Source of the DNA: Quadrisphaera sp. INWT6
Lineage (GTDB): Bacteria; Actinomycetota; Actinomycetes; Actinomycetales; Quadrisphaeraceae
Length of the DNA stretch: 64,000 nucleotides
Assembly: GCF_015390235.1 (NCBI RefSeq)
Contig: NZ_VUOH01000005.1
Span: 62,001 to 126,000 of the forward strand
Direction of reading: 5' to 3'
Shown here: piece by piece, positions 1 to 64,000 of the stretch
Position numbering within the stretch: position 1 is the first letter of the stretch
How the letters are laid out: each line of letters opens with the position of its first letter
Position numbers and translations under genes: made by a program
The notes under the pieces: model-generated
The model's input: only the letters and a program-made list of their open reading frames with translations
The model's database searches: none
What the model was told of the DNA's origin: nothing

Positions 1-838
<838 letters not shown>

Positions 839-848
839 GGCCGCGAGC

Positions 849-1673
849 CTAGCCAGGCAGGCCGGGCTGGGCCCCTTCGTGCTGGACCGTCAGGGCGGCC
901 GCGGCGCTCGCCGCCTCGACCGCCTCGCGGGGGGTCGCGCCGCGCGCGAGGTGCGCAGCCAGCACGCCGCAGTAGGAGTCACCGGCGCCGGTGGTGTCGA
1001 CGACGTCGTCGACGCGCGTCCCCTCGACCTCGACGTCGCCCCAGCGCGAGCCCTCGGCGCCCAGGGTCACCAGCAGCGACGGCGCCCCGAGGCCCGCCGC
1101 GGCCAGCTGCGCGCCCTCGTGCTCGTTGACCACCACGGGGTCGCACAGCGCCAGCACGTCGGCGTCGAGGTCTGCGTACGGCGCGAGGTTCAGCACCACG
1201 CGCGCGCCGCGGGCGGCGGCGCGGCGGACGCCGTCCGCGACGACGTCGAGCGGGAGCTCCAGCTGGGCGAGGAGCACGTCACCGGGCTCCAGCGCGTCGA
1301 GGGGGGCGAGGTCGTCAGCGGTCACGCGGTGGTTCGCACCGGGCGAGACGAGGATGAGGTTGTCGCCGTCGGCGTCGTTGCAGACCACGGCGGTGCCGGT
1401 GCTGACGCCCTCGACGGTCCTGACGCCGGAGACGTCCACCCCGAAGGCCGTGAGCCGCTCGACGTACTCGCGGCCCGCGGCGTCGTCGCCGACGGCCCCC
1501 ACGAGCGCCGTCGCGGCTCCGGCGCGCGCCGCGGCCACGGCCTGGTTGCCGCCCTTGCCGCCGGAGCGGCGCTCCAGGTCGGAGGCCATCACGGTCTCGC
1601 CGGTGCGCGGGTGGCGCTCGACGTGCAGGTGGAGGTCCTGGTTGAGGGACCCGAGGACGACGACACGACCCAT
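849..1673 (-). CDS. rbsK: Ribokinase (PfkB family)
   Basis: Phosphorylates ribose, or a related sugar, at the 5 position with ATP. The 274-residue protein has the PfkB N-terminal sugar site (GSLNQD near the start, then SGGKGGNQAVAAARAGA at about residues 37-53) and the C-terminal ATP site DTTGAGDSYCGVLAAHLARG, with the catalytic Asp in GAGD. Length is slightly below the usual ribokinase (about 300). No ribose transporter adjoins it, so it may serve nucleoside or deoxyribose salvage. It precedes aspA by 10 bases. Ribokinase is the best fit; other PfkB sugar kinases cannot be excluded. Confidence 0.85.
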   Translation of the reverse strand: MGRVVVLGSLNQDLHLHVERHPRTGETVMASDLERRSGGKGGNQAVAAARAGAATALVGAVGDDAAGREYVERLTAFGVDVSGVRTVEGVSTGTAVVCNDADGDNLILVSPGANHRVTADDLAPLDALEPGDVLLAQLELPLDVVADGVRRAAARGARVVLNLAPYADLDADVLALCDPVVVNEHEGAQLAAAGLGAPSLLVTLGAEGSRWGDVEVEGTRVDDVVDTTGAGDSYCGVLAAHLARGATPREAVEAASAAAALTVQHEGAQPGLPG

Positions 1674-1689
1674 GCCGGGGAGCCTACGG

Positions 1690-1762
1690 AGCCAGCAGCG
1701 GGACTCGAACCCGCAACCGCCCGATTACAAGTCGGGTGCGCTACCAGTTGCGCCATGCTGGC
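1690..1762 (-). tRNA. tRNA-Thr (UGU anticodon)
   Basis: Read on the minus strand, the 73 bases fold as a full cloverleaf. The acceptor stem is GCCAGCA with TGCTGGC and a T discriminator. The anticodon stem is CCCGA/TCGGG around the loop CTTGTAA (anticodon TGT), and the T arm is GCGGGTTCGAGTCCCGC. CCA is not encoded. Confidence 0.95.
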
Positions 1763-1866
1763 CCGCGCCGCCGCGGGAGCGCCGGTGCGTCCGCACAGCC
1801 TAGGGCTCGCCGCCCGCGCGGGTGCCGCCTCGCCGGGCCGGTCCGCCCCCTGGTAGACCGGAGTGC

Positions 1867-2946
1867 GTGTCAGACACCGGTGTCCTGAGAGTCGGCGTGG
1901 TCGGGCTGGGGTGGGCGGGCCAGCAGCACCTGGAAGCCTTCGCCGCTCTCGACGGGGTCGAGGTGGTGGCCCTGGCGGGCATGGAGGCGGAGCAGCTGGC
2001 GGCCCTCGCCGACGCCCACGGCATCCCGCACCGCAGCGCGCGGTGGGAGGACCTGCTCGACGTCGAGGGGCTCGACGCCGTGAGCATCGCCGTCCCGACC
2101 TTCCTGCACGCCCCGATCGCGGTGGCCGCGCTGGGCCGAGGTCTGCACGTGCTCTCGGAGAAGCCGATGGCCCGCGACGGCGCCGAGGCGTCGACGATGG
2201 TCGACGCGGCCCGCGCCGCGGGGCGGGTGCTCGAGGTGGTCTTCAACCACCGCCAGCGCGGTGACGTCCAGGCCCTGCGCCAGCTGGTCTCCAGCGGCGA
2301 GCTGGGCCGGCCGTACTCGGCACGCACCTGGTGGCTGCGCCGCCAGGGCATCCCCACCCTGGGCAGCTGGTTCACCAACGCCGCGGCCTCCGGCGGCGGC
2401 CCCCTGGTCGACATCGGCGTCCACGCCCTCGACTGGGCGCTGCACGTGCTGGGCGAGCCGCGCGTCGTCGCCGTCAGCGCCGCCACCGCCTCCGAGCTGG
2501 GTCCGCAGGGGCGCGGCGGCGCCGTCGGCGCCCGCAAGACGCTGGCCGGCGAGGCCTCGGCGTACGAGGTCGAGGACCTGGCCAGCGCCTTCCTGCGCCT
2601 GGAGGGCGGCGGGCTGCTCCAGCTGGAGACGTCCTGGGCCGTCTACCGCGACCCGGCCGACGAGATCGGCATGACCGTGCGCGGCACCGACGGAGGCGCC
2701 GAGCTGGTCGCCACCGGCAACCCCGACCCGGTCGGAGACCTGCGCGTCTTCACCGAGGCCGGTGACCGCGACGTCGTCGCCGAGCCCGGGCTCGGGCACC
2801 GCGCGGTGGTGGAGCAGTTCGTGGACGTCGTGCGCGGCGGCCCGCAGGTGTGGAAGGACCACGACGGCACGCTCGCTCTGGAGCGCGCCCGGATCATCGA
2901 CGCGTGCTACCTGTCGGCGCGCGAGGGCAGGGAGGTCGCGCTGTGA
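1867..2946 (+). CDS. Gfo/Idh/MocA family oxidoreductase
   Basis: NAD(P)-dependent sugar or polyol dehydrogenase of the Gfo/Idh/MocA family. The N-terminal Rossmann motif GVVGLGWAG is followed by the SEKPMAR lysine motif near residue 100 and DIGVHALDW in the substrate domain (the His-Asp pair typical of the family). The GTG at 1867, giving [15 protein letters not shown], puts the Rossmann strand at the N-terminus as usual; an upstream in-frame start would add only low-complexity residues. The stop overlaps the start of the ThuA-like gene (GTGA), so the two are translationally coupled. This pairing is common in carbohydrate catabolism, for example of trehalose, inositol or unusual disaccharides; the substrate cannot be read from sequence. 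Confidence 0.88.
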
Positions 2947-3695
2947 GCTCGGACGCTGCGGTCAGGGTCACCGTCTGGAACGAGGGCGTGCACGAGGAGC
3001 GCAACCACCCGGAGTGGATCCGCGACATCTACCCGGCGGGCCTGCACGGCGCCATCGCCGAGGGCCTGGCCGAGCACCTGCCGCAGGCCCGGGTGCGCAC
3101 GGCCACGCTCGCCTCGACGCCCGACCACGGGCTCACCGAGGAGGTGCTCGCCGACACCGACGTGCTGCTGTGGTGGGGCCACGCCGCCCACGAGCAGGTC
3201 GACGACGCCGTGGTGGAGCGCGTCCACCGCCACGTGCTCGGCGGCATGGGGTTCATCGGGCTGCACTCGGCGCACTACTCCAAGATCTTCACCCGTCTCC
3301 TGGGCACCACGTGCTCGCTGGCGTGGCGCAACGAGGGCGAGCGCGAGCTGGTGTGGGCCACCGACCCGTCGCACCCGATCGCGCGGGGGGTGGCCAACCC
3401 GATCGTCATCGACAAGCAGGAGATGTACGGGGAGCCCTTCGGCATCCCGAACCCCGACGAGGTGGTCTTCCTCTCCACCTTCGCGGGCGGCGAGGTGTTC
3501 CGCTCGGGGGTCACCTACCGCCGCGGGCAGGGGAAGGTCTTCTACTTCTCCCCCGGCGACCAGGAGTACCCGGTCTACCACCACCCCGAGGTGCGGAAGG
3601 TGCTGGCCAACGGCGTGCTGTGGGCCCACCAGCCCGGGCTGGAGCGCCTCATCGGTGACGCCCTCGGCTGCACCAACCCCGCACGCCGCTTCTGA
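2943..3695 (+). CDS. ThuA-like domain protein
   Basis: ThuA-family protein with a class I glutamine-amidotransferase-like fold, found beside Gfo/Idh dehydrogenases and linked to trehalose and related sugar utilisation. Visible family features: [16 protein letters not shown] near the N-terminus, [26 protein letters not shown] (the nucleophile-elbow equivalent, here with no Cys), and the C-terminal [23 protein letters not shown]. At 250 residues it has normal length. The GTG start overlaps the preceding TGA. Biochemistry is poorly defined even for the family; a role in keto-sugar metabolism with the upstream dehydrogenase is inferred. Confidence 0.85.
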
Positions 3696-3703
3696 CCCGT
3701 CCC

Positions 3704-3739
3704 GCGCCGGCGGTGGCTCTTGCGGGCTGCCACCGGCGC
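3704..3739 (+). terminator. GC-rich hairpin after the ThuA-like gene
   Basis: Arms GCGCC..GGTGGC and GCCACCGGCGC pair with a three-base bulge just after the ThuA-like stop. There is no T tract, as is usual in actinobacteria. It may also lie in the leader of the next gene. Confidence 0.4.
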
Positions 3740-3783
3740 GCGGTTGGATCGTGCGCGACACACACCTCGACGAGGAGGCAGCG

Positions 3784-4807
3784 GTGAGCGCAGCAGACCC
3801 GAACCAGTACCTGGACCTCGGCGCCTTCCCCTTGGCCAGCGGGCACGTCCTGCCCGAGGCGCGGCTGGCGTACCAGACCGCCGGCACCTTGAACGCGGCG
3901 AAGGACAACGCCGTCCTGCTCCCGCACATGTACAGCGGCACCGCCGACTTCATGCACAGCTTCATCGGCGAGGGCCGGCCCCTCGACCCGTCGCGGTACT
4001 TCTTCGTGCTGCCCGCCCAGCTGGGGAGCGGCACGTCGTCGTCGCCCAGCAACACCCCGCCGCCGTACGACCGCGCCTCCTTCCCCGCGGTCGCCATCAG
4101 CGACGACGTGCGCGCCCAGCACCGCCTGGTCACCGAGCACCTCGGTGTCGAACGGCTCGTGATGGTCAGCGGGTGGTCGATGGGCGGGCAGCAGACGCTG
4201 GAGTGGGCGGTGCGGTACCCGGAGGTCGTCGAGCGCGCCGTTCCCTTCGCTGCGACGCTGCGCAACCCTGACCACTGCACCGTGTTCTGCGACCTCCACA
4301 CCGACGCCCTCCGCAGCGACCCCGCCTGGAACGGCGGGTTCTACGAGCGCTCCTCGGACGTTCACGTGGGGCTGCGTCGGCACGCACAGGCGTTCGCGCT
4401 GATGGGCGCCTCGTCGCACATGTACCGGGCCGAGGCGTGGCGCGAGCTGGGCTTCACCTCGCGCGACGGCTTCGTGCAGGGGTTCCTGCAGGCGTACTTC
4501 CTGCCGATGGATCCCAACGACCTGCTCTGCCAGGCCGGCAAGTGGCGCTCCAGCGACGTCGCGCTCGAGCACGACGGCGACCTGGCCGCCGCCGCGGCGC
4601 GCATCACCGCGAAGGTCACCGACGTCGCGTTCACGGGGCGACCTGTTCTTCCCGCCCGAGGACGTGCGCGCCGACGCCGCGCTCATCCCGGGTGCGGACT
4701 ACAAGGAGGTCGGCTCGGTGTGGGGCCACTTCACGATGTTCAACCTGCGCGCCGAGGACACGGCCCAGATCGACGCCGTCTACGCGAAGGCCCTCGCCGA
4801 CGCCTGA
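3784..4807 (+). CDS. MetX-like alpha/beta hydrolase, frameshifted as sequenced
   Basis: Alpha/beta-fold protein of the homoserine O-acetyltransferase (MetX) superfamily. The nucleophile elbow SGWSMGGQQ lies at about residues 125-133. The catalytic-His region GSVWGHFTMF is encoded only after a change of frame. The frame breaks at the four-G run 4635-4638: removing one G joins KVTDVAFT to GDLFFPPEDVRADAAL and gives a 340-residue protein of ordinary family length. The start is GTG 3784, with a GAGGAGG ribosome site upstream. The protein lacks the full MetX signature and has no methionine genes nearby, so general acyltransferase or hydrolase is safer than MetX. The break is probably a sequencing error. 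Confidence 0.75.
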
Positions 4808-4832
4808 CCTCGCCGCGAGGGCCGGCCCCGTG

Positions 4833-4881
4833 GCGGTCGAGGACGTCCGGCACGCTCCCGGTGCCGGACCTCCTCGACCGC
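4833..4881. terminator. Bidirectional terminator hairpin between convergent genes
   Basis: Two 21-base arms starting GCGGTCGAGG and ending CTCGACCGC pair with two mismatches around a 7-base loop. It lies between the stops of the convergent MetX-like and alanine dehydrogenase genes. Confidence 0.65.
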
Positions 4882-4892
4882 CGCGGAGGGCG

Positions 4893-6014
4893 TCAGGCGA
4901 GGAGAGCGGTCGGGTCGGCGAGCGGCAGGTCGTGCGCCGCGGCCACGGGAGCGCTGACCAGCTGGCCGCCCAGGGTGGTCAGGCCCTTGGCCAGCGCCGG
5001 GACGGCGGAGGCGGCGCCGCGCACGCCGAGGTCGGCGACCCGCACCAGGTGCGGCAGCGTGGCCGACGTCAGCGCCAGCGTCGAGGTGCGCGCCACCGCG
5101 CCGGGGATGTTCGCGACGCAGTAGTGCACGACGCCCTCCTCCACGTACGTCGGGTGGGCGTGCGTGGTGGGGCGGCTGGTCTCGAAGCAGCCGCCCTGGT
5201 CGATGGCGATGTCGACGGCGACGCTGCCGGGCCGCATCGACGCGATCATCTCGCGGCTCACCAGCTTCGGGGCCTTGGCGCCCGGCACGAGCACGGCGCC
5301 GATCAGCACGTCGGACTCGGCCACGTACTGGGCCAGCCGCGCGCGGTTGGGGGTGACCAGGTCGAGGCGGCCCTCGAAGACGTCGGAGAGGTACGCGAGC
5401 CGGGAGGGGTTGGTGTCGAAGACCCGCACGATGGCGCGCATGCCGACGGCGATCTTGGCGGCCTCGGTGCCGGAGATGCCTCCGCCGATGATGGTGACCT
5501 TGGCGGCGGGGGTGCCGGGGACGCCCCCCAAGAGCACCCCGGACCCGCCGGCGGGGCTCTCCAGGTGGTGGGCGGCGGCCTGCACGGCCATGCGGCCGGC
5601 GACCTCGCTCATGGGGGTGAGCAGCGGCAGGCGGCCGTCGGGGGTCTGGACGGTCTCGTAGGCGATGGAGTCGATGCGCCGCTCGAGCAGGAAGTCGGTG
5701 AGCGACCTGTCGGCGGCAGCGTGCAGGTAGGTGAACAGCTGCTGGCCCGGGCGGAAGCGGTGGTACTCCTCCGCGACGGGCTCCTTCACCTTGACGACCA
5801 GGTCCGCGGCGGCGAAGACGGCGTCCGCGCCGTCGACGACCTCCGCGCCGGCGGCCGCGAACTCCTCGTCGCTGAAGCGCGACCCAGCGCCCGCGCCGGC
5901 CTGCACGAGCACCCGGTGGCCGTGGTGCACCAGCTCGGCGGCGCCGTCGGGCTGCAGCGCCACGCGGTTCTCGTTGTCCTTGATCTCCGACGGGACTCCG
6001 ACGACGAGCGGCAT
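4893..6014 (-). CDS. ald: Alanine dehydrogenase
   Basis: NAD-dependent interconversion of L-alanine with pyruvate and ammonia; cytosolic hexamer. The 373-residue protein is full length for the family. N-terminal VGVPSEIKDNENRVAL, the substrate-site LFTYLHAAADR with the conserved His, the nucleotide-binding IIGGGISGTEAAKIA, and VDIAIDQGGCFETSRPTTH with the catalytic Asp are all present. The ATG at 6014 has a purine-rich site upstream (GGAGAGAG). It is divergent from an Lrp/AsnC gene across 144 bases. By analogy with mycobacterial AldR that regulator probably controls it, with alanine as effector. Confidence 0.95.
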   Translation of the reverse strand: MPLVVGVPSEIKDNENRVALQPDGAAELVHHGHRVLVQAGAGAGSRFSDEEFAAAGAEVVDGADAVFAAADLVVKVKEPVAEEYHRFRPGQQLFTYLHAAADRSLTDFLLERRIDSIAYETVQTPDGRLPLLTPMSEVAGRMAVQAAAHHLESPAGGSGVLLGGVPGTPAAKVTIIGGGISGTEAAKIAVGMRAIVRVFDTNPSRLAYLSDVFEGRLDLVTPNRARLAQYVAESDVLIGAVLVPGAKAPKLVSREMIASMRPGSVAVDIAIDQGGCFETSRPTTHAHPTYVEEGVVHYCVANIPGAVARTSTLALTSATLPHLVRVADLGVRGAASAVPALAKGLTTLGGQLVSAPVAAAHDLPLADPTALLA

Positions 6015-6067
6015 CGCACTCTCTCCTCTGGACGCAGCGGCTGGTGGGGCCCGAGGCTAGGAGCCGC

Positions 6068-6093
6068 TTCGGGCTGCCGCAGCAGGTGCCGAA
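6068..6093. promoter_or_regulatory. Candidate Lrp/AldR operator in the ald divergent promoter
   Basis: A 26-base imperfect palindrome with outer arms TTCGG and CCGAA lies midway between the ald and Lrp-type starts. Position and symmetry suit an Lrp/AsnC dimer; this is inferred. Confidence 0.3.
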
Positions 6094-6158
6094 GGAACAG
6101 CGGGGAGCGGCCCAGGAGCCGGAGCTCCTGCGCGCAGACGAGGTGGGAGGGCCCTGAC

Positions 6159-6653
6159 GTGAACGACGTTCGCGGACCGCGACGGGCGCGGGAGCTGACC
6201 GAGGTCGACCTCGCGATCGTCGAGGTGCTGCGCCGTGACGCCCGCACGCCCAACCAGGAAGTGGCGCGGCAGGCCGGGATCGCGCCGTCGACCTGCTCGG
6301 TGCGGATGCGGGCGCTGGAGCGCGACGGGGTGATCACGGGCTACCACGCCGACGTCGACCTCGAGGCGCTCGGCGCCGCGCTCCAGGCGATGGTCGCGGT
6401 GCGCCTGCGGGCCGGGGCGCGCCACCAGCTCCCCGACTTCACCGCGCGGATGCGCCGGCGCCCGGAGGTGGTGAGCGTCTTCTTCGTGGGCGGCGCGGAG
6501 GACTTCCTCGTACACGTGGCGGTGGGTGACGCGGGCGCGCTGCGCGACTTCGTGGTCGACCAGCTCTCCTCGCACGCCGAGGTGGCCTCGACCCAGACCA
6601 GCGTGATCTTCGAGCACTCCCGCGGCGCCGGCTCCGGCGCCGCCACCCCCTGA
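6159..6653 (+). CDS. Lrp/AsnC family transcriptional regulator
   Basis: Feast/famine regulator. An N-terminal winged helix-turn-helix (LTEVDLAIVEVLRRDARTPN, then QEVARQAGIAPSTCSVRMRAL) is followed by the C-terminal RAM ligand-binding domain (EVVSVFFVGGAEDFLVHVAV). At 164 residues it has normal length. The GTG at 6159 is preceded by GTGGGAGG at 8 bases. Being divergent from ald it is probably the local activator or repressor of alanine catabolism, comparable to AldR. Confidence 0.9.
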   Translation: MNDVRGPRRARELTEVDLAIVEVLRRDARTPNQEVARQAGIAPSTCSVRMRALERDGVITGYHADVDLEALGAALQAMVAVRLRAGARHQLPDFTARMRRRPEVVSVFFVGGAEDFLVHVAVGDAGALRDFVVDQLSSHAEVASTQTSVIFEHSRGAGSGAATP

Positions 6654-6671
6654 CCCCACCCGGGGCTCCCC

Positions 6672-6881
6672 GGACCGCAACCGAGCGCCTCCTTGCGGTT
6701 CCCGAGCACCCCCGGACCGCAACCGAGCGCCTCGCTGCGGTTCCCGAGCCCCTCCGAACCGCAACCGAGCGCCTCGCTGCGGTTCCCGAGCCCCCCCGGA
6801 CCGCAACCGAGCGCCTCGCTGCGGTTCCCGAGCCCCCCCGGACCGCAACCGAGCGCCTCCTTGCGGTTCCCGAGCCCCTGA
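6672..6881. repeat. Five tandem 42-bp hairpin units
   Basis: Five copies with exact 42-base period between convergent genes. Each has the core ACCGCAACCGAGCGCCTC followed by a TTGCGGT or CTGCGGT arm, so ACCGCAA can pair with TTGCGGT inside each unit. Copies differ at a few positions (for example CTCCTT against CTCGCT). Because 42 is a multiple of three, spurious open frames cross the array on both strands; neither looks like protein. There are no spacers, so it is not a CRISPR array. Confidence 0.85.
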
Positions 6882-6942
6882 CCGCGGCGCCAGCGGGGTC
6901 CGTGCGCAGCTGGATGCGCACCGACCCCGCTGGCACCGCGGT
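6881..6942. terminator. Strong hairpin after the sugar ABC operon
   Basis: Two 28-base arms (left 6881-6908, right 6915-6942) match at 26 positions around a 6-base loop. The hairpin ends 13 bases from the stop of the permease gene. It is the likely terminator for that operon and, with the adjoining array, a barrier between convergent transcription units. Confidence 0.7.
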
Positions 6943-6955
6943 GGTCCGGGGAGGG

Positions 6956-7879
6956 TCAGCCCTTCAGGGAGCCGCTGGCCAGGCCCGCGACGTAGTAGCG
7001 CTGCAGCGCCACGTACAGCACGACGCACGGGACCATCGCGATCACCGCCCCCGCGGCGAGCAGCCCGTAGTCGACGGCGCCGTAGGCCCCCTGCTGCAGG
7101 TTCAGCAGCGCCACCGGCAGCGTGTACAGCTGCTGCTGGGTGAGGAAGGTCAGGGCGCCGAGGAACTCCGTCCACGAGGCGAGGAACGCGTACAGCGCCG
7201 TCGTCGCGATGCCGGGGGTGACCAGCGGGCGGAGCACCGAGAAGAAGGTGCGCCCGGTGCCGGCGCCGTCGACGAACGCGGCCTCCTCCAGCTCCGGCGG
7301 CACGCCGGCGAAGGAGTTGCGCATGACGAAGACGCCGAACGGCAGGTTCACCGTCGTGTAGAAGAGCACCAGCCCGAGCAGGCTGTCGGTGAGGCGCATG
7401 GCGTTGAGCTGCATGAACAGCGGCGTGATGATCGCCTGGAACGGGATCATCAGCGTCAGCACCACGGCGCCGAACGCCACGCCCGAGAACCGGAACCTGA
7501 AGCGCCCGAAGCCGTACCCCGCCATCGTCGCGACCACGGCCGTCAGCACCGCCGTGGCCCCGGCCACGAGCAGGCTGTTGAGCGTGGCCCGGCCGAGACC
7601 GGCGGTGCCGCCGACGGCGGCGAAGTTGGCCGCCGTCAGGTCGAAGAAGGTCGACGCCGACGGCGCGGCGGTGATGACGTCGTTCGTCTGGAACGCCCGC
7701 AGCAGCGCCCAGAGCAGCGGCGCGGCGAAGACCAGCACCGTGAGGACCCCGGCCAGCACGTACAGCAGGACCTTGGTGCGCGGCTCGGCGTGACCGGCCG
7801 CGCTCGCCGTCGTCGCGCTGCGGCGGTCGTCCGGGTCGGTGCCGGAGGGGCGGGCGGGCGCGGGGGTGGCGGTCGCCAT
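6956..7879 (-). CDS. Sugar ABC transporter permease (MalG type)
   Basis: Inner-membrane permease of a carbohydrate uptake ABC transporter, 307 residues with six predicted membrane segments. The EAA loop that contacts the ATPase is ELEEAAFVDGAGTGRTFFSVLRPLVTPG in outline, with the expected Gly. The C-terminus QRYYVAGLASGSLKG is typical of the MalG branch. ATG 7879 is used. It is the last gene of the operon GH127, binding protein, MalF-type, MalG-type. The operon has no ATPase gene; the UgpC-type ATPase at 19706-20779 could serve it, as MsiK does in Streptomyces. Confidence 0.92.
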   Translation of the reverse strand: MATATPAPARPSGTDPDDRRSATTASAAGHAEPRTKVLLYVLAGVLTVLVFAAPLLWALLRAFQTNDVITAAPSASTFFDLTAANFAAVGGTAGLGRATLNSLLVAGATAVLTAVVATMAGYGFGRFRFRFSGVAFGAVVLTLMIPFQAIITPLFMQLNAMRLTDSLLGLVLFYTTVNLPFGVFVMRNSFAGVPPELEEAAFVDGAGTGRTFFSVLRPLVTPGIATTALYAFLASWTEFLGALTFLTQQQLYTLPVALLNLQQGAYGAVDYGLLAAGAVIAMVPCVVLYVALQRYYVAGLASGSLKG

Positions 7880-7887
7880 GGTGGGCC

Positions 7888-8817
7888 TCAGTCCTTCTCG
7901 CGGAGCAGCCAGAACTGGGCGGCGGTCACGAGGGCGACCACCAGCACCAGCACCAGGGACAGCGCCGTCGCCGACCCGACCTGGAGCTGCACGAACGCGC
8001 GGTTGTAGATGGCGAGCACCACCGGCGTGGTGTCGGTCCCGGGCCCGCCCTGGGTGAGGATGAAGAACTGCGAGAAGGCCAGGAACGAGCCGATCACCGA
8101 GAGGATCAGGCTCATCGCGATCGGCCGCCGCAGCATGGGCAGGGTGATGCTGCGCTCGCGCTGCCACCACGTGGCGCCGTCGACCTCCGCCGACTCGTGG
8201 ACCTCCCGCGGCACGGCCTGCATGCCGGCCAGCAGCAGCACCATGGTCAGCCCCGAGACGCCCCACACCACCAGCAGGCTGATCAGCACGGTGGCCAGGG
8301 GTCCGGAGGTGAACCACGCGGTCTGCCCGTCGGTGATCCCGAGGCCCTGGAGCACCAGGTTCACCGCGCCGCTGCCGGGCTGCGCCTCGAGCACCAGCAG
8401 GAAGCTGAGCGTCGAGAGCCCGATGACGTAGGGGAGGAAGAACAGGGTGCGCAGCACCGTCGAGCCGCGGCGGTTCGCCCGCACCACCACCGCCATCAGG
8501 TAGCCGACCAGCAGGATCGGCCCGGTGACGATCGCCGTGTAGAGGAGCGTGTAGCCGACGGCCTTCCAGAACGCGGTGTCGCCGGGGATGGCCGCGAAGT
8601 TCTCCAGCCCGATGAAGCGGAAGGCGCCGACCAGGGGCCAGTTGGTGAAGGAGATGCCGATCGCGAAGACGAACGGCACCAGCACGAAGACGACGATGAA
8701 CGCGAGCGCCGGCAGCACCAGCAGCAGGCCCGTCGACGAGCGGTGCGTGATGGTGCCGTAGCGGCGGCTGGCCCGGGTGGCCGAGGGGGTCCCGGCGCGA
8801 GGGGTCGTGGCGCTCAT
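7888..8817 (-). CDS. Sugar ABC transporter permease (MalF type)
   Basis: Partner permease, 309 residues with six membrane helices. The N-terminal LLLVLPALAFIVVFVLVPFV segment and the EAA loop (EVHESAEVDGATWWQRERSI, then TLPMLRR) mark the MalF/UgpA branch. ATG 8817 overlaps the stop of the binding-protein gene by four bases, and its own stop lies 8 bases before the next permease. It forms the pore with the MalG-type protein. Confidence 0.92.
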   Translation of the reverse strand: MSATTPRAGTPSATRASRRYGTITHRSSTGLLLVLPALAFIVVFVLVPFVFAIGISFTNWPLVGAFRFIGLENFAAIPGDTAFWKAVGYTLLYTAIVTGPILLVGYLMAVVVRANRRGSTVLRTLFFLPYVIGLSTLSFLLVLEAQPGSGAVNLVLQGLGITDGQTAWFTSGPLATVLISLLVVWGVSGLTMVLLLAGMQAVPREVHESAEVDGATWWQRERSITLPMLRRPIAMSLILSVIGSFLAFSQFFILTQGGPGTDTTPVVLAIYNRAFVQLQVGSATALSLVLVLVVALVTAAQFWLLREKD

Positions 8818-10127
8818 CGCTGGGCCTGCTCGAGGACGCGGTCGTAGCGGGCCTGCGCGGAGGCCATCGCCCCGTCGACGTCGCCGTCGAAGACCGCCCG
8901 GCGGAACATCTCGAAGTAGGGGCTGTCGGGCTGGTTGTAGAGCAGGTTGTACGACAGCGTCCGCGGGGCGTAGCCGGTGTCGATCTGCTCCAGCGGGGCC
9001 ACGGCCAGCGGGTAGGTGGCCCGGTACTCGTCGGTGGCGGCGTCGGACCGCACGGGGAAGTACCCGCCGGCCGGGAGCTTCGACTGCTGCTCCACCTCGA
9101 GGGCGAACTTCGTGAACTCCCACGCCGCCGAGGCGTTCTGCGCGCCGCGGGGGATGCAGAGGTTGTCGCCGCCGGTGAAGAAGGCCGAGCCGCCGGTCGG
9201 GCCCGGGAGCAGCGAGACGCCGGTGCGGGAGGTGACGGCCTCATCCTGGCCCATGACCGCGGCGAAGTAGTTGCCGGGCAGCAGGCCGACGGTGCCGGCG
9301 GTGAAGTCGGACCCCCAGCTGGTGCCGGTGTCGGAGAAGTTCCCCGGCGGCATGAGGCCCTCCGCCCACATCGTGCGGTGGTGGTCTAGGACGGCCCGCA
9401 GGGCCTGGTTGCCCTCCACGGCGCCGCGCTGCGACCCCACCTCGCCGGTGATCACGTCGGTGCCGGCGGCCCAGGTGTGCGGCTGGGTGACGAAGCCGAT
9501 GATCCCCGAGGCGTTCGCGGCCAGCGACCAGCCGTAGGTGTCGGCGCCCAGCTCCCGGACGGCGCGGGCGGCGTCGAGGCACCCGGGCAGGGTGGTCAGC
9601 GCGGTGGCCGGGTCGACGCCGGCGCGGTCCATGAGCTCGGCGTTGTGCCAGAGCACGGAGTTGTCGGCGAGGAACGGCAGCCCGTAGACGCGGTCGTCCA
9701 GGGTCGACAGGTCCAGCTGGCCGGGGCTGAGGCGCTCGCGCCCGGGCAGCTGGGCCACCAGGTCCGTCAGGTCGGTGAAGACGTCGCGGACGATGAACAG
9801 GATCGTGTCGATGTCGTTCATCGCCAGCAGGTCGGGCACCGCGCGGGCGCGGATCGCCGTCGCCAGCTTGGTGACGTACTGCGTGCCGAGCACCGGCGTC
9901 AGCTCGACCCGGATGCGGTCCTGGCTGGCGTGGAAGGCGTCGACCACCGCCTGCGTGCCGGTCTGGGTGTCGGAGCGGGCCCACAGGCGCAGCACGCCCG
10001 TGGCCTCCTCCCCGAAGCCCGCCGCGGCGGTGTCGGGCGCCGGGAGCACCCCGCTGCCGCAGCTCGCCAGCAGCGGGGCCACCCCCGCGAGGCCCGCCAG
10101 GGCCAGGAACTCCCGTCTCGAGCGCAC
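8814..10127 (-). CDS. Sugar ABC transporter substrate-binding lipoprotein
   Basis: Extracellular binding protein of the family 1 type. The N-terminus has a twin-arginine-like motif (SRREFLALAGLAG) and a lipobox LASC, so it is a membrane-anchored lipoprotein possibly exported by Tat. The mature domain contains VYGLPFLADNSVLWHNAELM and the C-terminal hinge sequences of this family. GTG 10127 is chosen because GGGGAGGGGG lies just upstream; an alternative GTG at 10157 would add ten residues without a good site. It overlaps the MalF-type gene and follows the GH127 gene by 53 bases. Confidence 0.9.
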   Translation of the reverse strand: MRSRREFLALAGLAGVAPLLASCGSGVLPAPDTAAAGFGEEATGVLRLWARSDTQTGTQAVVDAFHASQDRIRVELTPVLGTQYVTKLATAIRARAVPDLLAMNDIDTILFIVRDVFTDLTDLVAQLPGRERLSPGQLDLSTLDDRVYGLPFLADNSVLWHNAELMDRAGVDPATALTTLPGCLDAARAVRELGADTYGWSLAANASGIIGFVTQPHTWAAGTDVITGEVGSQRGAVEGNQALRAVLDHHRTMWAEGLMPPGNFSDTGTSWGSDFTAGTVGLLPGNYFAAVMGQDEAVTSRTGVSLLPGPTGGSAFFTGGDNLCIPRGAQNASAAWEFTKFALEVEQQSKLPAGGYFPVRSDAATDEYRATYPLAVAPLEQIDTGYAPRTLSYNLLYNQPDSPYFEMFRRAVFDGDVDGAMASAQARYDRVLEQAQR

Positions 10128-10180
10128 CGTCGCGCCCCCTCCCCGTCCGTCGTCCACCCGCGCCCCCCGCGGGTGGTCCT

Positions 10181-12148
10181 TCAGCTGGTCGGCAGCCAGA
10201 CCCGCATCGGGCCGACGCCGCGGTTCGCCCAGACCGCGTAGGGCACGGCCGTGAGCTCGACGTCCTCCCCCGCGGCGGGCTGCGCGTCGCCCGCGGGCAG
10301 CCAGGTGGCGCCGCCGGCCTCGTGGCCGCCGGAGCGCCCGCGCAGGTGCAGCAGCACCACGCCGCCCAGGGCGTCGGTGCGCTCCTCGGTGACGGGCGCG
10401 CCGGTGTCGACGACGACGTCGTCGACCACGACCCCCTCGGGCTGGTCGGCCTGCTCGAGGGCGTAGACGAGCGGGCCGCGCTCCAGGGCCACGGCGCCGC
10501 GGGCGTCGTCGACCCGGCGGTCGGCCCGCGAGAGGCGGACCGCCATCGGCAGCTCGAGCTCGACCACGTCACCGACCGCCCAGGTGCGGGCGGCGCGGGC
10601 GTAGGCACCGGCGGGCGCCTCGTGCTGCTCACCGGCGACGGTCAGGGACGCGCCCCGGGCCCACCCCGGGACGCGCAGCGACAGGGTCCACTCCCCCGCC
10701 TCGCCGTCGACCTCGGCGACGCGCACGCGCACCGACCCCTCGCGGGGGTAGTCGGTCTCGACCTCGAGGCGGACCCGGGCGCCGCGCACCTCGGCGCTGA
10801 CCGTGCTGGGCGCGTACAGGTGGAGCTGGACGCCGTCGTCGTCGGACGTGGCCAGGTAGCCGTCGAGGCTCGACCAGGTCCGCATGATGTTGGGGGGGCA
10901 GCAGGCGCAGAGGAACCAGCCGCGGCGCCCGTGGGCGGGGCTGCGGTTCTCGTTGGCGTGCGACCCGTCGCGGAACTGCAGCGGGTTGACGTAGAAGTAC
11001 TCGTCACCGCTCAGCGAGACACCGGCGGGGAACCCGTTGTGCAGCATGCGCTCGGCGACGTCGGCGTACTTGGTCTCACCGGTGGCCAGCAGCATCCGCC
11101 ACGCCCACTGGATCCCGCCGATGGCGGCGCAGGTCTCGGCGTAGGCGCGGTCGCTGGGCAGCTCGTAGGGGTCGCCGAAGGCCTCCATGTCCCAGCGCGA
11201 GCCGAGCCCGCCGGTGATGTAGGTCTTGGTGGCCAGCATGTGGTCGAACTGCCGGCCCAGGGCGGCGAGGAGCTCGGCGTCGCCGGTCTCGGTGGCGACG
11301 TCGGCCGCGCCCGCGGTCAGGTAGACGGCGCGCACGGCGTGGCCCTCGACCGTGGTCGCCTCGCGGACCCGCACGCGGTCGGAGAAGTACGTGGGCTCCT
11401 TGCCGTGGCCCTCGATGATGCCCGTGCCGCGGGCCTCCACCATCCAGCTGGCCAGCTCGAGGTAGCGGCGCTCGCCGGTCTCGCGGAACAGCTCGACCAG
11501 GCCCATCTCGACCACGGGGTGGCCGTCGACGTCGCGGCGCTGGCCCTCGCCGTCGCCGAAGGTGGCGTCGAGGTGGTCGGCCAGCTTCACGGCGACCTCG
11601 AGCAGGCCCTTCTCGCCGGTGGCGCGGGAGACGGCGACGGCGGCCTGGAAGAGGTGGCCAGCGCAGTACATCTCGTGGCTCCACGGCAGGTCGGAGTACC
11701 GGCCGCGGGGCCCGAGGGACCCGTCCTGCTCCTGCACCACCGAGTCGAGGTAGCCGTCCTCGGCCTGGGCGGCCGCCACCTCGGCGGTCAGCTCGCGGAT
11801 CCACCCGAGCAGCTGGTCGCTGGGCTCGCGGCCGAACTCCCACGCGGCGGCCTCGAGCCACTTGTAGACGTCGGAGTCCATGAAGATCGGACCGGTGATC
11901 GCTGCCCCCTCGGGGGCGCTGCCCGCGGCGATGCGCAGGTTGGTGAGGTTGCCGGCGCTCTCGAGGCGCTCGCGGCCGGTGGGGATGGCGTTCTCGCGGT
12001 TGGCGCGCTGGCGGTCGGCCCACCAGCCGCCGGTGATGCGCGCGGCCCCCGGGGCCAGCGGGCGCAGGGGCGTGGTGCCGGGCGTCGGGGCGGCCGGGCC
12101 GGCGGTCGGCGCGGCCTGCGCGGCGGGGGCGGAGGTGGTGCTCGTCAT
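10181..12148 (-). CDS. GH127 family glycoside hydrolase (beta-L-arabinofuranosidase type)
   Basis: 655-residue protein of the glycoside hydrolase family 127 type (former DUF1680). The alpha/alpha barrel carries the zinc-and-thiol active-site motif GWFLCACCPPNIMRT; in characterised members a cysteine here is the nucleophile. Also visible are SDVYKWLEAAAWEFGR and ITGGLGSRWDMEAFGD. There is no signal peptide, so it acts in the cytosol on imported oligosaccharide. ATG 12148 has GGAG six bases upstream, whereas the ATG at 12160 has none. It is the first gene of the transporter operon and divergent from a LacI gene. The likely substrate is a beta-L-arabinofuranosyl oligosaccharide; exact specificity is inferred. 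Confidence 0.9.
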   Translation of the reverse strand: MTSTTSAPAAQAAPTAGPAAPTPGTTPLRPLAPGAARITGGWWADRQRANRENAIPTGRERLESAGNLTNLRIAAGSAPEGAAITGPIFMDSDVYKWLEAAAWEFGREPSDQLLGWIRELTAEVAAAQAEDGYLDSVVQEQDGSLGPRGRYSDLPWSHEMYCAGHLFQAAVAVSRATGEKGLLEVAVKLADHLDATFGDGEGQRRDVDGHPVVEMGLVELFRETGERRYLELASWMVEARGTGIIEGHGKEPTYFSDRVRVREATTVEGHAVRAVYLTAGAADVATETGDAELLAALGRQFDHMLATKTYITGGLGSRWDMEAFGDPYELPSDRAYAETCAAIGGIQWAWRMLLATGETKYADVAERMLHNGFPAGVSLSGDEYFYVNPLQFRDGSHANENRSPAHGRRGWFLCACCPPNIMRTWSSLDGYLATSDDDGVQLHLYAPSTVSAEVRGARVRLEVETDYPREGSVRVRVAEVDGEAGEWTLSLRVPGWARGASLTVAGEQHEAPAGAYARAARTWAVGDVVELELPMAVRLSRADRRVDDARGAVALERGPLVYALEQADQPEGVVVDDVVVDTGAPVTEERTDALGGVVLLHLRGRSGGHEAGGATWLPAGDAQPAAGEDVELTAVPYAVWANRGVGPMRVWLPTS

Positions 12149-12188
12149 GGGGGGCTCCATCGGTCGCGGCGGTGCGGGAGGAACACGA

Positions 12189-12264
12189 TTTCCTGAACCG
12201 TAGACCGCAAGAGCGCATGGTCACAACTGGTCTCGGGACCTCAGCGCTTGGTAGGTTCCGGAAA
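12189..12264. promoter_or_regulatory. Two inverted operator-like sites in the GH127/LacI divergent region
   Basis: TTTCCTGAACC (12189-12199) is the reverse complement, with one mismatch, of GGTTCCGGAAA (12254-12264). The second also starts the arm pair GTTCCG and CGGAAC (7-base spacer). Two inverted copies 65 bases apart between divergent promoters suggest paired binding sites for the adjacent LacI protein. Confidence 0.5.
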
Positions 12265-12302
12265 ACTCGGAACGCCGCTGGTGGCGTGCGGAGGAGGTCG
12301 GC

Positions 12303-13337
12303 GTGGCAGCAGGACCGGGCGGCGGAGCGTCACGCGGCGCGCCGCGCATCGTCGACGTCGCCGCCCTCGCGGGCGTCTCGCCCGGCACCGCGTCGAAGGC
12401 CCTCAACGGCACCGGGCAGCTGCGCCAGCAGACCGTCGACCGCGTGCGGGCAGCCGCAGACCAGCTGGGCTTCACCCCCGACGGCGCGGGGCGCACCCTG
12501 CGCTCGGGGCGCAGCTTCATCGTCGGGGTCATCACCACCGACAGCGTCGGCAGGTTCACCCTGCCCGTGCTGCTCGGCGCCGAGGACGCGCTCGGCGCCG
12601 GTGACATGGCGCTGCTCCTGTGCGACACCCGCGACGACCCGGTGCGCGAGCAGCACCACCTGCGCAAGCTCGCGGCCCGCCGGGTCGACGGGATCCTCGT
12701 GACGGGACGGCGCACCGACCCCCGGCCGCCGCTGGGGCCGCTGGCCCCCGGAGTGCCGGTCGTCCACGCCTTCCAGCCGTCGGCGCGCCCGGGCGACACC
12801 AGCGTCGTCGTCGACGACGCGGGCGGCGCCGCCGAGGCCGCCCGCCACCTGCTCGACCTGGGCCGGCGGCGCATCGCGCACGTGACCGGGTGGCGCGAGC
12901 ACCACAGCGCCAGCGCCCGGGCCTCCGCGGTGGTCGAGGCCCTCGGGGGGCCCGGTGCAGGGGTGCTGGCCGGGGAGCCCCTCTTCGGGGAGTGGACCGA
13001 GCAGTGGGGGCGCCAGGCGGTCGACGTGCTGCTGGCCCGCCACCCCGACCTCGACGGCATCACCTGCGGCAGCGACCAGGTGGCGCGCGGGGTCTGCGAC
13101 CGCCTGCGCGAGCTGGGGCGCTCGGTGCCCGGTGACGTGGCGGTCACCGGTGTCGACGACTGGGAGGTCATGGCCCTGGCCAGCCGCCCGCCGCTGACCA
13201 CGGTCGACCTGCGGCTGCAGGAGGTGGGACGCACCGCGGCGCGGCTGCTCCTGGACGCCGTGGAGGGCCGCCCCGTGCCGGAGCGCACGGTGGTGCCGTC
13301 GCGGCTGGTGCTGCGCGCCTCGACGCTCGGCGCCTAG
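12303..13337 (+). CDS. LacI family transcriptional regulator
   Basis: Sugar-responsive repressor. The N-terminal LacI helix-turn-helix and hinge (RIVDVAALAGVSPGTASKAL, then NGTGQLRQQTVDRV) are followed by a periplasmic-binding-protein-like effector domain ending in VTGVDDWEVMALASRPPLTT and VPSRLVLR. 344 residues, normal length. GTG 12303 lies at the end of a GGAGGTCGGC site. Divergent orientation and the operator-like repeats argue that it represses the GH127 operon and probably itself. The effector sugar is unknown. Confidence 0.92.
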   Translation: MAAGPGGGASRGAPRIVDVAALAGVSPGTASKALNGTGQLRQQTVDRVRAAADQLGFTPDGAGRTLRSGRSFIVGVITTDSVGRFTLPVLLGAEDALGAGDMALLLCDTRDDPVREQHHLRKLAARRVDGILVTGRRTDPRPPLGPLAPGVPVVHAFQPSARPGDTSVVVDDAGGAAEAARHLLDLGRRRIAHVTGWREHHSASARASAVVEALGGPGAGVLAGEPLFGEWTEQWGRQAVDVLLARHPDLDGITCGSDQVARGVCDRLRELGRSVPGDVAVTGVDDWEVMALASRPPLTTVDLRLQEVGRTAARLLLDAVEGRPVPERTVVPSRLVLRASTLGA

Positions 13338-13369
13338 CCCGCTCGGCGGGCCGGGCCCTCGGAGACCGG

Positions 13370-14038
13370 TCAGACGAGCGCGACCCACTGGCTCCAGAAC
13401 GCCTGCCCGATGAGCAGGACGACGACGGCGTACGAGACCACCGTCAGGAGCAGGCGGTACTCGACGAGTCCCGCCACCAGCCGGCGGGCCCCCTCGGGCA
13501 CCGGGACCACACCCCGGTCGAGGCTGTCGACGGTCGTGGTCCAGAACATCGGGATCACCACCGCCCAGGCGACCATGCAGTACGGGCACAGGGCGCCGAT
13601 GACGTACAGGCTCTGGCTGATCAGCCAGGCGATGAACACGAAGCCCAGGGTGATGCCCACCTGCCAGCCCAGCCGCACCCAGCGCGGCAGCGGCGTGCGC
13701 GAGAGCAGCAGCACGCCCAGCGTCGTGGCGACCGTGAACGCGGCGATGCCGATGAGCGGGTTCGGGAAGCCGAACAGCCGCGCCTGCCACGTGGTCATGA
13801 CCGACCCGCAGGAGATGAACGGGTTGATGTCGCACGAGAGCGCGGCGGTGGGGTCTCCCGCGAGCTTGATGCGCTCGACGGTCAGGGTGAAGGCGGCGAG
13901 GAAGCCGATCACCCCGCCGACGACCAGGAGCAGCCCGAGGCGGCGCTGCGGCACCGGGTCGGCGGAGATCGTCCGCTCGCCCGCGGCGCCACCGTTCGGC
14001 GCGGGGGGCGCCGGCGGCCTCAGGCTGCCCGTGGCCAT
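13370..14038 (-). CDS. Vitamin K epoxide reductase family protein
   Basis: Membrane quinone reductase that reoxidises a DsbA-like partner by passing electrons to menaquinone. The four essential cysteines are present: SCDINPFISCG in the first loop and CPYC in the helix 4 region. At least five membrane segments fit the 222 residues. Its ATG overlaps the stop of the DsbA-like gene (TGATG), so the pair is translationally coupled; actinobacteria use this pair for extracytoplasmic disulfide formation. It ends 32 bases from the convergent LacI gene. Confidence 0.93.
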   Translation of the reverse strand: MATGSLRPPAPPAPNGGAAGERTISADPVPQRRLGLLLVVGGVIGFLAAFTLTVERIKLAGDPTAALSCDINPFISCGSVMTTWQARLFGFPNPLIGIAAFTVATTLGVLLLSRTPLPRWVRLGWQVGITLGFVFIAWLISQSLYVIGALCPYCMVAWAVVIPMFWTTTVDSLDRGVVPVPEGARRLVAGLVEYRLLLTVVSYAVVVLLIGQAFWSQWVALV

Positions 14039-14828
14039 CAGGCGCTCACGCCGAGGGCGGTGGCGAGCTGGTCCTGCGAGGGGGCGTTGACGGTCGCGCC
14101 GTCAGCGCCGGTGAGCAGCTTCCCGTCGACGAGCACGGTGGGCGTGCCACCGACCGTCCGGGTGCCGGAGGCGTCCGTGAGGTCGAACGCGGCGTCGTTC
14201 TTCTGCTGCACGAAGTCCTCGTACGGCCGGCTGGCGATGCAGGGGCCGACGTCGGCGCCCGCCGACTGCGCGATGGAGATGAGCCTGCTGTCGGTGAGGC
14301 CGCCGGCCCCTCCTCCGGCTGCTCCAGGTACATCGCGGTGTTGAACTTGTAGAAGTCAGCGCCGTTCGGCACCTCCCCCGCCACGCAGTACGCGGCGTTG
14401 GCGGCGCGGGTGGAGTAGTCCTGCCGGAGCCGCTGGTCCAGGAAGTTCAGCGGTCGGTAGTCGAGCTTCACCGTGCCGGCCTGCACCTGCTCGTCGAGCC
14501 ACGGGCCGACGGCCGCCTCGTACTGCTTGCAGACCGGGCACTGGTAGTCCTGGAAGATCGTCACGGTGTGCGGCGCGCTCGCCTGGCCCACCTCGATGCC
14601 GCCGTCGGCGGTGACGCCCGGCGGGGTGGCGCTGGCGTCGGCGCTGCCGCCGCTGCGGGTGATGGCGAGCGCCACGAACCCGATGACGAGCACGACGGCG
14701 ACGACGCCGGCGCTGATGGCGAGCACGCGGTTGCGGCGCTTCTTGCGGGCCTCGAGCTCGCGCATCTGGCGCGACTTCTCACGGGCCGCCTCGCGGCGGG
14801 CGTCCTTGGTGCTGGGCCGGTCGGGCAC
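14038..14828 (-). CDS. DsbA-like thiol-disulfide protein, frameshifted as sequenced
   Basis: Membrane-anchored thioredoxin-fold protein. A charged N-terminus is followed by one membrane helix (VLAISAGVVAVVLVIGFVAL at about residues 40-59) and an extracytoplasmic DsbA domain with active site CPVC (FQDYQCPVCKQYE). The frame breaks at 14307-14310. Restoring one missing base joins MYLEQPEEG to GLTDSRLISIAQSAGADVG, then VGGTPTVLVDGKLL with the cis-Pro loop, and gives 263 residues. GTG 14828 has GGAGG seven bases upstream. It is the probable partner of the downstream VKOR protein. The break looks like a sequencing error in a C run. Confidence 0.85.
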
Positions 14829-14940
14829 GGGGGGTCCTCCAGGGATCAGGGCGACCACCAGGGTAAGCGCCGCTCTGCGCCGCCCCCGGCCGTCGTGACC
14901 GGTGTGTGACCGGCTTCGCAGGCCGCTCCCAGCCGTCCGG

Positions 14941-17060
14941 TCAGCCCAGCCCGAACGGCGCCTGCACCAGGGGGGCCCAGTCGGGCTGGCCGCCGGCCGA
15001 GACCACCACGAGCACGCACGCGAGCAGCAGCAGGGCCAGCACGGCCACCGCGACCAGGCTCGACGTGCGTCCCGGGAGCGCGCCGCGCGCCGCGGTGCGG
15101 GTGCCGCGGCGCAGCGACCGGCTGCCGGGGCCCCACCAGGCGGTGACCGTGCCCACGAGCACGGCGGCGGCCAGCGGCAGCGCCTGCCCCGGCACCGGCG
15201 TGCTCTGAGGGGCGATGGCCCAGCCGACGAGGAACGCCGTGCTCAGCGCCATCGCCGCCGGCAGGAGCAGGGCGGGCACCGACGCCAGCGCGGCGAGCAG
15301 CAGCTGGCCGGGCAGGGCGAACGCGACGACGGCGCCGTCGGACCGGCGCGGACCGCGCTCGTACCGGCGCCGCACCGAGGCGGCCACGGCGCGGTCGACG
15401 GTGCGGCCGAGCACGGCGGCCACCGCGACCCCCATCGCCGCCACCAGCGGGGCGACGGCGCCGAGGGCCACCGCCACGAGCAGCAGGAGCAGCAGGACGG
15501 CGCTGGTGGCGGGGCGCCCGCGGTCGGCCCGGACCGCGTCGTGGTCGCCGATCGGCGCGTACGGCGACGGGGGCTCGGGCGCCCGGCGCTGGTCGTGGTG
15601 GCGGTCGAGCTCGTGGTGCTGGTCGTGCGAGGGGTCGAGGTGGAGCTCGCGGCCGGCGGGGCGCAGCTGCTCGGTGGCGGGCTCGGGGCGCCGGGTCACG
15701 GGGCGGGGCTGCTCGTACGGGGAGCGGGGCTCGTGCAGCTCGGTGGGGGGCGCGGCGGCGGTCGGGCCGAACGCCTGCGTGCGGTCGTGGGAGCGGGGCT
15801 CGTGCAGCTCGGTGGGGGGCGCGGCGGCGGTCGGGCCGAACGCCTGCGTGCGGTCGTGGGAGCGGTCCGCCGGGTGCCCTGCGTGCCGCTGGCCGGCGCT
15901 CTCGCGCGGCTCCTCGGAGGGCAGGGCCCGGGTGCGCTCCACCGGCGCCGCCGCGAGCGCCGCCGTGGGGGCCGCGTCCGGCGTCGTCGCTCCGGAGGGC
16001 TCGGGCCACGGCACGGGTGCCGCCTCGGGCGGGGCGCCCGCCAGCGGGGCCGCGGCCTCGGGCAGCTGGACGGTGCCCTCCGCGGGGCGGTGGTGCAGCC
16101 CGGTCGGCGGCGGCGCGGCGTGCGGCGCCCCCTGCGGGGCGGCGGTGCGCGCGGGGAGCGCCGTGGTCCGCGCGCTGGAGGTCGGCGTGCCCGGCACCGG
16201 CCAGGCGCCGTCGGCGGCCCCGTCGGCGAGGGCCTGCACGGCCTGGCGCAGCCGGCGCGGCGGCGGCCGCAGGGCCGGGTCCGCCGACAGCGCCGCGGCG
16301 AGCAGCTCGACGAGGGGCTCGGGGGCGCCGGTCAGGTCGGCGGCGCCGCGCCGGACGCGCGAGAGCACGGCCTCGGTGGGGCCGCGGCCGAAGGGCGGGC
16401 GGCCGGTGGCGGCGAAGGCCAGCGTCGCGGCCCACCCCCACCAGTCGCCCGACGTGGCCACGGACGCGCCGTCGAGCACCTCCGGGGAGAGGTAGCCGGG
16501 GGTGCCCATGACCAGGCCGGCGCTGGTGAGGCGGACGTCGTCGGCGACCTGCGCGATCCCGAAGTCGATGACGACGGGCTCGCCGTCGGAGACGAGCACG
16601 TTGCCGGGCTTGAGGTCGCGGTGGACGACGCCGGCGGCGTGGATCGCCGCGAGCGCGTCGCCCAGGCCAGGCCGATGCGGCCCAGCGCGCGCCCGGTGAG
16701 GGGACCCTCCCGCTCGACCAGGACGTCGAGCGGGGGCGCGGGCACGAACTCGGTGACGACGTAGGGCTGCTCGGCGCTCGGGTCGGCGTCGAGCACCTCG
16801 GCGACGCGGGGCGAGCGGACCCGCTGGAGGGCGTCGACCTCGCGGGCCAGGCGGCTGCGCGCCGACGGGTCGGCGGCGACGTGGGGCCGCAGCACCTTGA
16901 TGGCCACGGCGCGGCCGGCGGGGTCCAGGCCGAGGTGCACCACGCCCATGCCGCCGCCGCCGATGACCTGGAGCAGGCGGTAGGGGCCGAGGCGGCCGAC
17001 GACGGAGGGGGTGGCGGGCGCTGCCTGCGGAGGGGTCCCCGCAGAGGTCGTGGCGTCCAC
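14941..17060 (-). CDS. Membrane-linked Ser/Thr protein kinase, frameshifted as sequenced
   Basis: Hanks-type kinase. The glycine loop IGGGGMGVVHLG (about residues 34-45), AIKVL lysine, HRDLKPGN catalytic loop, DFGIA and GTPGYLSPE activation segment are all present, followed by a long Ala/Pro-rich linker and a C-terminal third with several membrane helices (from about residue 515). The N- and C-lobes are in different frames. Adding one base at 16665-16666 joins GRIGLA to LGDALAAIHAAGVVHRD and gives 706 residues. The linker contains an exact 69-base tandem duplication. GTG 17060 places the glycine loop normally. Divergent from otsA by 208 bases. Target unknown; a stress or cell-wall link is only a guess. 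Confidence 0.85.
15722..15860. repeat. 69-bp tandem duplication inside the kinase linker
   Basis: Two adjacent 69-base copies, in frame, encode SHDRTQAFGPTAAAPPTELHEPR twice in outline (23 residues per unit). The start of a third unit follows. I see no differences between copies, which implies a recent duplication or an assembly artefact. Confidence 0.85.
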
Positions 17061-17268
17061 CCGGCCACGGTACGCGGCAGCGGGCTCCCGCGTCGCTCCG
17101 CGCGCGCCGCGGCGGCTGAGGCGTCGCTGAGGAGTGCCGGGGAGGTGGTGGACCGGCGCGGGGGACACCGCGAGATCGCGGGCGGCCGGGGCCCCGCCTA
17201 GGGTCGACCCGGACGGTCGGCCCAGGTCTGGTCGGGTCGGTCGCCGGAGCTCGAGGAGATGGCGGCGC

Positions 17269-18735
17269 GTGACCGAGGGCGCTGGCGAGTACGACTTCGT
17301 GGTGGTGGCCAACCGCCTTCCCGTCGACCGCGTGGTCGCCGACGACGGCGAGGTGACCTGGCGGACCTCCCCCGGCGGCCTGGTGACGGCGCTGGAACCC
17401 GTGATGCGGCAGGCCGACGGCGCCTGGGTCGGCTGGAGCGGGGACGCCGGCGAGGCTCCGGAGCCCTTCGACACCGACGAGATGCGCCTGGTCCCGGTGC
17501 CGCTGTCGGAGGAGGAGGTCTCGACCTACTACGAGGGCTTCTCCAACGACACCCTGTGGCCGCTCTACCACGACGTCATCGCCGTCCCGACCTACCACCG
17601 CGCCTGGTGGGACGCGTACGTGCGGGTCAACCGGCGCTTCGCCGAGGCCGCGGCGGCGCAGGCCGCCCAGGGGGCCACGGTGTGGGTGCAGGACTACCAG
17701 CTGCAGCTGGTCCCGGCGGCGCTGCGCGAGCTGCGCCCCGACCTGAAGATCGGCTTCTTCAACCACATCCCCTTCCCGCCGTACGAGCTGTTCGCGCAGA
17801 TGCCGTGGCGCCGCCAGGTGGTCGAGGGCCTGCTCGGCGCCGACCTGCTGGGCTTCCAGCGGCAGTCCGACGCGAACAACTTCCTGCGGGTGTGCCGCCG
17901 ACTGCTGGGCATCGACAGCCGCCGCCACCGCATCACCGTCACGGACGAGGGCGGCGCGCAGCGCGAGGTGCACGCCGCGGCGTTCCCGATCTCGATCGAC
18001 ACCCCCGCGTTCGAGGAGCTCGCCGGTCGCGAGTCGGTGCAGTCTCGGGTGACGGAGGTGCGCTTCGAGCTCGGGGCGCCCCGCAAGCTGCTCCTCGGCG
18101 TCGACAGGCTCGACTACACCAAGGGGATCATGCACCGCCTCAAGGCGTACGGGGAGCTGCTGGACGACGGCGTCGTCGACCCCGAGGACACCGTCTTCGT
18201 GCAGGTGGCCACCCCCAGCCGCGAGCGGGTCGACAGCTACCGGCAGCTGCGCGACGAGATCGAGCTGGCGGTCGGGCGCATCAACGGCGAGCACGGCACC
18301 ATCGGCCGCGCGGCCGTGCACTACCTGCACCACAACCAGCCGCGCGAGGAGATGTCGGCGCTGTACCAGGCCGCCGACGTGATGCTCGTGACGGCGCTGC
18401 GCGACGGCATGAACCTCGTGGCCAAGGAGTACGCGGCCTCCCGGCTCGACGAGCGCGGCGTGCTGGTGCTCAGCGAGTTCACCGGGGCCGCCGACGAGCT
18501 GAACGGCTCGCTGCTGGTCAACCCCCACGACATCTCCGGCCTGAAGCGCACCGTCGCCCAGGCGCTGCAGATGGACGAGAAGGAGCAGGCCCGCCGGATG
18601 CGCCAGCTGCGGCGACGGGTCCGCACCCACGACGTGACCCGCTGGGCGGAGCAGTTCCTCGCGGCGCTGGAGACCGGTCACGGCTCGGGCACCACCGTCT
18701 CCGAGCACGCGCAGGCGACGGCGGGGCAGTCGTGA
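17269..18735 (+). CDS. otsA: Alpha,alpha-trehalose-phosphate synthase
   Basis: GT20 glycosyltransferase that makes trehalose-6-phosphate from a nucleotide-glucose and glucose-6-phosphate. Visible: [11 protein letters not shown] with the donor-site Arg, [46 protein letters not shown], and the donor-binding [12 protein letters not shown]. At 488 residues it is full length. GTG 17269 has GAGGAG upstream and begins directly before YDFVVVANR. The stop overlaps the otsB start (GTGA). Together they give the OtsAB route to the compatible solute trehalose. Confidence 0.96.
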
Positions 18736-19548
18736 GCGGCGCTGCCCCCGGCGACCTGCCCACCGGCCTGCCCGACGACCTGGCCGAGGCGCTGAACCGG
18801 CTGGCCGGGGCGGGGGTCGCTGCTGGTGGCGCTCGACTTCGACGGCGTCGTCGCGCCCATCGTCGAGAAGGCCGGCGCGGCCCGCGCGCTGCCCGCCTCG
18901 GCCGAGGCGGTCGAGGCCCTGGCGCGCGCCGACCGGGTGGCGGTGGCGCTGGTCAGCGGCCGGTCCATGGCCTCGCTGCGCGAGGTCAGCGGCCCTCCGG
19001 CCGGGGCCCTGCTGGTCGCCAGCCACGGCGCCGAGGGCGACGGCGTCCCCACCGACCTGACGCCCGAGCAGGCCTCCCTCCTGGAGCGGCTGGTCGGCGA
19101 GGTGACGGCCGTGGTCGAGGCCCACCCGGGCACCGAGGTGGAGCACAAGCCCGCCGGCGTGGTGCTGCACACGCGCCGCGCCCCCCGCGACGCCGCGGCG
19201 GCCTCCGCGCGGGCGGTGCTCGACGGCCCGGCGCGCCGGGACGGCGTGAAGGCCCTCGAGGGCAAGGAGGTCGTCGAGCTCAGCGTCGTCGACGCCGACA
19301 AGGGCCGCGCCCTCGTGGCCCTGCGCGACCGGCTCGCGGGCTCCTCCGGTGCGCGTCCCGCGGTGCTCTTCGTCGGTGACGACGTGACCGACGAGAACGG
19401 CTTCCGGGCCCTGGAGCCGGGCGCCGGGGACGTGGGCGTGAAGGTCGGCGACGGCGCCACGGCGGCGGGCTTCCGCGTCGGCACCCCCGAGGACGTGACG
19501 GCCCTGCTGCAGCGCCTCCTCGCGGATGTCCTGACAAGTCGGGGCTAG
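18732..19548 (+). CDS. otsB: Trehalose-6-phosphate phosphatase, frameshifted as sequenced
   Basis: HAD-superfamily phosphatase that dephosphorylates trehalose-6-phosphate. The HAD nucleophile motif is [11 protein letters not shown], and the metal-binding motif IV is [12 protein letters not shown]. The N-terminal 28 residues are in another frame. Dropping one G from the five-G run 18812-18816 joins NRLAGAG to [10 protein letters not shown] and gives 271 residues, normal for the family. GTG 18732 overlaps the otsA stop. Function is certain from motifs and context; the break is probably a sequencing error. Confidence 0.93.
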
Positions 19549-19705
19549 GGGGGTTTCGAGAACGCTTCCCGTGGTGCAAGATGTCGCTCGGACACCGGCG
19601 TCCGCAGCTGGTCGCCGGTAGCCCTCCACGTGGCCGCCGTTGGCCGCGGGGAGTCCCTCACTCGGATCGTCCGGCACGTTCCTGCCGGTGGGAGGACGCC
19701 TTCTC

Positions 19706-20779
<1,074 letters not shown>

Positions 20780-21287
20780 GCCCACCAGCTCAGCACCACA
20801 GCTCCACACCGGAGGGCGTCCCGCTGCGGCGGGGCGCCCTCCGGCGCGTCCGGGGCCGGCCGCTTCCGAGACGCCGAGCCCGGGCGTGCTGGTTCCCCCT
20901 TTCTGGCGCGGGGTGGCCCTGCGCCAGCAGGAGTGGCGCAGGGCCACCCCGTGCCATTCCGGGGATGGCGCAGATCACCCCACTCCTCGGCCTGCGGTCC
21001 CGGTCCGTGGAGGTCTCGGCGGTCGACTGGGTGGTCTGGCTCCCACTGGGTGGGGTGATGCCCGGCTCGAGGCCCTCATCCCGGGCAGGAAGTCACCCAG
21101 CGGGCACGAGACCACCCGCTCAGCCGCCGCCCGGGGCTCCGCCTCTCCACCACGAGCCCCCGCCGATGGCGCGGGGTGGCCCTGCGCCAGCAGGAGTGGT
21201 GCGGGGGCCACCCTGCGCCACTCCGGGAGTGGCGCAGACCGCCCCAGCGGGGTCGGAGCGGGCCGGGTGGCCGGGTCGGGGTGCTGC
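20780..21287. other. 508-bp gene-free region with palindromic repeats
   Basis: No plausible gene. It lies between the ugpC stop and the recR stop, so it separates convergent units. It holds two related elements of about 71 bases (20904-20974 and 21167-21238) and, between them, a long imperfect hairpin with outer arms at 21029-21037 and 21109-21117. Confidence 0.8.
20904..21238. repeat. Pair of palindromic elements flanking a large hairpin
   Basis: Both elements begin TGGCGCGGGGTGGCCCTGCG. The first contains a perfect 16-base inverted repeat (20910-20925 with 20935-20950) around AGCAGGAGT. The second is degenerate there but has its own TGCGCCACTC / GAGTGGCGCA hairpin at the end. The hairpin between them pairs GGGTGGTCT with AGACCACCC, CCCACTGGGTG with CACCCAGCGGG (one mismatch) and TGCCCGG with CCGGGCA. 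They may act as terminators or REP-like elements. Confidence 0.7.
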
Positions 21288-21887
21288 TCAGACGTCGAGC
21301 AGGCGGCGGCCCTCGAACGCGCGCCCGAGGGTGACCTCGTCGGCGTACTCCAGGTCACCGCCGACGGGCAGGCCCGAGGCCAGGCGCGTCACGCGCAGGC
21401 CCATGGGGCGCAGCATGCGCGCCAGGTAGGTGGCGGTGGCCTCGCCCTCGAGGTTCGGGTCGGTCGCGATGATGACCTCGGTGACCTCACCCGACGCCAG
21501 GCGCGTCAGCAGCTCGCGGACGCGCAGGTCGTCCGGGCCGACGCCCTCGATGGGGCTGATGGCGCCACCGAGCACGTGGTAGCGGCCGCGGTACTCGCGG
21601 GTGCGCTCGATGGCGACGACGTCCTTCGGCTCCTCGACGACGCACAGCGCGGTCGTGTCGCGGCGGGGGTCGCGGCAGATGCGGCACTGCTCGTCCTGGG
21701 CGACGTTGCCGCAGACGGTGCAGAAGCGGACGCGGCGCTTGACCTCGGTGAGCGCCGTCACCAGGCGGCCGACCTCGTCCTCGTCGGCCGCGAGCAGGTG
21801 GAACGCCAGCCGCTGGGCGCTCTTGGGCCCGACGCCGGGCAGCCGCCCGAGCTCGTCGATGAGGTCCTGGACCGCGCCTTCGTACAC
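21288..21887 (-). CDS. recR: Recombination protein RecR
   Basis: Acts with RecF and RecO to load RecA at gaps. The 199-residue protein has the N-terminal helix-hairpin-helix ([17 protein letters not shown]), a four-cysteine zinc finger ([16 protein letters not shown]), and a Toprim domain beginning [12 protein letters not shown] and continuing [22 protein letters not shown] 21887 gives the standard [18 protein letters not shown]. It lies 35 bases after dnaX, the conserved dnaX-recR arrangement. Confidence 0.97.
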
Positions 21888-21922
21888 GCGTCGAGCCTAC
21901 GTGCCACCTCCGACGGAGGCGG

Positions 21923-24881
21923 TCAGCTCCGCTCGTCGACCGACAGGACGCGTCCGCCCAGCACCCGCTCGACGACGGCGAGGCCGACCTGGCCCGAGCC
22001 CTCGGCGTCGGGGTCGTCGCGGCTGATCTCGTCGTCCGGCCGCGGGGCGCCGGGCGCCGGGCCGTCGGCTCCACCGGCACCCCCGCCGCCGACCGCTCGC
22101 GCACGCATGGCCGACCGCGCGAGGTCAGCACCGCGCAGGGGTCCGCTGTGGGGCGCTGGCGCGGGCCGCTCGGCGGGCGCGCTGGTGGCCGCCTGGGCCG
22201 GGGCAGCTGGTGCGGCCGGTGCGGCCGGTGCGGCGGGGCGCTGCACCGGCTCAGCGGACCTCGCGGCCGGCTGGTCCGCCGGAGGCGCGGCCTGGCGCGC
22301 GACCGGGGCCGCCTGCGCCGCCGCTGCTGGAGGCGCCGCAGGTCGAGAGGACCGCGAGGGGCCCTCGGCGGTCCACGGGTCGTCGAACTCCGGCGGCGGG
22401 GGCTCGCCGTCGTCCGGGGGCTCCGGCGGGGGGACGTCGTCCCACGGGGGCGGGGTCGCTCCGCGCTGGCGGGTGCGCTGGCGGGCGAGGGCCCCTCTGC
22501 CGGCGTCCTCGCCCCCGCGCGGGGCGGGAGCGCCCGCCGAGCGCGCCGCCGGTGCCTCCCGGGACTCGGGGCGCCGGGGGGTCTCCGCCGGCTCGGCCGC
22601 GGGTGCTGCGGGGTCGCCCGCGGCCGCACCGGTGCCCGTGGGGCCGGAGGGCTCACGGCCCTCCTCGCGGACGGGCCGCTCCCGGCCGGGCTGCTCGGCG
22701 GGCGCGCTGGGCGCCTCCGCCCGGCTCCGGGGGGCCTGCTCCGGTCGCTGCTGCTGCGACGGCTGCGGGGCGGGCTGCTGCGACGGCTGCGGGGCGGGCT
22801 GCGGGGCGGGCCGGGCGGGGGTGCCAGCAGCTCCCTGCGGCAGCGGCGCGCCCGCGTTGACGGCGACGACGACGCGGTCGAGGCCGAGGACGGCGATGAG
22901 CGACTCGCGGACGAAGTCAGCGTGGGGGCCGATGCTGAAGGCCTGGAGGGTGTTCGGGCGCGCGAACTGCAGGACCAGCCGCTGCTCGTCGACGTGCGCG
23001 ACCTGGGCGTCCTGGCTGACGCGCGTCCAGGTTCGGCGCTTGACCGTGGCCAGGTGCTCGAGGACGTCGGGCCACATCCGGCGGACCGCCTCGGTGGTCT
23101 CGAGGCCGCCCGGGTCCTGCGCGGGCGGGCCGCCGACCGGGTCGGGCGACACGGGGACCGTGACCGGCGGTGCGTCGTCGCGGGCCTCGGGGCTCGGCGT
23201 GCTGGGGCGGTCGCCCCAGTCGTCGGCGTCGGCGGGGCCGGCCTCGGGCCGAGACGGGGTCGGCGGGGTCGACGGCGCCTGCTGGGGGCGCTCCTCGGCG
23301 CGCGCCGGCGTGCTCGGCTCGTCCCGGCCCTCCTGCTCGGCGGGGGCGCCTGCCGGCGGGTCCTGCGGTCCGACGTCCCCCGGGGGCGGGGCGGCAGCCG
23401 CGGTCGGCCGCTCCCGGGCGGCGGACGCCTCGGGCTCCCGAGGAGCCACCGGGGCCGCAGCGGGCGCCTCGGCGGGTGTCGGTGGCGGGAGCAGGCGCGG
23501 GGGGCGGTGCGGCGGGGGCGCCGACCGCCTCGGCGGGCGCCGACGGGTCGCGGCGGCGGGCCATCGCCTCGCGGACGTGCTGCGCGCCGCGCGACTCACC
23601 CTCCGCCGCTGAGGCGGGGGCGCCCTGCTCGACCCCGGCGGCCGCGGCGCCGGGCAGCGGCGCGGGCCGCTCGGCGCGCTGGGCGAAGGGGACCTCCCCC
23701 GCGGCCGGCACCTGGCCGGGCACCGACAGGCGGCGCTCGACCCTGTCGAGCCGGGCGGCCAGGCCGCGCTCGGCGTCGTCGGCGGCGGGCAGCAGGATCC
23801 GGGCGCAGAGCAGCTCGAGGTGCAGCCGCGGCGAGGTGGCGCCCGTCATCTCCGTCGAGGCGGCGTTGGCGAGGTCGGCCGCGCGCGAGAGCTGTGCGGC
23901 CCCGAAGCCCGCGGCCTGCAGCGCCATCCGCTCGAGCTGGTCGGACGGCAGCCCGGGGAAGACCTCCCGGGCGCGGTCTCCGAGCGCCAGCACCACGACC
24001 AGGTCGCGCAGGCGCTGGAGCAGGTCGTCGACGAAGCGGCGCGGGTCCTGGCCGGAGGAGATGACGCGGTCGACCACGTGGAAGACGGTGGCGCCGTCGC
24101 CCGCGGCGAAGGCAGCGGTGACGTCGTCCAGGAGGGTCGCGTGGGTGTACCCGAGCAGGGAGACGGCGCCCTCGTAGTCGATGCCGCCGTCGCCGGCGCC
24201 GGCGGCCAGCTGGTCGAGCACGGACAGCGAGTCGCGCACGGACCCGGCGCCGGCGCGCACCACGAGCGGCAGGACGCCGGTGCCGACGGCGACGCCCTCG
24301 GCGTCGCAGACCTGCTGGAGGTGGGCCTGCAGCACCTGCGGGGGCACGAGGCGGAACGGGTAGTGGTGGGTGCGGGAGCGGATGGTGCCCAGCACCTTGT
24401 CGGGCTCGGTGGTGGCGAAGAGGAAGACGATGTGGGGCGGGGGCTCCTCCACGATCTTCAGCAGGGCGTTGAAGCCCTGCGAGCTCACCATGTGGGCCTC
24501 GTCGATGATGAAGATCTTGAGCCGGTCGCGCGCGGGGGCGAAGGTGGCGCGCTCGCGCAGCTCGCGGGCGTCGTCGACGCCGCCGTGGCTGGCGGCGTCG
24601 ATCTCGACGACGTCGAGGCTGCCCGGGCCCCCGCGCGCCAGCTCGACGCAGCTGTCGCAGGTGCCGCAGGGGGTGTCGGTGGGGCCCTGCGCGCAGTTCA
24701 GGCAGCGGGCCAGGATCCGCGCCGACGTGGTCTTGCCGCAGCCGCGGGGGCCGGAGAAGAGGTAGGCCTGGCCGACCCTGCCGGAGCGCAGCGCCGCGCG
24801 CAGCGGGTCGGTGACGTGCTCCTGCCCGATGACCTCGGCGAAGGTCTCCGGCCGGTAGCGGCGGTAGAGGGCGGTGGCCAC
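21923..24881 (-). CDS. dnaX: DNA polymerase III subunit gamma/tau, frameshifted as sequenced
   Basis: Clamp-loader ATPase. The N-terminal AAA domain is complete: YRRYRPETFAEVIGQEHVTD, Walker A FSGPRGCGKTTSARILARC, the zinc-binding CLNCAQGPTDTPCGTCDSC, Walker B FIIDEAHMV and the SRC-like IRSRTHH. A very long Ala/Pro-rich tail follows, interrupted by the conserved actinobacterial segment VRRMWPDVLEHLATVKRRTW. The frame changes near the GGG run 23474-23476; removing one base yields 985 residues. GTG 24881 gives the expected VATALYRRYRP. An essential gene with a lone one-base break in a linker suggests sequencing error. I see no A-rich slippery site as in E. coli dnaX. Confidence 0.93.
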
Positions 24882-24974
24882 GCCTGCATCCTCCCGGCTG
24901 GGTCCGACGGTCCGGGCCCGCGCCGGCCGCACCTGTGGACGGCGGCTGCTGTGCGGGCACGAGCGGGAAGGGAA

Positions 24975-25066
24975 GGACCCCTCGCGCACCCGCCAGAGCC
25001 CACCTGCCCTTGCTGCCTTCCGGCCCTGGGGGAGTTCAGCAGGGTGGCGCCGCACGAGGGGCCGGA
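24975..25066 (-). ncRNA. ffs: Signal recognition particle RNA, small bacterial type (4.5S)
   Basis: On the minus strand the sequence contains the conserved SRP domain CAGGGCCGGAAGGCAGCAAG followed by GGCAGG, with the asymmetric internal loop and a GGAA-type apical loop. The ends pair (GGCCCCTCGTGCG with CGCGAGGGG). It lies just upstream of dnaX, the usual actinobacterial position. Ends are approximate to a few bases. Confidence 0.9.
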
Positions 25067-25146
25067 CACCACTGTAGCGCCCGCCGTGCGGCCCGGAGGT
25101 GCGGAGCGCCCGCGAGCGGCGCCGGGCGTCCGGTAGGGTCTCCCAC

Positions 25147-25231
25147 GGAGGATTCGCCTAGTGGCCTATGGCGCTCGCCTGGAACGCGGGTTGGGTTAAC
25201 GCCCTCGCGGGTTCAAATCCCGCATCCTCCG
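25147..25231 (+). tRNA. tRNA-Ser (GGA anticodon)
   Basis: 85 bases with a long variable arm as expected for serine. The acceptor is GGAGGAT with ATCCTCC and a G discriminator. The anticodon loop CTGGAAC carries GGA, and the T arm is GCGGGTTCAAATCCCGC. No encoded CCA. Confidence 0.95.
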
Positions 25232-25236
25232 CCCTC

Positions 25237-25270
25237 GAGGGCCCGGACGACCACCGTCGTCCGGGCCCTC
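25237..25270 (+). terminator. Terminator hairpin after tRNA-Ser(GGA)
   Basis: Perfect 15-base arms, GAGGGCCCGGACGAC and GTCGTCCGGGCCCTC, with the 4-base loop CACC, five bases after the tRNA. Confidence 0.75.
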
Positions 25271-25322
25271 CGGCGTCCTGCCCCCGACCCCTCGGCGGGT
25301 CCCCCGACGTAGGGTGGTCCGG

Positions 25323-25623
25323 GTGATCTTCGCTCGCGTCGGTGACTCGAGGCCCTACCCGGACCACGGCCTCACCACCCCGCGGCAGTGGGCGGCGGTG
25401 GCCCCGCGGCAGGTGCGCCTCGACGAGCTCGTCACCACCAAGCGCACGCTCGACCTGGGCAGCCTCCTCTCGGAGGACTCCACCTTCTACGGCGACCTGT
25501 TCGCCCACGTGGTGCAGTGGCGGGGCGCGCTCTACCTCGAGGACGGCCTGCACCGGGCGCTGCGCACCGCTCTGGCAGCAGCGCAACGTGCTGCACGCCC
25601 GGGTGCTCGTGCTCCCCGACTGA
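25323..25623 (+). CDS. Conserved small actinobacterial protein, frameshifted as sequenced
   Basis: Small soluble protein of unknown function, which I recall as conserved in actinobacteria next to dnaX and tRNA genes (some databases label relatives VapB-like; I see no ribbon-helix-helix that supports this). Segments: VGDSRPYPDHGLTTPRQWAA, VRLDELVTTKRTLDLGSLL, EDSTFYGDLFAHVVQWRGAL, YLEDGLHRALRTAL. Dropping one G at 25574-25575 continues into QQRNVLHARVLVLPD and a stop, giving 99 residues. The start could be GTG 25314 or 25323; 25323 begins at the first conserved strand. No toxin partner lies nearby. Confidence 0.65.
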
Positions 25624-25628
25624 CCCGC

Positions 25629-26705
25629 TCAGGCGAGCCGGCGCCGCCGCACGAGCAGCACCATGAACACCGGGACGCCCACCAGGGCCGTGCCCACGCC
25701 CACGGGCAGCGGCACGGGGGCGAAGGCCACCCGCGAGAGCGCGTCGACCCAGACCAGGAACACCGCCCCGAGCAGGGCCGTCACCGGGACCACCCTGAGG
25801 TGGGATCGGCCCACCAGCATGCGCGCGGCGTGCGGCAGCACGAGCCCCACGAAGCCGACGGCCCCGGCGACGCTCACGAGCGCCGCCGTCAGCAGCGCCG
25901 TCATGACCAGCAGCGAGCCGCGCACCCAGGCGACGCGCACCCCCAGGGAGGCGGCGAGGTCGTCGCCGAAGGCCAGGGCGTCCAGGGAGCGGGCGGCCAC
26001 CAGGCAGACCGCGAGGCCCACGGCGACGACGGCGCCGGTGAGCACGACGTCGTCCCACCGCATCCCCTCGAGGGAGCCCAGGAGCCAGAACATGACCCCG
26101 CGCGCCTCGTCGGAGTCGGCGACGGCGAACACCACCAGCGAGGTGGCCGCGGAGAACAGCTGCGTGCTGGCGACCCCGGCGAGCACCACCACGGCGGTGC
26201 CGCCGTGCGCGAGCCTGGAGAGCAGCAGGACGACGCCGAAGGCGGCCAGCGCCCCCACGAAGGCCCCGCCGGACAGCCCCAGCACGCCGCCCCCCACGCC
26301 GAGGACCCCGATGACGACGGCGCCGGTGGAGGCCCCCGAGGAGACCCCGAGCACGAACGGATCGGCCAGGGGGTTGCGCAGCAGCGACTGCAGGACGACG
26401 CCGCACAGCCCCAGGCCGGCGCCGCACGCGGCGGCGACCAGGGCCCGGGGCAGGCGCTCCTGCCAGACGATGGCGTCGTCGGAGACGCGCACCGGGATGC
26501 CGGCGCCCGTCAGGTGGTTCAGCAGGACGTCGCGGACGTTGACGAGCGAGACGTCGGCGGGTCCCAGCGCGGTGGCCGCACCGACCGACCACACGAGCAG
26601 CACCAGGGCGCCCGCACCGAGGGCAGCGCCCGCGAGCGCCCGGGGCGCGCGCCGGCGGCCGGCGGCGGACGCGGGGGCCCGCGGCGCCCGCAGGTCCGAG
26701 CTCAG
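25629..26705 (-). CDS. Iron-siderophore ABC transporter permease (FecCD family)
   Basis: Membrane permease of the FecCD/BtuC family with about ten helices. Typical motifs are LPRALVAAACGAGLGLCGVV, NPLADPFVLGVSSGASTGAV and GFVGLVLPHAARMLVG. No ATG, GTG or TTG is available near the expected N-terminus. The best start is a CTG at 26705 that overlaps the stop of the upstream binding-protein gene (CTGA), analogous to the ATGA and GTGA junctions elsewhere here. This gives 358 residues, normal for the family. No ATPase gene adjoins it. Confidence 0.88.
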   Translation of the reverse strand: MSSDLRAPRAPASAAGRRRAPRALAGAALGAGALVLLVWSVGAATALGPADVSLVNVRDVLLNHLTGAGIPVRVSDDAIVWQERLPRALVAAACGAGLGLCGVVLQSLLRNPLADPFVLGVSSGASTGAVVIGVLGVGGGVLGLSGGAFVGALAAFGVVLLLSRLAHGGTAVVVLAGVASTQLFSAATSLVVFAVADSDEARGVMFWLLGSLEGMRWDDVVLTGAVVAVGLAVCLVAARSLDALAFGDDLAASLGVRVAWVRGSLLVMTALLTAALVSVAGAVGFVGLVLPHAARMLVGRSHLRVVPVTALLGAVFLVWVDALSRVAFAPVPLPVGVGTALVGVPVFMVLLVRRRRLA

Positions 26706-27766
26706 AGCTGGTCCCGGTTCGCGTCGTACCAGGCCCGGATCTTCTCCAGCCCGTCGACGAAGCGGATGGAGGGGTTCATCTCGGCCCCGTGCAGCACCAC
26801 GTAGCGCTGGTGCTGCACGACGTCCATCCCCTGCGTCAGCGGGTCGCCGGCCAGGAACGCCTCCTTGGCGTCGAGCCGGTCGCCGGGGAACCTGTCGCGC
26901 TGGAGGTCGCCCAGGACCAGGACGTCCGGGTCGGCGGCCACGACGCTCTCCCAGCCGACGGCGGACCAGTCCTGCGGGAGGTCGCCGAAGGCGTTGACCA
27001 TGCCGGTCTGCTGCGCGAGGAACCCGGGGGCGCCCGGACCGCCGGCGACGTAGGGCGCGGTGGTGTCGGCGAACCAGAACGCGACGGTGCGGCCGCCCAG
27101 GTCGACGCCGTCGGTGGCGGCCGCGGCGCGCTGCTGCAGCTGCGCCACGAGCGCCTCGCCCCGGCTGGAGACGTCGAAGACCTCCGCCAGCTCGCGGACC
27201 TCGCGGTAGACGTCGTCGGCGGTGACCGGCCGGCTGCGCACGCCGCCGGCGTTGATGCTGGTGCCGGCGTCGCAGTCGGTCGGCGAGAGGTAGGAGGGGG
27301 TGCCGGTCTCGGCGAGCCGCTCGCGGGTGACCACGCCGCCCTGGGCGAAGTGCCGCCCGAAGCTGGCGCTGACGAAGTCGGGCTCGGCGCCCACGAGCAC
27401 CTCGTAGCTGGGGGCGTTGTCCGCCAGCCGGGGCACCTGCTCGTTCGCGGCGGCCAGGGGTTCCAGCACCGGGTCGGTCCACGACGCGGTGCCGACCACG
27501 CGGTCCTCCAGGCCCAGCGACAGCAGGATCTCGGTGGACCCCTGGTCGAGGGAGACCGCCCGCTGGGGCGGCGCCTCGACGGTGACCTGCTGGCCGCAGT
27601 TCTCCAGCACGAGGGGGTACTCGGTGCGCCCCTCCGCGCCGGCGGCCGCGGTGGGCTCGACGTCGACGGGCTCGGAGGCCCCGCAGCCCGTGAGGACGAC
27701 GGCGAGGAGGGCGGCGAGCGCCGCGGAGGTCGCGCCGGGCAGGGCGCGGCGGGGGGTGGTGCGCAC
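26702..27766 (-). CDS. Iron-siderophore ABC transporter substrate-binding lipoprotein
   Basis: FecB/FhuD-type class III binding protein. A signal peptide ends in the lipobox LTGC (about residue 28). The mature part starts with a strand around YPLVLENCGQQVTVEAPPQR, then AVSLDQGSTEILLSLGLEDR, both family hallmarks, and ends PSIRFVDGLEKIRAWYDANR. 354 residues. GTG 27766 has AGGAG eight bases upstream. An IdeR/DtxR-type iron box lies about 60 bases upstream, so expression should rise when iron is scarce. The ligand is unknown. Confidence 0.9.
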   Translation of the reverse strand: MRTTPRRALPGATSAALAALLAVVLTGCGASEPVDVEPTAAAGAEGRTEYPLVLENCGQQVTVEAPPQRAVSLDQGSTEILLSLGLEDRVVGTASWTDPVLEPLAAANEQVPRLADNAPSYEVLVGAEPDFVSASFGRHFAQGGVVTRERLAETGTPSYLSPTDCDAGTSINAGGVRSRPVTADDVYREVRELAEVFDVSSRGEALVAQLQQRAAAATDGVDLGGRTVAFWFADTTAPYVAGGPGAPGFLAQQTGMVNAFGDLPQDWSAVGWESVVAADPDVLVLGDLQRDRFPGDRLDAKEAFLAGDPLTQGMDVVQHQRYVVLHGAEMNPSIRFVDGLEKIRAWYDANRDQL

Positions 27767-27824
27767 GAGGGGGCTCCTGGTGGTCCAGAGCGGAGGCGGG
27801 GCGGGCGAGCACACGGCCCGCAGC

Positions 27825-27843
27825 GCAGGTGAGGCTAACCTAC
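27825..27843. promoter_or_regulatory. IdeR/DtxR-type iron box
   Basis: The 19 bases GCAGGTGAGGCTAACCTAC match the consensus TTAGGTTAGGCTAACCTAA at 15 or 16 positions, including the complete AGGCTAACCTA half. It lies upstream of the siderophore binding-protein gene, the expected place for iron-dependent repression. Confidence 0.75.
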
Positions 27844-27870
27844 CCACGACGTCATGATCGCCGGAACGGC

Positions 27871-27912
27871 GAAGGGGCCCGGTCAGCGCTGCTGCGCTGA
27901 CCGGGCCCCTTC
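27871..27912 (-). terminator. Terminator hairpin after tRNA-Ser(CGA)
   Basis: Perfect 19-base arms starting GAAGGGGCCCGG and ending CCGGGCCCCTTC with a 4-base loop. On the minus strand it lies six bases after the 3' end of the tRNA. Confidence 0.8.
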
Positions 27913-27917
27913 GTGGG

Positions 27918-28004
27918 CGGTGGCGGTGGGATTTGAACCCACGGAGAGCTCTCACCCTCACACGCTTTCGAGGCGTGCTCCTTAGGCCGCTCGGACACGC
28001 CACC
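27918..28004 (-). tRNA. tRNA-Ser (CGA anticodon)
   Basis: 87 bases on the minus strand with the long variable arm of serine tRNAs. The acceptor is GGTGGCG with CGCCACC and a G discriminator. The anticodon loop CTCGAAA carries CGA, and the T arm is GTGGGTTCAAATCCCAC. Confidence 0.95.
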
Positions 28005-28015
28005 CGCGGAAGACA

Positions 28016-28515
28016 CTACCCGCTCGCGCGCCGCTCCTCGAAGAACCCCCTCAGCAGCGTGGCGCAGGGGCCCTCCAGGACCCCGCCGACGGCCTCCGGG
28101 CGGTGGTTCAGCCGGGGGTCGCGGACGGCGTCCCACAGGGAGCCCACCGCCCCGCCCTTGGGGTCCCAGGCGCCGAAGACGACCCTGGCCACCCGCGCCA
28201 GCACCAGGGCTCCGGCGCACATCGTGCAGGGCTCCAGCGTCACCGCGAGGGTGGCGCCCTCCAGCCGCCAGGAGCCGCTCGCGGCCGCGGCGCGGCGCAG
28301 CGCCAGCACCTCGGCGTGGGCGGTCGGGTCGCCGGTGGCCTCGCGCTCGTTCGCGCCGACCCCGAGCACGAGGCCGGAGGCGTCGACGACGACGGCGCCG
28401 ATCGGCACGTCGCCGGCGCCCGAGGGCCGGTGGCGCACCGCGCGGCCTGCGCCAGCGCCAGGGCGACCAGGCGCTCGTCGTCGCGCCGGGGCGCCGGCCC
28501 GAGCCCCTGCGTCAG
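28016..28515 (-). CDS. tadA: tRNA adenosine deaminase TadA, frameshifted as sequenced
   Basis: Converts adenosine 34 to inosine in tRNA-Arg(ACG). The zinc and catalytic motifs are present: HAEVLALRRAA and PCTMCAGALVLARV. The N-terminal helix RRDDERLVALALAQAAR is in another frame. One extra base at 28438-28439 joins it to the GDVPIGAVVVD strand and gives 166 residues. No ATG, GTG or TTG precedes the helix; a CTG at 28515 overlaps the stop of the upstream gene (CTGA). An internal GTG at 28438 would lose the first helix. The partner gene upstream is the known TadA-associated family. Confidence 0.88.
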
Positions 28516-29015
28516 CGCAGGGCCTCGAGCAGGTCGACGAAGCCGAGGCGCTCGCCGACGGCCACGAGGGCGCCGGCCGGGTCGCGCGACTCGGCGGTCT
28601 CGGTCAGCTCCGAGCCGGGCAGCTCGAGGTCGGCGAGGAGCTCGGCGTCGCCGGCCCAGGTGGGGGCGGCGACGCGGGCGGCGCTGTCCTCCTCCTCGTC
28701 GTCCTGCGGCGCGGGCTGGGGCGCGGGGGCGTCGGCGGTGACGCTGAGCAGGTCCGCGTAGCGGCTGGCGGTGGCGGCGCCGAGGTCGGAGACGAAGGCG
28801 CGGGGCTCCTCGCCGTCGACGCGGACGAGGGCGAACCAGTCGTCCTCCCGCTCGATGACGACGAGGAGGGGCCCGGCGCCGTCGAGGTCGGAGCCGTCGA
28901 CGGCGGAGCGCACCTCGTCGGCGAGCTCGTCGACGTCGGCGACCTCCTCGACCTCGAGGTCCACGGGGCGCCAGCCCTCTCCGTCGGAGGCCAGGACCGC
29001 GGTGAAGTACGACAT
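28512..29015 (-). CDS. tRNA adenosine deaminase-associated protein
   Basis: 167-residue acidic protein of the family found next to tadA in actinobacteria. Recognisable parts are [15 protein letters not shown] at the start, [19 protein letters not shown] in the middle and the C-terminal [11 protein letters not shown]-like end ([13 protein letters not shown]). An acidic Ala/Pro linker separates two halves. ATG 29015 fits the conserved N-terminus. Its stop overlaps the presumed tadA start. Function is not established; stabilising or assisting TadA is the obvious inference. Confidence 0.85.
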
Positions 29016-29101
29016 CGCCCCATCGTGGCGCACGGGGCCCGTCGAGACGAGGGTCCGGGGCCGGTCCGCGGGCGCGCCGCCGCTGGGTAGGGTCGTGGAC
29101 C

Positions 29102-29737
29102 ATGCGCGTGCAGGTCATCGACCACCCGCTGGTGGCCCACAAGCTCACGGTCCTGCGCGACGCGCGCACGGACTCCCCGACCTTCCGGCGCCTCGCCGAC
29201 GAGCTGGTGACGCTCCTGGCCTACGAGGCCACGCGGGGCGTCCGCGTCGACGAGCTGCGGATCACCACCCCGGTGTCGGAGACGACCGGAGTGAAGCTGG
29301 CCAGCCCCAAGCCGCTCGTGGTCCCGATCCTGCGCGCGGGCCTGGGGATGCTCGACGGGATGACCCGCCTGCTGCCCACGGCCGAGGTCGGCTTCCTCGG
29401 CATGGTCCGCGACGAGGAGACGCTGCAGGCCAGCACGTACGCGCACCGCCTTCCCGACGACCTGTCCGGCCGCCAGTGCTACGTGCTCGACCCGATGCTC
29501 GCCACCGGCGGCACGCTCGTCGCCGCCATCCAGTACCTCTTCGACATCGGCGCCGACGACGTCACCGCCGTCTGCCTGCTGGCGGCCCCCGAGGGCCTGG
29601 AGGTCGTGACCTCCTCCTTCGGCGCCGACGCCCCGATCACCGTGGTGACGGCCGCCGTCGACGAGCGGCTCGACGAGAACGGCTACATCGTCCCGGGCCT
29701 GGGAGACGCGGGAGACCGCCTCTACGGCGTCGTCTGA
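29102..29737 (+). CDS. upp: Uracil phosphoribosyltransferase
   Basis: Salvages uracil to UMP with PRPP. 211 residues, full length. N-terminal [18 protein letters not shown], the type I motif [18 protein letters not shown] loop [16 protein letters not shown] and the uracil-binding C-terminus [11 protein letters not shown] are all present. ATG 29102. Divergent from the tadA block, a neighbourhood conserved in actinobacteria. Confidence 0.97.
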
Positions 29738-29773
29738 CCGCCCCAGCGGCCTCGGCGCCGCCGCCGCCGGGCC

Positions 29774-30619
29774 TCAGGCGGCCTCGGCGTCCTCCAGCTG
29801 CACCCGCAGCCGCTCCAGGGTCCGCGAGAGCAGGCGCGACACCTGCATCTGGGTGACGCCGATGTCGGCGGCGATCTGGCTCTGGGTCCACCCCTTGAAG
29901 AACCGCAGCGACAGGATCCGGCGGTCGCGCTCGGGCAGCGACGCCAGCAGCGGCGCGACGCTGACGTGGTCGACGAGGCGGTCGATGGCGCCGTCGTCGC
30001 CGCCCAGGGTGGCGGACAGCGGGGTGCCGTCGGCCTCGCCGTCCATCGGGGCGTCGAGGGAGGCCAGGTGGTAGTCCTGCGCGGCGGCGAGCGCCTCGAT
30101 GACCTCCTCCTGCTCCACGCGGAGGTGCTCGGCCAGCTGGGCGACCGTCGGCGAGCGCCCGATCCGCTGGGTCAGCTCGGCGGCGGCGGCGCCCAGCGAC
30201 AGGCGCAGCTCCTGCAGGCGGCGCGGGGGCCGCACGCCCCACTGCCGGTCGCGGAAGTGGCGGCGCAGCTCGCCGGTGATGGTGGGCACCGCGTAGGGCA
30301 GGAACCCGCGGCCCTTGCCCGGCTGGTAGCCCTGGGCCGCCTTGACCAGGGCCAGGGAGGCCACCTGCACCAGGTCGTCGAGCTGCTCGCCGCGGTCGCG
30401 GAACCGGGCCGCGAGGGCCTTGGCGACGGGCAGGTTGAGGACGACGACCTCGTCGAGCAGGCGGGAGCGCTCCGGCTCGGAGGCGGCGCTGGCGCGCTCG
30501 AGGAGGTCCTCGGTGGCCTGCTCGCGGGCGCTGGAGGGCCGCTCGGCGGGGGCCTCCTGGGGCGCGGGCACGCCTTCGAGGGAGGGCGGCGCCACGGCGG
30601 CACCGGCGTCGACGGGCAT
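29774..30619 (-). CDS. SigB/SigF/SigG-family RNA polymerase sigma factor
   Basis: Group 3 stress-type sigma factor. Region 2 (LPVAKALAARFRDRGEQLDD, LVQVASLALVKAAQGYQPGK), region 3 (GRSPTVAQLAEHLRVEQEEV) and region 4 (LPERDRRILSLRFFKGWTQS, QIAADIGVTQMQVSRLLSRT) are complete in 281 residues. ATG 30619 has AGGAG six bases upstream. Such factors are usually held by an anti-sigma kinase and freed by an antagonist. No anti-sigma gene adjoins it, but PP2C phosphatases that could feed such a circuit lie at 32933-35515 and 60497-64000. Confidence 0.93.
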   Translation of the reverse strand: MPVDAGAAVAPPSLEGVPAPQEAPAERPSSAREQATEDLLERASAASEPERSRLLDEVVVLNLPVAKALAARFRDRGEQLDDLVQVASLALVKAAQGYQPGKGRGFLPYAVPTITGELRRHFRDRQWGVRPPRRLQELRLSLGAAAAELTQRIGRSPTVAQLAEHLRVEQEEVIEALAAAQDYHLASLDAPMDGEADGTPLSATLGGDDGAIDRLVDHVSVAPLLASLPERDRRILSLRFFKGWTQSQIAADIGVTQMQVSRLLSRTLERLRVQLEDAEAA

Positions 30620-30832
30620 CCGAGCTCCTGGTCTCGCGGTCTGTCTCGGACGGTGGTGCCAGCGCAGCGCGGACGGCCTCCACCCCCGGGCTCCGCCCGG
30701 GCCCGCCCAGCACAACACCGGGCAACCACCCCGGCAAGCCGAGCCAGGAGTGGTTCAACGGCGACCGGGTACGTGCCTCCGGCGGGTCCGCGGCGAGGTG
30801 CAGGGTGCTGGGCCCGGTGGTAGCAAGTCCCC

Positions 30833-31123
30833 ATGCCCGAGGACGCCCCCCAGGACCAGCACGAGCGCCAGCAGCTGCTGCAGCGCATCACCGCGCAGGT
30901 GATCGCCGACCACAGCGGCGGCGACGTCGACGTCGTCCGCGACGCGCTGTCGGGGGCGATCGCGGAGCACGGCTTCCCCGAGCAGCCCCAGAAGTGGGTC
31001 GACGACACCGCTGCCGAGATCAGCCAGGGGCGCCACGTGGTGGTCGACCGCGAGCTGGGCATCGACAACGAGCTCGAGGAGACCCGGCAGGAGTCCGAGC
31101 AGCAGACCGAGGAGTCACGATGA
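30833..31123 (+). CDS. Small acidic hydrophilic protein, unknown function
   Basis: 96 residues, rich in Gln, Glu and Asp, without membrane segments or cysteines. A helical segment RQQLLQRITAQVIADHSGGD and the C-terminal acidic run are the main features. ATG 30833. The stop overlaps the next start (ATGA), so the two small proteins are coupled. Divergent from the sigma factor gene, which hints at stress regulation. I do not recognise the family. Confidence 0.7.
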   Translation: MPEDAPQDQHERQQLLQRITAQVIADHSGGDVDVVRDALSGAIAEHGFPEQPQKWVDDTAAEISQGRHVVVDRELGIDNELEETRQESEQQTEESR

Positions 31124-31347
31124 GCGAGAAGCACGAGGGCCTGGGCACCGGGACCGACGAGGACCCGACCGCGGGCCTGCCGCCGGTGACGGAGGCCGAC
31201 ATCGAGGCCGCGATGGGCGTGAACTCCGTGCCCGACGGCGTGCGCGTCAGCTCCAGCACCCCCGACGAGACCCGCCAGGTGATGGACTCGACCGGGCGCC
31301 TCACCGGCCCGGCCGAGGAGGAGCCCTCGGGCGTCGACCCGCAGTAG
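31120..31347 (+). CDS. Small hydrophilic protein, unknown function
   Basis: 75 residues, acidic and probably disordered, with a short conserved-looking core TEADIEAAMGVNSVPDGVRV. ATG 31120 overlaps the stop of the preceding gene. A GC-rich hairpin follows 21 bases after the stop, closing the two-gene unit. Function unknown. Confidence 0.65.
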   Translation: MSEKHEGLGTGTDEDPTAGLPPVTEADIEAAMGVNSVPDGVRVSSSTPDETRQVMDSTGRLTGPAEEEPSGVDPQ

Positions 31348-31368
31348 TCCGCAGCGGTCCCGCCCGTC

Positions 31369-31409
31369 CGCGCAGGGCCCGCTCCCCCCGGGGGTGCGGG
31401 CCCTGCGCG
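31369..31409. terminator. Terminator hairpin between convergent genes
   Basis: Perfect 14-base arms CGCGCAGGGCCCGC and GCGGGCCCTGCGCG around a 13-base loop, between the small-protein pair and the convergent SRPBCC gene. Confidence 0.75.
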
Positions 31410-31425
31410 TGTGCACCCGCCGCCG

Positions 31426-31914
31426 CTACCCGGCGGTCTCGGAGACCTCGCCCGCGCGCCGCTCCTCCTCGGGGGTGGCGTCGAGCCGGCCCACGGCGAG
31501 GTCCTCCAGGCGCGCGAGCAGCTCGCGGTTGCGCAGGCCGATGGCGACGGCGCGCAGCGGGCGGGGCACCCAGCTGCCGGGCCCGTGCACGGCGTCCTCC
31601 TCGATGGTCACCACCGTGCCGTCGCCGCGCCCGAGCAGGGTGATGACCACGCGGGCCTCGCCCAGCGGCCAGCCCTTCGCGGTGAGCTGGATGCGGCGGC
31701 CTGGGTCGACGGCGTCGCAGGTGGACGTGCCGCGCCGCATCAGCGGCCAGGCGCCGAAGGAGTGGTGCAGCACCGCCCCCGCGGTGGGCCAGTCACCCTC
31801 GACGGCCCGCATGTGCGCGGTGCCGACGACGAAGACGGGGTAGTTCCAGGCGTCGCACAGCACCTCCCAGACGAGCTCCGGCCCGACGGGGACCCAGTGG
31901 CGTCGTGTGCTCAC
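31426..31914 (-). CDS. SRPBCC family protein (START/polyketide cyclase-like fold)
   Basis: 162 residues predicted to form a single SRPBCC helix-grip domain. The start WVPVGPELVWEVLCDAWNYP followed by FVVGTAHMRAVEGDWPTAGA and the late helix VPRPLRAVAIGLRNRELLARLEDLA follow the usual pattern. GTG 31914. The family binds hydrophobic ligands; no substrate is suggested by the neighbours. Confidence 0.85.
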   Translation of the reverse strand: MSTRRHWVPVGPELVWEVLCDAWNYPVFVVGTAHMRAVEGDWPTAGAVLHHSFGAWPLMRRGTSTCDAVDPGRRIQLTAKGWPLGEARVVITLLGRGDGTVVTIEEDAVHGPGSWVPRPLRAVAIGLRNRELLARLEDLAVGRLDATPEEERRAGEVSETAG

Positions 31915-31978
31915 GGGTCATGCCTAGGCCGCCGGGCGGCGAGGTGCCAGCCGGGGCGCACCGGCGGAGGATCTCCAG

Positions 31979-32929
31979 GTGCAGACGTTCCTCCCCTTCC
32001 CGAGCTTCTCCGCCAGCGCGGAGGTGCTCGACTCCCCCCGGCTCGGCAAGCAGCGGGTGGAGGTGCTGCAGGTGCTGCGGGCCCTGGAGCTGCCCGAGTA
32101 CGGGTGGGGGAACCACCCGGCCGCCGCCATGTGGCGCGGGCGCACCCCGGCCCTGGTGCGGTACGGCCTCGACTGCGTGACCGCGTGGACGGACCGCGGC
32201 CACGCCGACTCGACCGCCGAGCAGATCGCCGAGTTCGCCCCCGAGGTGGTCGGCGCCACCCAGGCCGACCTCGCCGCCGCGGGCGCGCTGCCGAGCTGGG
32301 TGGGTCGCGAGGACCTCCACCGCTCGCACCGGTCGAACCTGCTGCGCAAGGACCCGGAGCACTACGCGCCGCGCTTCGAGCGGGGGCTGCCCGACGACCT
32401 GGAGTACGTCTGGCCGGGGGCCGACGACGTGCCCCCGCGCGCCGCGACCCCGGGCCGGGCGCTGTGGGTGGTGCGGGCCCCCGACGCCACCACGCTGGGC
32501 GTGCTGGTGGGGCAGGGGGTGGTGGGCCTGGACACCAGCAGCGGCATCGACGTGCCGGCCGACCTCGCCGACGAGCCCGGCGCCGCCGCGGGCAGCGGGC
32601 TGCGGGCGCTCCTTGCCGAGCGGGCGGCCGCGGCGGGCGCGCCCCGCCGGCGCGCGGGCAAGGCGCTGCGCCAGCTGGAGGCCCTGGTGGGCGAGGTGGC
32701 CGTCGGTGACGAGGTCGCCGTCCCCGTCCAGGGCGACCGGGCCCTCCTGGTGGGCGAGGTCACCGGCGAGTACGTCTTCGCGGGCGTGCAGGCGCTGGTG
32801 CCGCACCGCCGGGCGGTGCGCTGGCTCGACGTCGTGCCCCGGGCCGCCGTCGAGCGGCCCGCCGTCCTGCAGGACCCCCGCGCCCTGTTCCGGGTGGTGC
32901 TCTCCCTCGACGCCTCGCCGGCGGCCTGA
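31979..32929 (+). CDS. MSMEG_6728-like (pyrimidine-dimer-glycosylase clan) protein with C-terminal EVE-like reader domain
   Basis: 316 residues in two parts. Residues 1 to about 145 match the MSMEG_6728 family, related to Pyr_excise: QTFLPFPSFSASAEVLDSPR, LGKQRVEVLQVLRALE, GWGNHPAAAMWRG, LHRSHRSNLLRKDPEHY and a YVWPG end. From residue 161 the pattern changes to one I know from N-terminal domains of modification-dependent restriction enzymes: LWVVRAPDATTLGVLVGQGV, then EVAVGDEVAVPVQ, LLVGEVTGEYVF, HRRAVRWLDVVPRAAV. That suggests an EVE/PUA-like modified-base reader fused to a base-excision domain. GTG 31979 has GGAGG nearby. Assignment of the second domain is by remembered pattern, not a search. 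No nuclease or methylase lies beside it. The stop is three bases from the convergent gene. Confidence 0.75.
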   Translation: MQTFLPFPSFSASAEVLDSPRLGKQRVEVLQVLRALELPEYGWGNHPAAAMWRGRTPALVRYGLDCVTAWTDRGHADSTAEQIAEFAPEVVGATQADLAAAGALPSWVGREDLHRSHRSNLLRKDPEHYAPRFERGLPDDLEYVWPGADDVPPRAATPGRALWVVRAPDATTLGVLVGQGVVGLDTSSGIDVPADLADEPGAAAGSGLRALLAERAAAAGAPRRRAGKALRQLEALVGEVAVGDEVAVPVQGDRALLVGEVTGEYVFAGVQALVPHRRAVRWLDVVPRAAVERPAVLQDPRALFRVVLSLDASPAA

Positions 32930-32932
32930 CCC

Positions 32933-35515
32933 TCAGGGGGTCGCGGCGGGCTCGGGCGGCACCCCGGGCGGCACGAGCGCCGGCGCGGCGCCCGCCGGCC
33001 GGGGCCCGTCCTGGGGGTGCAGCCGGACGGCGACGAGGGCGACGTCGTCCTCGGGGCGGCTGGGCACCAGCTGCTCCAGCAGGGCGTCGCACAGCTCCGG
33101 CAGCGGGCGCGACCCGAGCTCGGACAGCAGCGCGCGCAGGCGCCCGAGCCCGGTGTCCAGCGACTGGGCGCGCTGCTCCACCAGGCCGTCGGTGTAGAGC
33201 AGCACGGTGGCGCCGCGCTCGACGACGACCACCGCCTCCTGGCGCCGCGACGCGGGGTCGTAGCCGAGGAGGAGGTCGGGGGCGTCGACCTCCAGGAGGT
33301 CGACCCGTCCGTCGGCGTGCAGGACCATCGGCGGCGGGGTGCCCGGCGCTCGACCAGCGCAGCCGGGTGGTGCCCGCCGCGCGCTCGGCCGCCGTCTGCT
33401 CCAGGCGCAGGACGACGGCGGTGGCCGTGGTGGTGACGAGCAGCCCGGACAGCGCCGCGTCGAGGCGCGACAGCACCTCCGCGGGACCCGCCCCCGTGGT
33501 GAAGGCGATGCCCCGCAGCAGGCCGCGCACCTGCCCCATCGCGGCGGCGGCGGCGGTGTCGTGGCCGACGACGTCGCCGATGACGAGCACCGTGGCGCCG
33601 TCCTCCTGGAGGAAGGAGTCGTACCAGTCACCCCCGACCTGGGCCGCCGCGGCGGCCGGCAGGTAGCGGACGACGAGCTCGGCGTGGTCGGGCTCGGGCG
33701 GCTCGGTCAGCAGGCTGCGCTGGAGGGCCGCGGCGAGGTCGCGCTGCTCCTCGTAGAGCCGGGCGTTGTCGAGGGCCGACCCGGCGCGGGCGGCGATCTC
33801 CCGCGCGGTGGCGAGGTCCTCGGGGTGGGGGCTCCGCGCTCGGGCCCCCAGAACAGGGTGAGCATGCCGAGGGTGCGGCCGTGCGCGCGCAGCGGGAGCA
33901 CCTCCAGGGCCTCGGGGGCCAGCTCCGCGGCCAGGCGGCGGGCCTCGGCGTCGCCCAGGGTCCGGTCCAGGAGGGCGGCGGCGTCCCGGGCGAGCCCCGC
34001 GGGCTCCCCCGTGCGCAGCGCCTCCAGCACCGGTGCGCTCGGCGCGAGGTCCACGAAGCGCCGCGCCGCGTACCGCTCCACCAGCCGGGTCCGCTCGGGG
34101 TCGCGGTGGGCCCACCCGACGTCGCGCAGGCCGCCGTCGGGCTCGACCAGGGTGACCACGGACCAGTCGGCCAGGTCGGGGACCACGGTGGCGGCCAGGC
34201 GGGCGACGGCGGTGCGCGCGTCGAGCACCTCGGTGAGCTGGTGGGTGGTGCGCGACAGCAGCTCCAGGCGCGCGGCGGCGGCGAGCACCTGCGCCTGCGC
34301 CTGCCGGCGCTGGGAGATCTCGAGGAAGTAGACCGACAGCCCGTCGGGCACGGGCCAGGCCCGCACCTCGTACCAGCCGTCGAGCGGCGGCGGGTAGTGC
34401 GCCTCGAAGGCGACCTGCTCGCCGGTGGCCACCGCCGCCCGGTAGTGCTCCTCGAAGGTGCTGCCCGCCGTGGCGGGGAAGAGCTCCCACACCGAGCCGC
34501 CGAGCAGCTCGTCGCGGGGACGCCCCAGGAGCCGCTCGGCCTCGGCGTTGACGTAGGTGAAGCGGAAGTCGCGGTCGAGCGCGTAGAAGGCCGCCGACAT
34601 GCTCTCCAGCACGCGGGCGACGCGGGCGTCGCCGTCGCGGACGTCGGTGGTGTCGAAGGCCGCGCCGATCATGCGGGTGGTGCGGCCCTCGGCGTCGCAC
34701 AGCGCCCGCCCACGGCCCTGGACCCAGCGCTCGTGGCCGTCGGGCCGCAGCACGCGGAACTCGGCCTCGTAGGTGCCGCCGGTGTCGATCGCGCGCTGCA
34801 GCGCCGCGCCGACCCGGTCGACGTCGTCGGGGTGCAGGTAGGAGGAGAAGGCGTCGATGCTCCGGCCGAAGTCCTCGCGCTCGACGCCGAAGATGTCGAG
34901 CAGGCGGTCGTCCCAGTCGAGCTCGCCCGTGGCGAGGTCCCAGTCCCAGCCGCCGACGCCCGCGGCGTCGATGGCGAGCCCGATGCGCAGCCGGGTGCGC
35001 TCGACCTCGTCGGCGACCCGGGCGAGGTCGAGCTCGGCCAGCGCGCTGGCCCCCAGCTGCTGCAGCGAGGCGACGTCGTGGTCGCTCCAGTCGCGCGGCT
35101 CGGGCCCGTAGACGCACAGGACGCCGACGGTCCGCTCCCCCTCGCGCAGCGGGACGCCGAGGTAGCTGCCGAGCTCGCCGCGCTCCGCCTCGGGGAAGCG
35201 CGCCGACCGCGGGTCGCGGGCGGCGTCGCGGACCACCAGGGCCCTCTCCTCGGAGGCGGCGAGGTGGCAGAGGGTGTCCTCGGGCACCTCGAACCGGTGC
35301 TGCTCGACGCCCGGGGGCAGGCCGACCGCGGCGACCACCTCGTGCACGTCGTCGTGCACGAGGACGACCTGCGCCGAGGGCGCCCCGACCAGCCTCGCGG
35401 CCAGGTCGGCCAGGCGCTCCAGCCCGGTCGCGTCGACCGGGCGGTGCGCGCCTGCGGGGCCGCTCCCGGCTCCGTCGGTGGGGGTCGTCCCCGCCTGGCG
35501 CGCCACGACGTCCAC
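32933..35515 (-). CDS. GAF/PAS sensor PP2C (SpoIIE-type) phosphatase, two frameshifts as sequenced
   Basis: Multi-domain signalling phosphatase. An N-terminal GAF (residues about 20-165, with LCHLAASEERALVVRDAARD), two PAS domains (GWDWDLATGELDWDDRLLDI and FYALDRDFRFTYVNAEAERL), a second GAF, and a C-terminal SpoIIE PP2C domain (QVGGDWYDSFLQEDG, VIGDVVGHDTAAAAAMGQ, LLYTDGLVEQR, PEDDVALVAVR). One base is missing at 33827-33831 and one is extra at 33336-33339; repair gives 860 residues. GTG 35515 is preceded by AGGAGGAGG. Family members dephosphorylate anti-sigma antagonists. Unlike the 60497-63337 protein it has no HATPase tail. Confidence 0.87.
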
Positions 35516-35637
35516 GTCCTCCTCCTGGTGCCCGGAGCGCCCCCCGCCCCGGCCCGCGACGAGCGCGGTGGGAGCAGTGTGCTGCACGGAGGGGCCCGCG
35601 GGCACCGGACCTGGGAGGACGGCGCCGGAGAGCGTCC

Positions 35638-36075
35638 TCAGCGGCGGGGCCCCCGCGAGGACCCGCGGGTGTCGGGGACGACGTGCAGGCGCGGTGCCGG
35701 CGCCGAGGTGACCGCCGGCTCCTCGGACAGCGCGGGCACCAGGCGCAGCTCGGGCGGCCCGGCCGGGGCCGTGCGTCTCGCGGCGTCGGGCCCCTCGCCA
35801 CCGGAGGCGCGCAGGGCGTCGAGGTGGGGGGCGTGCACGGCGCGGGGCTGACCGGCCGACGGGGTGCTGCGGCGCACGAGGCCGAAGGCCATCACGGGCC
35901 CGAAGACGCTGAGGGGGCCCGCCGGGGCGGGCATGCGGACCACGCTGGCGTCGTCGGTGCCCGTCGAGGCCGTCGCAGCGGTCTCAGCGGGGGCTGCGGC
36001 GGGCGCCTCGGCGGAGCGCACCACGCGGGCGCGCTCGCGCCAGGAGTCGAGGTCGACGACCGGTGAAGCAGACAC
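35638..36075 (-). CDS. Hypothetical protein
   Basis: About 145 residues, low complexity, no recognised domain. A short ordered N-terminus (VVDLDSWRERARVVRSAEAP) is followed by Ala/Pro/Thr-rich sequence and a hydrophobic patch SVFGPVMAFGLVRRS. GTG 36075 is chosen because GGAG lies eight bases upstream; GTG 36105 would add ten residues. Its promoter region carries an unusually AT-rich repeat. Function unknown. Confidence 0.55.
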   Translation of the reverse strand: MSASPVVDLDSWRERARVVRSAEAPAAAPAETAATASTGTDDASVVRMPAPAGPLSVFGPVMAFGLVRRSTPSAGQPRAVHAPHLDALRASGGEGPDAARRTAPAGPPELRLVPALSEEPAVTSAPAPRLHVVPDTRGSSRGPRR

Positions 36076-36147
36076 GGGCTGGCTCCGATCTGAGGGGTCC
36101 GCCACCCCGCCGGTGCGGGGCTCGTGGTGCTGGATGGTGCTGCTGAA

Positions 36148-36179
36148 ACTTCTGTGACTCGTGTGACTTGAGAGAAGTT
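36148..36179. promoter_or_regulatory. Inverted and direct repeats upstream of the 35638-36075 gene
   Basis: AACTTCT and AGAAGTT form outer inverted arms. Between them, read on the minus strand, GTCAC occurs twice nine bases apart (GTCACACGAGTCAC). The stretch is AT-rich against its surroundings and precedes the minus-strand gene, so a regulator site or promoter is plausible. Confidence 0.35.
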
Positions 36180-36231
36180 AGAGGCAGCAGAGGTAGCGGC
36201 GCCAGCACCGCGAGCGCGTGTCGCGGACCTG

Positions 36232-37380
36232 TCAGACGGGGGTGCCGCCAGCGCGCCGCACGGCCGCGTCGCGCTCGGCCAGGCGGTCCGTCGGCTTCGA
36301 GCCGTCGCGCCCGTGGGAGCCGCCGCCACCGCCGTGGCGCGCCCCGTCGTCGCCCTCGGACGGCTCGGGGGCGCCGTGGGCCAGGCGCAGCTCGCGGCCC
36401 GCCTCGACGTCCTCGGCGTGCTTGGCGGCGGCCTTGTCGCTCTTGCGCGTGTCGCGGGGCGGCAGCTGCAGCTGCTCCTCGGCGGCGATGCCGGCCTGCA
36501 GCTGGCGGCCGCGCTCCAGCTCGGCGTCGAGCTCGGCACCGAAGAGCAGGGCCAGGTTCGTGATCCACAGCCAGAGCAGGAAGACGATCACTGCGGCGAA
36601 ACTGCCGTAGGTCTTGTTGTAGTTGCTGAAGCCGGACACGTAGAAGCCGAACCCGGCCGAGGCGAGCGCCCACACGAGGATGGCGACAACAGCTCCGACG
36701 CTGGTCCAGGTCCACTTCGGGCGCCGGACGTTGGGGGTGAGCTGGTACAGCACCGCCACCACCACGACGACGATGAGCGCCAGCACCGGCCACTTGGCGA
36801 TGCTCCAGACGGTCACCGCGGTGGAGCCGAGCCCGACGACGTCGCCGATCGACTCCGCCACCGGGCCGGACACCACGAGGATGACGAGAGCCGCCACGAC
36901 CAGCACGACCGCGATCACGGTGACGAGCAGCTGCATCGGGCGCAGCTTCCACACCGGGCGCCCCTCGGTGGTGCCGTAGATGCGGTTCATGGCGCGCGAG
37001 AAGGCGCCGACGTAGCCGCTCGCGGACCACAGGGCGCCCAGCAGGCCCACGACGAGCCCGATGCCCGCGGCCTGGCTCTCCTGCAGGTCGCTGATGACGC
37101 CGGAGATCTGGTCCGTGACGTCCCGGGGGGCGAAGCCGCCGATGACCTCGGTCAGCGTCTGCGTGGTCTGCGGCCCCTGCCCCAGCACCCCGACGAGCGA
37201 GATGATCGCCACCAGGCCCGGGAAGAGCGCCAGGACGCCGAAGTAGACCAGCGCCGCCGCGAGGTCGAGGCAGCCGTCGCTGGAGAACTCGCGCACCGTC
37301 TTGCGCAGCACGTAGGCCCACGACCTCTTGGTGAGGTCGGTGGGGTCGTCGGGCTTGCGCGGGTCGTCCGGCGCGGGCAT
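36232..37380 (-). CDS. YihY/virulence factor BrkB family membrane protein
   Basis: Integral membrane protein with about six helices. The conserved opening LAAALVYFGVLALFPGLVAI, the GLLGALWSASGYVGAFSRAM motif and the late FNYNKTYGSFAAVIVFLLWL-type segment (here SNYNKTYGS) identify the family. A charged, Gly/His-rich cytoplasmic tail follows. 382 residues from ATG 37380; a GTG upstream (VTQQRPSEQARAM) is possible. Formerly called ribonuclease BN, which is not supported for this family. Function unsettled. Confidence 0.9.
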   Translation of the reverse strand: MPAPDDPRKPDDPTDLTKRSWAYVLRKTVREFSSDGCLDLAAALVYFGVLALFPGLVAIISLVGVLGQGPQTTQTLTEVIGGFAPRDVTDQISGVISDLQESQAAGIGLVVGLLGALWSASGYVGAFSRAMNRIYGTTEGRPVWKLRPMQLLVTVIAVVLVVAALVILVVSGPVAESIGDVVGLGSTAVTVWSIAKWPVLALIVVVVVAVLYQLTPNVRRPKWTWTSVGAVVAILVWALASAGFGFYVSGFSNYNKTYGSFAAVIVFLLWLWITNLALLFGAELDAELERGRQLQAGIAAEEQLQLPPRDTRKSDKAAAKHAEDVEAGRELRLAHGAPEPSEGDDGARHGGGGGSHGRDGSKPTDRLAERDAAVRRAGGTPV

Positions 37381-37539
37381 CGCCCTCGCCTGCTCCGACG
37401 GCCTCTGCTGCGTCACACCCTCGGCTGCCACCGGGACCTCCACCACCTGCACCGCTGCTGCCCGCTGGTCTCGAGCGGTGCCAGTCTGTGACGGGCGGTG
37501 CCCGGGTGCGACCGGAGAGCAGCGCAGGAGGATGGCGGG

Positions 37540-38325
37540 ATGTGCGGTCGCTACGCCAGCAGCCGATCCGACGCGGAGCTCGTGGAGGCCTACGCGGTCG
37601 ACGCCGTGGTGGGTGAGGAGCTCCGCCCGTCGTGGAACGTGGCCCCCACCCAGCCGGTGCGCGTGGTGGTCGAGCGCGAGCCCGACCCCGGGGGCGACGA
37701 CGGGGGCGACGACGGGGGCGCGCAGGCCCAGCGGCAGCTGCGCACGGTGCGGTGGGGCCTGGTGCCGTCGTGGGCCAAGGACCCGTCCGTGGGCAGCCGG
37801 ATGATCAACGCCCGGGTCGAGACGGTGACGGAGAAGCCGGCCTACCGCCGCGCGGCGGCCCGGCGCCGCTGCCTGCTGCCGGCCGACGGCTACTTCGAGT
37901 GGGAGCAGCGCGAGGTGCCCGGCGCCCGCGGCACGAAGGTGGTGAAGGTCCCCCACTTCCTGCACGACCCCGGCGGCGCGCCGCTCACCTTCGCGGGGCT
38001 CTACGAGCTCTGGAAGGACCCGGCGGCCCCCGAGGGCGAGGACCCGTGGCGGTGGACGACGACCGTCATCACCACGCAGGCGACCGACGCCGCGGGGCGC
38101 ATCCACGACCGCAGCCCCCTGGTGCTGCCCGCGGACTTCCAGGGCGACTGGCTCGACCCCGCGCTCACCGACCTCGACCTGGTGCGCCAGGTGCTCGACG
38201 CCGTGCCCCCGCCCCGGCTGGTGCCGCGCGAGGTCGGCCGCGCGGTGGGCAGCGTCCGCAACGAGGGCCCCCAGCTGGTGCTGCCGCTCTCCGAGCTCGA
38301 CGGCGAGGACGCCACCGACCGCTGA
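37540..38325 (+). CDS. SOS response-associated peptidase (SRAP/HMCES family)
   Basis: Forms a thiazolidine crosslink with abasic sites in single-stranded DNA through Cys2, shielding them; YedK/HMCES family. The start MCGRYASSRS exposes Cys2 after Met removal. SWNVAPTQPVRVV, RWGLVPSWAKD, INARVETVTEKPAYR, RCLLPADGYFEWEQ and the later helix are in order. 261 residues. ATG 37540 has AGGAGG at nine bases. A short Asp/Gly repeat (GGDDGGDDGG) sits in a loop. The stop lies inside the terminator palindrome. Confidence 0.95.
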   Translation: MCGRYASSRSDAELVEAYAVDAVVGEELRPSWNVAPTQPVRVVVEREPDPGGDDGGDDGGAQAQRQLRTVRWGLVPSWAKDPSVGSRMINARVETVTEKPAYRRAAARRRCLLPADGYFEWEQREVPGARGTKVVKVPHFLHDPGGAPLTFAGLYELWKDPAAPEGEDPWRWTTTVITTQATDAAGRIHDRSPLVLPADFQGDWLDPALTDLDLVRQVLDAVPPPRLVPREVGRAVGSVRNEGPQLVLPLSELDGEDATDR

Positions 38326-38367
38326 GGGTGGCCAGCGCCCATGATCACGGGCGCTGGCCACCCTCAG
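38322..38367. terminator. Perfect palindromic terminator between convergent genes
   Basis: 19-base perfect arms (CTGAGGGTGGCCAGCGCCC and its complement) around the loop ATGATCAC. It includes the SRAP stop codon and ends two bases before the convergent stop. It shares the CATGATCAC core and a GGGTGGC block with the palindrome at 52823-52880. Confidence 0.8.
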
Positions 38368-38368
38368 G

Positions 38369-39175
38369 TCAGGCCTCCTCGGGGTCGGGGCCGCCCCCGC
38401 CGCCGCCGTCGCCCCGCAGGTGGGGCGCCACGACGGCGGCCACCACGGCCAGGGCGGCCAGCAGCGACGCGGTCGCCGTGCCCCCGGCCAGGACGCCCAG
38501 GGCGACCATGACCGCTCCGGCACCCGCCACCAGCAGGGCCACCAGCGCCATCGGCGACATCCGCGGCAGGGTCCCCAGCAGCAGCACCAGCCCGGCGACG
38601 CCCGCGGCCAGGGCCCCCGGCAGGTCCCAGGTGCCCACCGAGGCGAGGCCCTCGCGCAGGACCAGGGTGTGCTCGGCGCTCCAGCGGGGCTGACCGCCGC
38701 TGGCCACCACGACGCCGGCGGTGCCGGCCGCCAGCGCGAGCAGGCCCCAGCCGCGACCGAGGCGGACGGCGCGGACCGGGTCGCCGCTGCGGCGGACGGC
38801 GTCCAGCGCGGCCCAGCTGCCCCCACCCCCGACGAGGAGCACGAGGTGGACGAGCGCGAGGAGCACCACGGCCCAGGCCCCGGTGGCGTCGGCGGAGCCG
38901 ACCCCGCCGCTCGGCGCGGCCAGGTGGACGACGCCCGCGACGCCGAGCGCGGCTCCGACCGCGGCGGCGGGCCGCACGAGGAACCCGGTGAGCAGCGTCA
39001 CGACGAGCGCCAGCTCGAGCGCGGGCACCACCCACCCGGACGTGCCGGGCAGGCCGAGCGCGCCCACGAGCCAGCTCTGGGCCGCGGCGCGCGGCAGGAC
39101 GAGGTCCTGCAGCCACAGCAGGCCCAGCGCCACGCGCAGCAGCGCGAGCGCCAGCCCCTCTCCTCGGCCGCCCAT
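38369..39175 (-). CDS. DoxX-like integral membrane protein
   Basis: 268 residues, almost entirely hydrophobic, with about seven to eight helices. The N-terminal half (LALALLRVALGLLWLQDLVL, then GWVVPALELALVVTLLTGFLVRP) resembles DoxX/thiosulfate:quinone oxidoreductase small-subunit proteins. A second hydrophobic block follows a short charged loop. ATG 39175. Specific function unknown; it lies 26 bases after the amylosucrase gene and may be cotranscribed. Confidence 0.7.
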   Translation of the reverse strand: MGGRGEGLALALLRVALGLLWLQDLVLPRAAAQSWLVGALGLPGTSGWVVPALELALVVTLLTGFLVRPAAAVGAALGVAGVVHLAAPSGGVGSADATGAWAVVLLALVHLVLLVGGGGSWAALDAVRRSGDPVRAVRLGRGWGLLALAAGTAGVVVASGGQPRWSAEHTLVLREGLASVGTWDLPGALAAGVAGLVLLLGTLPRMSPMALVALLVAGAGAVMVALGVLAGGTATASLLAALAVVAAVVAPHLRGDGGGGGGPDPEEA

Positions 39176-39201
39176 GGTGGCCAGTGTCGGGCCTCAGCCG
39201 G

Positions 39202-41190
39202 TCAGAGCAGGCGCAGCCACGCCGCTGACCAGGGGGCGAGCCACACGTTCCCGTCGTCCCCGCGGTGCACGGGCGCACCGGTGAGCGCGTCGTGGGCTCC
39301 GCCGAGCCCGAGCTCCTCCAGGCGCCACCCCGGGTAGGAGCGCCACTCCTGCGTGGCGTTGTACAGGGCGAGCAGGTCACCGACCGGGTGGCGGCGGAGC
39401 ACGGCCAGGACGCCCGGGTCGTGCACCTCCAGCACCTCGGACGCCACCGACGCGTGCAGGTGCGGGAGCGACGCGCGGACGCCCGCGAGGTGCCGCACCC
39501 CGGCGAAGAGGCGGCCGGGCACGGTGGTGCCGTCGTGGCGGGCGCCCAGGGCTGCCTCGTCCATCCACGGGCGGTGGGCCCAGCGGTTGTCGGACCCGTG
39601 GCCCGGCTCGTCGGCCCACGCGTCGTCGCCGGGCAGCCCGAGCTCGTCGCCCATCCACAGGACGGGGACGCCGCCCCAGCCCATGACGAGGGCGTGGCCG
39701 AGGAGGACGCGCGCCACCGCGGCGTCGACCCGGGGGTCACCCACCCCCGCGCCGTCGTCCTGCGCGGCGACCAGGCCGGTCAGCGCGGCGGCGGAGCCGG
39801 AGATGCGGCGGTCGCCGGTGGCGGGGTTCTCCTGGAACACCAGGCCCCGGGCGGGCGAGCCCGGGAAGGAGCCGGAGAACCAGTCGGACAGGAAGGCGCG
39901 GTGCTGGTAGCCGTCCAGCCCGACGGCGGCCGCGTCCTCGTCGGTGATGGCCCAGCCGATGTCGTCGTGGCAGCGCACGTACGTGATCCACGCGGCGCTG
40001 CTCGGGGCGGCGGGCAGGGCGCCGAGGGCCTGGGCGGCCAGGCGCACGTCCTGGGAGGCGACCATCGACCAGAACTGCACCATGAGCGTGTTGTGGTAGG
40101 CCAGGTCGGAGACGCGGCCGTGGTGCTCGCCCTGGCCGAGGTACTGCACCAGCTGGTGCGGCGAGACGATCGCCTCGGCCTTGAGCAGCACCGCCGGGCA
40201 GGCGACGCGGGCGAGCGCGCGCAGCACCTGGGTGAGGCTGTGCACCTCGGGCTGGTTCTGGCAGTCGGTGCCCAGCCGCTTCCAGATGAAGGCGATGGCG
40301 TCCAGCCGCAGCACCTCGACGCCGAGGTTGGCCAGGAACAGCACCACCTCGGCGTACTCGACCAGGACGTCGGGGTTCGACCAGTCGACGTCCCACTGGA
40401 AGCTGTTGAAGGTCGTCCAGACCCAGCCGCCCAGCTCGTCGTCCCAGGTGAAGTTCCCGGGGGCGAAGTCGGGGAAGACCTCGGGCAGCGTGCGCTCGTA
40501 GGCGTCGGGCCGCTCGCGGTCGGGGTGCACGTGGAAGTAGGCGCGGTAGCGCGGGTCGCCCTCGCGCGCCCTCCGGGCCCACTCGTGCTCGCGGGCCACG
40601 TGGTTGAGCACCAGGTCGAGCACGAGGGAGGTGCCCTGGGCGCGCAGCGCGCGGGCGAGCTCGCGCAGGTCCTCGACGTCGCCCAGGTCGGAGCGGACGG
40701 CGCGGTAGTCGGCCACGGCGTAGCCGCCGTCGCTGTCGCCCTCGCGGGGCTGCAGCACCGGCATGAGGTGGAGGTAGGTGACGCCGAGCTCGCGCAGGTG
40801 GTCGAGGCGCCCGTGGACGCCCTGCAGGGTGCCGGCGTAGCGCTCGGTGTAGGCGGCGTAGCCGAGCATGCCCGGCTCCTGGAACCAGTCGGGCCGCAGC
40901 GTGCGGGCCTGGTCGAGGCGGTGCAGCTCGGGCTCGCGCTCGGCGTACGCGGTGGCGGCGGCGCGCAGCAGGCGCTGCTCCAGCGCGGCGGCGGTCGCGG
41001 GGTCGTGGACGGCGGCGAGCCCGGCCCTCAGGTCGGGCCACCAGCGCTCGACGCGCAGGGCGAACAGCTCGCGGCGCTCGGGCGAGAGGTCCGCGAGGAC
41101 GTCGTCGACGCCGTCGAGCAGGCCCGGGAGGGCCCCGGTCCCCGTGAGCCCGCTGCCGACCGGCACCTGACCTGCTGCCACCTCGTGCAC
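39202..41190 (-). CDS. Amylosucrase-type GH13 enzyme
   Basis: Alpha-amylase superfamily (GH13), amylosucrase-like, 662 residues. The usual N-terminal helical domain is followed by the barrel: [17 protein letters not shown], nucleophile region [16 protein letters not shown], acid/base LLKAEAIV, and [10 protein letters not shown] with the transition-state Asp. QNQPEVHSL and GTDCQ fit the amylosucrase subgroup. GTG 41190 has AGGGAGG close by. It uses sucrose to build glucan or hydrolyses it; activity in vivo is inferred. No transporter or regulator adjoins it. Confidence 0.88.
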
Positions 41191-41330
41191 CCCGTCCTCC
41201 CTGACGGCCGCGGACGACCCGAGCGTCCTCCCCGGGCCTGCCCCGGTGGTCCGACACGCTATCCATCGGCACCCCACCCCCTCGGGTGGAGGTGATCAGC
41301 GCTGCCGCGCGGACGTCGCCCGGACGCGCG

Positions 41331-41363
41331 AGGAGCCCCACCCGGCTGGCGGGTGGGGCTCCT
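41331..41363. terminator. Hairpin upstream of amylosucrase, after the GlsB-like gene
   Basis: Perfect 13-base arms AGGAGCCCCACCC and GGGTGGGGCTCCT with a 7-base loop. On the minus strand it follows the GlsB-like stop by 66 bases, so it probably ends that transcript. Confidence 0.7.
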
Positions 41364-41429
41364 CGGGGCCGGGGCCGCGGCCCGGCGCACTGCGGTCAGC
41401 GCCGGGCCGGCGACCGCCGGCGGGGTGCG

Positions 41430-41701
41430 TCAGGCGCGGCTGTGGCTGCGGCCGCGGGTGGCCTGGTAGATGGCCAGCACGATGATCGCGCCGATGATGG
41501 AGCCGATCCAGCTGGAGGGCTGGACGAAGCTCGTGCCGCCGTCGAAGAGCAGGTAGGCCAGGAAGCCCCCGACGAACGAGCCGATCACGCCGAGCAGGAT
41601 CGTCCCGCCGACGCCGAGGCCGGAGCGGCCGGGGACGATCAGCCGGGCGAGGTAGCCCGCCACGATGCGATGACGATGAGGCCGATGATGGTTCCGAGCA
41701 T
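41430..41701 (-). CDS. GlsB/YeaQ/YmgE family membrane protein, frameshifted as sequenced
   Basis: Small membrane protein of the transglycosylase-associated family. Segments MLGTIIGLIVIA and IVAGYLARLIVPGRSGLGVG, then TILLGVIGSFVGGFLAYLLF, show three glycine-rich helices. One base is missing at 41666-41667; restoring it gives 90 residues, normal length. ATG 41701. Linked to stress responses in other bacteria; enzymatic activity is not established. Confidence 0.85.
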
Positions 41702-41862
41702 GGTGTCCCCGCAGGTGAGAGTGCGTCTTTCTGGCGGTGGAGACGCTAGGCCCGTCGGCCGCGCCCGGCATCTCGAGACGGGGGTCACGGGCCGCTCGGG
41801 CGACATCGTGACCGGGCTGTGACGCAGCGGTCCCGCCGCGCCGCCGTGGGAGGATGGGACCG

Positions 41863-42306
41863 ATGAGCGAGCAGACCGCCACCGCGACGGACGCCGAGCT
41901 CCCCGCACGCCCCGTGCAGCGCCGCTCCGGGCGCCAGCGGGCGGCGGTGGCGGCCCTGCTCGACTCCGAGCCCGGCTTCACCAGCGCCCAGGACCTCTAC
42001 GCGCGCCTGCGCGAGCAGGGCAACCCCATCGGCCTCGCCACCGTCTACCGCGCGCTCCAGACGCTCGTGGAGGACGGCGACGTCGACGTCCTGCGCACCG
42101 GCGACGACGCGGAGGCCGTGTACCGCCGGTGCAGCGCGCGGCACCACCACCACCTGGTCTGCCGGCGCTGCGGCAAGGCCGTGGAGGTCGAGGGCAGCGC
42201 GGTGGAGGCGTGGGCGCAGAAGACCGCCGCGGCGCACGGCTTCACCGACGTCGACCACGTGGTGGAGATCTTCGGCACCTGCGCCGACTGCGCCGCCACC
42301 CGCTGA
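41863..42306 (+). CDS. zur: Fur-family metalloregulator, probably Zur
   Basis: Zinc-responsive repressor, 147 residues. The winged helix (RQRAAVAALLDSEPGFTSAQ, then IGLATVYRALQTLVEDGDVD) is followed by the metal-binding HHHHLVCRRCGKAVEV and the C-terminal FGTCADC, giving the two CxxC pairs of the structural zinc site. ATG 41863 has GGAGG nine bases upstream; ATG 41854 would lie inside that site. It is followed by a zinc ABC transporter operon with a Zur-like box in front, the main reason to call it Zur rather than Fur. Confidence 0.9.
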   Translation: MSEQTATATDAELPARPVQRRSGRQRAAVAALLDSEPGFTSAQDLYARLREQGNPIGLATVYRALQTLVEDGDVDVLRTGDDAEAVYRRCSARHHHHLVCRRCGKAVEVEGSAVEAWAQKTAAAHGFTDVDHVVEIFGTCADCAATR

Positions 42307-42356
42307 CCCCGGAACGACCAGCGCTGGTCGTCCGGAGCACTTCGACGGGTCTACAG

Positions 42357-42371
42357 TGAGAAGAGTTATCA
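42357..42371. promoter_or_regulatory. Zur-box-like operator
   Basis: TGAGAAGAGTTATCA matches the Zur consensus TGAAAATGATTTTCA at 10 of 15 positions with symmetric TGA..AA and TT.TCA arms. It lies 24 bases before the zinc-binding protein start. Confidence 0.5.
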
Positions 42372-42394
42372 CTACGACTCTCACCGGAGGGCCC

Positions 42395-43435
42395 GTGCCC
42401 CGCCCCGCGCTCCCGTCCCGCACCTCCCGCACCTCCCTGGCGCTCGCCGGGGGCCTCACCGCCGCCCTGGCGCTCACCGCCTGCGGCGCAGGCGGCAGCA
42501 GCCCGGGGGCCAGCGCGTCGGGCAGCGGGTCGGCCGGCAGCGGCTCGGCCGCGCTCACCGTGGTCGCCTCCACCGACGTCTGGGGCAGCGTCGCCAGCGC
42601 CGTCGGCGGTGACGCCGTCGAGGTCACCTCGATCATCGACGACCCCTCGCAGGACCCGCACTCGTTCGAGGCCACCACCCGCGACCAGCTCCTCGTGCAG
42701 GACGCCGACGTCGTCGTGCAGAACGGCGGCGGGTACGACCCCTTCATGGAGCAGCTCGTCGAGGCGTCGGGCACCGAGGCGCCCGTCGTCGACGCCGTGG
42801 AGGTCTCCGGCCTGGAGGGCTCGCAGGACGCTGCGGGCCACTCCGACGAGCACGGGGACGAGCACGCCGAGGGCTCCGGTGACCACGCCGACGAGGGCCA
42901 CGCCCACGGCGAGTTCAACGAGCACGTCTGGTACGACCTGGCCACCGCCGGGAAGGTCGCCGAGGCCGTCGCCGAGGCGCTGGGGAAGGCCGACCCGCAG
43001 CAGGCCGCCACCTTCGAGGCGAACGCGAAGGCCTTCACCGAGGGCCTGGCCCCGCTGCAGGCCCAGGAGGCGGAGGTCTCCGCGAAGAGCTCCGGCACCG
43101 GCGTCGCCATCACCGAGCCCGTCCCCGACTACATGCTCGAGGCCATGGGCCTGGTCGTGAAGACCCCCGAGGAGTTCTCCGAGGCCGTCGAGGAGGGCAC
43201 GGACGTGTCCCCGTCCGTGCTCGCCGACACCACCGCGCTGTTCACCGACGGGACCGTCAAGGCGCTGGTGTACAACGAGCAGACCACCGGCGCCGAGACG
43301 GACGCCGTGCTCAAGGCCGCGCAGGCCGCCGGCGTGCCGGTGGTCCCGGTCACCGAGACGCTCCCGGACGGTCAGGACTACACGCAGTGGATGAGCTCCA
43401 ACACCGAGGCCATCCGCGCGGCCGTGGGGCTGTGA
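42395..43435 (+). CDS. znuA: Zinc ABC transporter substrate-binding lipoprotein
   Basis: Cluster A-I metal-binding protein. The signal peptide ends in the lipobox LTAC (about residue 30). The mature domain has VVASTDVWGSVASAVGGDAV, DPHSFEATTRD with the metal His, a His/Asp/Glu-rich loop at about residues 148-172 (HSDEHGDEHAEG and DEGHAHGEF), NEHVWYDL, and the late Asp/Glu ligands. 346 residues. GTG 42395 has CGGAGG just upstream. First gene of the operon. The His-rich loop is typical of zinc rather than manganese carriers. Confidence 0.92.
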   Translation: MPRPALPSRTSRTSLALAGGLTAALALTACGAGGSSPGASASGSGSAGSGSAALTVVASTDVWGSVASAVGGDAVEVTSIIDDPSQDPHSFEATTRDQLLVQDADVVVQNGGGYDPFMEQLVEASGTEAPVVDAVEVSGLEGSQDAAGHSDEHGDEHAEGSGDHADEGHAHGEFNEHVWYDLATAGKVAEAVAEALGKADPQQAATFEANAKAFTEGLAPLQAQEAEVSAKSSGTGVAITEPVPDYMLEAMGLVVKTPEEFSEAVEEGTDVSPSVLADTTALFTDGTVKALVYNEQTTGAETDAVLKAAQAAGVPVVPVTETLPDGQDYTQWMSSNTEAIRAAVGL

Positions 43436-44238
43436 GCAGCGGCTCCGTCCTCTCGCTCCGCGGCGCCGGGCTCAGCTACGGCGACCACCGGGTCTGGTCC
43501 GGCCTCGACCTCGAGGTGCGCCCCGGCGAGCTCGTGGCCGTGCTGGGGCCCAACGGCTCGGGCAAGACCAGCCTGGTCAGGGCGGTGCTGGGGCGCCAGC
43601 CCCTGACCGAGGGCCGCCTCGAGGTCCAGGGGCGCCCGCCGCGCCAGGGCTCCTCGGACATCGGGTACGTGCCCCAGCAGCGCCTCATCGACCCGATGAC
43701 CCCGCTGCGGGCCCGCGACCTGGTGCGCCAGGGCATCGACGGCCACCGCTGGGGGCTGCCGCTGCCGCGACGCGCCGTCCGCGAGCGCGTCGACGAGCTG
43801 CTGGCCGCGGTCGGGGCGACCTCCTACGGCGACGTGCCGGTGGGGCTGCTGTCGGGCGGCGAGCAGCAGCGGGTGCGGATCGCGCAGGCCGTGGCCACCG
43901 ACCCGGCCCTGCTGCTGTGCGACGAGCCCCTGCTCTCCCTCGACCTGGCCCACCAACGCGAGGTGGTGTCCGTGGTCGACGGGCGCCGCCGCGCCGGGGC
44001 CGCGGTGCTGTTCGTGACGCACGAGATCAACCCCGTGCTCGACGTGGTCGACCGGGTGCTCTACCTGGCCCCCGCGGGGCACCGCGTGGGCACGCCGGGA
44101 GAGGTCCTCACCTCCGAGAGCCTCAGCGACCTGTACGGCACGCGGGTCGAGGTGCTGCGCCACGCCGGGCGGGTGCTCATCGCCGCCACGGGCGGCGACG
44201 CCGACCACCACTGCGAGCCGACGGAGGAGCCGGCATGA
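43432..44238 (+). CDS. znuC: Zinc ABC transporter ATP-binding protein
   Basis: 268-residue ATPase. Walker A LGPNGSGKTSLVRAVLG, Q loop IGYVPQQRLIDP, signature LSGGEQQRVRIAQAVA, Walker B LLLCDEPLLSLDL and the switch His (FVTHEINPVLD). The GTG start overlaps the stop of the binding-protein gene, and the stop overlaps the permease ATG. The Q loop and length fit the metal (ZnuC/MntA) branch. Confidence 0.93.
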   Translation: MSSGSVLSLRGAGLSYGDHRVWSGLDLEVRPGELVAVLGPNGSGKTSLVRAVLGRQPLTEGRLEVQGRPPRQGSSDIGYVPQQRLIDPMTPLRARDLVRQGIDGHRWGLPLPRRAVRERVDELLAAVGATSYGDVPVGLLSGGEQQRVRIAQAVATDPALLLCDEPLLSLDLAHQREVVSVVDGRRRAGAAVLFVTHEINPVLDVVDRVLYLAPAGHRVGTPGEVLTSESLSDLYGTRVEVLRHAGRVLIAATGGDADHHCEPTEEPA

Positions 44239-45136
44239 GCTGGGACGCGGTCCTGGGGAGCCTGTTCGACTTCAGCGACTACTCGCGGCTGCTGCCGCTG
44301 GTGGCCAACTCGCTGTGGGCCGCGGCGGCCCTCGGCCTGGTCGGGGGCCTGGTCGGGGTGCTGGTCGCCGCGCGCGACCTGGCCTTCGCCGTCCACGGCA
44401 TCGCCGAGCTGAGCTTCGCGGGCGCGGCGGCCGCGCTGCTGCTGTCGGCCGACGTGGTGCTGGGGTCGGTGGTGGGCTCGCTGCTGGCCGCGGCGCTCAT
44501 CGGCGTGCTGGGGTGCGGGCCCGCGACCGGAACTCGATCATCGGCGTGCTGATGCCGTTCGGGCTCGGGCTCGGCGTGCTGTTCCTGGCGCTGTACCCGG
44601 GGCGCTCGGCCAACAAGTTCGGCCTGCTCACCGGCCAGGTGGTGGCCGTCGACGACCCGCGCCTGGTGACCATGCTGGCCACCTCGGCGGTGGTCCTGGC
44701 GGTGCTGGCCGTGGTGTGGCGCCCGCTGCTGTTCGCGAGCGTCGACCCCGACGGCGCCGCCGCCCGCGGCGTGCCGGTGCGCGGCCTGTCGCTGGTGTTC
44801 ATGGTGGTGCTGGGCCTGTCGGTCGCGATGGCCGTCCAGGTGGTGGGCGCCCTGCTCGTGCTCTCACTGCTGATCACCCCGGCTGCGGCGGCCGTGCGGG
44901 TCTCGGCGTCGCCGCTGTGGGTCCCGGTGCTGTCGGTGGTCTTCGCCACGGCCTCCGCGGTGGGGGGCATCCTGCTGGCCCTCGGCGGGTCCGTGCCGAT
45001 CAGCCCCTACGTCACCACGATCTCCTTCGCGATCTACGTGGCGTGCCGGCTGCTGGGAGACCGGCGCAGCCGCCGCGGGTGGACGCGGCGCCGCCCGGCG
45101 CCCGCCGCGCAGCCCGAGACCGCCACCTCCCTCTGA
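44235..45136 (+). CDS. znuB: Zinc ABC transporter permease, frameshifted as sequenced
   Basis: ABC-3 family metal permease with about eight helices. The N-terminal part LVANSLWAAAALGLVGGLVG and HGIAELSFAGAAAALLLSAD are in one frame; NSIIGVLMPFGLGLGVLFLA, GALLVLSLLITPAAAAVRVS and GSVPISPYVTTISFAIYVAC are in another. Adding one G at 44510-44513 joins them through GVRARDRN and gives 300 residues. ATG 44235 overlaps the ATPase stop. Completes the zinc importer. Confidence 0.9.
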
Positions 45137-45144
45137 GGCCTCGC

Positions 45145-45982
45145 GTGCCGGGCCCCTCGGAACACCGCTCGGACCACCGCTCGGACGGGCTCGTGGTGCG
45201 CCTGCGGCGGGCGGGGTGCGTCTTCGCCGAGGAGGAGGCCGCCCTCCTGCTGGAGGACGCCCCCTCCGACGCCGTGCTGGAGGTCCGCGCGGCCCGGCGG
45301 TGCGCCGGCGAGCCGCTGGAGCAGGTGCTCGGCTGGGCCGCCTTCGCCGGGCTGCGGGTGGCCGTGGCGCCGGGCGTCTTCGTGCCCCGGCGGCGCAGCG
45401 AGCTGCTGGCCCGCGAGGCCGCGGCCCGGGCGACCCGGGCCCAGGAGGCGGCGCGCACCGGTGGGAGCCGGGCTGTCGTCGTCGACCTGTGCTGCGGGAG
45501 CGGGGCCCTGGCCCTGGTGGTGGCGACCGCCGTGCCCGGTGCCGAGGTGCACGCCGCCGACCTCGACCCCGTGGCCACGGGGTGCGCCGCCCACAACCTG
45601 CGGGGTCTCGAGGCCGGTGGGGGGCGGACGCGTGCACACGGGCGACCTGTTCGACGCCCTGCCGCGCGGCCTGCGCGGGCGCGTCGACGTGCTGGTGGCC
45701 AACGCGCCCTACGTCCCGCGCGGCGAGGTGGCGCTGATGCCCCCCGAGGCCCGCGACCACGAGCCGCTCCTCGCCCTCGACGGCGGCGGTGACGGGCTCG
45801 ACGTGCACCGCCGCGTGGCCGCGGGCGCCCGGGAGTGGCTGTCACCCGGCGGGGTGCTGCTCGTGGAGACGAGCGCCCGGCAGGCGGAGGGCACCGCAGA
45901 GGCCTGCCGCGCGGGGGGCCTCGCGCCGAGCACCGTCCACGACCGGGCGCTCGGGGCCGCCGTCGTCGTCGCGCTGGCCTAG
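45145..45982 (+). CDS. HemK-family N5-glutamine methyltransferase homologue, frameshifted as sequenced
   Basis: SAM-dependent methyltransferase of the PrmC/HemK type. Visible: EPLEQVLGWAAFAGLRVAVA, FVPRRRSELL, SAM site VVDLCCGSGALALVVATAVP, ADLDPVA, and after the break the modified catalytic motif VANAPYVP (standard NPPY) followed by DHEPLLALDGGGDGLDVHRR. Dropping one G from the six-G run 45619-45624 gives 278 residues. The NAPY variant and the short N-terminal domain set it apart from canonical PrmC, so release factor may not be the substrate. GTG 45145, 8 bases after the zinc permease. Confidence 0.85.
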
Positions 45983-46105
45983 CCTGGGCGTGCTCCGCGC
46001 TCCGCAGGGCAACACCCCCCGAGAGGACCCGCGCCCGGTGGCCCCGGCCGACCCAGAACGCACCGCACCCGTGACCCCCTGCGCACCGACGGGTGGCTCG
46101 CAGGG

Positions 46106-47496
46106 GTGAGCGAGGTCCTCCTCCTGCTCGTGGCCGGCGCCCTCGTCGTGGCCTGCGGCGGGTTCGTCGCGGCCGAGTTCTCGCTGCTGACGGTCGACAG
46201 GTCCACCGTCGAGCGCGCCGCCGAGGCCGGTGACCGCCGCGCCGCGGGCACCCTCCAGGCGCTCCGGAACCTGTCGACCCAGCTGTCGGGCGCCCAGGTC
46301 GGCATCACCATCACCAACCTGGCCATCGGCTTCCTCGCCGAGCCCGCCATCGGACGGCTCCTCGCGGGCCCGCTGGAGTCCGCCGGGCTGACCGGCGGCG
46401 CGGCCACGGCGGTGTCCGTGACGGTGGCCCTGGCGCTGTCGACGCTGGTCACCATGGTCTTCGGCGAGCTGGTGCCCAAGAACCTCGCGATCTCGCTGCC
46501 CTACGCCACGGCCTACGCCGTGCAGGGGTTCAGCCGCGGCTTCGCCCACGGCATGGCCTGGCCGATCCGGGCGCTCAACGCGATGGCCAACGCGGTCCTG
46601 CGGCGCCTGTTCCGCACCGAGCCCCAGGAGGAGCTCGCCTCGGCGCGCTCCGCCGACGAGCTGCTGAGCCTGGTCCGGCGGTCGGCCGAGCAGGGCACGC
46701 TCGAGGAGGAGACCGCCGCCCTGGTGCAGCGGTCGCTGGCCTTCTCGGGCCGCCGCGCCGTCGACGTCATGACCCCCCGCATCCGGGTGCGCACCCTCGC
46801 GGCCGACGACCGGCTCACCGACCTGGTCGACGCCGTGCACGACTCCGGCCGCTCGCGCTTCCCGTCACCGGGGAGGACCAGGACGACGTGCTCGGCGTCG
46901 TCCACGCCCGCCAGGCGCTGCTGGCGCCGCCGGAGCGGGCCCACGACGTGCGCCTGCGCGACGTGCTCGAGCCCGCCTCCCTGGTGCCGGAGACCCTCGA
47001 GCTCGACGACCTGCTCGACCAGCTGAAGGACAGCACCCTGCAGCTGGCCGTCGTCGTCGACGAGTACGGCGGCTTCGCCGGCGTGGTCACCTTCGAGGAC
47101 CTCGTCGAGGAGCTGGTGGGCGAGGTGGTCGACGAGCACGACGTCGAGACCAGCCGCGCCCGCCCCGACGGCGAGGGCGCCTGGGTGCTGGCGGGCCTGC
47201 TGCGCCCCGACGAGGTGGCCGGGGGCACCGGCGTGCAGCTGCCCGAGCACCCCTCCTACGAGACGGTCGCGGGCCTGGTGCTGCGCGAGCTCGGGCGCCT
47301 GCCCGAGCTCGGCGACACCGCGGTCGTCACCGCCACCACCGACGAGGTCGACGACGACGGCCTGCCCGTCGAGCAGCGCGCCGAGCTGCGGGTCGACGGG
47401 ATGGACGGGCTGCGCATCGAGGTGCTCCACCTGCGGCTGCTCGGCCCGGCCGGCGACCCCGGCGGCAGCGACGACGACGAGCGGGGCGACCGGTGA
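46106..47496 (+). CDS. CNNM/CBS-domain membrane protein (hemolysin-C-like), frameshifted as sequenced
   Basis: An N-terminal CNNM transmembrane domain (FVAAEFSLLTVDRSTVERAA, ALSTLVTMVFGELVPKNLAI), two CBS domains (VDVMTPRIRV; AVVVDEYGGFAGVVTFEDLV) and the C-terminal CorC/HlyC domain. The frame breaks at the C run 46861-46863 within the first CBS domain; one added base joins DSGRSRFP to VTGEDQDDVLGVV and gives 463 residues. GTG 46106. The stop overlaps the next paralogue. Related proteins (CorB/MpfA) are magnesium exporters; that role is inferred. Confidence 0.9.
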
Positions 47497-48537
47497 GCGA
47501 CGGCCTGGCCATCGGGCTCGCGGTGGTGCTGCTGGCGCTGAACGCCTTCTTCGTCGGCGCGGAGTTCGCGGTCATCTCCGCGCGCCGCTCCTCGGTGGAG
47601 CTGCTCGCAGCCGGGGGGAGCCGCGCCGCCCGCACCACGCTGCGGGCCATGGAGGACCTCACCTCCATGCTCTCGTGCGCCCAGCTGGGCATCACGCTGT
47701 GCTCGCTGGGCCTGGGCGCCGTCGGCGAGCCCGCCGTGGCCCACCAGATCGAGCCGCTCTTCGAGGCCGCCGGGCTGCCCGAGGCGCTGGTGCACCCCGT
47801 GGCGTTCGCGATCGCGCTCGTCGTCGTCGTCACCGCGCACGTGGTGCTGGGCGAGGTCGTGCCCAAGAACCTCGCGCTGGCCGGGCCCGACCGCGCGGCC
47901 CTGGTGCTGGCGCCGCCGCTGCGGCTCCTCTCGATGGTGCTGCGCCCGGTGATCGCCGTGACCAACTGGCTCGCCAACCTGTTCCTCAGGCTCGTGAAGG
48001 TGGAGCCGAAGGACGAGGTGGCCAGCGCCTTCACCCGCGAGGAGGTCGCCGGGCTCGTCGCGGAGGCCCATCGCGAGGGGCTCCTGGAGGAGGAGGTCGA
48101 GGAGCTCGCCACCGCCGCCCTCGGCTTCGCCGACCGGACCGCGGCCGCCGTCCTGCTCCCGCTCGACACGCTCACCACGCTGCCCCGCGAGGCCACCGTG
48201 GCGCAGGTGCAGGACGCCGCCGCCAGGACCCGCTTCTCCCGCTTCCCCCGTGGCCGACGGGCACGGGGGGCTGCTGGGGTACGTGCACGTCAAGGACGTG
48301 CTCACGCTCGACGCGGGCGCCCGCGCGGCGCAGGTGCCGAGCCGCTACGTCCGCGAGCTCACCACGGTGGCCGAGACCGACGGGCTGCGGCCGGTGCTGC
48401 GCCGGATGCAGGACTCCGGGGCCCACCTCGCGCGCGTCGAGGGCGCCGACGGCGCGCTGCTGGGCGTGGTCACCCTGGAGGACGTGCTGGAGGAGCTCGT
48501 CGGCCAGGTCCGCGCCGGGGTCCCCCAGCCCCGCTGA
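47493..48537 (+). CDS. Second CNNM/CBS-domain membrane protein, frameshifted as sequenced
   Basis: Paralogue of the preceding gene. CNNM domain (NAFFVGAEFAVISARRSSVE, TAHVVLGEVVPKNLALAGPD) then CBS domains, but without the C-terminal CorC/HlyC domain: it stops at LEDVLEELVGQVRAGVPQPR. Dropping one C from 48245-48249 joins RTRFSRFP to VADGHGGLLGYVHVKDVL and gives 347 residues. GTG 47493 overlaps the upstream stop. The two proteins probably form a heteromeric magnesium/cobalt efflux unit. Confidence 0.9.
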
Positions 48538-48640
48538 CCGGGTCGCGGCGGCGCCGGACCGGCCCCTCCTGTCACACCGCCCCGGCGCGTCTGCGGCGTG
48601 TCGCGCCGCGGAGGACCCCCACCTGGGGGACCGTGGGGGT

Positions 48641-48745
48641 GTGGTTCTCGCCCTCGGACTCCTGCCCTTCGTCGCAGCCATGGTCTTCGTGCTCGACCAC
48701 ATCGAGCGCAAGCTGCTGGTGGAGGCGCCTCCGCGACGGCGCTGA
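48641..48745 (+). CDS. Putative 34-residue single-span membrane protein
   Basis: GTG followed by VLALGLLPFVAAMVFVLDHI and a basic end RKLLVEAPPRRR: a hydrophobic helix then positive residues, typical of a small inner-membrane protein. The ribosome site is weak (GGGGGA 13 bases upstream), and no homologue is recalled with certainty. It lies 104 bases after the CNNM pair and 32 bases before the convergent regulator gene. Confidence 0.4.
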   Translation: MVLALGLLPFVAAMVFVLDHIERKLLVEAPPRRR

Positions 48746-48777
48746 GCGGGAGCCGCCCGCGCGCCGCCGGGCGGCCG

Positions 48778-49485
48778 TCACCAGCCGGTGTCGCGCCCCT
48801 CGCCGGCACTCCTGACGACCTCGCCCGCCAGCTCGGCGAGCTTGCGGTTGGTGTCCTGGGAGCGGCGCGACAGCAGCGTGAACGCCTGCTCCGGGTCGAC
48901 CCCGCGGACCGCGGAGATGACGCCCTTGGCCTGCTCGATGACCGCCCGCGACGCCATGGCGCGCTGCAGCTGCTCGGCCAGCTCGCGGGTGCTCTCCACG
49001 GCCAGGGAGTTCGCCAGCGCGATCGCGGCGTGCCCCGCGAGCACCTGCGCCGCGTCGACCGACGTGGCGTCGAAGGCCTCCCCGCCGAGGTCGTAGAGGT
49101 TGAGGGCGCCCACCGCGCGATGGGGCACCGCCAGGCCGATCGACAGCGTCGAGCGGACCCCCGCCCGCCGCGCCACCTCCGAGTAGCCGGGGTAGGCCTC
49201 CGAGCCCGCCGCGGTGTCGTCGATGCGGATGACCTGGCCGCTGAGCGCGGCGTCCATGCAGGGCCCGAAGCCCACGGCGTACTGCCGCTCGTCGAGCTGC
49301 ACCGCGAGCGACCCGGTGAAGGCGACCGAGCGGGCGCGCTTGCCCTCCACCACGGTGACCGACGCCTCGTCGGCGCCCGGGACCGTCTGCCTCGCCAGGT
49401 CGGCGACGCGCTGCATCACCGCGGTCAGCGGGGTGCGGTCGAGCAGGATCGCTCCGAGCTCGGCGTAGGCGTCGTCGACCGTCAT
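48778..49485 (-). CDS. GAF and ANTAR domain regulator
   Basis: RNA-binding antiterminator-type regulator. A GAF domain (GADEASVTVVEGKRARSVAF, then GPCMDAALSGQVIRIDDTAA) is followed by a C-terminal ANTAR three-helix domain (RAVIEQAKGVISAVRGVDPE, QAFTLLSRRSQDTNRKLAEL). 235 residues. ATG 49485. Such proteins bind paired hexaloop hairpins in leaders to prevent termination; the target here is unknown. Confidence 0.92.
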   Translation of the reverse strand: MTVDDAYAELGAILLDRTPLTAVMQRVADLARQTVPGADEASVTVVEGKRARSVAFTGSLAVQLDERQYAVGFGPCMDAALSGQVIRIDDTAAGSEAYPGYSEVARRAGVRSTLSIGLAVPHRAVGALNLYDLGGEAFDATSVDAAQVLAGHAAIALANSLAVESTRELAEQLQRAMASRAVIEQAKGVISAVRGVDPEQAFTLLSRRSQDTNRKLAELAGEVVRSAGEGRDTGW

Positions 49486-49628
49486 GCAGTGGCTCCCGAG
49501 GCTGGGGGGTGGTGCGCCCGCCACCTCTCGACGAGCCCGATGAGGCTAGCCCGCCCTTCGGGGGACGGCTCGTCAGGACCCCAGGAGCACGGAGGTCTCA
49601 CGCGGGTCCGCCGACCGCTCGACGCTGG

Positions 49629-49680
49629 TCTTGGCGTTCCTTCCCCGTGTGAACGCTCACTCGAGGAAGGAACGCCAAGA
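49629..49680. terminator. Perfect 16-bp inverted repeat with 20-base loop
   Basis: TCTTGGCGTTCCTTCC and GGAAGGAACGCCAAGA pair perfectly. It lies downstream of the secreted protein gene (52 bases after its stop) and upstream of the ANTAR gene. A terminator for the former is likely; a protein-binding site or an ANTAR-target leader is possible because the loop is long and GAACG recurs in it. Confidence 0.5.
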
Positions 49681-49732
49681 TCAGCACGCCACCAGCACGG
49701 GAGCGGGGCCGTGACCCCGCCCCCGTGGCCGG

Positions 49733-50539
49733 TCAGGAACCGGTGGGAGCGGACTCCTCGGCCTGGGGAGCTGCCGGAGCGGTCGCCGAGCCGTCGGCCG
49801 AGGGGGCTGCCGGGGCCGACCCGTCGGCCGCGGGGCCGGCGCCCGGGCCGCCCGCGGGGCCACCGGCGGGCGGCTCGGGGGCGAGGCTCACGGACGTCGC
49901 GTCGAGCGTGGTGCCGTCGCTGCCGACCGTCCCGGTGGCGTGGACGTGCGCGCCCTCGGTGAGGACGTCACCGCGGGAGGCGGTGGTCGCCTGCTCGGCC
50001 TGGCCACCGGAGGTGTCCTTGGCGCCGTCCGAGGGAGCGGCCGGAGCAGCCGGAGCCGCCGGAGCCGCGGGGGCGCTCGCGCCGTCCGACGGCGCAGCCG
50101 GGGCCGCGGGGGCGGCCGGGGCGGAGCCCTGGTCACCGGTCGGCGGGGCGGGCGGGGTCGCCGGGCCGCCCTCGGGGCCGGCGGGGGCGGAGCTGTAGGT
50201 GGTGTCGCCGGTGGTGGCGATCGTGCGGGTGAAGCCGTCCCGGTCCTTGATGGTGAAGGAGCCGTCCGAGACGGAGACGACGGTCCCGTCGAGGTGGGGC
50301 TGGGGCGCGGGGGCCTGCTGGCCGTCCTGGCCCGGGGCCGCGGGAGCCGTGCTGGTCTCCGCGGGCGCCGAGACCGACGCGTTCCCGTCGGCGGTGACCG
50401 GCGTCGAGGCGGCCATCGCGATGCCGGCGCCGCCGGTGGCCAGGCCGCCGGCGAGGACGACCGCCATCAGGATGCGGCGCCCGCGGTGGGAGCGGGGCTG
50501 GGCGGTGGTCTGGCCCTGGGCGGTGGTGGAGTCGTTCAC
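49733..50539 (-). CDS. Secreted Ala/Pro-rich protein with a small OB-like core
   Basis: 268 residues. A basic N-terminus and membrane-spanning signal (RILMAVVLAGGLATGGAGIA) end at an AMA-A cleavage-like site. A short structured part HLDGTVVSVSDGSFTIKDRD and TRTIATTGDTTY resembles DUF5666-type OB strands. A long variable linker holds two repeats of APAAPAAPAAPSDGA, then a second similar strand set (GAHVHATGTVGSDGTTLDAT). GTG 50539 has AGGAGG five bases upstream. Divergent from a two-component system, which probably controls it. Confidence 0.75.
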   Translation of the reverse strand: MNDSTTAQGQTTAQPRSHRGRRILMAVVLAGGLATGGAGIAMAASTPVTADGNASVSAPAETSTAPAAPGQDGQQAPAPQPHLDGTVVSVSDGSFTIKDRDGFTRTIATTGDTTYSSAPAGPEGGPATPPAPPTGDQGSAPAAPAAPAAPSDGASAPAAPAAPAAPAAPSDGAKDTSGGQAEQATTASRGDVLTEGAHVHATGTVGSDGTTLDATSVSLAPEPPAGGPAGGPGAGPAADGSAPAAPSADGSATAPAAPQAEESAPTGS

Positions 50540-50605
50540 GTCTGCCTCCTGCTTCAGGGCCCGGCCGGTGCGACCGGGCGTCTGGAGAAGACTCTGGGCA
50601 GCGGG

Positions 50606-50623
50606 TCTGAAGCCGGCCTGAAG
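50606..50623. promoter_or_regulatory. Direct repeats for an OmpR-type response regulator
   Basis: TCTGAAG (50606-50612) and CCTGAAG (50617-50623) are 11 bases apart, one helical turn, as OmpR/PhoB-type regulators prefer. They lie between the divergent secreted-protein and response-regulator genes. CTTCAGG nearby (50643-50649) is an inverted copy. Confidence 0.5.
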
Positions 50624-50682
50624 CGCGAGGGGCTGCGGGGCCTCTTCAGGAACGCCTCAGCACCGCTGGCCAGGATGGTGCC

Positions 50683-51372
50683 GTGCCCACCTCCTCCCCC
50701 CGTGCCGGCGCGCCCCGCGCGCTCGTCGTCGAGGACGACCCCGCCGTGCGCGAGGCCCTCGCCCAGGCGCTGCGCGACGACGGCAAGGTCGTGGAGGCGG
50801 TGGACGACGGCGAGGGGTTCGAGGCCGTCGTCGACGGGTTCCGCCCCGACGTCGTCGTCCTCGACGTGATGCTCCCGGGGGCGCGCGACGGCTTCGCGCT
50901 GGGACGCGCCCTGCGGGGGCGCAGCGACGCCGGGCTGCTGTTCCTCACCGCGCGCGACGCCGTCGACGACCGCCTGCGCGGCTTCTCCACCGGCGCCGAC
51001 GACTACGTGCTCAAGCCGTACGTCACCGCTGAGCTGCTCGCGCGGGTCAACGCGCTGCTGCAGCGCCTGGGCCGGGCGCCGTCGGCGGTGCAGGTGGGCG
51101 ACCTGGTGCTCGACGAGGCGGCGCAGGCGGCCTCGCGCGCGAGCGTGCCGCTCGACCTCACCGGCACCGAGCACCGCCTGCTGGCCTACCTCGTGGCGCA
51201 GCGCGGGCGGACGCTGAGCAAGACGCAGATCCTCACGCAGGTGTGGGGCTACGAGGACTACGACCCCAACCTCGTCGAGGTGCACGTCAGCGCGCTGCGG
51301 CGCAAGACCGAGGCCCACGGCCCGCGGCTGATCCACACGGTCCGCGGCCTGGGCTACGTGCTGCGGCCGTGA
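50683..51372 (+). CDS. OmpR-family response regulator
   Basis: 229 residues. The receiver has the acidic pair in VVEDDPAVREAL, phospho-acceptor Asp in VVVLDVMLPG, switch Thr (LFLTARDA) and Lys (DDYVLKPY). The C-terminal winged helix contains LDLTGTEHRLLAYLVAQRGR, KTQILTQVWGYEDYDPNLVE and VHVSALRRKTE. GTG 50683. The stop overlaps the kinase start. Confidence 0.94.
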   Translation: MPTSSPRAGAPRALVVEDDPAVREALAQALRDDGKVVEAVDDGEGFEAVVDGFRPDVVVLDVMLPGARDGFALGRALRGRSDAGLLFLTARDAVDDRLRGFSTGADDYVLKPYVTAELLARVNALLQRLGRAPSAVQVGDLVLDEAAQAASRASVPLDLTGTEHRLLAYLVAQRGRTLSKTQILTQVWGYEDYDPNLVEVHVSALRRKTEAHGPRLIHTVRGLGYVLRP

Positions 51373-52826
51373 CGGAGACGACGGAGACGACGGAGACGAC
51401 GGCGGCGGGGGCGCGCTCCCGGCTGGCCCCGGCCTCGCTGCGCGGGAGGGTCCGCCTCGCCGTCGTCGGGCTCTTGGCGGTGCTGCTGGTGCTGCTCTTC
51501 GTCGCCGTCGACGTGGCGCTGAAGGCCCGGCTGGACGCCGACCTGCGCACCCGGCTCACCGACAGGGTGGCGCTGGCCGAGCAGCTCTCCGGCAGCCTCG
51601 ACCCCGACCAGCTCGTCCAGCAGCTCCAGGGCGACGACGTGCTGGCCGAGGTGTGCGACGGCGACACCGGCTACTGCGCCAGCACCCGGGTGGGGCCGAC
51701 ACCGCCGGGGGCCCAGTCACCACCGGCGGCGGTGCAGCGGCCCGGCGACCAGGAGGGGCCTGCGTCCCAGCAGCTGCGCACCTACGGCGACAGCCTGTTC
51801 CTCGTCGCCGACCTCAAGGGCGGTGAGCGCCTGACGCTCCGGGTCGACGCCAGCACGGTCAGCGACACCCTCTCCCGCCTGGTGGTCCTGGAGGTGGTCG
51901 GCGGGCTCGCTGCGCTCGCTCTGGCGTGGTTCGCCCTCGGGCGCGTCGTCGGCGCCGCGCTCCGCCCCCTCGACGACATGACGACGCTCGCCCGCGGCAT
52001 CGCCAGCGGTGACCGGGGCCGCCGCCTGGGCTCGGGCCGGCCCGACACCGAGCTGGGCCGCAACGCCCAGGCGTTCGACGCGATGCTCGACGAGCTCGAG
52101 AGCGCCGTCGCCACCGCCGAGCGCGCCCAGGACCAGATGCGGGCGTTCCTGTCCGACGCCTCCCACGAGCTGCGGACGCCGCTGGCGGGCCTGCAGGCGA
52201 GCGCCGAGAACCTGCTCCGCGCCGACCCGGGCCGCCTCGACCGCGAGCGGTCGCTGGCGGCGATGGTGCGCGAGAGCACCCGCGCGTCGCGGCTGGTGGC
52301 CGACCTGCTGACGGCGGCGCGGCTGGCCGAGGGCGTGCAGCTCGAGCTGGGCGAGGTCGACCTCGCCGTCCTGGCCCGCCACGAGGTGGAGCGGCAGGAG
52401 CTGCTCGCGCCGTCGGTGGCGTGGACCGCTGTGGTGGACGACGGCGCGGCCGCCGTCGTCCGCGCGGACGGGGTGCGCGTCGGTCAGGTGCTCACCAACC
52501 TCCTCGACAACGCCCGGCGCGCCACCCCATCAGGTGGGGCCGTCGAGGTGCGGGTCTCGCCGGGTCCGAGCGGGGTGGTCCTCGAGGTCCGCGACACGGG
52601 TCCGGGCATTCCCGAGGCCGACCGGGAGCGGGTCTTCGAGCGCTTCGTGCGGCTCGACGCCGCGCGCGACCGGCGCTCCGGCGGCTCCGGGCTGGGCCTG
52701 GCGATCTCGCGGGCCATCGCCCGCGCCCACGGCGGTGACCTGGTGGCGGTCGACCCCGGCGCACCGACGGCAGGGGGCGGGCCCGGCGCCGTCCTGCGCC
52801 TCACCCTCCCCCGCACCCCCGCGTGA
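51369..52826 (+). CDS. Two-component sensor histidine kinase
   Basis: 485 residues. Two membrane helices (RLAVVGLLAVLLVLLFVAVD; VVLEVVGGLAALALAWFALG) flank an extracytoplasmic sensor of about 120 residues with CDGDTGYC cysteines. HAMP, then the H-box FLSDASHELRTPLAGL, N-box LTNLLDNARRA, G1 DTGPGIPEADRERVFERFVR and G2 GSGLGLAISRAIA follow. The N-terminus has the repeat ETTETTETT from an ACGGAGACG DNA repeat. GTG 51369 overlaps the regulator stop. Confidence 0.94.
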   Translation: MTETTETTETTAAGARSRLAPASLRGRVRLAVVGLLAVLLVLLFVAVDVALKARLDADLRTRLTDRVALAEQLSGSLDPDQLVQQLQGDDVLAEVCDGDTGYCASTRVGPTPPGAQSPPAAVQRPGDQEGPASQQLRTYGDSLFLVADLKGGERLTLRVDASTVSDTLSRLVVLEVVGGLAALALAWFALGRVVGAALRPLDDMTTLARGIASGDRGRRLGSGRPDTELGRNAQAFDAMLDELESAVATAERAQDQMRAFLSDASHELRTPLAGLQASAENLLRADPGRLDRERSLAAMVRESTRASRLVADLLTAARLAEGVQLELGEVDLAVLARHEVERQELLAPSVAWTAVVDDGAAAVVRADGVRVGQVLTNLLDNARRATPSGGAVEVRVSPGPSGVVLEVRDTGPGIPEADRERVFERFVRLDAARDRRSGGSGLGLAISRAIARAHGGDLVAVDPGAPTAGGGPGAVLRLTLPRTPA

Positions 52827-52880
52827 TCATGGAGGTCCGCCACCCTCCGGATCCGGAGGGTGGCGGACGTCCATGATCAC
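52823..52880. terminator. 58-bp near-perfect palindrome between convergent genes
   Basis: Left arm 52823-52851 and right arm 52852-52880 match at 28 of 29 positions with no loop. It contains the kinase stop codon. Ends are GTGATCATGGA and TCCATGATCAC, centre TCCGGATCCGGA. The CATGATCAC and GGGTGGC blocks recur in the 38322-38367 palindrome. Confidence 0.8.
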
Positions 52881-52892
52881 GGTCGGGGGGGG

Positions 52893-54098
52893 TCAGGCGG
52901 TGGGCGGGTTCCCGAGGTCGCGGACGGGCAGGCGCTCCCCGCCGCGGCGCATCGACTCGTGCGCCACGACGCCCGGCAGCGTGTAGCGCGCCGCCACCCA
53001 GGCGTTGACCGGCGGCAGCGTGCGGGTGTTCACCGCGGTCACGAAGTCGTCCACGAGGAACTGGTGGCTGCCCTCGTGCCCGTTGGGCGCTCCGGCGAAC
53101 TCCTTCGGCAGGCGGGCGACGTCGTGGACGGGCGCGTGCCCCGACACGAAGGCCGCGCGCAGCTCCGGCGCGACGTGCGCCAGCGACGGGTCGTCCTCGG
53201 AGACGGAGGCCTCGGAGTCGAGGTCGGCGGAGACGTCCTGCACGCCCTGCTTGTCCTGGAAGAACGAGACGGTGGCGAGCTGCTCGAAGCTGGCGTCCGT
53301 GCCGAAGAAGCGGAACCGCGACTCGCGCAGGTGCGAGGGGTAGCCCACGCGCCGCATCTCGTTGGTGCGCACCACGCCGCCGTCGGACAGCTCGAACAGC
53401 GCCGTCGCGTTGGAGACGTCGTTGTCGAACATCGAGACGTCCTTGTCGAAGACGCCGTCGCCGCGCTGGTCGGCCACGCCCAGGCAGCTCACCGAGACCA
53501 CGTGCGCGGCGTCGGTGTCGAGAGCGCCGAGCACGCCGCCGAGGGCGTGGGTCGGGTACAGCATCGGCGGGTAGGACGCCGTGGCCCTCCACCCCTCGCC
53601 GCCGGAGTACCGGTAGGCGTCGTAGAAGCCCAGGTCCATGTCGTGGACGTAGTCGCCCTCGGCGTAGAAGACGCGCCCGAAGGTGCCCTTCTCGACGTGG
53701 GAGCGGGCGTAGACCGTGGCCGGGTTGTAGTGGCTGGTCTCGCCCATCATGTAGGTCAGGCCGGTCTCGCGGACGGCCTCGACGATGGCGGCGATCTCGT
53801 CCTCGGTGATGGCCATGGGCACGGCGGAGTACACGTGCTTGCCGGCGCGCAGCGCCTGCACCACGAGGGGACCGTGCATCCAGCGCTGGGTGAAGATCGC
53901 CACCGCGTCGACGTCGGAGGCGAGGACCTCCTCGAACGAGCCGAGGGTGCCGGCGAGGCCCTGCTCGGCCACCAGCGCCTCGGCCCGCTCGGGCAGCACG
54001 TCGGTGACGAAGATGTCGGAGACGCCGGGGTGGCGCTTGAAGAGCTCGGTGAACGAGCCGGCGAACTGGCCGGCGCCGATGAAGCCGATCGAGAACAC
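52893..54098 (-). CDS. Gfo/Idh/MocA family oxidoreductase
   Basis: 401-residue NAD(P)-dependent dehydrogenase. The Rossmann motif FSIGFIGAGQFAGSF is at the very start. VYSAVPMAITEDE replaces the usual EKP loop, so the lysine is missing. TSHYNPATVYARSHVEKGTF and PTHALGGVLGAL follow in the substrate domain. GTG 54098 has GGAGG ten bases upstream. Last gene of the second sugar transporter operon, so it probably acts on the imported sugar. The absent EKP lysine sets it apart from the 1867-2946 enzyme. Confidence 0.88.
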   Translation of the reverse strand: MFSIGFIGAGQFAGSFTELFKRHPGVSDIFVTDVLPERAEALVAEQGLAGTLGSFEEVLASDVDAVAIFTQRWMHGPLVVQALRAGKHVYSAVPMAITEDEIAAIVEAVRETGLTYMMGETSHYNPATVYARSHVEKGTFGRVFYAEGDYVHDMDLGFYDAYRYSGGEGWRATASYPPMLYPTHALGGVLGALDTDAAHVVSVSCLGVADQRGDGVFDKDVSMFDNDVSNATALFELSDGGVVRTNEMRRVGYPSHLRESRFRFFGTDASFEQLATVSFFQDKQGVQDVSADLDSEASVSEDDPSLAHVAPELRAAFVSGHAPVHDVARLPKEFAGAPNGHEGSHQFLVDDFVTAVNTRTLPPVNAWVAARYTLPGVVAHESMRRGGERLPVRDLGNPPTA

Positions 54099-54112
54099 GG
54101 GGGTGGACCTCC

Positions 54113-54174
54113 GGGTCTGGTGCTGGGTCGGGTGGTGGTCGGGGGTGGTGGGTCTGGGGGGCCGGGTGGCGGGC
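54113..54174 (+). other. G-tract-rich intergenic stretch
   Basis: At least seven runs of three or more G in 62 bases on the plus strand, between the binding-protein and dehydrogenase genes. It could fold as a G-quadruplex on the non-template DNA for a plus-strand transcript. Confidence 0.45.
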
Positions 54175-54181
54175 CCGCCGG

Positions 54182-55545
54182 TCAGTCGAAGACGGCGTTC
54201 ACCCGCTCGTTCACCGCGGTCAGGGACGACGCGTCGGCGTCGCCGCCGACCACCTGGTCCATGGCGGTGCCCATGATCGACTGGACCTCGGAGGCCTGGA
54301 GGATCTCCGGGTAGGGGAACGTCTCGCCGTCGTCGATGGGGTCGGTGAAGGCGGTGACGTCCAGGCCGGTGGCCGAGAGCGTCTCGACGGCGGCGGGCGT
54401 GGTGGAGGCGATGGCCGGGAAGACGATGCCGCCGCGGGCCACCACGTCCTGGCAGTCGGTGGAGGCGAGGTACCGCACCCACTTCCACGCCGCGCCCTTG
54501 TTCTGCGACGTGGTCGAGATGGAGTCGCCGAGGGAGTTGGTCATGGTGCGGCGCCCCTCGGGGCCGACCGGCGTCTTGGCCACGGCCAGGTCGACGCCGT
54601 CGAGCTTGGAGTAGTTGGCGATGTTCCACGAGCCGTTGGTGATGAGGGCGTACCTGCCCGCCTGCAGCTGCTGGTCGAGCGAGCCGCCCTGCGTGTACGA
54701 CAGCGGGGGCATGTAGCCCTTGTCGACGAGCCCGGTCCACCAGGCGATCGACTCCTGGAAGCGGGGGTCGTCGTAGTGGAAGTCGGTGCCCCACGCCTCG
54801 TCGATCGGCGACCACCCGGTGCTCTGGGTGAAGAACGACCACTGCGTCTGCCCGAAGGCCTCGCCGGAGTTCTCCAGGCCGAGCCCGTAGGTGGCGATGC
54901 TGCCCTTGTCGAAGCCGGGCTCGTTCCCGCGGACGCCGTTGGTGTCGACCGTCAGCGCGGCGATGGCCTGCTCGAACGTGCCGCCGTCGGTCGGTTCCAG
55001 GTCAGCTCGTTCATCTGCTCCGCGGTCAGGCCCGCGTCGGTGGCCTTCGCAGCGTCGTAGAACATCCCGACGGTGTCGAAGTCCTTCGGCAGGCCGTAGC
55101 GCTTGCCGTCGGGCCCGACCCACAGCTCGGCGCTGCCGGGCACGTACTGGTCGAGGTCGACGTCGGAGCCGGCGAGCCGGTCGTCCAGGGGCTCGATGAG
55201 GCCGCGGGCGGCGAACTCACCGAAGCGGGAGGTGTGGTCGACGAAGACGTCGGGCGCGGACCCGGCGACGAAGCCGGTGAACACCTTGTTCCAGTAGTCG
55301 TCCCAGCCGAACTGCTCGATCTGGACCTGGACGTCGGGGTTGGCGGCCTCGAAGTCGGTGGCGCACTGCTGGTAGGCGGGCAGCTGGGCGGAGTCCCACA
55401 TCCAGTAGGTGATGGTGCCGGTCTCGCCCTCGGCGCCGGGGTCGACGCCGTAGGAGGCGCACCCGGTGAGGGTGAGCGCCAGCGCGGCGGTGGCACCGGC
55501 CAGGGCGCGGCGGGTGGTCTTCGGAGCGGTCTGGGGAGTGGTCAT
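54182..55545 (-). CDS. Sugar ABC transporter substrate-binding lipoprotein, frameshifted as sequenced
   Basis: Family 1 extracellular solute-binding protein. The signal peptide ends in the lipobox LTGC. Then TITYWMWDSAQLPAYQQCAT, PDVFVDHTSRFGEFAARGLI, YGLPKDFDTVGMFYDA and, in the other frame, ALITNGSWNIANYSKLDGVD. Restoring one base at 54993-54994 joins MNELTWN to PTDGGTFEQAIAAL and gives 454 residues. ATG 55545. Its ligand should be the substrate of the divergent GH36-like enzyme, possibly an alpha-galactoside. Confidence 0.9.
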
Positions 55546-55555
55546 GACCCGGTCC

Positions 55556-56515
55556 TCACTTGATCCCGGAGAAGCCGATGGAGTCGACGATCCGCCGGCT
55601 GAAGACGGCGAACAGGACGACGATGGGCAGGGCGGCCATGAGGGTCGCGGCCATGAGGCCGGCCCAGTCGGGGGTGCCCTGGGGGGTCTGCGACCTGAAG
55701 ATGCCCAGGCCCACGGTGAGGACGCGGACGCTGCGGTCGCTGGCCACGAGCAGCGGCCAGAAGTACTCGTTCCACGCCTGGATGTACTGCAGGATCGCCA
55801 GCGTGATCAGCGGCCCGGAGGCCATGGGGGCGATGACGCGGAAGAACCGGCGGACGGTGCCGGCGCCGTCGAGGACGGCGGCCTCCTCGACCTCCCTGGG
55901 GATGCTGAGGAAGAACTGCCGCAGGAAGAACACCGCGAACGGCGTCATGAAGAAGAACGGCAGCACGATCGCGGCGTAGGTGTTGAGCAGGCCGAGGTCG
56001 CGCATGAGCAGGAAGTTCGGCAGCTGCGTGAAGATCGGCGGCACCATGAGCGCGGTGAGGAAGACGAAGAACACGGCGTCGCGCCCGGGCCAGCGCAGCC
56101 GCGCGAAGGCGTAGGCCGCCATCGCCCCGAAGAACACCTGGCCCGCGGTGATGAGCGTGGCCACCAGCAGCGAGTTCAGCAGGTAGAGCCAGAAGTCGAT
56201 GGCGGCGCCGGAGCCGCCCTGCGCCTGGGCCTCGGCGGTGGTCGACAGGCCGAGCACGCGCTCGAAGGCCCCGAACGTGAACCCCACCGGCAGCGGCGAG
56301 GACGGGTCGGTGGCCAGCTGGGTGCCGTTGGACAGCGCGGTGCGCAGCATCCAGTAGAAGGGGAACAGCGTCACCAGCATGATCAGGACGAGCGTCGCCC
56401 AGGCCACGACGCGGCCGATGCCGGCGCGGCGGTCCTTCGGGGCCTTCTGGACGGGTGCGGCGGTGACGCGGGCGGGGCCCGCGGCGGCGGGCTCGACGGG
56501 GGTCTGCACGGACAT
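55556..56515 (-). CDS. Sugar ABC transporter permease (MalG type)
   Basis: 319 residues with six helices. The EAA loop is EVEEAAVLDGAGTVRRFFRV and the C-terminus DSIGFSGIK is typical. ATG 56515. It lies 10 bases before the binding-protein gene and 43 bases after the MalF-type gene. Confidence 0.93.
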   Translation of the reverse strand: MSVQTPVEPAAAGPARVTAAPVQKAPKDRRAGIGRVVAWATLVLIMLVTLFPFYWMLRTALSNGTQLATDPSSPLPVGFTFGAFERVLGLSTTAEAQAQGGSGAAIDFWLYLLNSLLVATLITAGQVFFGAMAAYAFARLRWPGRDAVFFVFLTALMVPPIFTQLPNFLLMRDLGLLNTYAAIVLPFFFMTPFAVFFLRQFFLSIPREVEEAAVLDGAGTVRRFFRVIAPMASGPLITLAILQYIQAWNEYFWPLLVASDRSVRVLTVGLGIFRSQTPQGTPDWAGLMAATLMAALPIVVLFAVFSRRIVDSIGFSGIK

Positions 56516-56558
56516 CGGGCGGTCTCCTCGGTCTTCTGCTCGTGGCGCTCGGGCCGGC

Positions 56559-57502
56559 TCAGGCCAGGTCGGACTCGTTGGCGCGGGTCAGGCGCAGCTG
56601 GACGAAGGCGACCACGGCGAGGATCGCGAAGAGCACCACGGAGACCGCGGCCGCGTAGCCGAACTCGAGGCGCTGGAAGGCCAGGTCGAAGATGTAGTAC
56701 TGGATCACCCGGCTGGCGTCTCCGGGCCCGCCGGACGTCGTGACGGCGACGGTGTCGAACACCTGGAACGACCCGGTCACGGTGATGACCAGCACCAGCG
56801 CGAGCACCGGGCGCAGCAGCGGCAGGGTGATGGACCAGAACATGCGCCACTCGCTGGCGCCGTCGACCCGGCCCGCCTCGTAGAGGCCCTCGGGGATCGT
56901 CATGAGGCCGGCGAAGACCAGCAGCGCCGTGTAGCCCATGTGCCGCCAGACGTTGACCAGGGCGATCGTCGGCACCACCCAGTCCTGCTCGCCGAAGAAG
57001 GGATGGCGTCGAGCCCCAGGCCGGTGATCGCGGCGTTCACGATGCCGATCTGCGCGTCGAGCATCCAGTAGAAGAGCAGCGCGACGACGACGTTGGAGAT
57101 GAGGAACGGCAGGACGACGACGCTGCGCACGAACACCGAGCGGGTGACCCGCTGCAGCAGGACGGCGATGAGGACCGCCAGCACCGTCTGCACCACGATG
57201 TTGATGGCGACGTACTGCAGCGTCACCTCCATCGCGTTCCAGAACGTGTCGTCGGAGAGCATCCGCGTGTAGTTGTCGAGGCCGACGAACCGCGGGCGGT
57301 TGAAGAAGTCGTACTCCTGGAACGAGAACCACAGGCCCCGCAGCGTGGGCCAGAAGTAGAAGGCGACGAACCCGAGCAGCGCCGGGGCGATGAAGCCGAG
57401 GGCGGCGGCGGTGTCGCGGGAGGTCTTGCGCTCGGGGCGGGCGGGGCCCGAGGGCGCGCTGCTCGCCGCGCTGGGCGGGCTGGCGGTGGTCGTCACGGGC
57501 AT
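56559..57502 (-). CDS. Sugar ABC transporter permease (MalF type), frameshifted as sequenced
   Basis: First gene of the operon. ALGFIAPALLGFVAFYFWPT opens the protein, the EAA loop is GLYEAGRVDGASEWRMFWSI, and the end is FVQLRLTRANESDLA. One base is missing in the GGG run 57000-57002; restoring it joins GLGLDAIP to FFGEQDWVVPTIALVNVWRH and gives 314 residues. Start ATG 57502 (GTG 57508 is possible); the ribosome site is poor either way. Divergent from the ROK regulator. Confidence 0.9.
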
Positions 57503-57538
57503 CTCCACGACGGTGTGGTCGACGGGGGGGGTGACTCG

Positions 57539-57552
57539 TTTCTACGGTGAAA
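57539..57552. promoter_or_regulatory. ROK-regulator operator candidate
   Basis: TTTCTACGGTGAAA has TTTC and GAAA arms separated by six bases, midway in the divergent promoter region between the permease and ROK genes. Confidence 0.4.
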
Positions 57553-57643
57553 GCAAGTGGGCCGTCAAGGCCCCCCTCGGGGGCGAGGCAATGACCCGGA
57601 TCCGGATCTTCAGTTCCAGCGAGCAAAGAAGTAGCCTCGTGGC

Positions 57644-58810
57644 GTGACCACCGACGCCAGCGCCGCCGTGCCCGCCTGGGCGCGTGCCGCGGGCCCCGCC
57701 CACGACGTCGCGCTGACGGTGCTCCTCGAGGGACCGCTGCCGCGCAGCGAGATCGCCCGCCGGCTGGGCCTGTCCGCCGGGACCCTGACGCGACTGGCGC
57801 GCCCGCTGCTCGACGCCGGCCTGCTGGTCGAGACCGAGGGGGCCCACGCCCCCTCGGGGCACCCCACGCGCCCCCTCGACGTCGACGAGTCCGCCCACCG
57901 CTTCGTGGGCGTCAAGCTCACCCAGCACACCGCGCACGTGGTGGTCACCACCCTGCGCGCCCGCGTGCTCGCCTCCGACGAGGCCCTGCTGCTCTCCCCC
58001 GAGCCCGCGCGCGTGGTGGAGGCCGTCGCCGCCCTGGTCGGCAGCGCGGTGGCCCGCGCCGGCGCGACCGGCTCGGTCCGCGCCGTGGGCGTCAGCCTCG
58101 GGGGGTCCGTCACGGCCACCGGGTCCGTGGTCGACGCCCGCTTCCTCGGGTGGTCCGACGTGCCCCTCGGCCCGGCGCTGCAGGAGGCGCTCGGCCTGCC
58201 GGTGGTGCTCGACAACGACGTGCTCTCCTTCGCCCGCGCCGAGCAGTGGTTCGGCGCGGCGCGCGGCTGCGACCACTTCGCCCTCGTCACCGTCGGCGAG
58301 GGGGTCGGGTACGCCTACGCCGTCCACGGGCAGGTGGTCGACCACCCCGACGCCGGCGCCGGCACCGTGGGGCACCTGCCGCTCGACCCGTCGGGGCCGC
58401 TGTGCCCCAAGGGCCACGCCGGCTGCGCCGACGCCATGCTGTCCACGGCGTCGATCACCACCCGGGCCTCCGTGGCGCACCGGCGCCAGCTGCACCGCGA
58501 CGAGGTGTACGACCTCGCCGAGGCCGGCGACCCGGTGTGCCGGCGGGTCGTCGACGACTCCGCCCGCGCACTGGGACGCCTCGTGGCGACCGTGGGCGCG
58601 GTGGTCGCCCCGCGCAAGGTCATCATCTCCGGCGAGGGCGTGCGGCTGGCCGAGGTCGGCGCGGCGGCGGTGGAGGCGGCGCTCGCCGAGCACCGCAGCC
58701 CGGGCACCGCGCCCCTGGACGTCGAGGTCCAGGTCACCGGGTTCGCGGAGTGGGCCCGCGGCGCCGCCGTCACCGCCATCCGCACGTTCGTGCTCGGCGA
58801 GGGCTCGTGA
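57644..58810 (+). CDS. ROK family transcriptional regulator
   Basis: 388 residues. An N-terminal winged helix (LPRSEIARRLGLSAGTLTRL, ARPLLDAGLLVETEG) is followed by the sugar-kinase-like ROK domain: VGVSLGGSVT, the sugar site LDNDVLSFARAE, VGHLPLD (variant of ExGH) and a zinc motif CPKGHAGC. GTG 57644. The stop overlaps the start of the GH36-like gene. Divergent from the transporter operon, which it probably represses in the absence of inducer. Confidence 0.92.
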   Translation: MTTDASAAVPAWARAAGPAHDVALTVLLEGPLPRSEIARRLGLSAGTLTRLARPLLDAGLLVETEGAHAPSGHPTRPLDVDESAHRFVGVKLTQHTAHVVVTTLRARVLASDEALLLSPEPARVVEAVAALVGSAVARAGATGSVRAVGVSLGGSVTATGSVVDARFLGWSDVPLGPALQEALGLPVVLDNDVLSFARAEQWFGAARGCDHFALVTVGEGVGYAYAVHGQVVDHPDAGAGTVGHLPLDPSGPLCPKGHAGCADAMLSTASITTRASVAHRRQLHRDEVYDLAEAGDPVCRRVVDDSARALGRLVATVGAVVAPRKVIISGEGVRLAEVGAAAVEAALAEHRSPGTAPLDVEVQVTGFAEWARGAAVTAIRTFVLGEGS

Positions 58811-60468
58811 GCAGCGGGGCCGGCGCGCGGGAGGTCGCCGTCGGGGCGCCCGACCTCGTGCGCGCCCAGGTCGGCCCCCGCGACCGGTGGGCTCCCCCGC
58901 ACACCGCGGGCGTGCGCGTCGACCTGGTGCCCGACGGCCTCGGCCTGCGCGTCGAGGTGGCCGCCTGCGACGGCGTCAGCCGGGTGGCGCTGCGCTGGGC
59001 CGCCCCCGCACCACCTGGCGTCCGCGTGCTCGGCGACGCGTGGGAGCGCTCCTACGGCGAGCTGGGCTGGACCCCGCTCGTGCCCGACCGCCCCCTGCCG
59101 TGGACGGTGCTGCTGCACGACGCCGCGCGCGGCACCACCCGCGCGCTGGGCACCGAGGTGCGCGGCGCCGCGCTGGCGTGCTGGACCGCCGACCCCGACG
59201 GGCTGACCCTGTGGCTCGACCTGCGCAGCGGCGGGGAGCCGGTGCGGCCGGGCGACCGCGCCGTGGCCGCGGCGGTGGTCCGCGAGGTCGCCGGGGGCGA
59301 CCCGCTGGAGGTGCAGCGCACCCTGGCGCGCCTGCAGTGCCGCGACCCGCTGGCGCCTCCGACCCCGCTGGTGGGGGCGAACGACTGGTACTACGCCTAC
59401 GGCCGCGGGTTCGGCCTGGACGCCGTCGTCCGCGACGCGCGCACCGTCTCCGACCTGGCCGGGGACCACCCGGTGCGGCCCTACGGGGTGGTGGACGACG
59501 GGTGGTCGGTCGGCGGCGTGGCCGACGGCCGCGAGGCCTCCGGCGGCCCCTGGGACCAGGGCCGCCCGGAGACCTTCCCCGACATGGCCGAGGCCGCCGC
59601 GGCCATCAGGGCCCAGGGCGCGCGCCCGGGGCTCTGGTACCGCCCGCTGCTGCGCCGCGAGCCCCCTCGGGGCGCGCTGGCCGGGGCGCTGGTGGGGTCG
59701 GGCCGCGGGCGCCGCCAGGACGGCTGGGCCCTCGACCCGAGCCACCCCGCGGTGCTCGACCTCGTCCGCGAGGACGTCACCCGCGTCCGCGGCTGGGGCT
59801 TCGAGCTGCTCAAGCACGACTTCTCCACCTACGACCTGCTCGGCCGGTGGGGACCGACGATGGGCGCCAGCCCCGCCGGGGACGGGTGGGCCCTCGCCGA
59901 CCCGTCGGTCACCACCGCCGAGGCGCTCGTGGGCCTCTACCGCGCCGTGCGGGAGGCCGCCGCCGACGTCGTCGTGCTCGGCTGCAACACCGTCGGACAC
60001 CTGGCCGCGGGGCTCGCGGAGGCCCAGCGCACCGGCGACGACACCTCCGGGCTGCGGTGGGACCGCACCCGCCGGGTGGGCGTCAACACCCTCGCGTTCC
60101 GGGGAGCGCAGCACGGCGCCTTCTTCCACCTCGACGCCGACTGCGTCCCCAGCACGCCGTCGACGCCGTAGGCGCTCAACCGCCAGCTGCTCGACCTGGT
60201 GGCGCGCTCGGGGACGGCGCTGTTCGTGTCCGTCGACCCGGCCACCCTCGGCGCGCCGGGAGCCGCCGTCGAGGCCGACCTCGCCGCGGCGCTGCGCCTG
60301 GCCCTCGACGGCGGCGACCCGGGAGGCGTGGAGCCCGTCGACCACCTCGACGCGTCCACCCCGCAGCGGTGGCGGGTGCGCGGCACCGGCGAGGAGCTGG
60401 CGCTGACCTGGGGCGAGGAGCTGGGCGCCGACCCCTTCGAGCGCCTCGAGACCTCCCCCGAGACCTGA
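58807..60468 (+). CDS. GH36-like glycoside hydrolase (alpha-galactosidase type), amber codon as sequenced
   Basis: Clan GH-D type enzyme, 553 codons. NDWYYAYGRGFGLDAVVRDA opens the barrel; YGVVDDGWSVGG, RPGLWYRPLLRR, DPSHPAVLDLVREDVTRVRG and FELLKHDFSTYD (nucleophile Asp region) follow. Codon 455 (60169-60171) is TAG where relatives, as I recall them, have Trp (TPW); the same frame continues as ALNRQLLDLVARSGTALFVS to 60468. A TGG to TAG substitution or sequence error fits. GTG 58807 overlaps the ROK stop. Substrate inferred to match the divergent transporter. Confidence 0.83.
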
Positions 60469-60471
60469 CCC

Positions 60472-60496
60472 CCCTCCCCCGGACCCCGGGGGAGGG
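60472..60496. terminator. Bidirectional terminator hairpin
   Basis: Perfect 11-base arms CCCTCCCCCGG and CCGGGGGAGGG with a 3-base loop, exactly between the convergent stops at 60468 and 60497. Confidence 0.75.
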
Positions 60497-63337
60497 TCAG
60501 CGGGCGACGTCGAACCAGACGACCTTGCCGACCGGGGCGTCGACCACGCCCCACGCCAGCGAGCACGCCTCGACGATGCCCAGCCCGCGGCCGTCGAGCT
60601 CGGCGGTCCCCGTGCGCAGGCGCGTCGGGCGCCGGGAGTTCTCGTCACCGACCTCCACGTGCACCGTCGGCGAGCCCTCCACCAGCCCGCCGGTGACGCT
60701 CAGGCGCGCCTCGCTGCGGCCGTGGAGGAAGGCGTTGGTGACGACCTCGCTGGTCAGGAGCACCGCGGCCTCGCAGGCGTCCTCCTCCACACCGGCCCGC
60801 GCGCACCAGGCGCGCACGAACGCGCGGGCCCGGGAGGCCGAGGCCGGCTCCGGCGGCAGCAGCAGCTGGCGCAGCTCGAGGTCGGGCTGGTAGGCGCCGG
60901 GGGCCGCGTCACCGGGGACGTCCAGGTCCGGCGGGAGCGCCTCCTCCCCCGCGGCGACCGGGCGGGGCCGGTCCTGGGGGTGCGCCCGCAGGGCCAGGAG
61001 CGCGACGTCGTCCTCCGCGTCAGCGGCCAGCTCCGCGAGCAGCGCGTCGCACAGCGCCTCGACGTCGCGGGCGCGCCCGGTGGTGACCAGGCGGCCGGCG
61101 GCCTCCCGGAGCCGCTCCAGCCCGGCGTCGAGGTCCTCGCCGCGGCGCTCCACCAGCCCGTCGGTGTAGAGCAGGACCGTCGAGCCCGGCTCGAGCACCG
61201 CGGTGTGGTCGTGGCGCTCGGCGTCGGGGTCCAGGCCCAGCAGCAGGTCCGCCGGGGCCTGCAGCAGGCGGGCCCTCCCGTCCCGGGTGATGAGCAGCGG
61301 CGGCGGGTGGCCGGCGCTGGACCAGCGCAGCACCCGCTGGCCGCGGGCCGCCTCGGCGGCCGACTGCTCGACCCGGGCGACGACGGCGGTGGTCAGGCCC
61401 TCGACGGCCAGGCGCTGCACGGCGCGGTCGAGCGCCGACAGCACCGTGGCGGGCGGGGCGGCCAGGGCCTGCGCCACCCCGCGCAGCACGTTGCGCACCT
61501 GCGCCATCACCACGGCCGCGCTGCGGTCGTGGCCGGCCACGTCACCCACCACCAGGTGGGTGCAGCCGTCGTCGGTGACGTAGGCGTCGTACCAGTCGCC
61601 GCCCACCTGCGCGCCGCGCGCCGCGGGGCGGTAGCGGGCCACCACCTGCAGGTGGTCGGGCTCCGGCAGCGAGGTCAGCAGGCTCGCCTGCAGCTCGTGG
61701 GCCAGGTCGCGCTGCTGGGCGTGCAGCCGCGCGTTGTCGAGGGCCACGCCCGCCTGGTCCGCCAGCTCGGCGAGCAGCTCGAGGTCGTCGGCGTCGAAGG
61801 GCGGCGACCCCGCGCCCCGGAAGAGCGTCAGGACGCCGAGCACCCCGTCGCGCCCCCGCAGCGGCTGCACCAGCACCGCCTGCGGCGCCAGCTCCTCGAA
61901 CAGCTCCCGCGCCCGCCCCGGCGCCAGCTGGTCGGCGGTCGGCGCACCGGCGCCCCCGCCGGCCGGCGTCCGCCCGGGCCCCGGGACGCCGCTGGGGCTG
62001 AAGGGCGGGTCGACCAGCGCGTCGAGCCGCAGCGCCCGGAACTGCTCGGTGCGCTCGCGGTCGGCGGCGCTGCCGCGGTGCGCCGAGGCGACGTCGCGCA
62101 GGGCGTCGCGCCAGTCGTGGCGCGCGCTGCGCTCACCGGCGGCGGCGTCGTCGACGGCGGTGGCCACGGCCCAGTCGGCCAGGGCGGGGACCAGCAGCCC
62201 CGGCAGCAGCTGCAGCGCCTCGACCACGCCGTCGGCCCCGGCGACGGCGGCGGCCACCGCCTCCCGCAGACCGGCGCGGCGCGCGTCGCGCTCGGCCTGC
62301 TCCTGGGCGCGCCGGTAGGCGGTGATGTCCGTGAAGTAGACGTCGACGCCGTCGTCCCGGCCCTGCACGGTCAGCTCGAACCAGGCGTCGACGGGCGCGG
62401 GGACGTGCTCCTCGAAGACGGCGGTGGTGCCCTCGTCCATCGCACGCCGGAAGGCGGCCGCCGAGCCTCCGTCGGCGGCAGCGGGGAAGAGGTCCCACAG
62501 GCGCTCGCCGACCAGCTCCCCGCGGGGCCGGCCCAGCAGCTGCTCGGCGCGGGCGTTCACCTGGGTGCACCGCCACGCCCGGTCCAGGGCGCAGAAGGCC
62601 GTCGGCATCGACTCCAGCACGCCCTGGGTGCGCGCCTCGCTGCGCCGCCGCGCCGCCCACGCGTCGACCCGGGCGGTCGCCGCCGCCGCGGCCGCCTCGA
62701 CCAGGAGGTGGAACTGGTCGACCACGGCGGACACGGCGCCGGAGGAGGGGGCGAGGTCGGCGTCGCCGTCCGCGCGGGCCACGCGGGTGCGCTCCGCGAC
62801 GTCCGCCGCGTCGACGGCGGAGGCGAGCGAGGCGTCGAGGGTGCGCAGGGCCTCCAGGCGCCGCAGCCCGAGCACCTGGGCGCTGGTCTCGACGGCCAGG
62901 TCGAGCACGCCCAGGACCGCACCGGCCTCGTCGCGGACCGGCGAGTAGGAGTAGGAGAACCACGCGTCCTGCACCCCGGCCGCCCGCTCCAGCGGGATGA
63001 GGGCGTCCTGGACCCAGGTGGGGCGCTCCCCTGCGAGGACCGCGGTGAGCTGGGGGCCGACGACGTCCCAGGCCTCGTGGAAGACGTCCTGCGCCGGCAC
63101 CCCCAGGGCCGCGGGGTGCTTGTCACCGATGAGCGGGACGAAGGCCTCGTTGTAGAGGGTGACGAGCTGCGGGCCCCAGAAGAGCGCCGCGGGGAAGCGG
63201 GTCCCGAGCACCAGGGCGAGCGCGGTGCGCAGCTCGCGCGGCCAGAGCTGCGGCGGGCCCAGCGGGGTCTGCTCCCAGGCGACGGCCCGGTACGCCGGCT
63301 CCAGGGACGCAGCGCTGGTGAAGGTCGTGCCGGGCAC
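60497..63337 (-). CDS. PAS/GAF sensor PP2C phosphatase fused to an anti-sigma-type ATPase domain
   Basis: 946 residues, intact frame. The N-terminal PAS-like region holds GTRFPAALFWGPQLVTLYNE. A second PAS (TAFCALDRAWRCTQVNARAE), a GAF (QAVLVQPLRGRDGVLGVLTL), then SpoIIE PP2C (AQVGGDWYDAYVTDDGCTHL, VVGDVAGHDRSAAVVMAQVR, LLYTDGLVERRG, AEDDVALLALR) and a C-terminal HATPase_c (LLTSEVVTNAFLHGRSEARL, GRGLGIVEACSLAWGV). GTG 63337. A phosphatase and an anti-sigma kinase-like domain in one chain suggests a self-contained partner-switching input. The domain order resembles the 32933-35515 protein plus the ATPase tail. Confidence 0.92.
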   Translation of the reverse strand: MPGTTFTSAASLEPAYRAVAWEQTPLGPPQLWPRELRTALALVLGTRFPAALFWGPQLVTLYNEAFVPLIGDKHPAALGVPAQDVFHEAWDVVGPQLTAVLAGERPTWVQDALIPLERAAGVQDAWFSYSYSPVRDEAGAVLGVLDLAVETSAQVLGLRRLEALRTLDASLASAVDAADVAERTRVARADGDADLAPSSGAVSAVVDQFHLLVEAAAAAATARVDAWAARRRSEARTQGVLESMPTAFCALDRAWRCTQVNARAEQLLGRPRGELVGERLWDLFPAAADGGSAAAFRRAMDEGTTAVFEEHVPAPVDAWFELTVQGRDDGVDVYFTDITAYRRAQEQAERDARRAGLREAVAAAVAGADGVVEALQLLPGLLVPALADWAVATAVDDAAAGERSARHDWRDALRDVASAHRGSAADRERTEQFRALRLDALVDPPFSPSGVPGPGRTPAGGGAGAPTADQLAPGRARELFEELAPQAVLVQPLRGRDGVLGVLTLFRGAGSPPFDADDLELLAELADQAGVALDNARLHAQQRDLAHELQASLLTSLPEPDHLQVVARYRPAARGAQVGGDWYDAYVTDDGCTHLVVGDVAGHDRSAAVVMAQVRNVLRGVAQALAAPPATVLSALDRAVQRLAVEGLTTAVVARVEQSAAEAARGQRVLRWSSAGHPPPLLITRDGRARLLQAPADLLLGLDPDAERHDHTAVLEPGSTVLLYTDGLVERRGEDLDAGLERLREAAGRLVTTGRARDVEALCDALLAELAADAEDDVALLALRAHPQDRPRPVAAGEEALPPDLDVPGDAAPGAYQPDLELRQLLLPPEPASASRARAFVRAWCARAGVEEDACEAAVLLTSEVVTNAFLHGRSEARLSVTGGLVEGSPTVHVEVGDENSRRPTRLRTGTAELDGRGLGIVEACSLAWGVVDAPVGKVVWFDVAR

Positions 63338-63376
63338 CCGCGCACGGTACCCGGGCGCCCCCGGACCGGCCGTGCC

Positions 63377-64000
63377 TCAGGTGCGCACCACGACCAGGAG
63401 GGTCAGGTCGTCGACGGCCCCGCCGCCGACGTGCCCGGCCACGGCCGCCCCCACTGCGGCCGCCGTCCGCGCCGCAGCCCCGGGCCCTCGCCGCTCGGCC
63501 TCGGGGAGCGCGGCGAGCGCCGCCAGCAGCCCCTCCTCGCCCAGCTGGGCGCCGCCGGGGTCGAAGGCCTCGACGACCCCGTCGGTGTACAGGACCAGCT
63601 GGTCGCCCGGGGCCAGGGCGACCTCCACCTCGGCGACCTCGACGTCGGCGAACGGCCCCACCAGCGTGCCCGGCACGCCCACCAGCCGGGGCGCCCCGGA
63701 GGCCGGGAGCAGCACCGGCTGCGGGTGCCCGGCCAGCGCGAGCCGCACCGCTGCCGGCGCGGCGCTCGGCGCGGGGAGCTGCGGCAGCGCGAGGACCGCG
63801 AGGGTGGCGAACCTGTCGTCGAGGGCGTCGTGGACGGCGTCCGCCACGGCCGTGAGCAGCGCTGCGGGTGCGCTGCGGGTGGTGGCGGCCCCGCGCAGGG
63901 CCCAGCGCAGGGCGCTGGTGGCCGCCGCCGCCCGCGGACCGCGGCCCGACACGTCACCGATCGCGGCGACCCACGACGGCGCCGAGCCTCCCGAGCCGCC
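63377..64000 (-). CDS. PP2C (SpoIIE-type) phosphatase, N-terminal part outside window
   Basis: Only the last 207 residues are inside. AAIGDVSGRGPRAAAATSAL (metal Asp in GDVSG), LVLYTDGVVEAFDPGGAQLG and the late VDDLTLLVVV give the PP2C/SpoIIE core. The frame is open to the right edge, so the start and any sensor domains are not visible. The stop at 63377 lies 39 bases from the start of the adjacent PP2C protein on the same strand, so both may be cotranscribed. Confidence 0.88.
   Translation of the reverse strand, partial: GGSGGSAPSWVAAIGDVSGRGPRAAAATSALRWALRGAATTRSAPAALLTAVADAVHDALDDRFATLAVLALPQLPAPSAAPAAVRLALAGHPQPVLLPASGAPRLVGVPGTLVGPFADVEVAEVEVALAPGDQLVLYTDGVVEAFDPGGAQLGEEGLLAALAALPEAERRGPGAAARTAAAVGAAVAGHVGGGAVDDLTLLVVVRT

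Follow-up and report, generated by a model that had tools for sequence, protein, structure and literature searches.

In MBD4, a eukaryotic repair enzyme, a modified-base reader is tethered to a DNA glycosylase. The same reader-plus-glycosylase plan is proposed here for an actinobacterial fusion protein, although the domains are unrelated and MBD4 is eukaryotic. The best structural match of the first domain of this protein is T4 endonuclease V (DenV; PF03013; structure 2end), a viral pyrimidine dimer glycosylase that repairs UV damage and whose catalytic groups are the amine of an N-terminal threonine and an active-site glutamate (PMC3285167). The domain itself belongs to the MSMEG_6728 family (NF038085), which many actinobacteria have and which abounds in phages from the environment, and for which no function was found in the literature searched; MSMEG_6728 of M. 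smegmatis is listed as being of unknown function (PMC7174638) and is a member of the SigF stress regulon, with SigF-dependent expression (PMC4694148). For the second domain, the comparison is with the EVE-type readers. The EVE census describes fusions with PD-(D/E)XK, HNH, PLD, GIY-YIG, GmrSD and McrB domains, and the word glycosylase is absent from its text (PMC7641849). In the EVE-HNH endonuclease VcaM4I, residues P24, W82 and Y130 hold the base that has been flipped out (PMC7897488). Excision of unusual bases, as proposed here, is also the activity of the Brig1 and Brig3 glycosylases, with Brig3 having an ASCH-domain hydrolase as its partner (PMC11078745, PMC13160076).

The gene considered here lies in a stretch of 64,000 nucleotides from Quadrisphaera sp. 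INWT6, referred to as the window. The open reading frame is exactly as given in the sequence-only reading, and chance is ruled out by the NF038085 and Pyr_excise matches, the orthologues and the dN/dS values. All of the motifs quoted in that reading are also found, being RLGKQRVE (residues 21-28), NHPAA (45-49), SHRSNLLRK (116-124) and YVWPG (143-147) in the N-terminal half and LWVVR (162-166), VGDEVAVPV (242-250), GEVTGEYVFA (259-268) and PHRRAVRW (275-282) in the C-terminal half. The features are as follows.

31966..31970, plus strand: Shine-Dalgarno-like GGAGG, 8 nt 5' of the GTG (upstream sequence)
31979..32929, plus strand: whole gene, MSMEG_6728-type domain plus EVE-like domain, 316 aa, GTG start (orthologues)
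31979..32416, plus strand: MSMEG_6728/Pyr_excise domain with a T4 endonuclease V-like helical fold, residues 1-146 (NF038085, PF03013, AlphaFold2 model, 2end)
31979..31990, plus strand: invariant N-terminus M1-Q2-T3-F4, with Met1 at the position of T4 Thr2 (45 sequences; model residue 1 on 2end residue 2)
32060..32062, plus strand: Glu28, candidate counterpart of the catalytic Glu23 of T4 endonuclease V (invariant; ungapped register in a non-significant hhalign alignment)
32417..32455, plus strand: Pro/Ala-rich linker, residues 147-159 (lower pLDDT; variable in the alignment)
32456..32911, plus strand: EVE/YTH-like domain, homologous to the Mrr-type reader, residues ~160-311 (hhalign, PDC-S02, VIA)
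32753..32824, plus strand: reader core GEVTGEYVFA...PHRRAVRW, residues 259-282, with Tyr265, His276 and Trp282 (common to Mrr-type readers)
32867..32890, plus strand: fusion-specific LQDPRALF, residues 297-304 (Gln298 and Asp299 invariant in 40/40 fusions)

This architecture had been put forward as one not known as a described system, and none is found in the EVE census or in the literature searched; a search on pyrimidine dimer, glycosylase and EVE domain, which was not exhaustive, returned no fusion of an endonuclease V-type with an EVE-type domain. In the interpretation that we favor, whose chances we regard as evenly balanced, the gene would on its own encode a two-domain repair glycosylase/AP-lyase with a DNA-reading arm, as suggested by the sequence comparisons and the structural model.

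The EVE/YTH-like C-terminal domain

The comparison of the fused C-domains with Mrr-type readers by hhalign gives 98.8% with an E-value of 9e-17, and the PADLOC profiles of the candidate defence protein PDC-S02 are matched by the C-domain in their first third only (E 1.5e-9). Genomes of the same order encode proteins of 340-360 aa with a reader of the C-domain type ahead of an Mrr_cat nuclease, and one protein of this type matches PDC-S02 along its entire length (E 5e-107). The N-terminal reader of these type IV enzymes is therefore homologous to the fusion C-domain; the fusion differs from them in having no nuclease domain (no Mrr_cat is found in it by Pfam), in the C-terminal position of its reader and in having LQDP in place of LGAxxTVF. 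The Pfam EVE family (PF01878) gives no match with the fusion protein at E-values up to 1, and the Mrr-type readers are likewise unmatched.

The C-domain is modelled with a pLDDT of ~40-72. The structural matches (VIA) listed after 2end are nearly all EVE or YTH domains, with Z-scores up to 6.3, and include YTHDC1/2 as well as 1wmm, 2p5d and 1zce, which we take to be EVE proteins. YTH/EVE entries also lead in the Foldseek PDB search, with no E-value below 0.001, and a model of the C-domain alone, calculated from four sequences, is uninformative (pLDDT 43.6). The hhalign score, the PDC-S02 match and the EVE/YTH structural neighbors agree with the earlier assignment of the second half as an EVE-type domain related to type IV restriction readers. 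A C-terminal half lacking an EVE/PUA fold would have contradicted this assignment, and such a failure is not seen, the nearest folds of the low-confidence model being EVE and YTH domains.

Residues W163, R166, G263, R288, Q298 and D299 are invariant in all 40 fusions, which come from two classes. The aromatic reader residues vary: Y265 is kept in 28/40 fusions, H276 in 30/40 and W282 in 30/40, the losses being in the f2 lineage and in the Frigoribacterium sequence (L003), whereas in the families f1 and f54 all of the Y/H/W residues seen in restriction-enzyme readers are retained. Fusions have LQDPRxxF where the Mrr-type readers have LGAxxTVFxI. With variable aromatics and this replacement, the C-domain was inherited from readers and has acquired a constraint of its own. 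The fusion resembles VcaM4I in its predicted EVE-type fold and in the placement of a putative base-flipping reader on a DNA-acting domain, although the effector domain differs, and the W82/Y130 pocket of VcaM4I can be traced only in part in the fusion C-domain. The C-domain may bind modified bases, although roughly one fusion in four has lost the aromatics; the f2 lineage together with Frigoribacterium is at least one case in which the domain may keep only its fold and the W...R...R...QD core.

It is conceivable, if unlikely, that the C-domain is not a modified-base reader and that it serves as a scaffold, a docking surface or an enzymatic PUA/ASCH-type domain, such that only the chemistry of the N-domain matters and the QD motif is used for an intramolecular contact or for catalysis. 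The strict conservation of W163, R166, G263, R288, Q298 and D299 next to varying aromatics is what this would predict, as is the restriction of LQDP to the fusions and its absence from Mrr-type readers, and there is a precedent in BapA, an Asp-dependent enzyme with a predicted ASCH fold that acts together with a DNA glycosylase encoded in the same operon (PMC13160076). The complete Y/H/W set in f1 and f54 argues against it.

Several other proteins carry related domains. In L217, an McrB-like AAA_5 ATPase that runs from position 111 on, an EVE-like domain is apparently inserted inside the ATPase. Short proteins of L211, L216 and L219 have the same EVE-like domain and a C-terminal Cys-rich putative zinc ribbon (CPxCGLLR...YCRDC), and in L093 the region behind the EVE-like domain resembles GIY-YIG by eye, without Pfam support for GIY-YIG. 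Two members of 261 aa (L080 and L083) have the middle of the C-domain deleted and keep the terminal LQDPR motif. No relatives of the C-domain were found in viral contigs.

The Pyr_excise N-terminal domain

Residues 1-146 are a clear member of the NF038085 family, with the same invariant residues (E 2.2e-64, 215.9 bits, cut-off 100). The model of this family has 149 positions and its typical members have 150-213 aa; the fusion adds an unrelated second domain of ~155 aa, which occurs in one branch only. The Pyr_excise family PF03013 is matched with an E-value of 2.4e-15 by the whole protein and 5.8e-17 by the N-half alone (57-62 bits, gathering score 23), and T4 DenV (from NC_000866) matches it too (E 3.7e-14, 53 bits). 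The N-half of the AlphaFold2 model has a pLDDT mostly above 90. The top structural match of this model is 2end, with a Z-score of 8.7 and an rmsd of 3.7 over 105 residues, which is a middling value (for helical folds, Z < ~13), and the alignment spans model residues 1..132 and 2end residues 2..129. The family match, the PF03013 match and the ranking of 2end are in agreement with the earlier description of the first half as Pyr_excise or endonuclease V-like. The hhalign comparison of the MSMEG_6728 family with ten DenV-type sequences (T4 DenV and nine relatives) is not significant, and sequence searches of the PDB with the whole protein, the N-domain profile and the C-domain profile give no meaningful match.

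Seven residues, R21, K24, Q25, E28, H46, H117 and K124, are invariant in the 45 bacterial and phage sequences. Glu28 lies opposite T4 Glu23 without a gap, in the non-significant hhalign alignment, and it may correspond to this catalytic residue. The Schiff-base nucleophile of T4 endonuclease V, Thr2, is absent from the MSMEG_6728-type N-domain: position 2 is Gln in 45/45 sequences of this family and Thr in 10/10 DenV-type sequences. The initiator methionine normally stays on when it precedes Gln. Since residue 2 is an invariant Gln, Met1 probably remains in place, and the role of the Thr2 amine may fall to its α-amine. The fusion thus has in common with T4 endonuclease V the PF03013 match, the best structural match and the possible Glu28/Glu23 correspondence, and it differs in having Met1-Gln2 for Thr2, in its extra EVE-like domain and in the missing direct profile link.

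Stand-alone N-domains are very common in phages, with at least 586 matches in IMG/VR (including L094-L173) and 32 INPHARED records, some of them carrying the annotation pyrimidine dimer DNA glycosylase. The gene is in some phages near genes for DNA polymerase III, dUTPase, thymidylate synthase or DNA ligase; in one it is beside an RNA ligase gene and a tRNA array, which is not repair-like. In the Foldseek BFVD search, structural relatives of the N-domain are also seen in giant viruses (Lausannevirus, Pithovirus).

The N-domain could also be a non-catalytic or differently acting nucleic-acid binder, possibly on RNA, which would make the fusion a nucleic-acid-binding regulator. The replacement of the Thr2 nucleophile by an invariant Gln2, the lack of a significant direct profile link to DenV, the RNA m6A readers among the nearest folds of the C-domain and the phage copy adjoining the RNA ligase gene and tRNA array all point in this direction; the strong, active-site-like conservation of the seven residues, a PF03013 score well above the cut-off and the top rank of 2end make it unlikely that the N-domain is not a glycosylase.

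Proposed mechanism

In the repair interpretation, the N-domain would bend the DNA and act on damaged or unusual pyrimidines by cutting their glycosidic bond, after which the abasic site would be nicked via a Schiff base. The retained α-amine of Met1 would act in place of the T4 Thr2 amine, and Glu28 would serve as the acid/base. A second DNA-contact or base-flipping module would be provided by the C-domain, either to raise the affinity or to target the enzyme to one kind of base.

This interpretation is supported because PF03013 is common to the N-domain and T4 DenV, because 2end is the top match and because Glu28 is invariant; some phage homologs are near the DNA polymerase III, dUTPase/thymidylate synthase or DNA ligase genes, and the homology of the C-domain to modification-dependent readers and its EVE/YTH fold neighbors also favor it. 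It is weakened by the absence of Thr2, the non-significant profile link to DenV, the middling Z-score of 8.7, the low-confidence model of the C-domain, the partial loss of the aromatics and the phage neighborhoods that are not repair-like. A more far-reaching version, which we consider rather doubtful, is that of a modification- or lesion-directed glycosylase/AP-lyase that uses the retained Met1 α-amine as its nucleophile, is guided by a base-flipping domain of the EVE type that was acquired from type IV restriction enzymes, and founds a repair family common to actinobacteria and, without the reader, to very many phages. The fusion in this way provides a concrete hypothesis for the family, in which a second, base-flipping domain directs the excision of bases. 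If true, reader domains of restriction enzymes have been recruited into base-excision repair, and the endonuclease V fold accommodates a new chemistry, with a retained Met1 amine.

Distribution and gene context

The search for the same architecture in other actinobacteria, which had been proposed as a check, finds it in two actinobacterial classes, with six or more families represented. Within the family to which the window belongs, a match is present in 11 of the 13 genomes (10 of full length, one cut by a contig end). The fusion is also present in f54 and f2 of the same order and in Frigoribacterium, and in the other class it occurs in 10 of 66 genomes, from three families, with every strong match being fused. 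The second domain is not part of an ordinary MSMEG_6728 domain, since most of the bacterial members and all of the retrieved phage members are without it: most of the actinomycete homologs sampled have 150-213 aa and no tail, and every one of the viral copies that were retrieved (80/80) has 130-169 aa and likewise no tail. Trees of the N-domain have a branch (support 93/87) that sets apart all fused proteins, together with two members that carry another tail; the fused label requires one change without these two rows and three with them. The fusion is old, has essentially one origin and is vertically inherited. The two other-tail members, at L036:1075-2016 (minus strand) and L049:1501-2460 (plus strand), are both inside the fused branch, and their different C-terminal tail of ~165 aa has no Pfam match and is not EVE-like in appearance.

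Full-length orthologs from many genomes have 59-96% identity, and dN/dS is 0.08-0.40 for both halves of the protein; the N- and C-domains are both under purifying selection. Long antisense open reading frames overlap the gene and are judged to be GC-rich artefacts, nothing having been found in their favor. The fusion gene stands alone, because its upstream neighbor, an SRPBCC-like gene (31426-31914, minus strand), is divergent from it and the downstream one, a minus-strand GAF/PAS region followed by an apparent SpoIIE-type phosphatase region (by eye), is convergent on it. No other Pyr_excise gene was found in the 4.2-Mb source genome.

The synteny around the gene is common to near relatives. 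Its neighbors are conserved within genera and differ between families, being by eye sulfurtransferase-like, dehydrogenase-like, epimerase-like and subtilase-like. In the neighborhoods compared, there is no operon partner conserved between families and no restriction or defence partner, nuclease or translocase beside the gene. The absence of a conserved neighbor or defence island and the near-universal presence in the own family favor housekeeping repair over McrBC-like restriction, and the earlier proposal of an McrBC analog or defence system finds no contextual support, as the neighbors are housekeeping-like, differ between families and accompany a gene with core-gene-like inheritance in its own family. 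Brig1 and Brig3 are monofunctional members of the uracil-DNA-glycosylase superfamily found in defence loci, whereas the fusion gene is not in such a locus, and no fold of this superfamily is among the structural and Foldseek matches listed for the fusion model. An anti-phage effector that excises modified phage bases in the manner of Brig1/Brig3 with a different fold is improbable, even though its reader half derives from restriction enzymes, DNA glycosylases with a defence role are known and the insert that yielded Brig1 was actinobacterial (PMC11078745), given that there are no defence neighbors and the unrelated neighbors differ by family, that presence in 11/13 own-family genomes with synteny in near relatives is core-gene-like, unlike typical defence genes, and that the N-domain is widely carried by phages themselves. 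The interpretation as a repair glycosylase is further supported because the fusion has essentially one origin, is under purifying selection, has no operon partner and is the sole Pyr_excise gene, and because MSMEG_6728 is in the SigF regulon.

A scan for a sigma-70 promoter and a terminator of the fusion gene gave none. A SigF/SigB-type promoter was considered and rejected, as 3/83 upstream regions match, compared with 2.5 expected by shuffling, and none of the matches is in the window. At ~1.3 kb from the fusion gene, the window encodes a sigma-70 family factor (29774-30718, minus strand) with regions 2, 3 and 4, which is SigB/SigF-group-like by eye.
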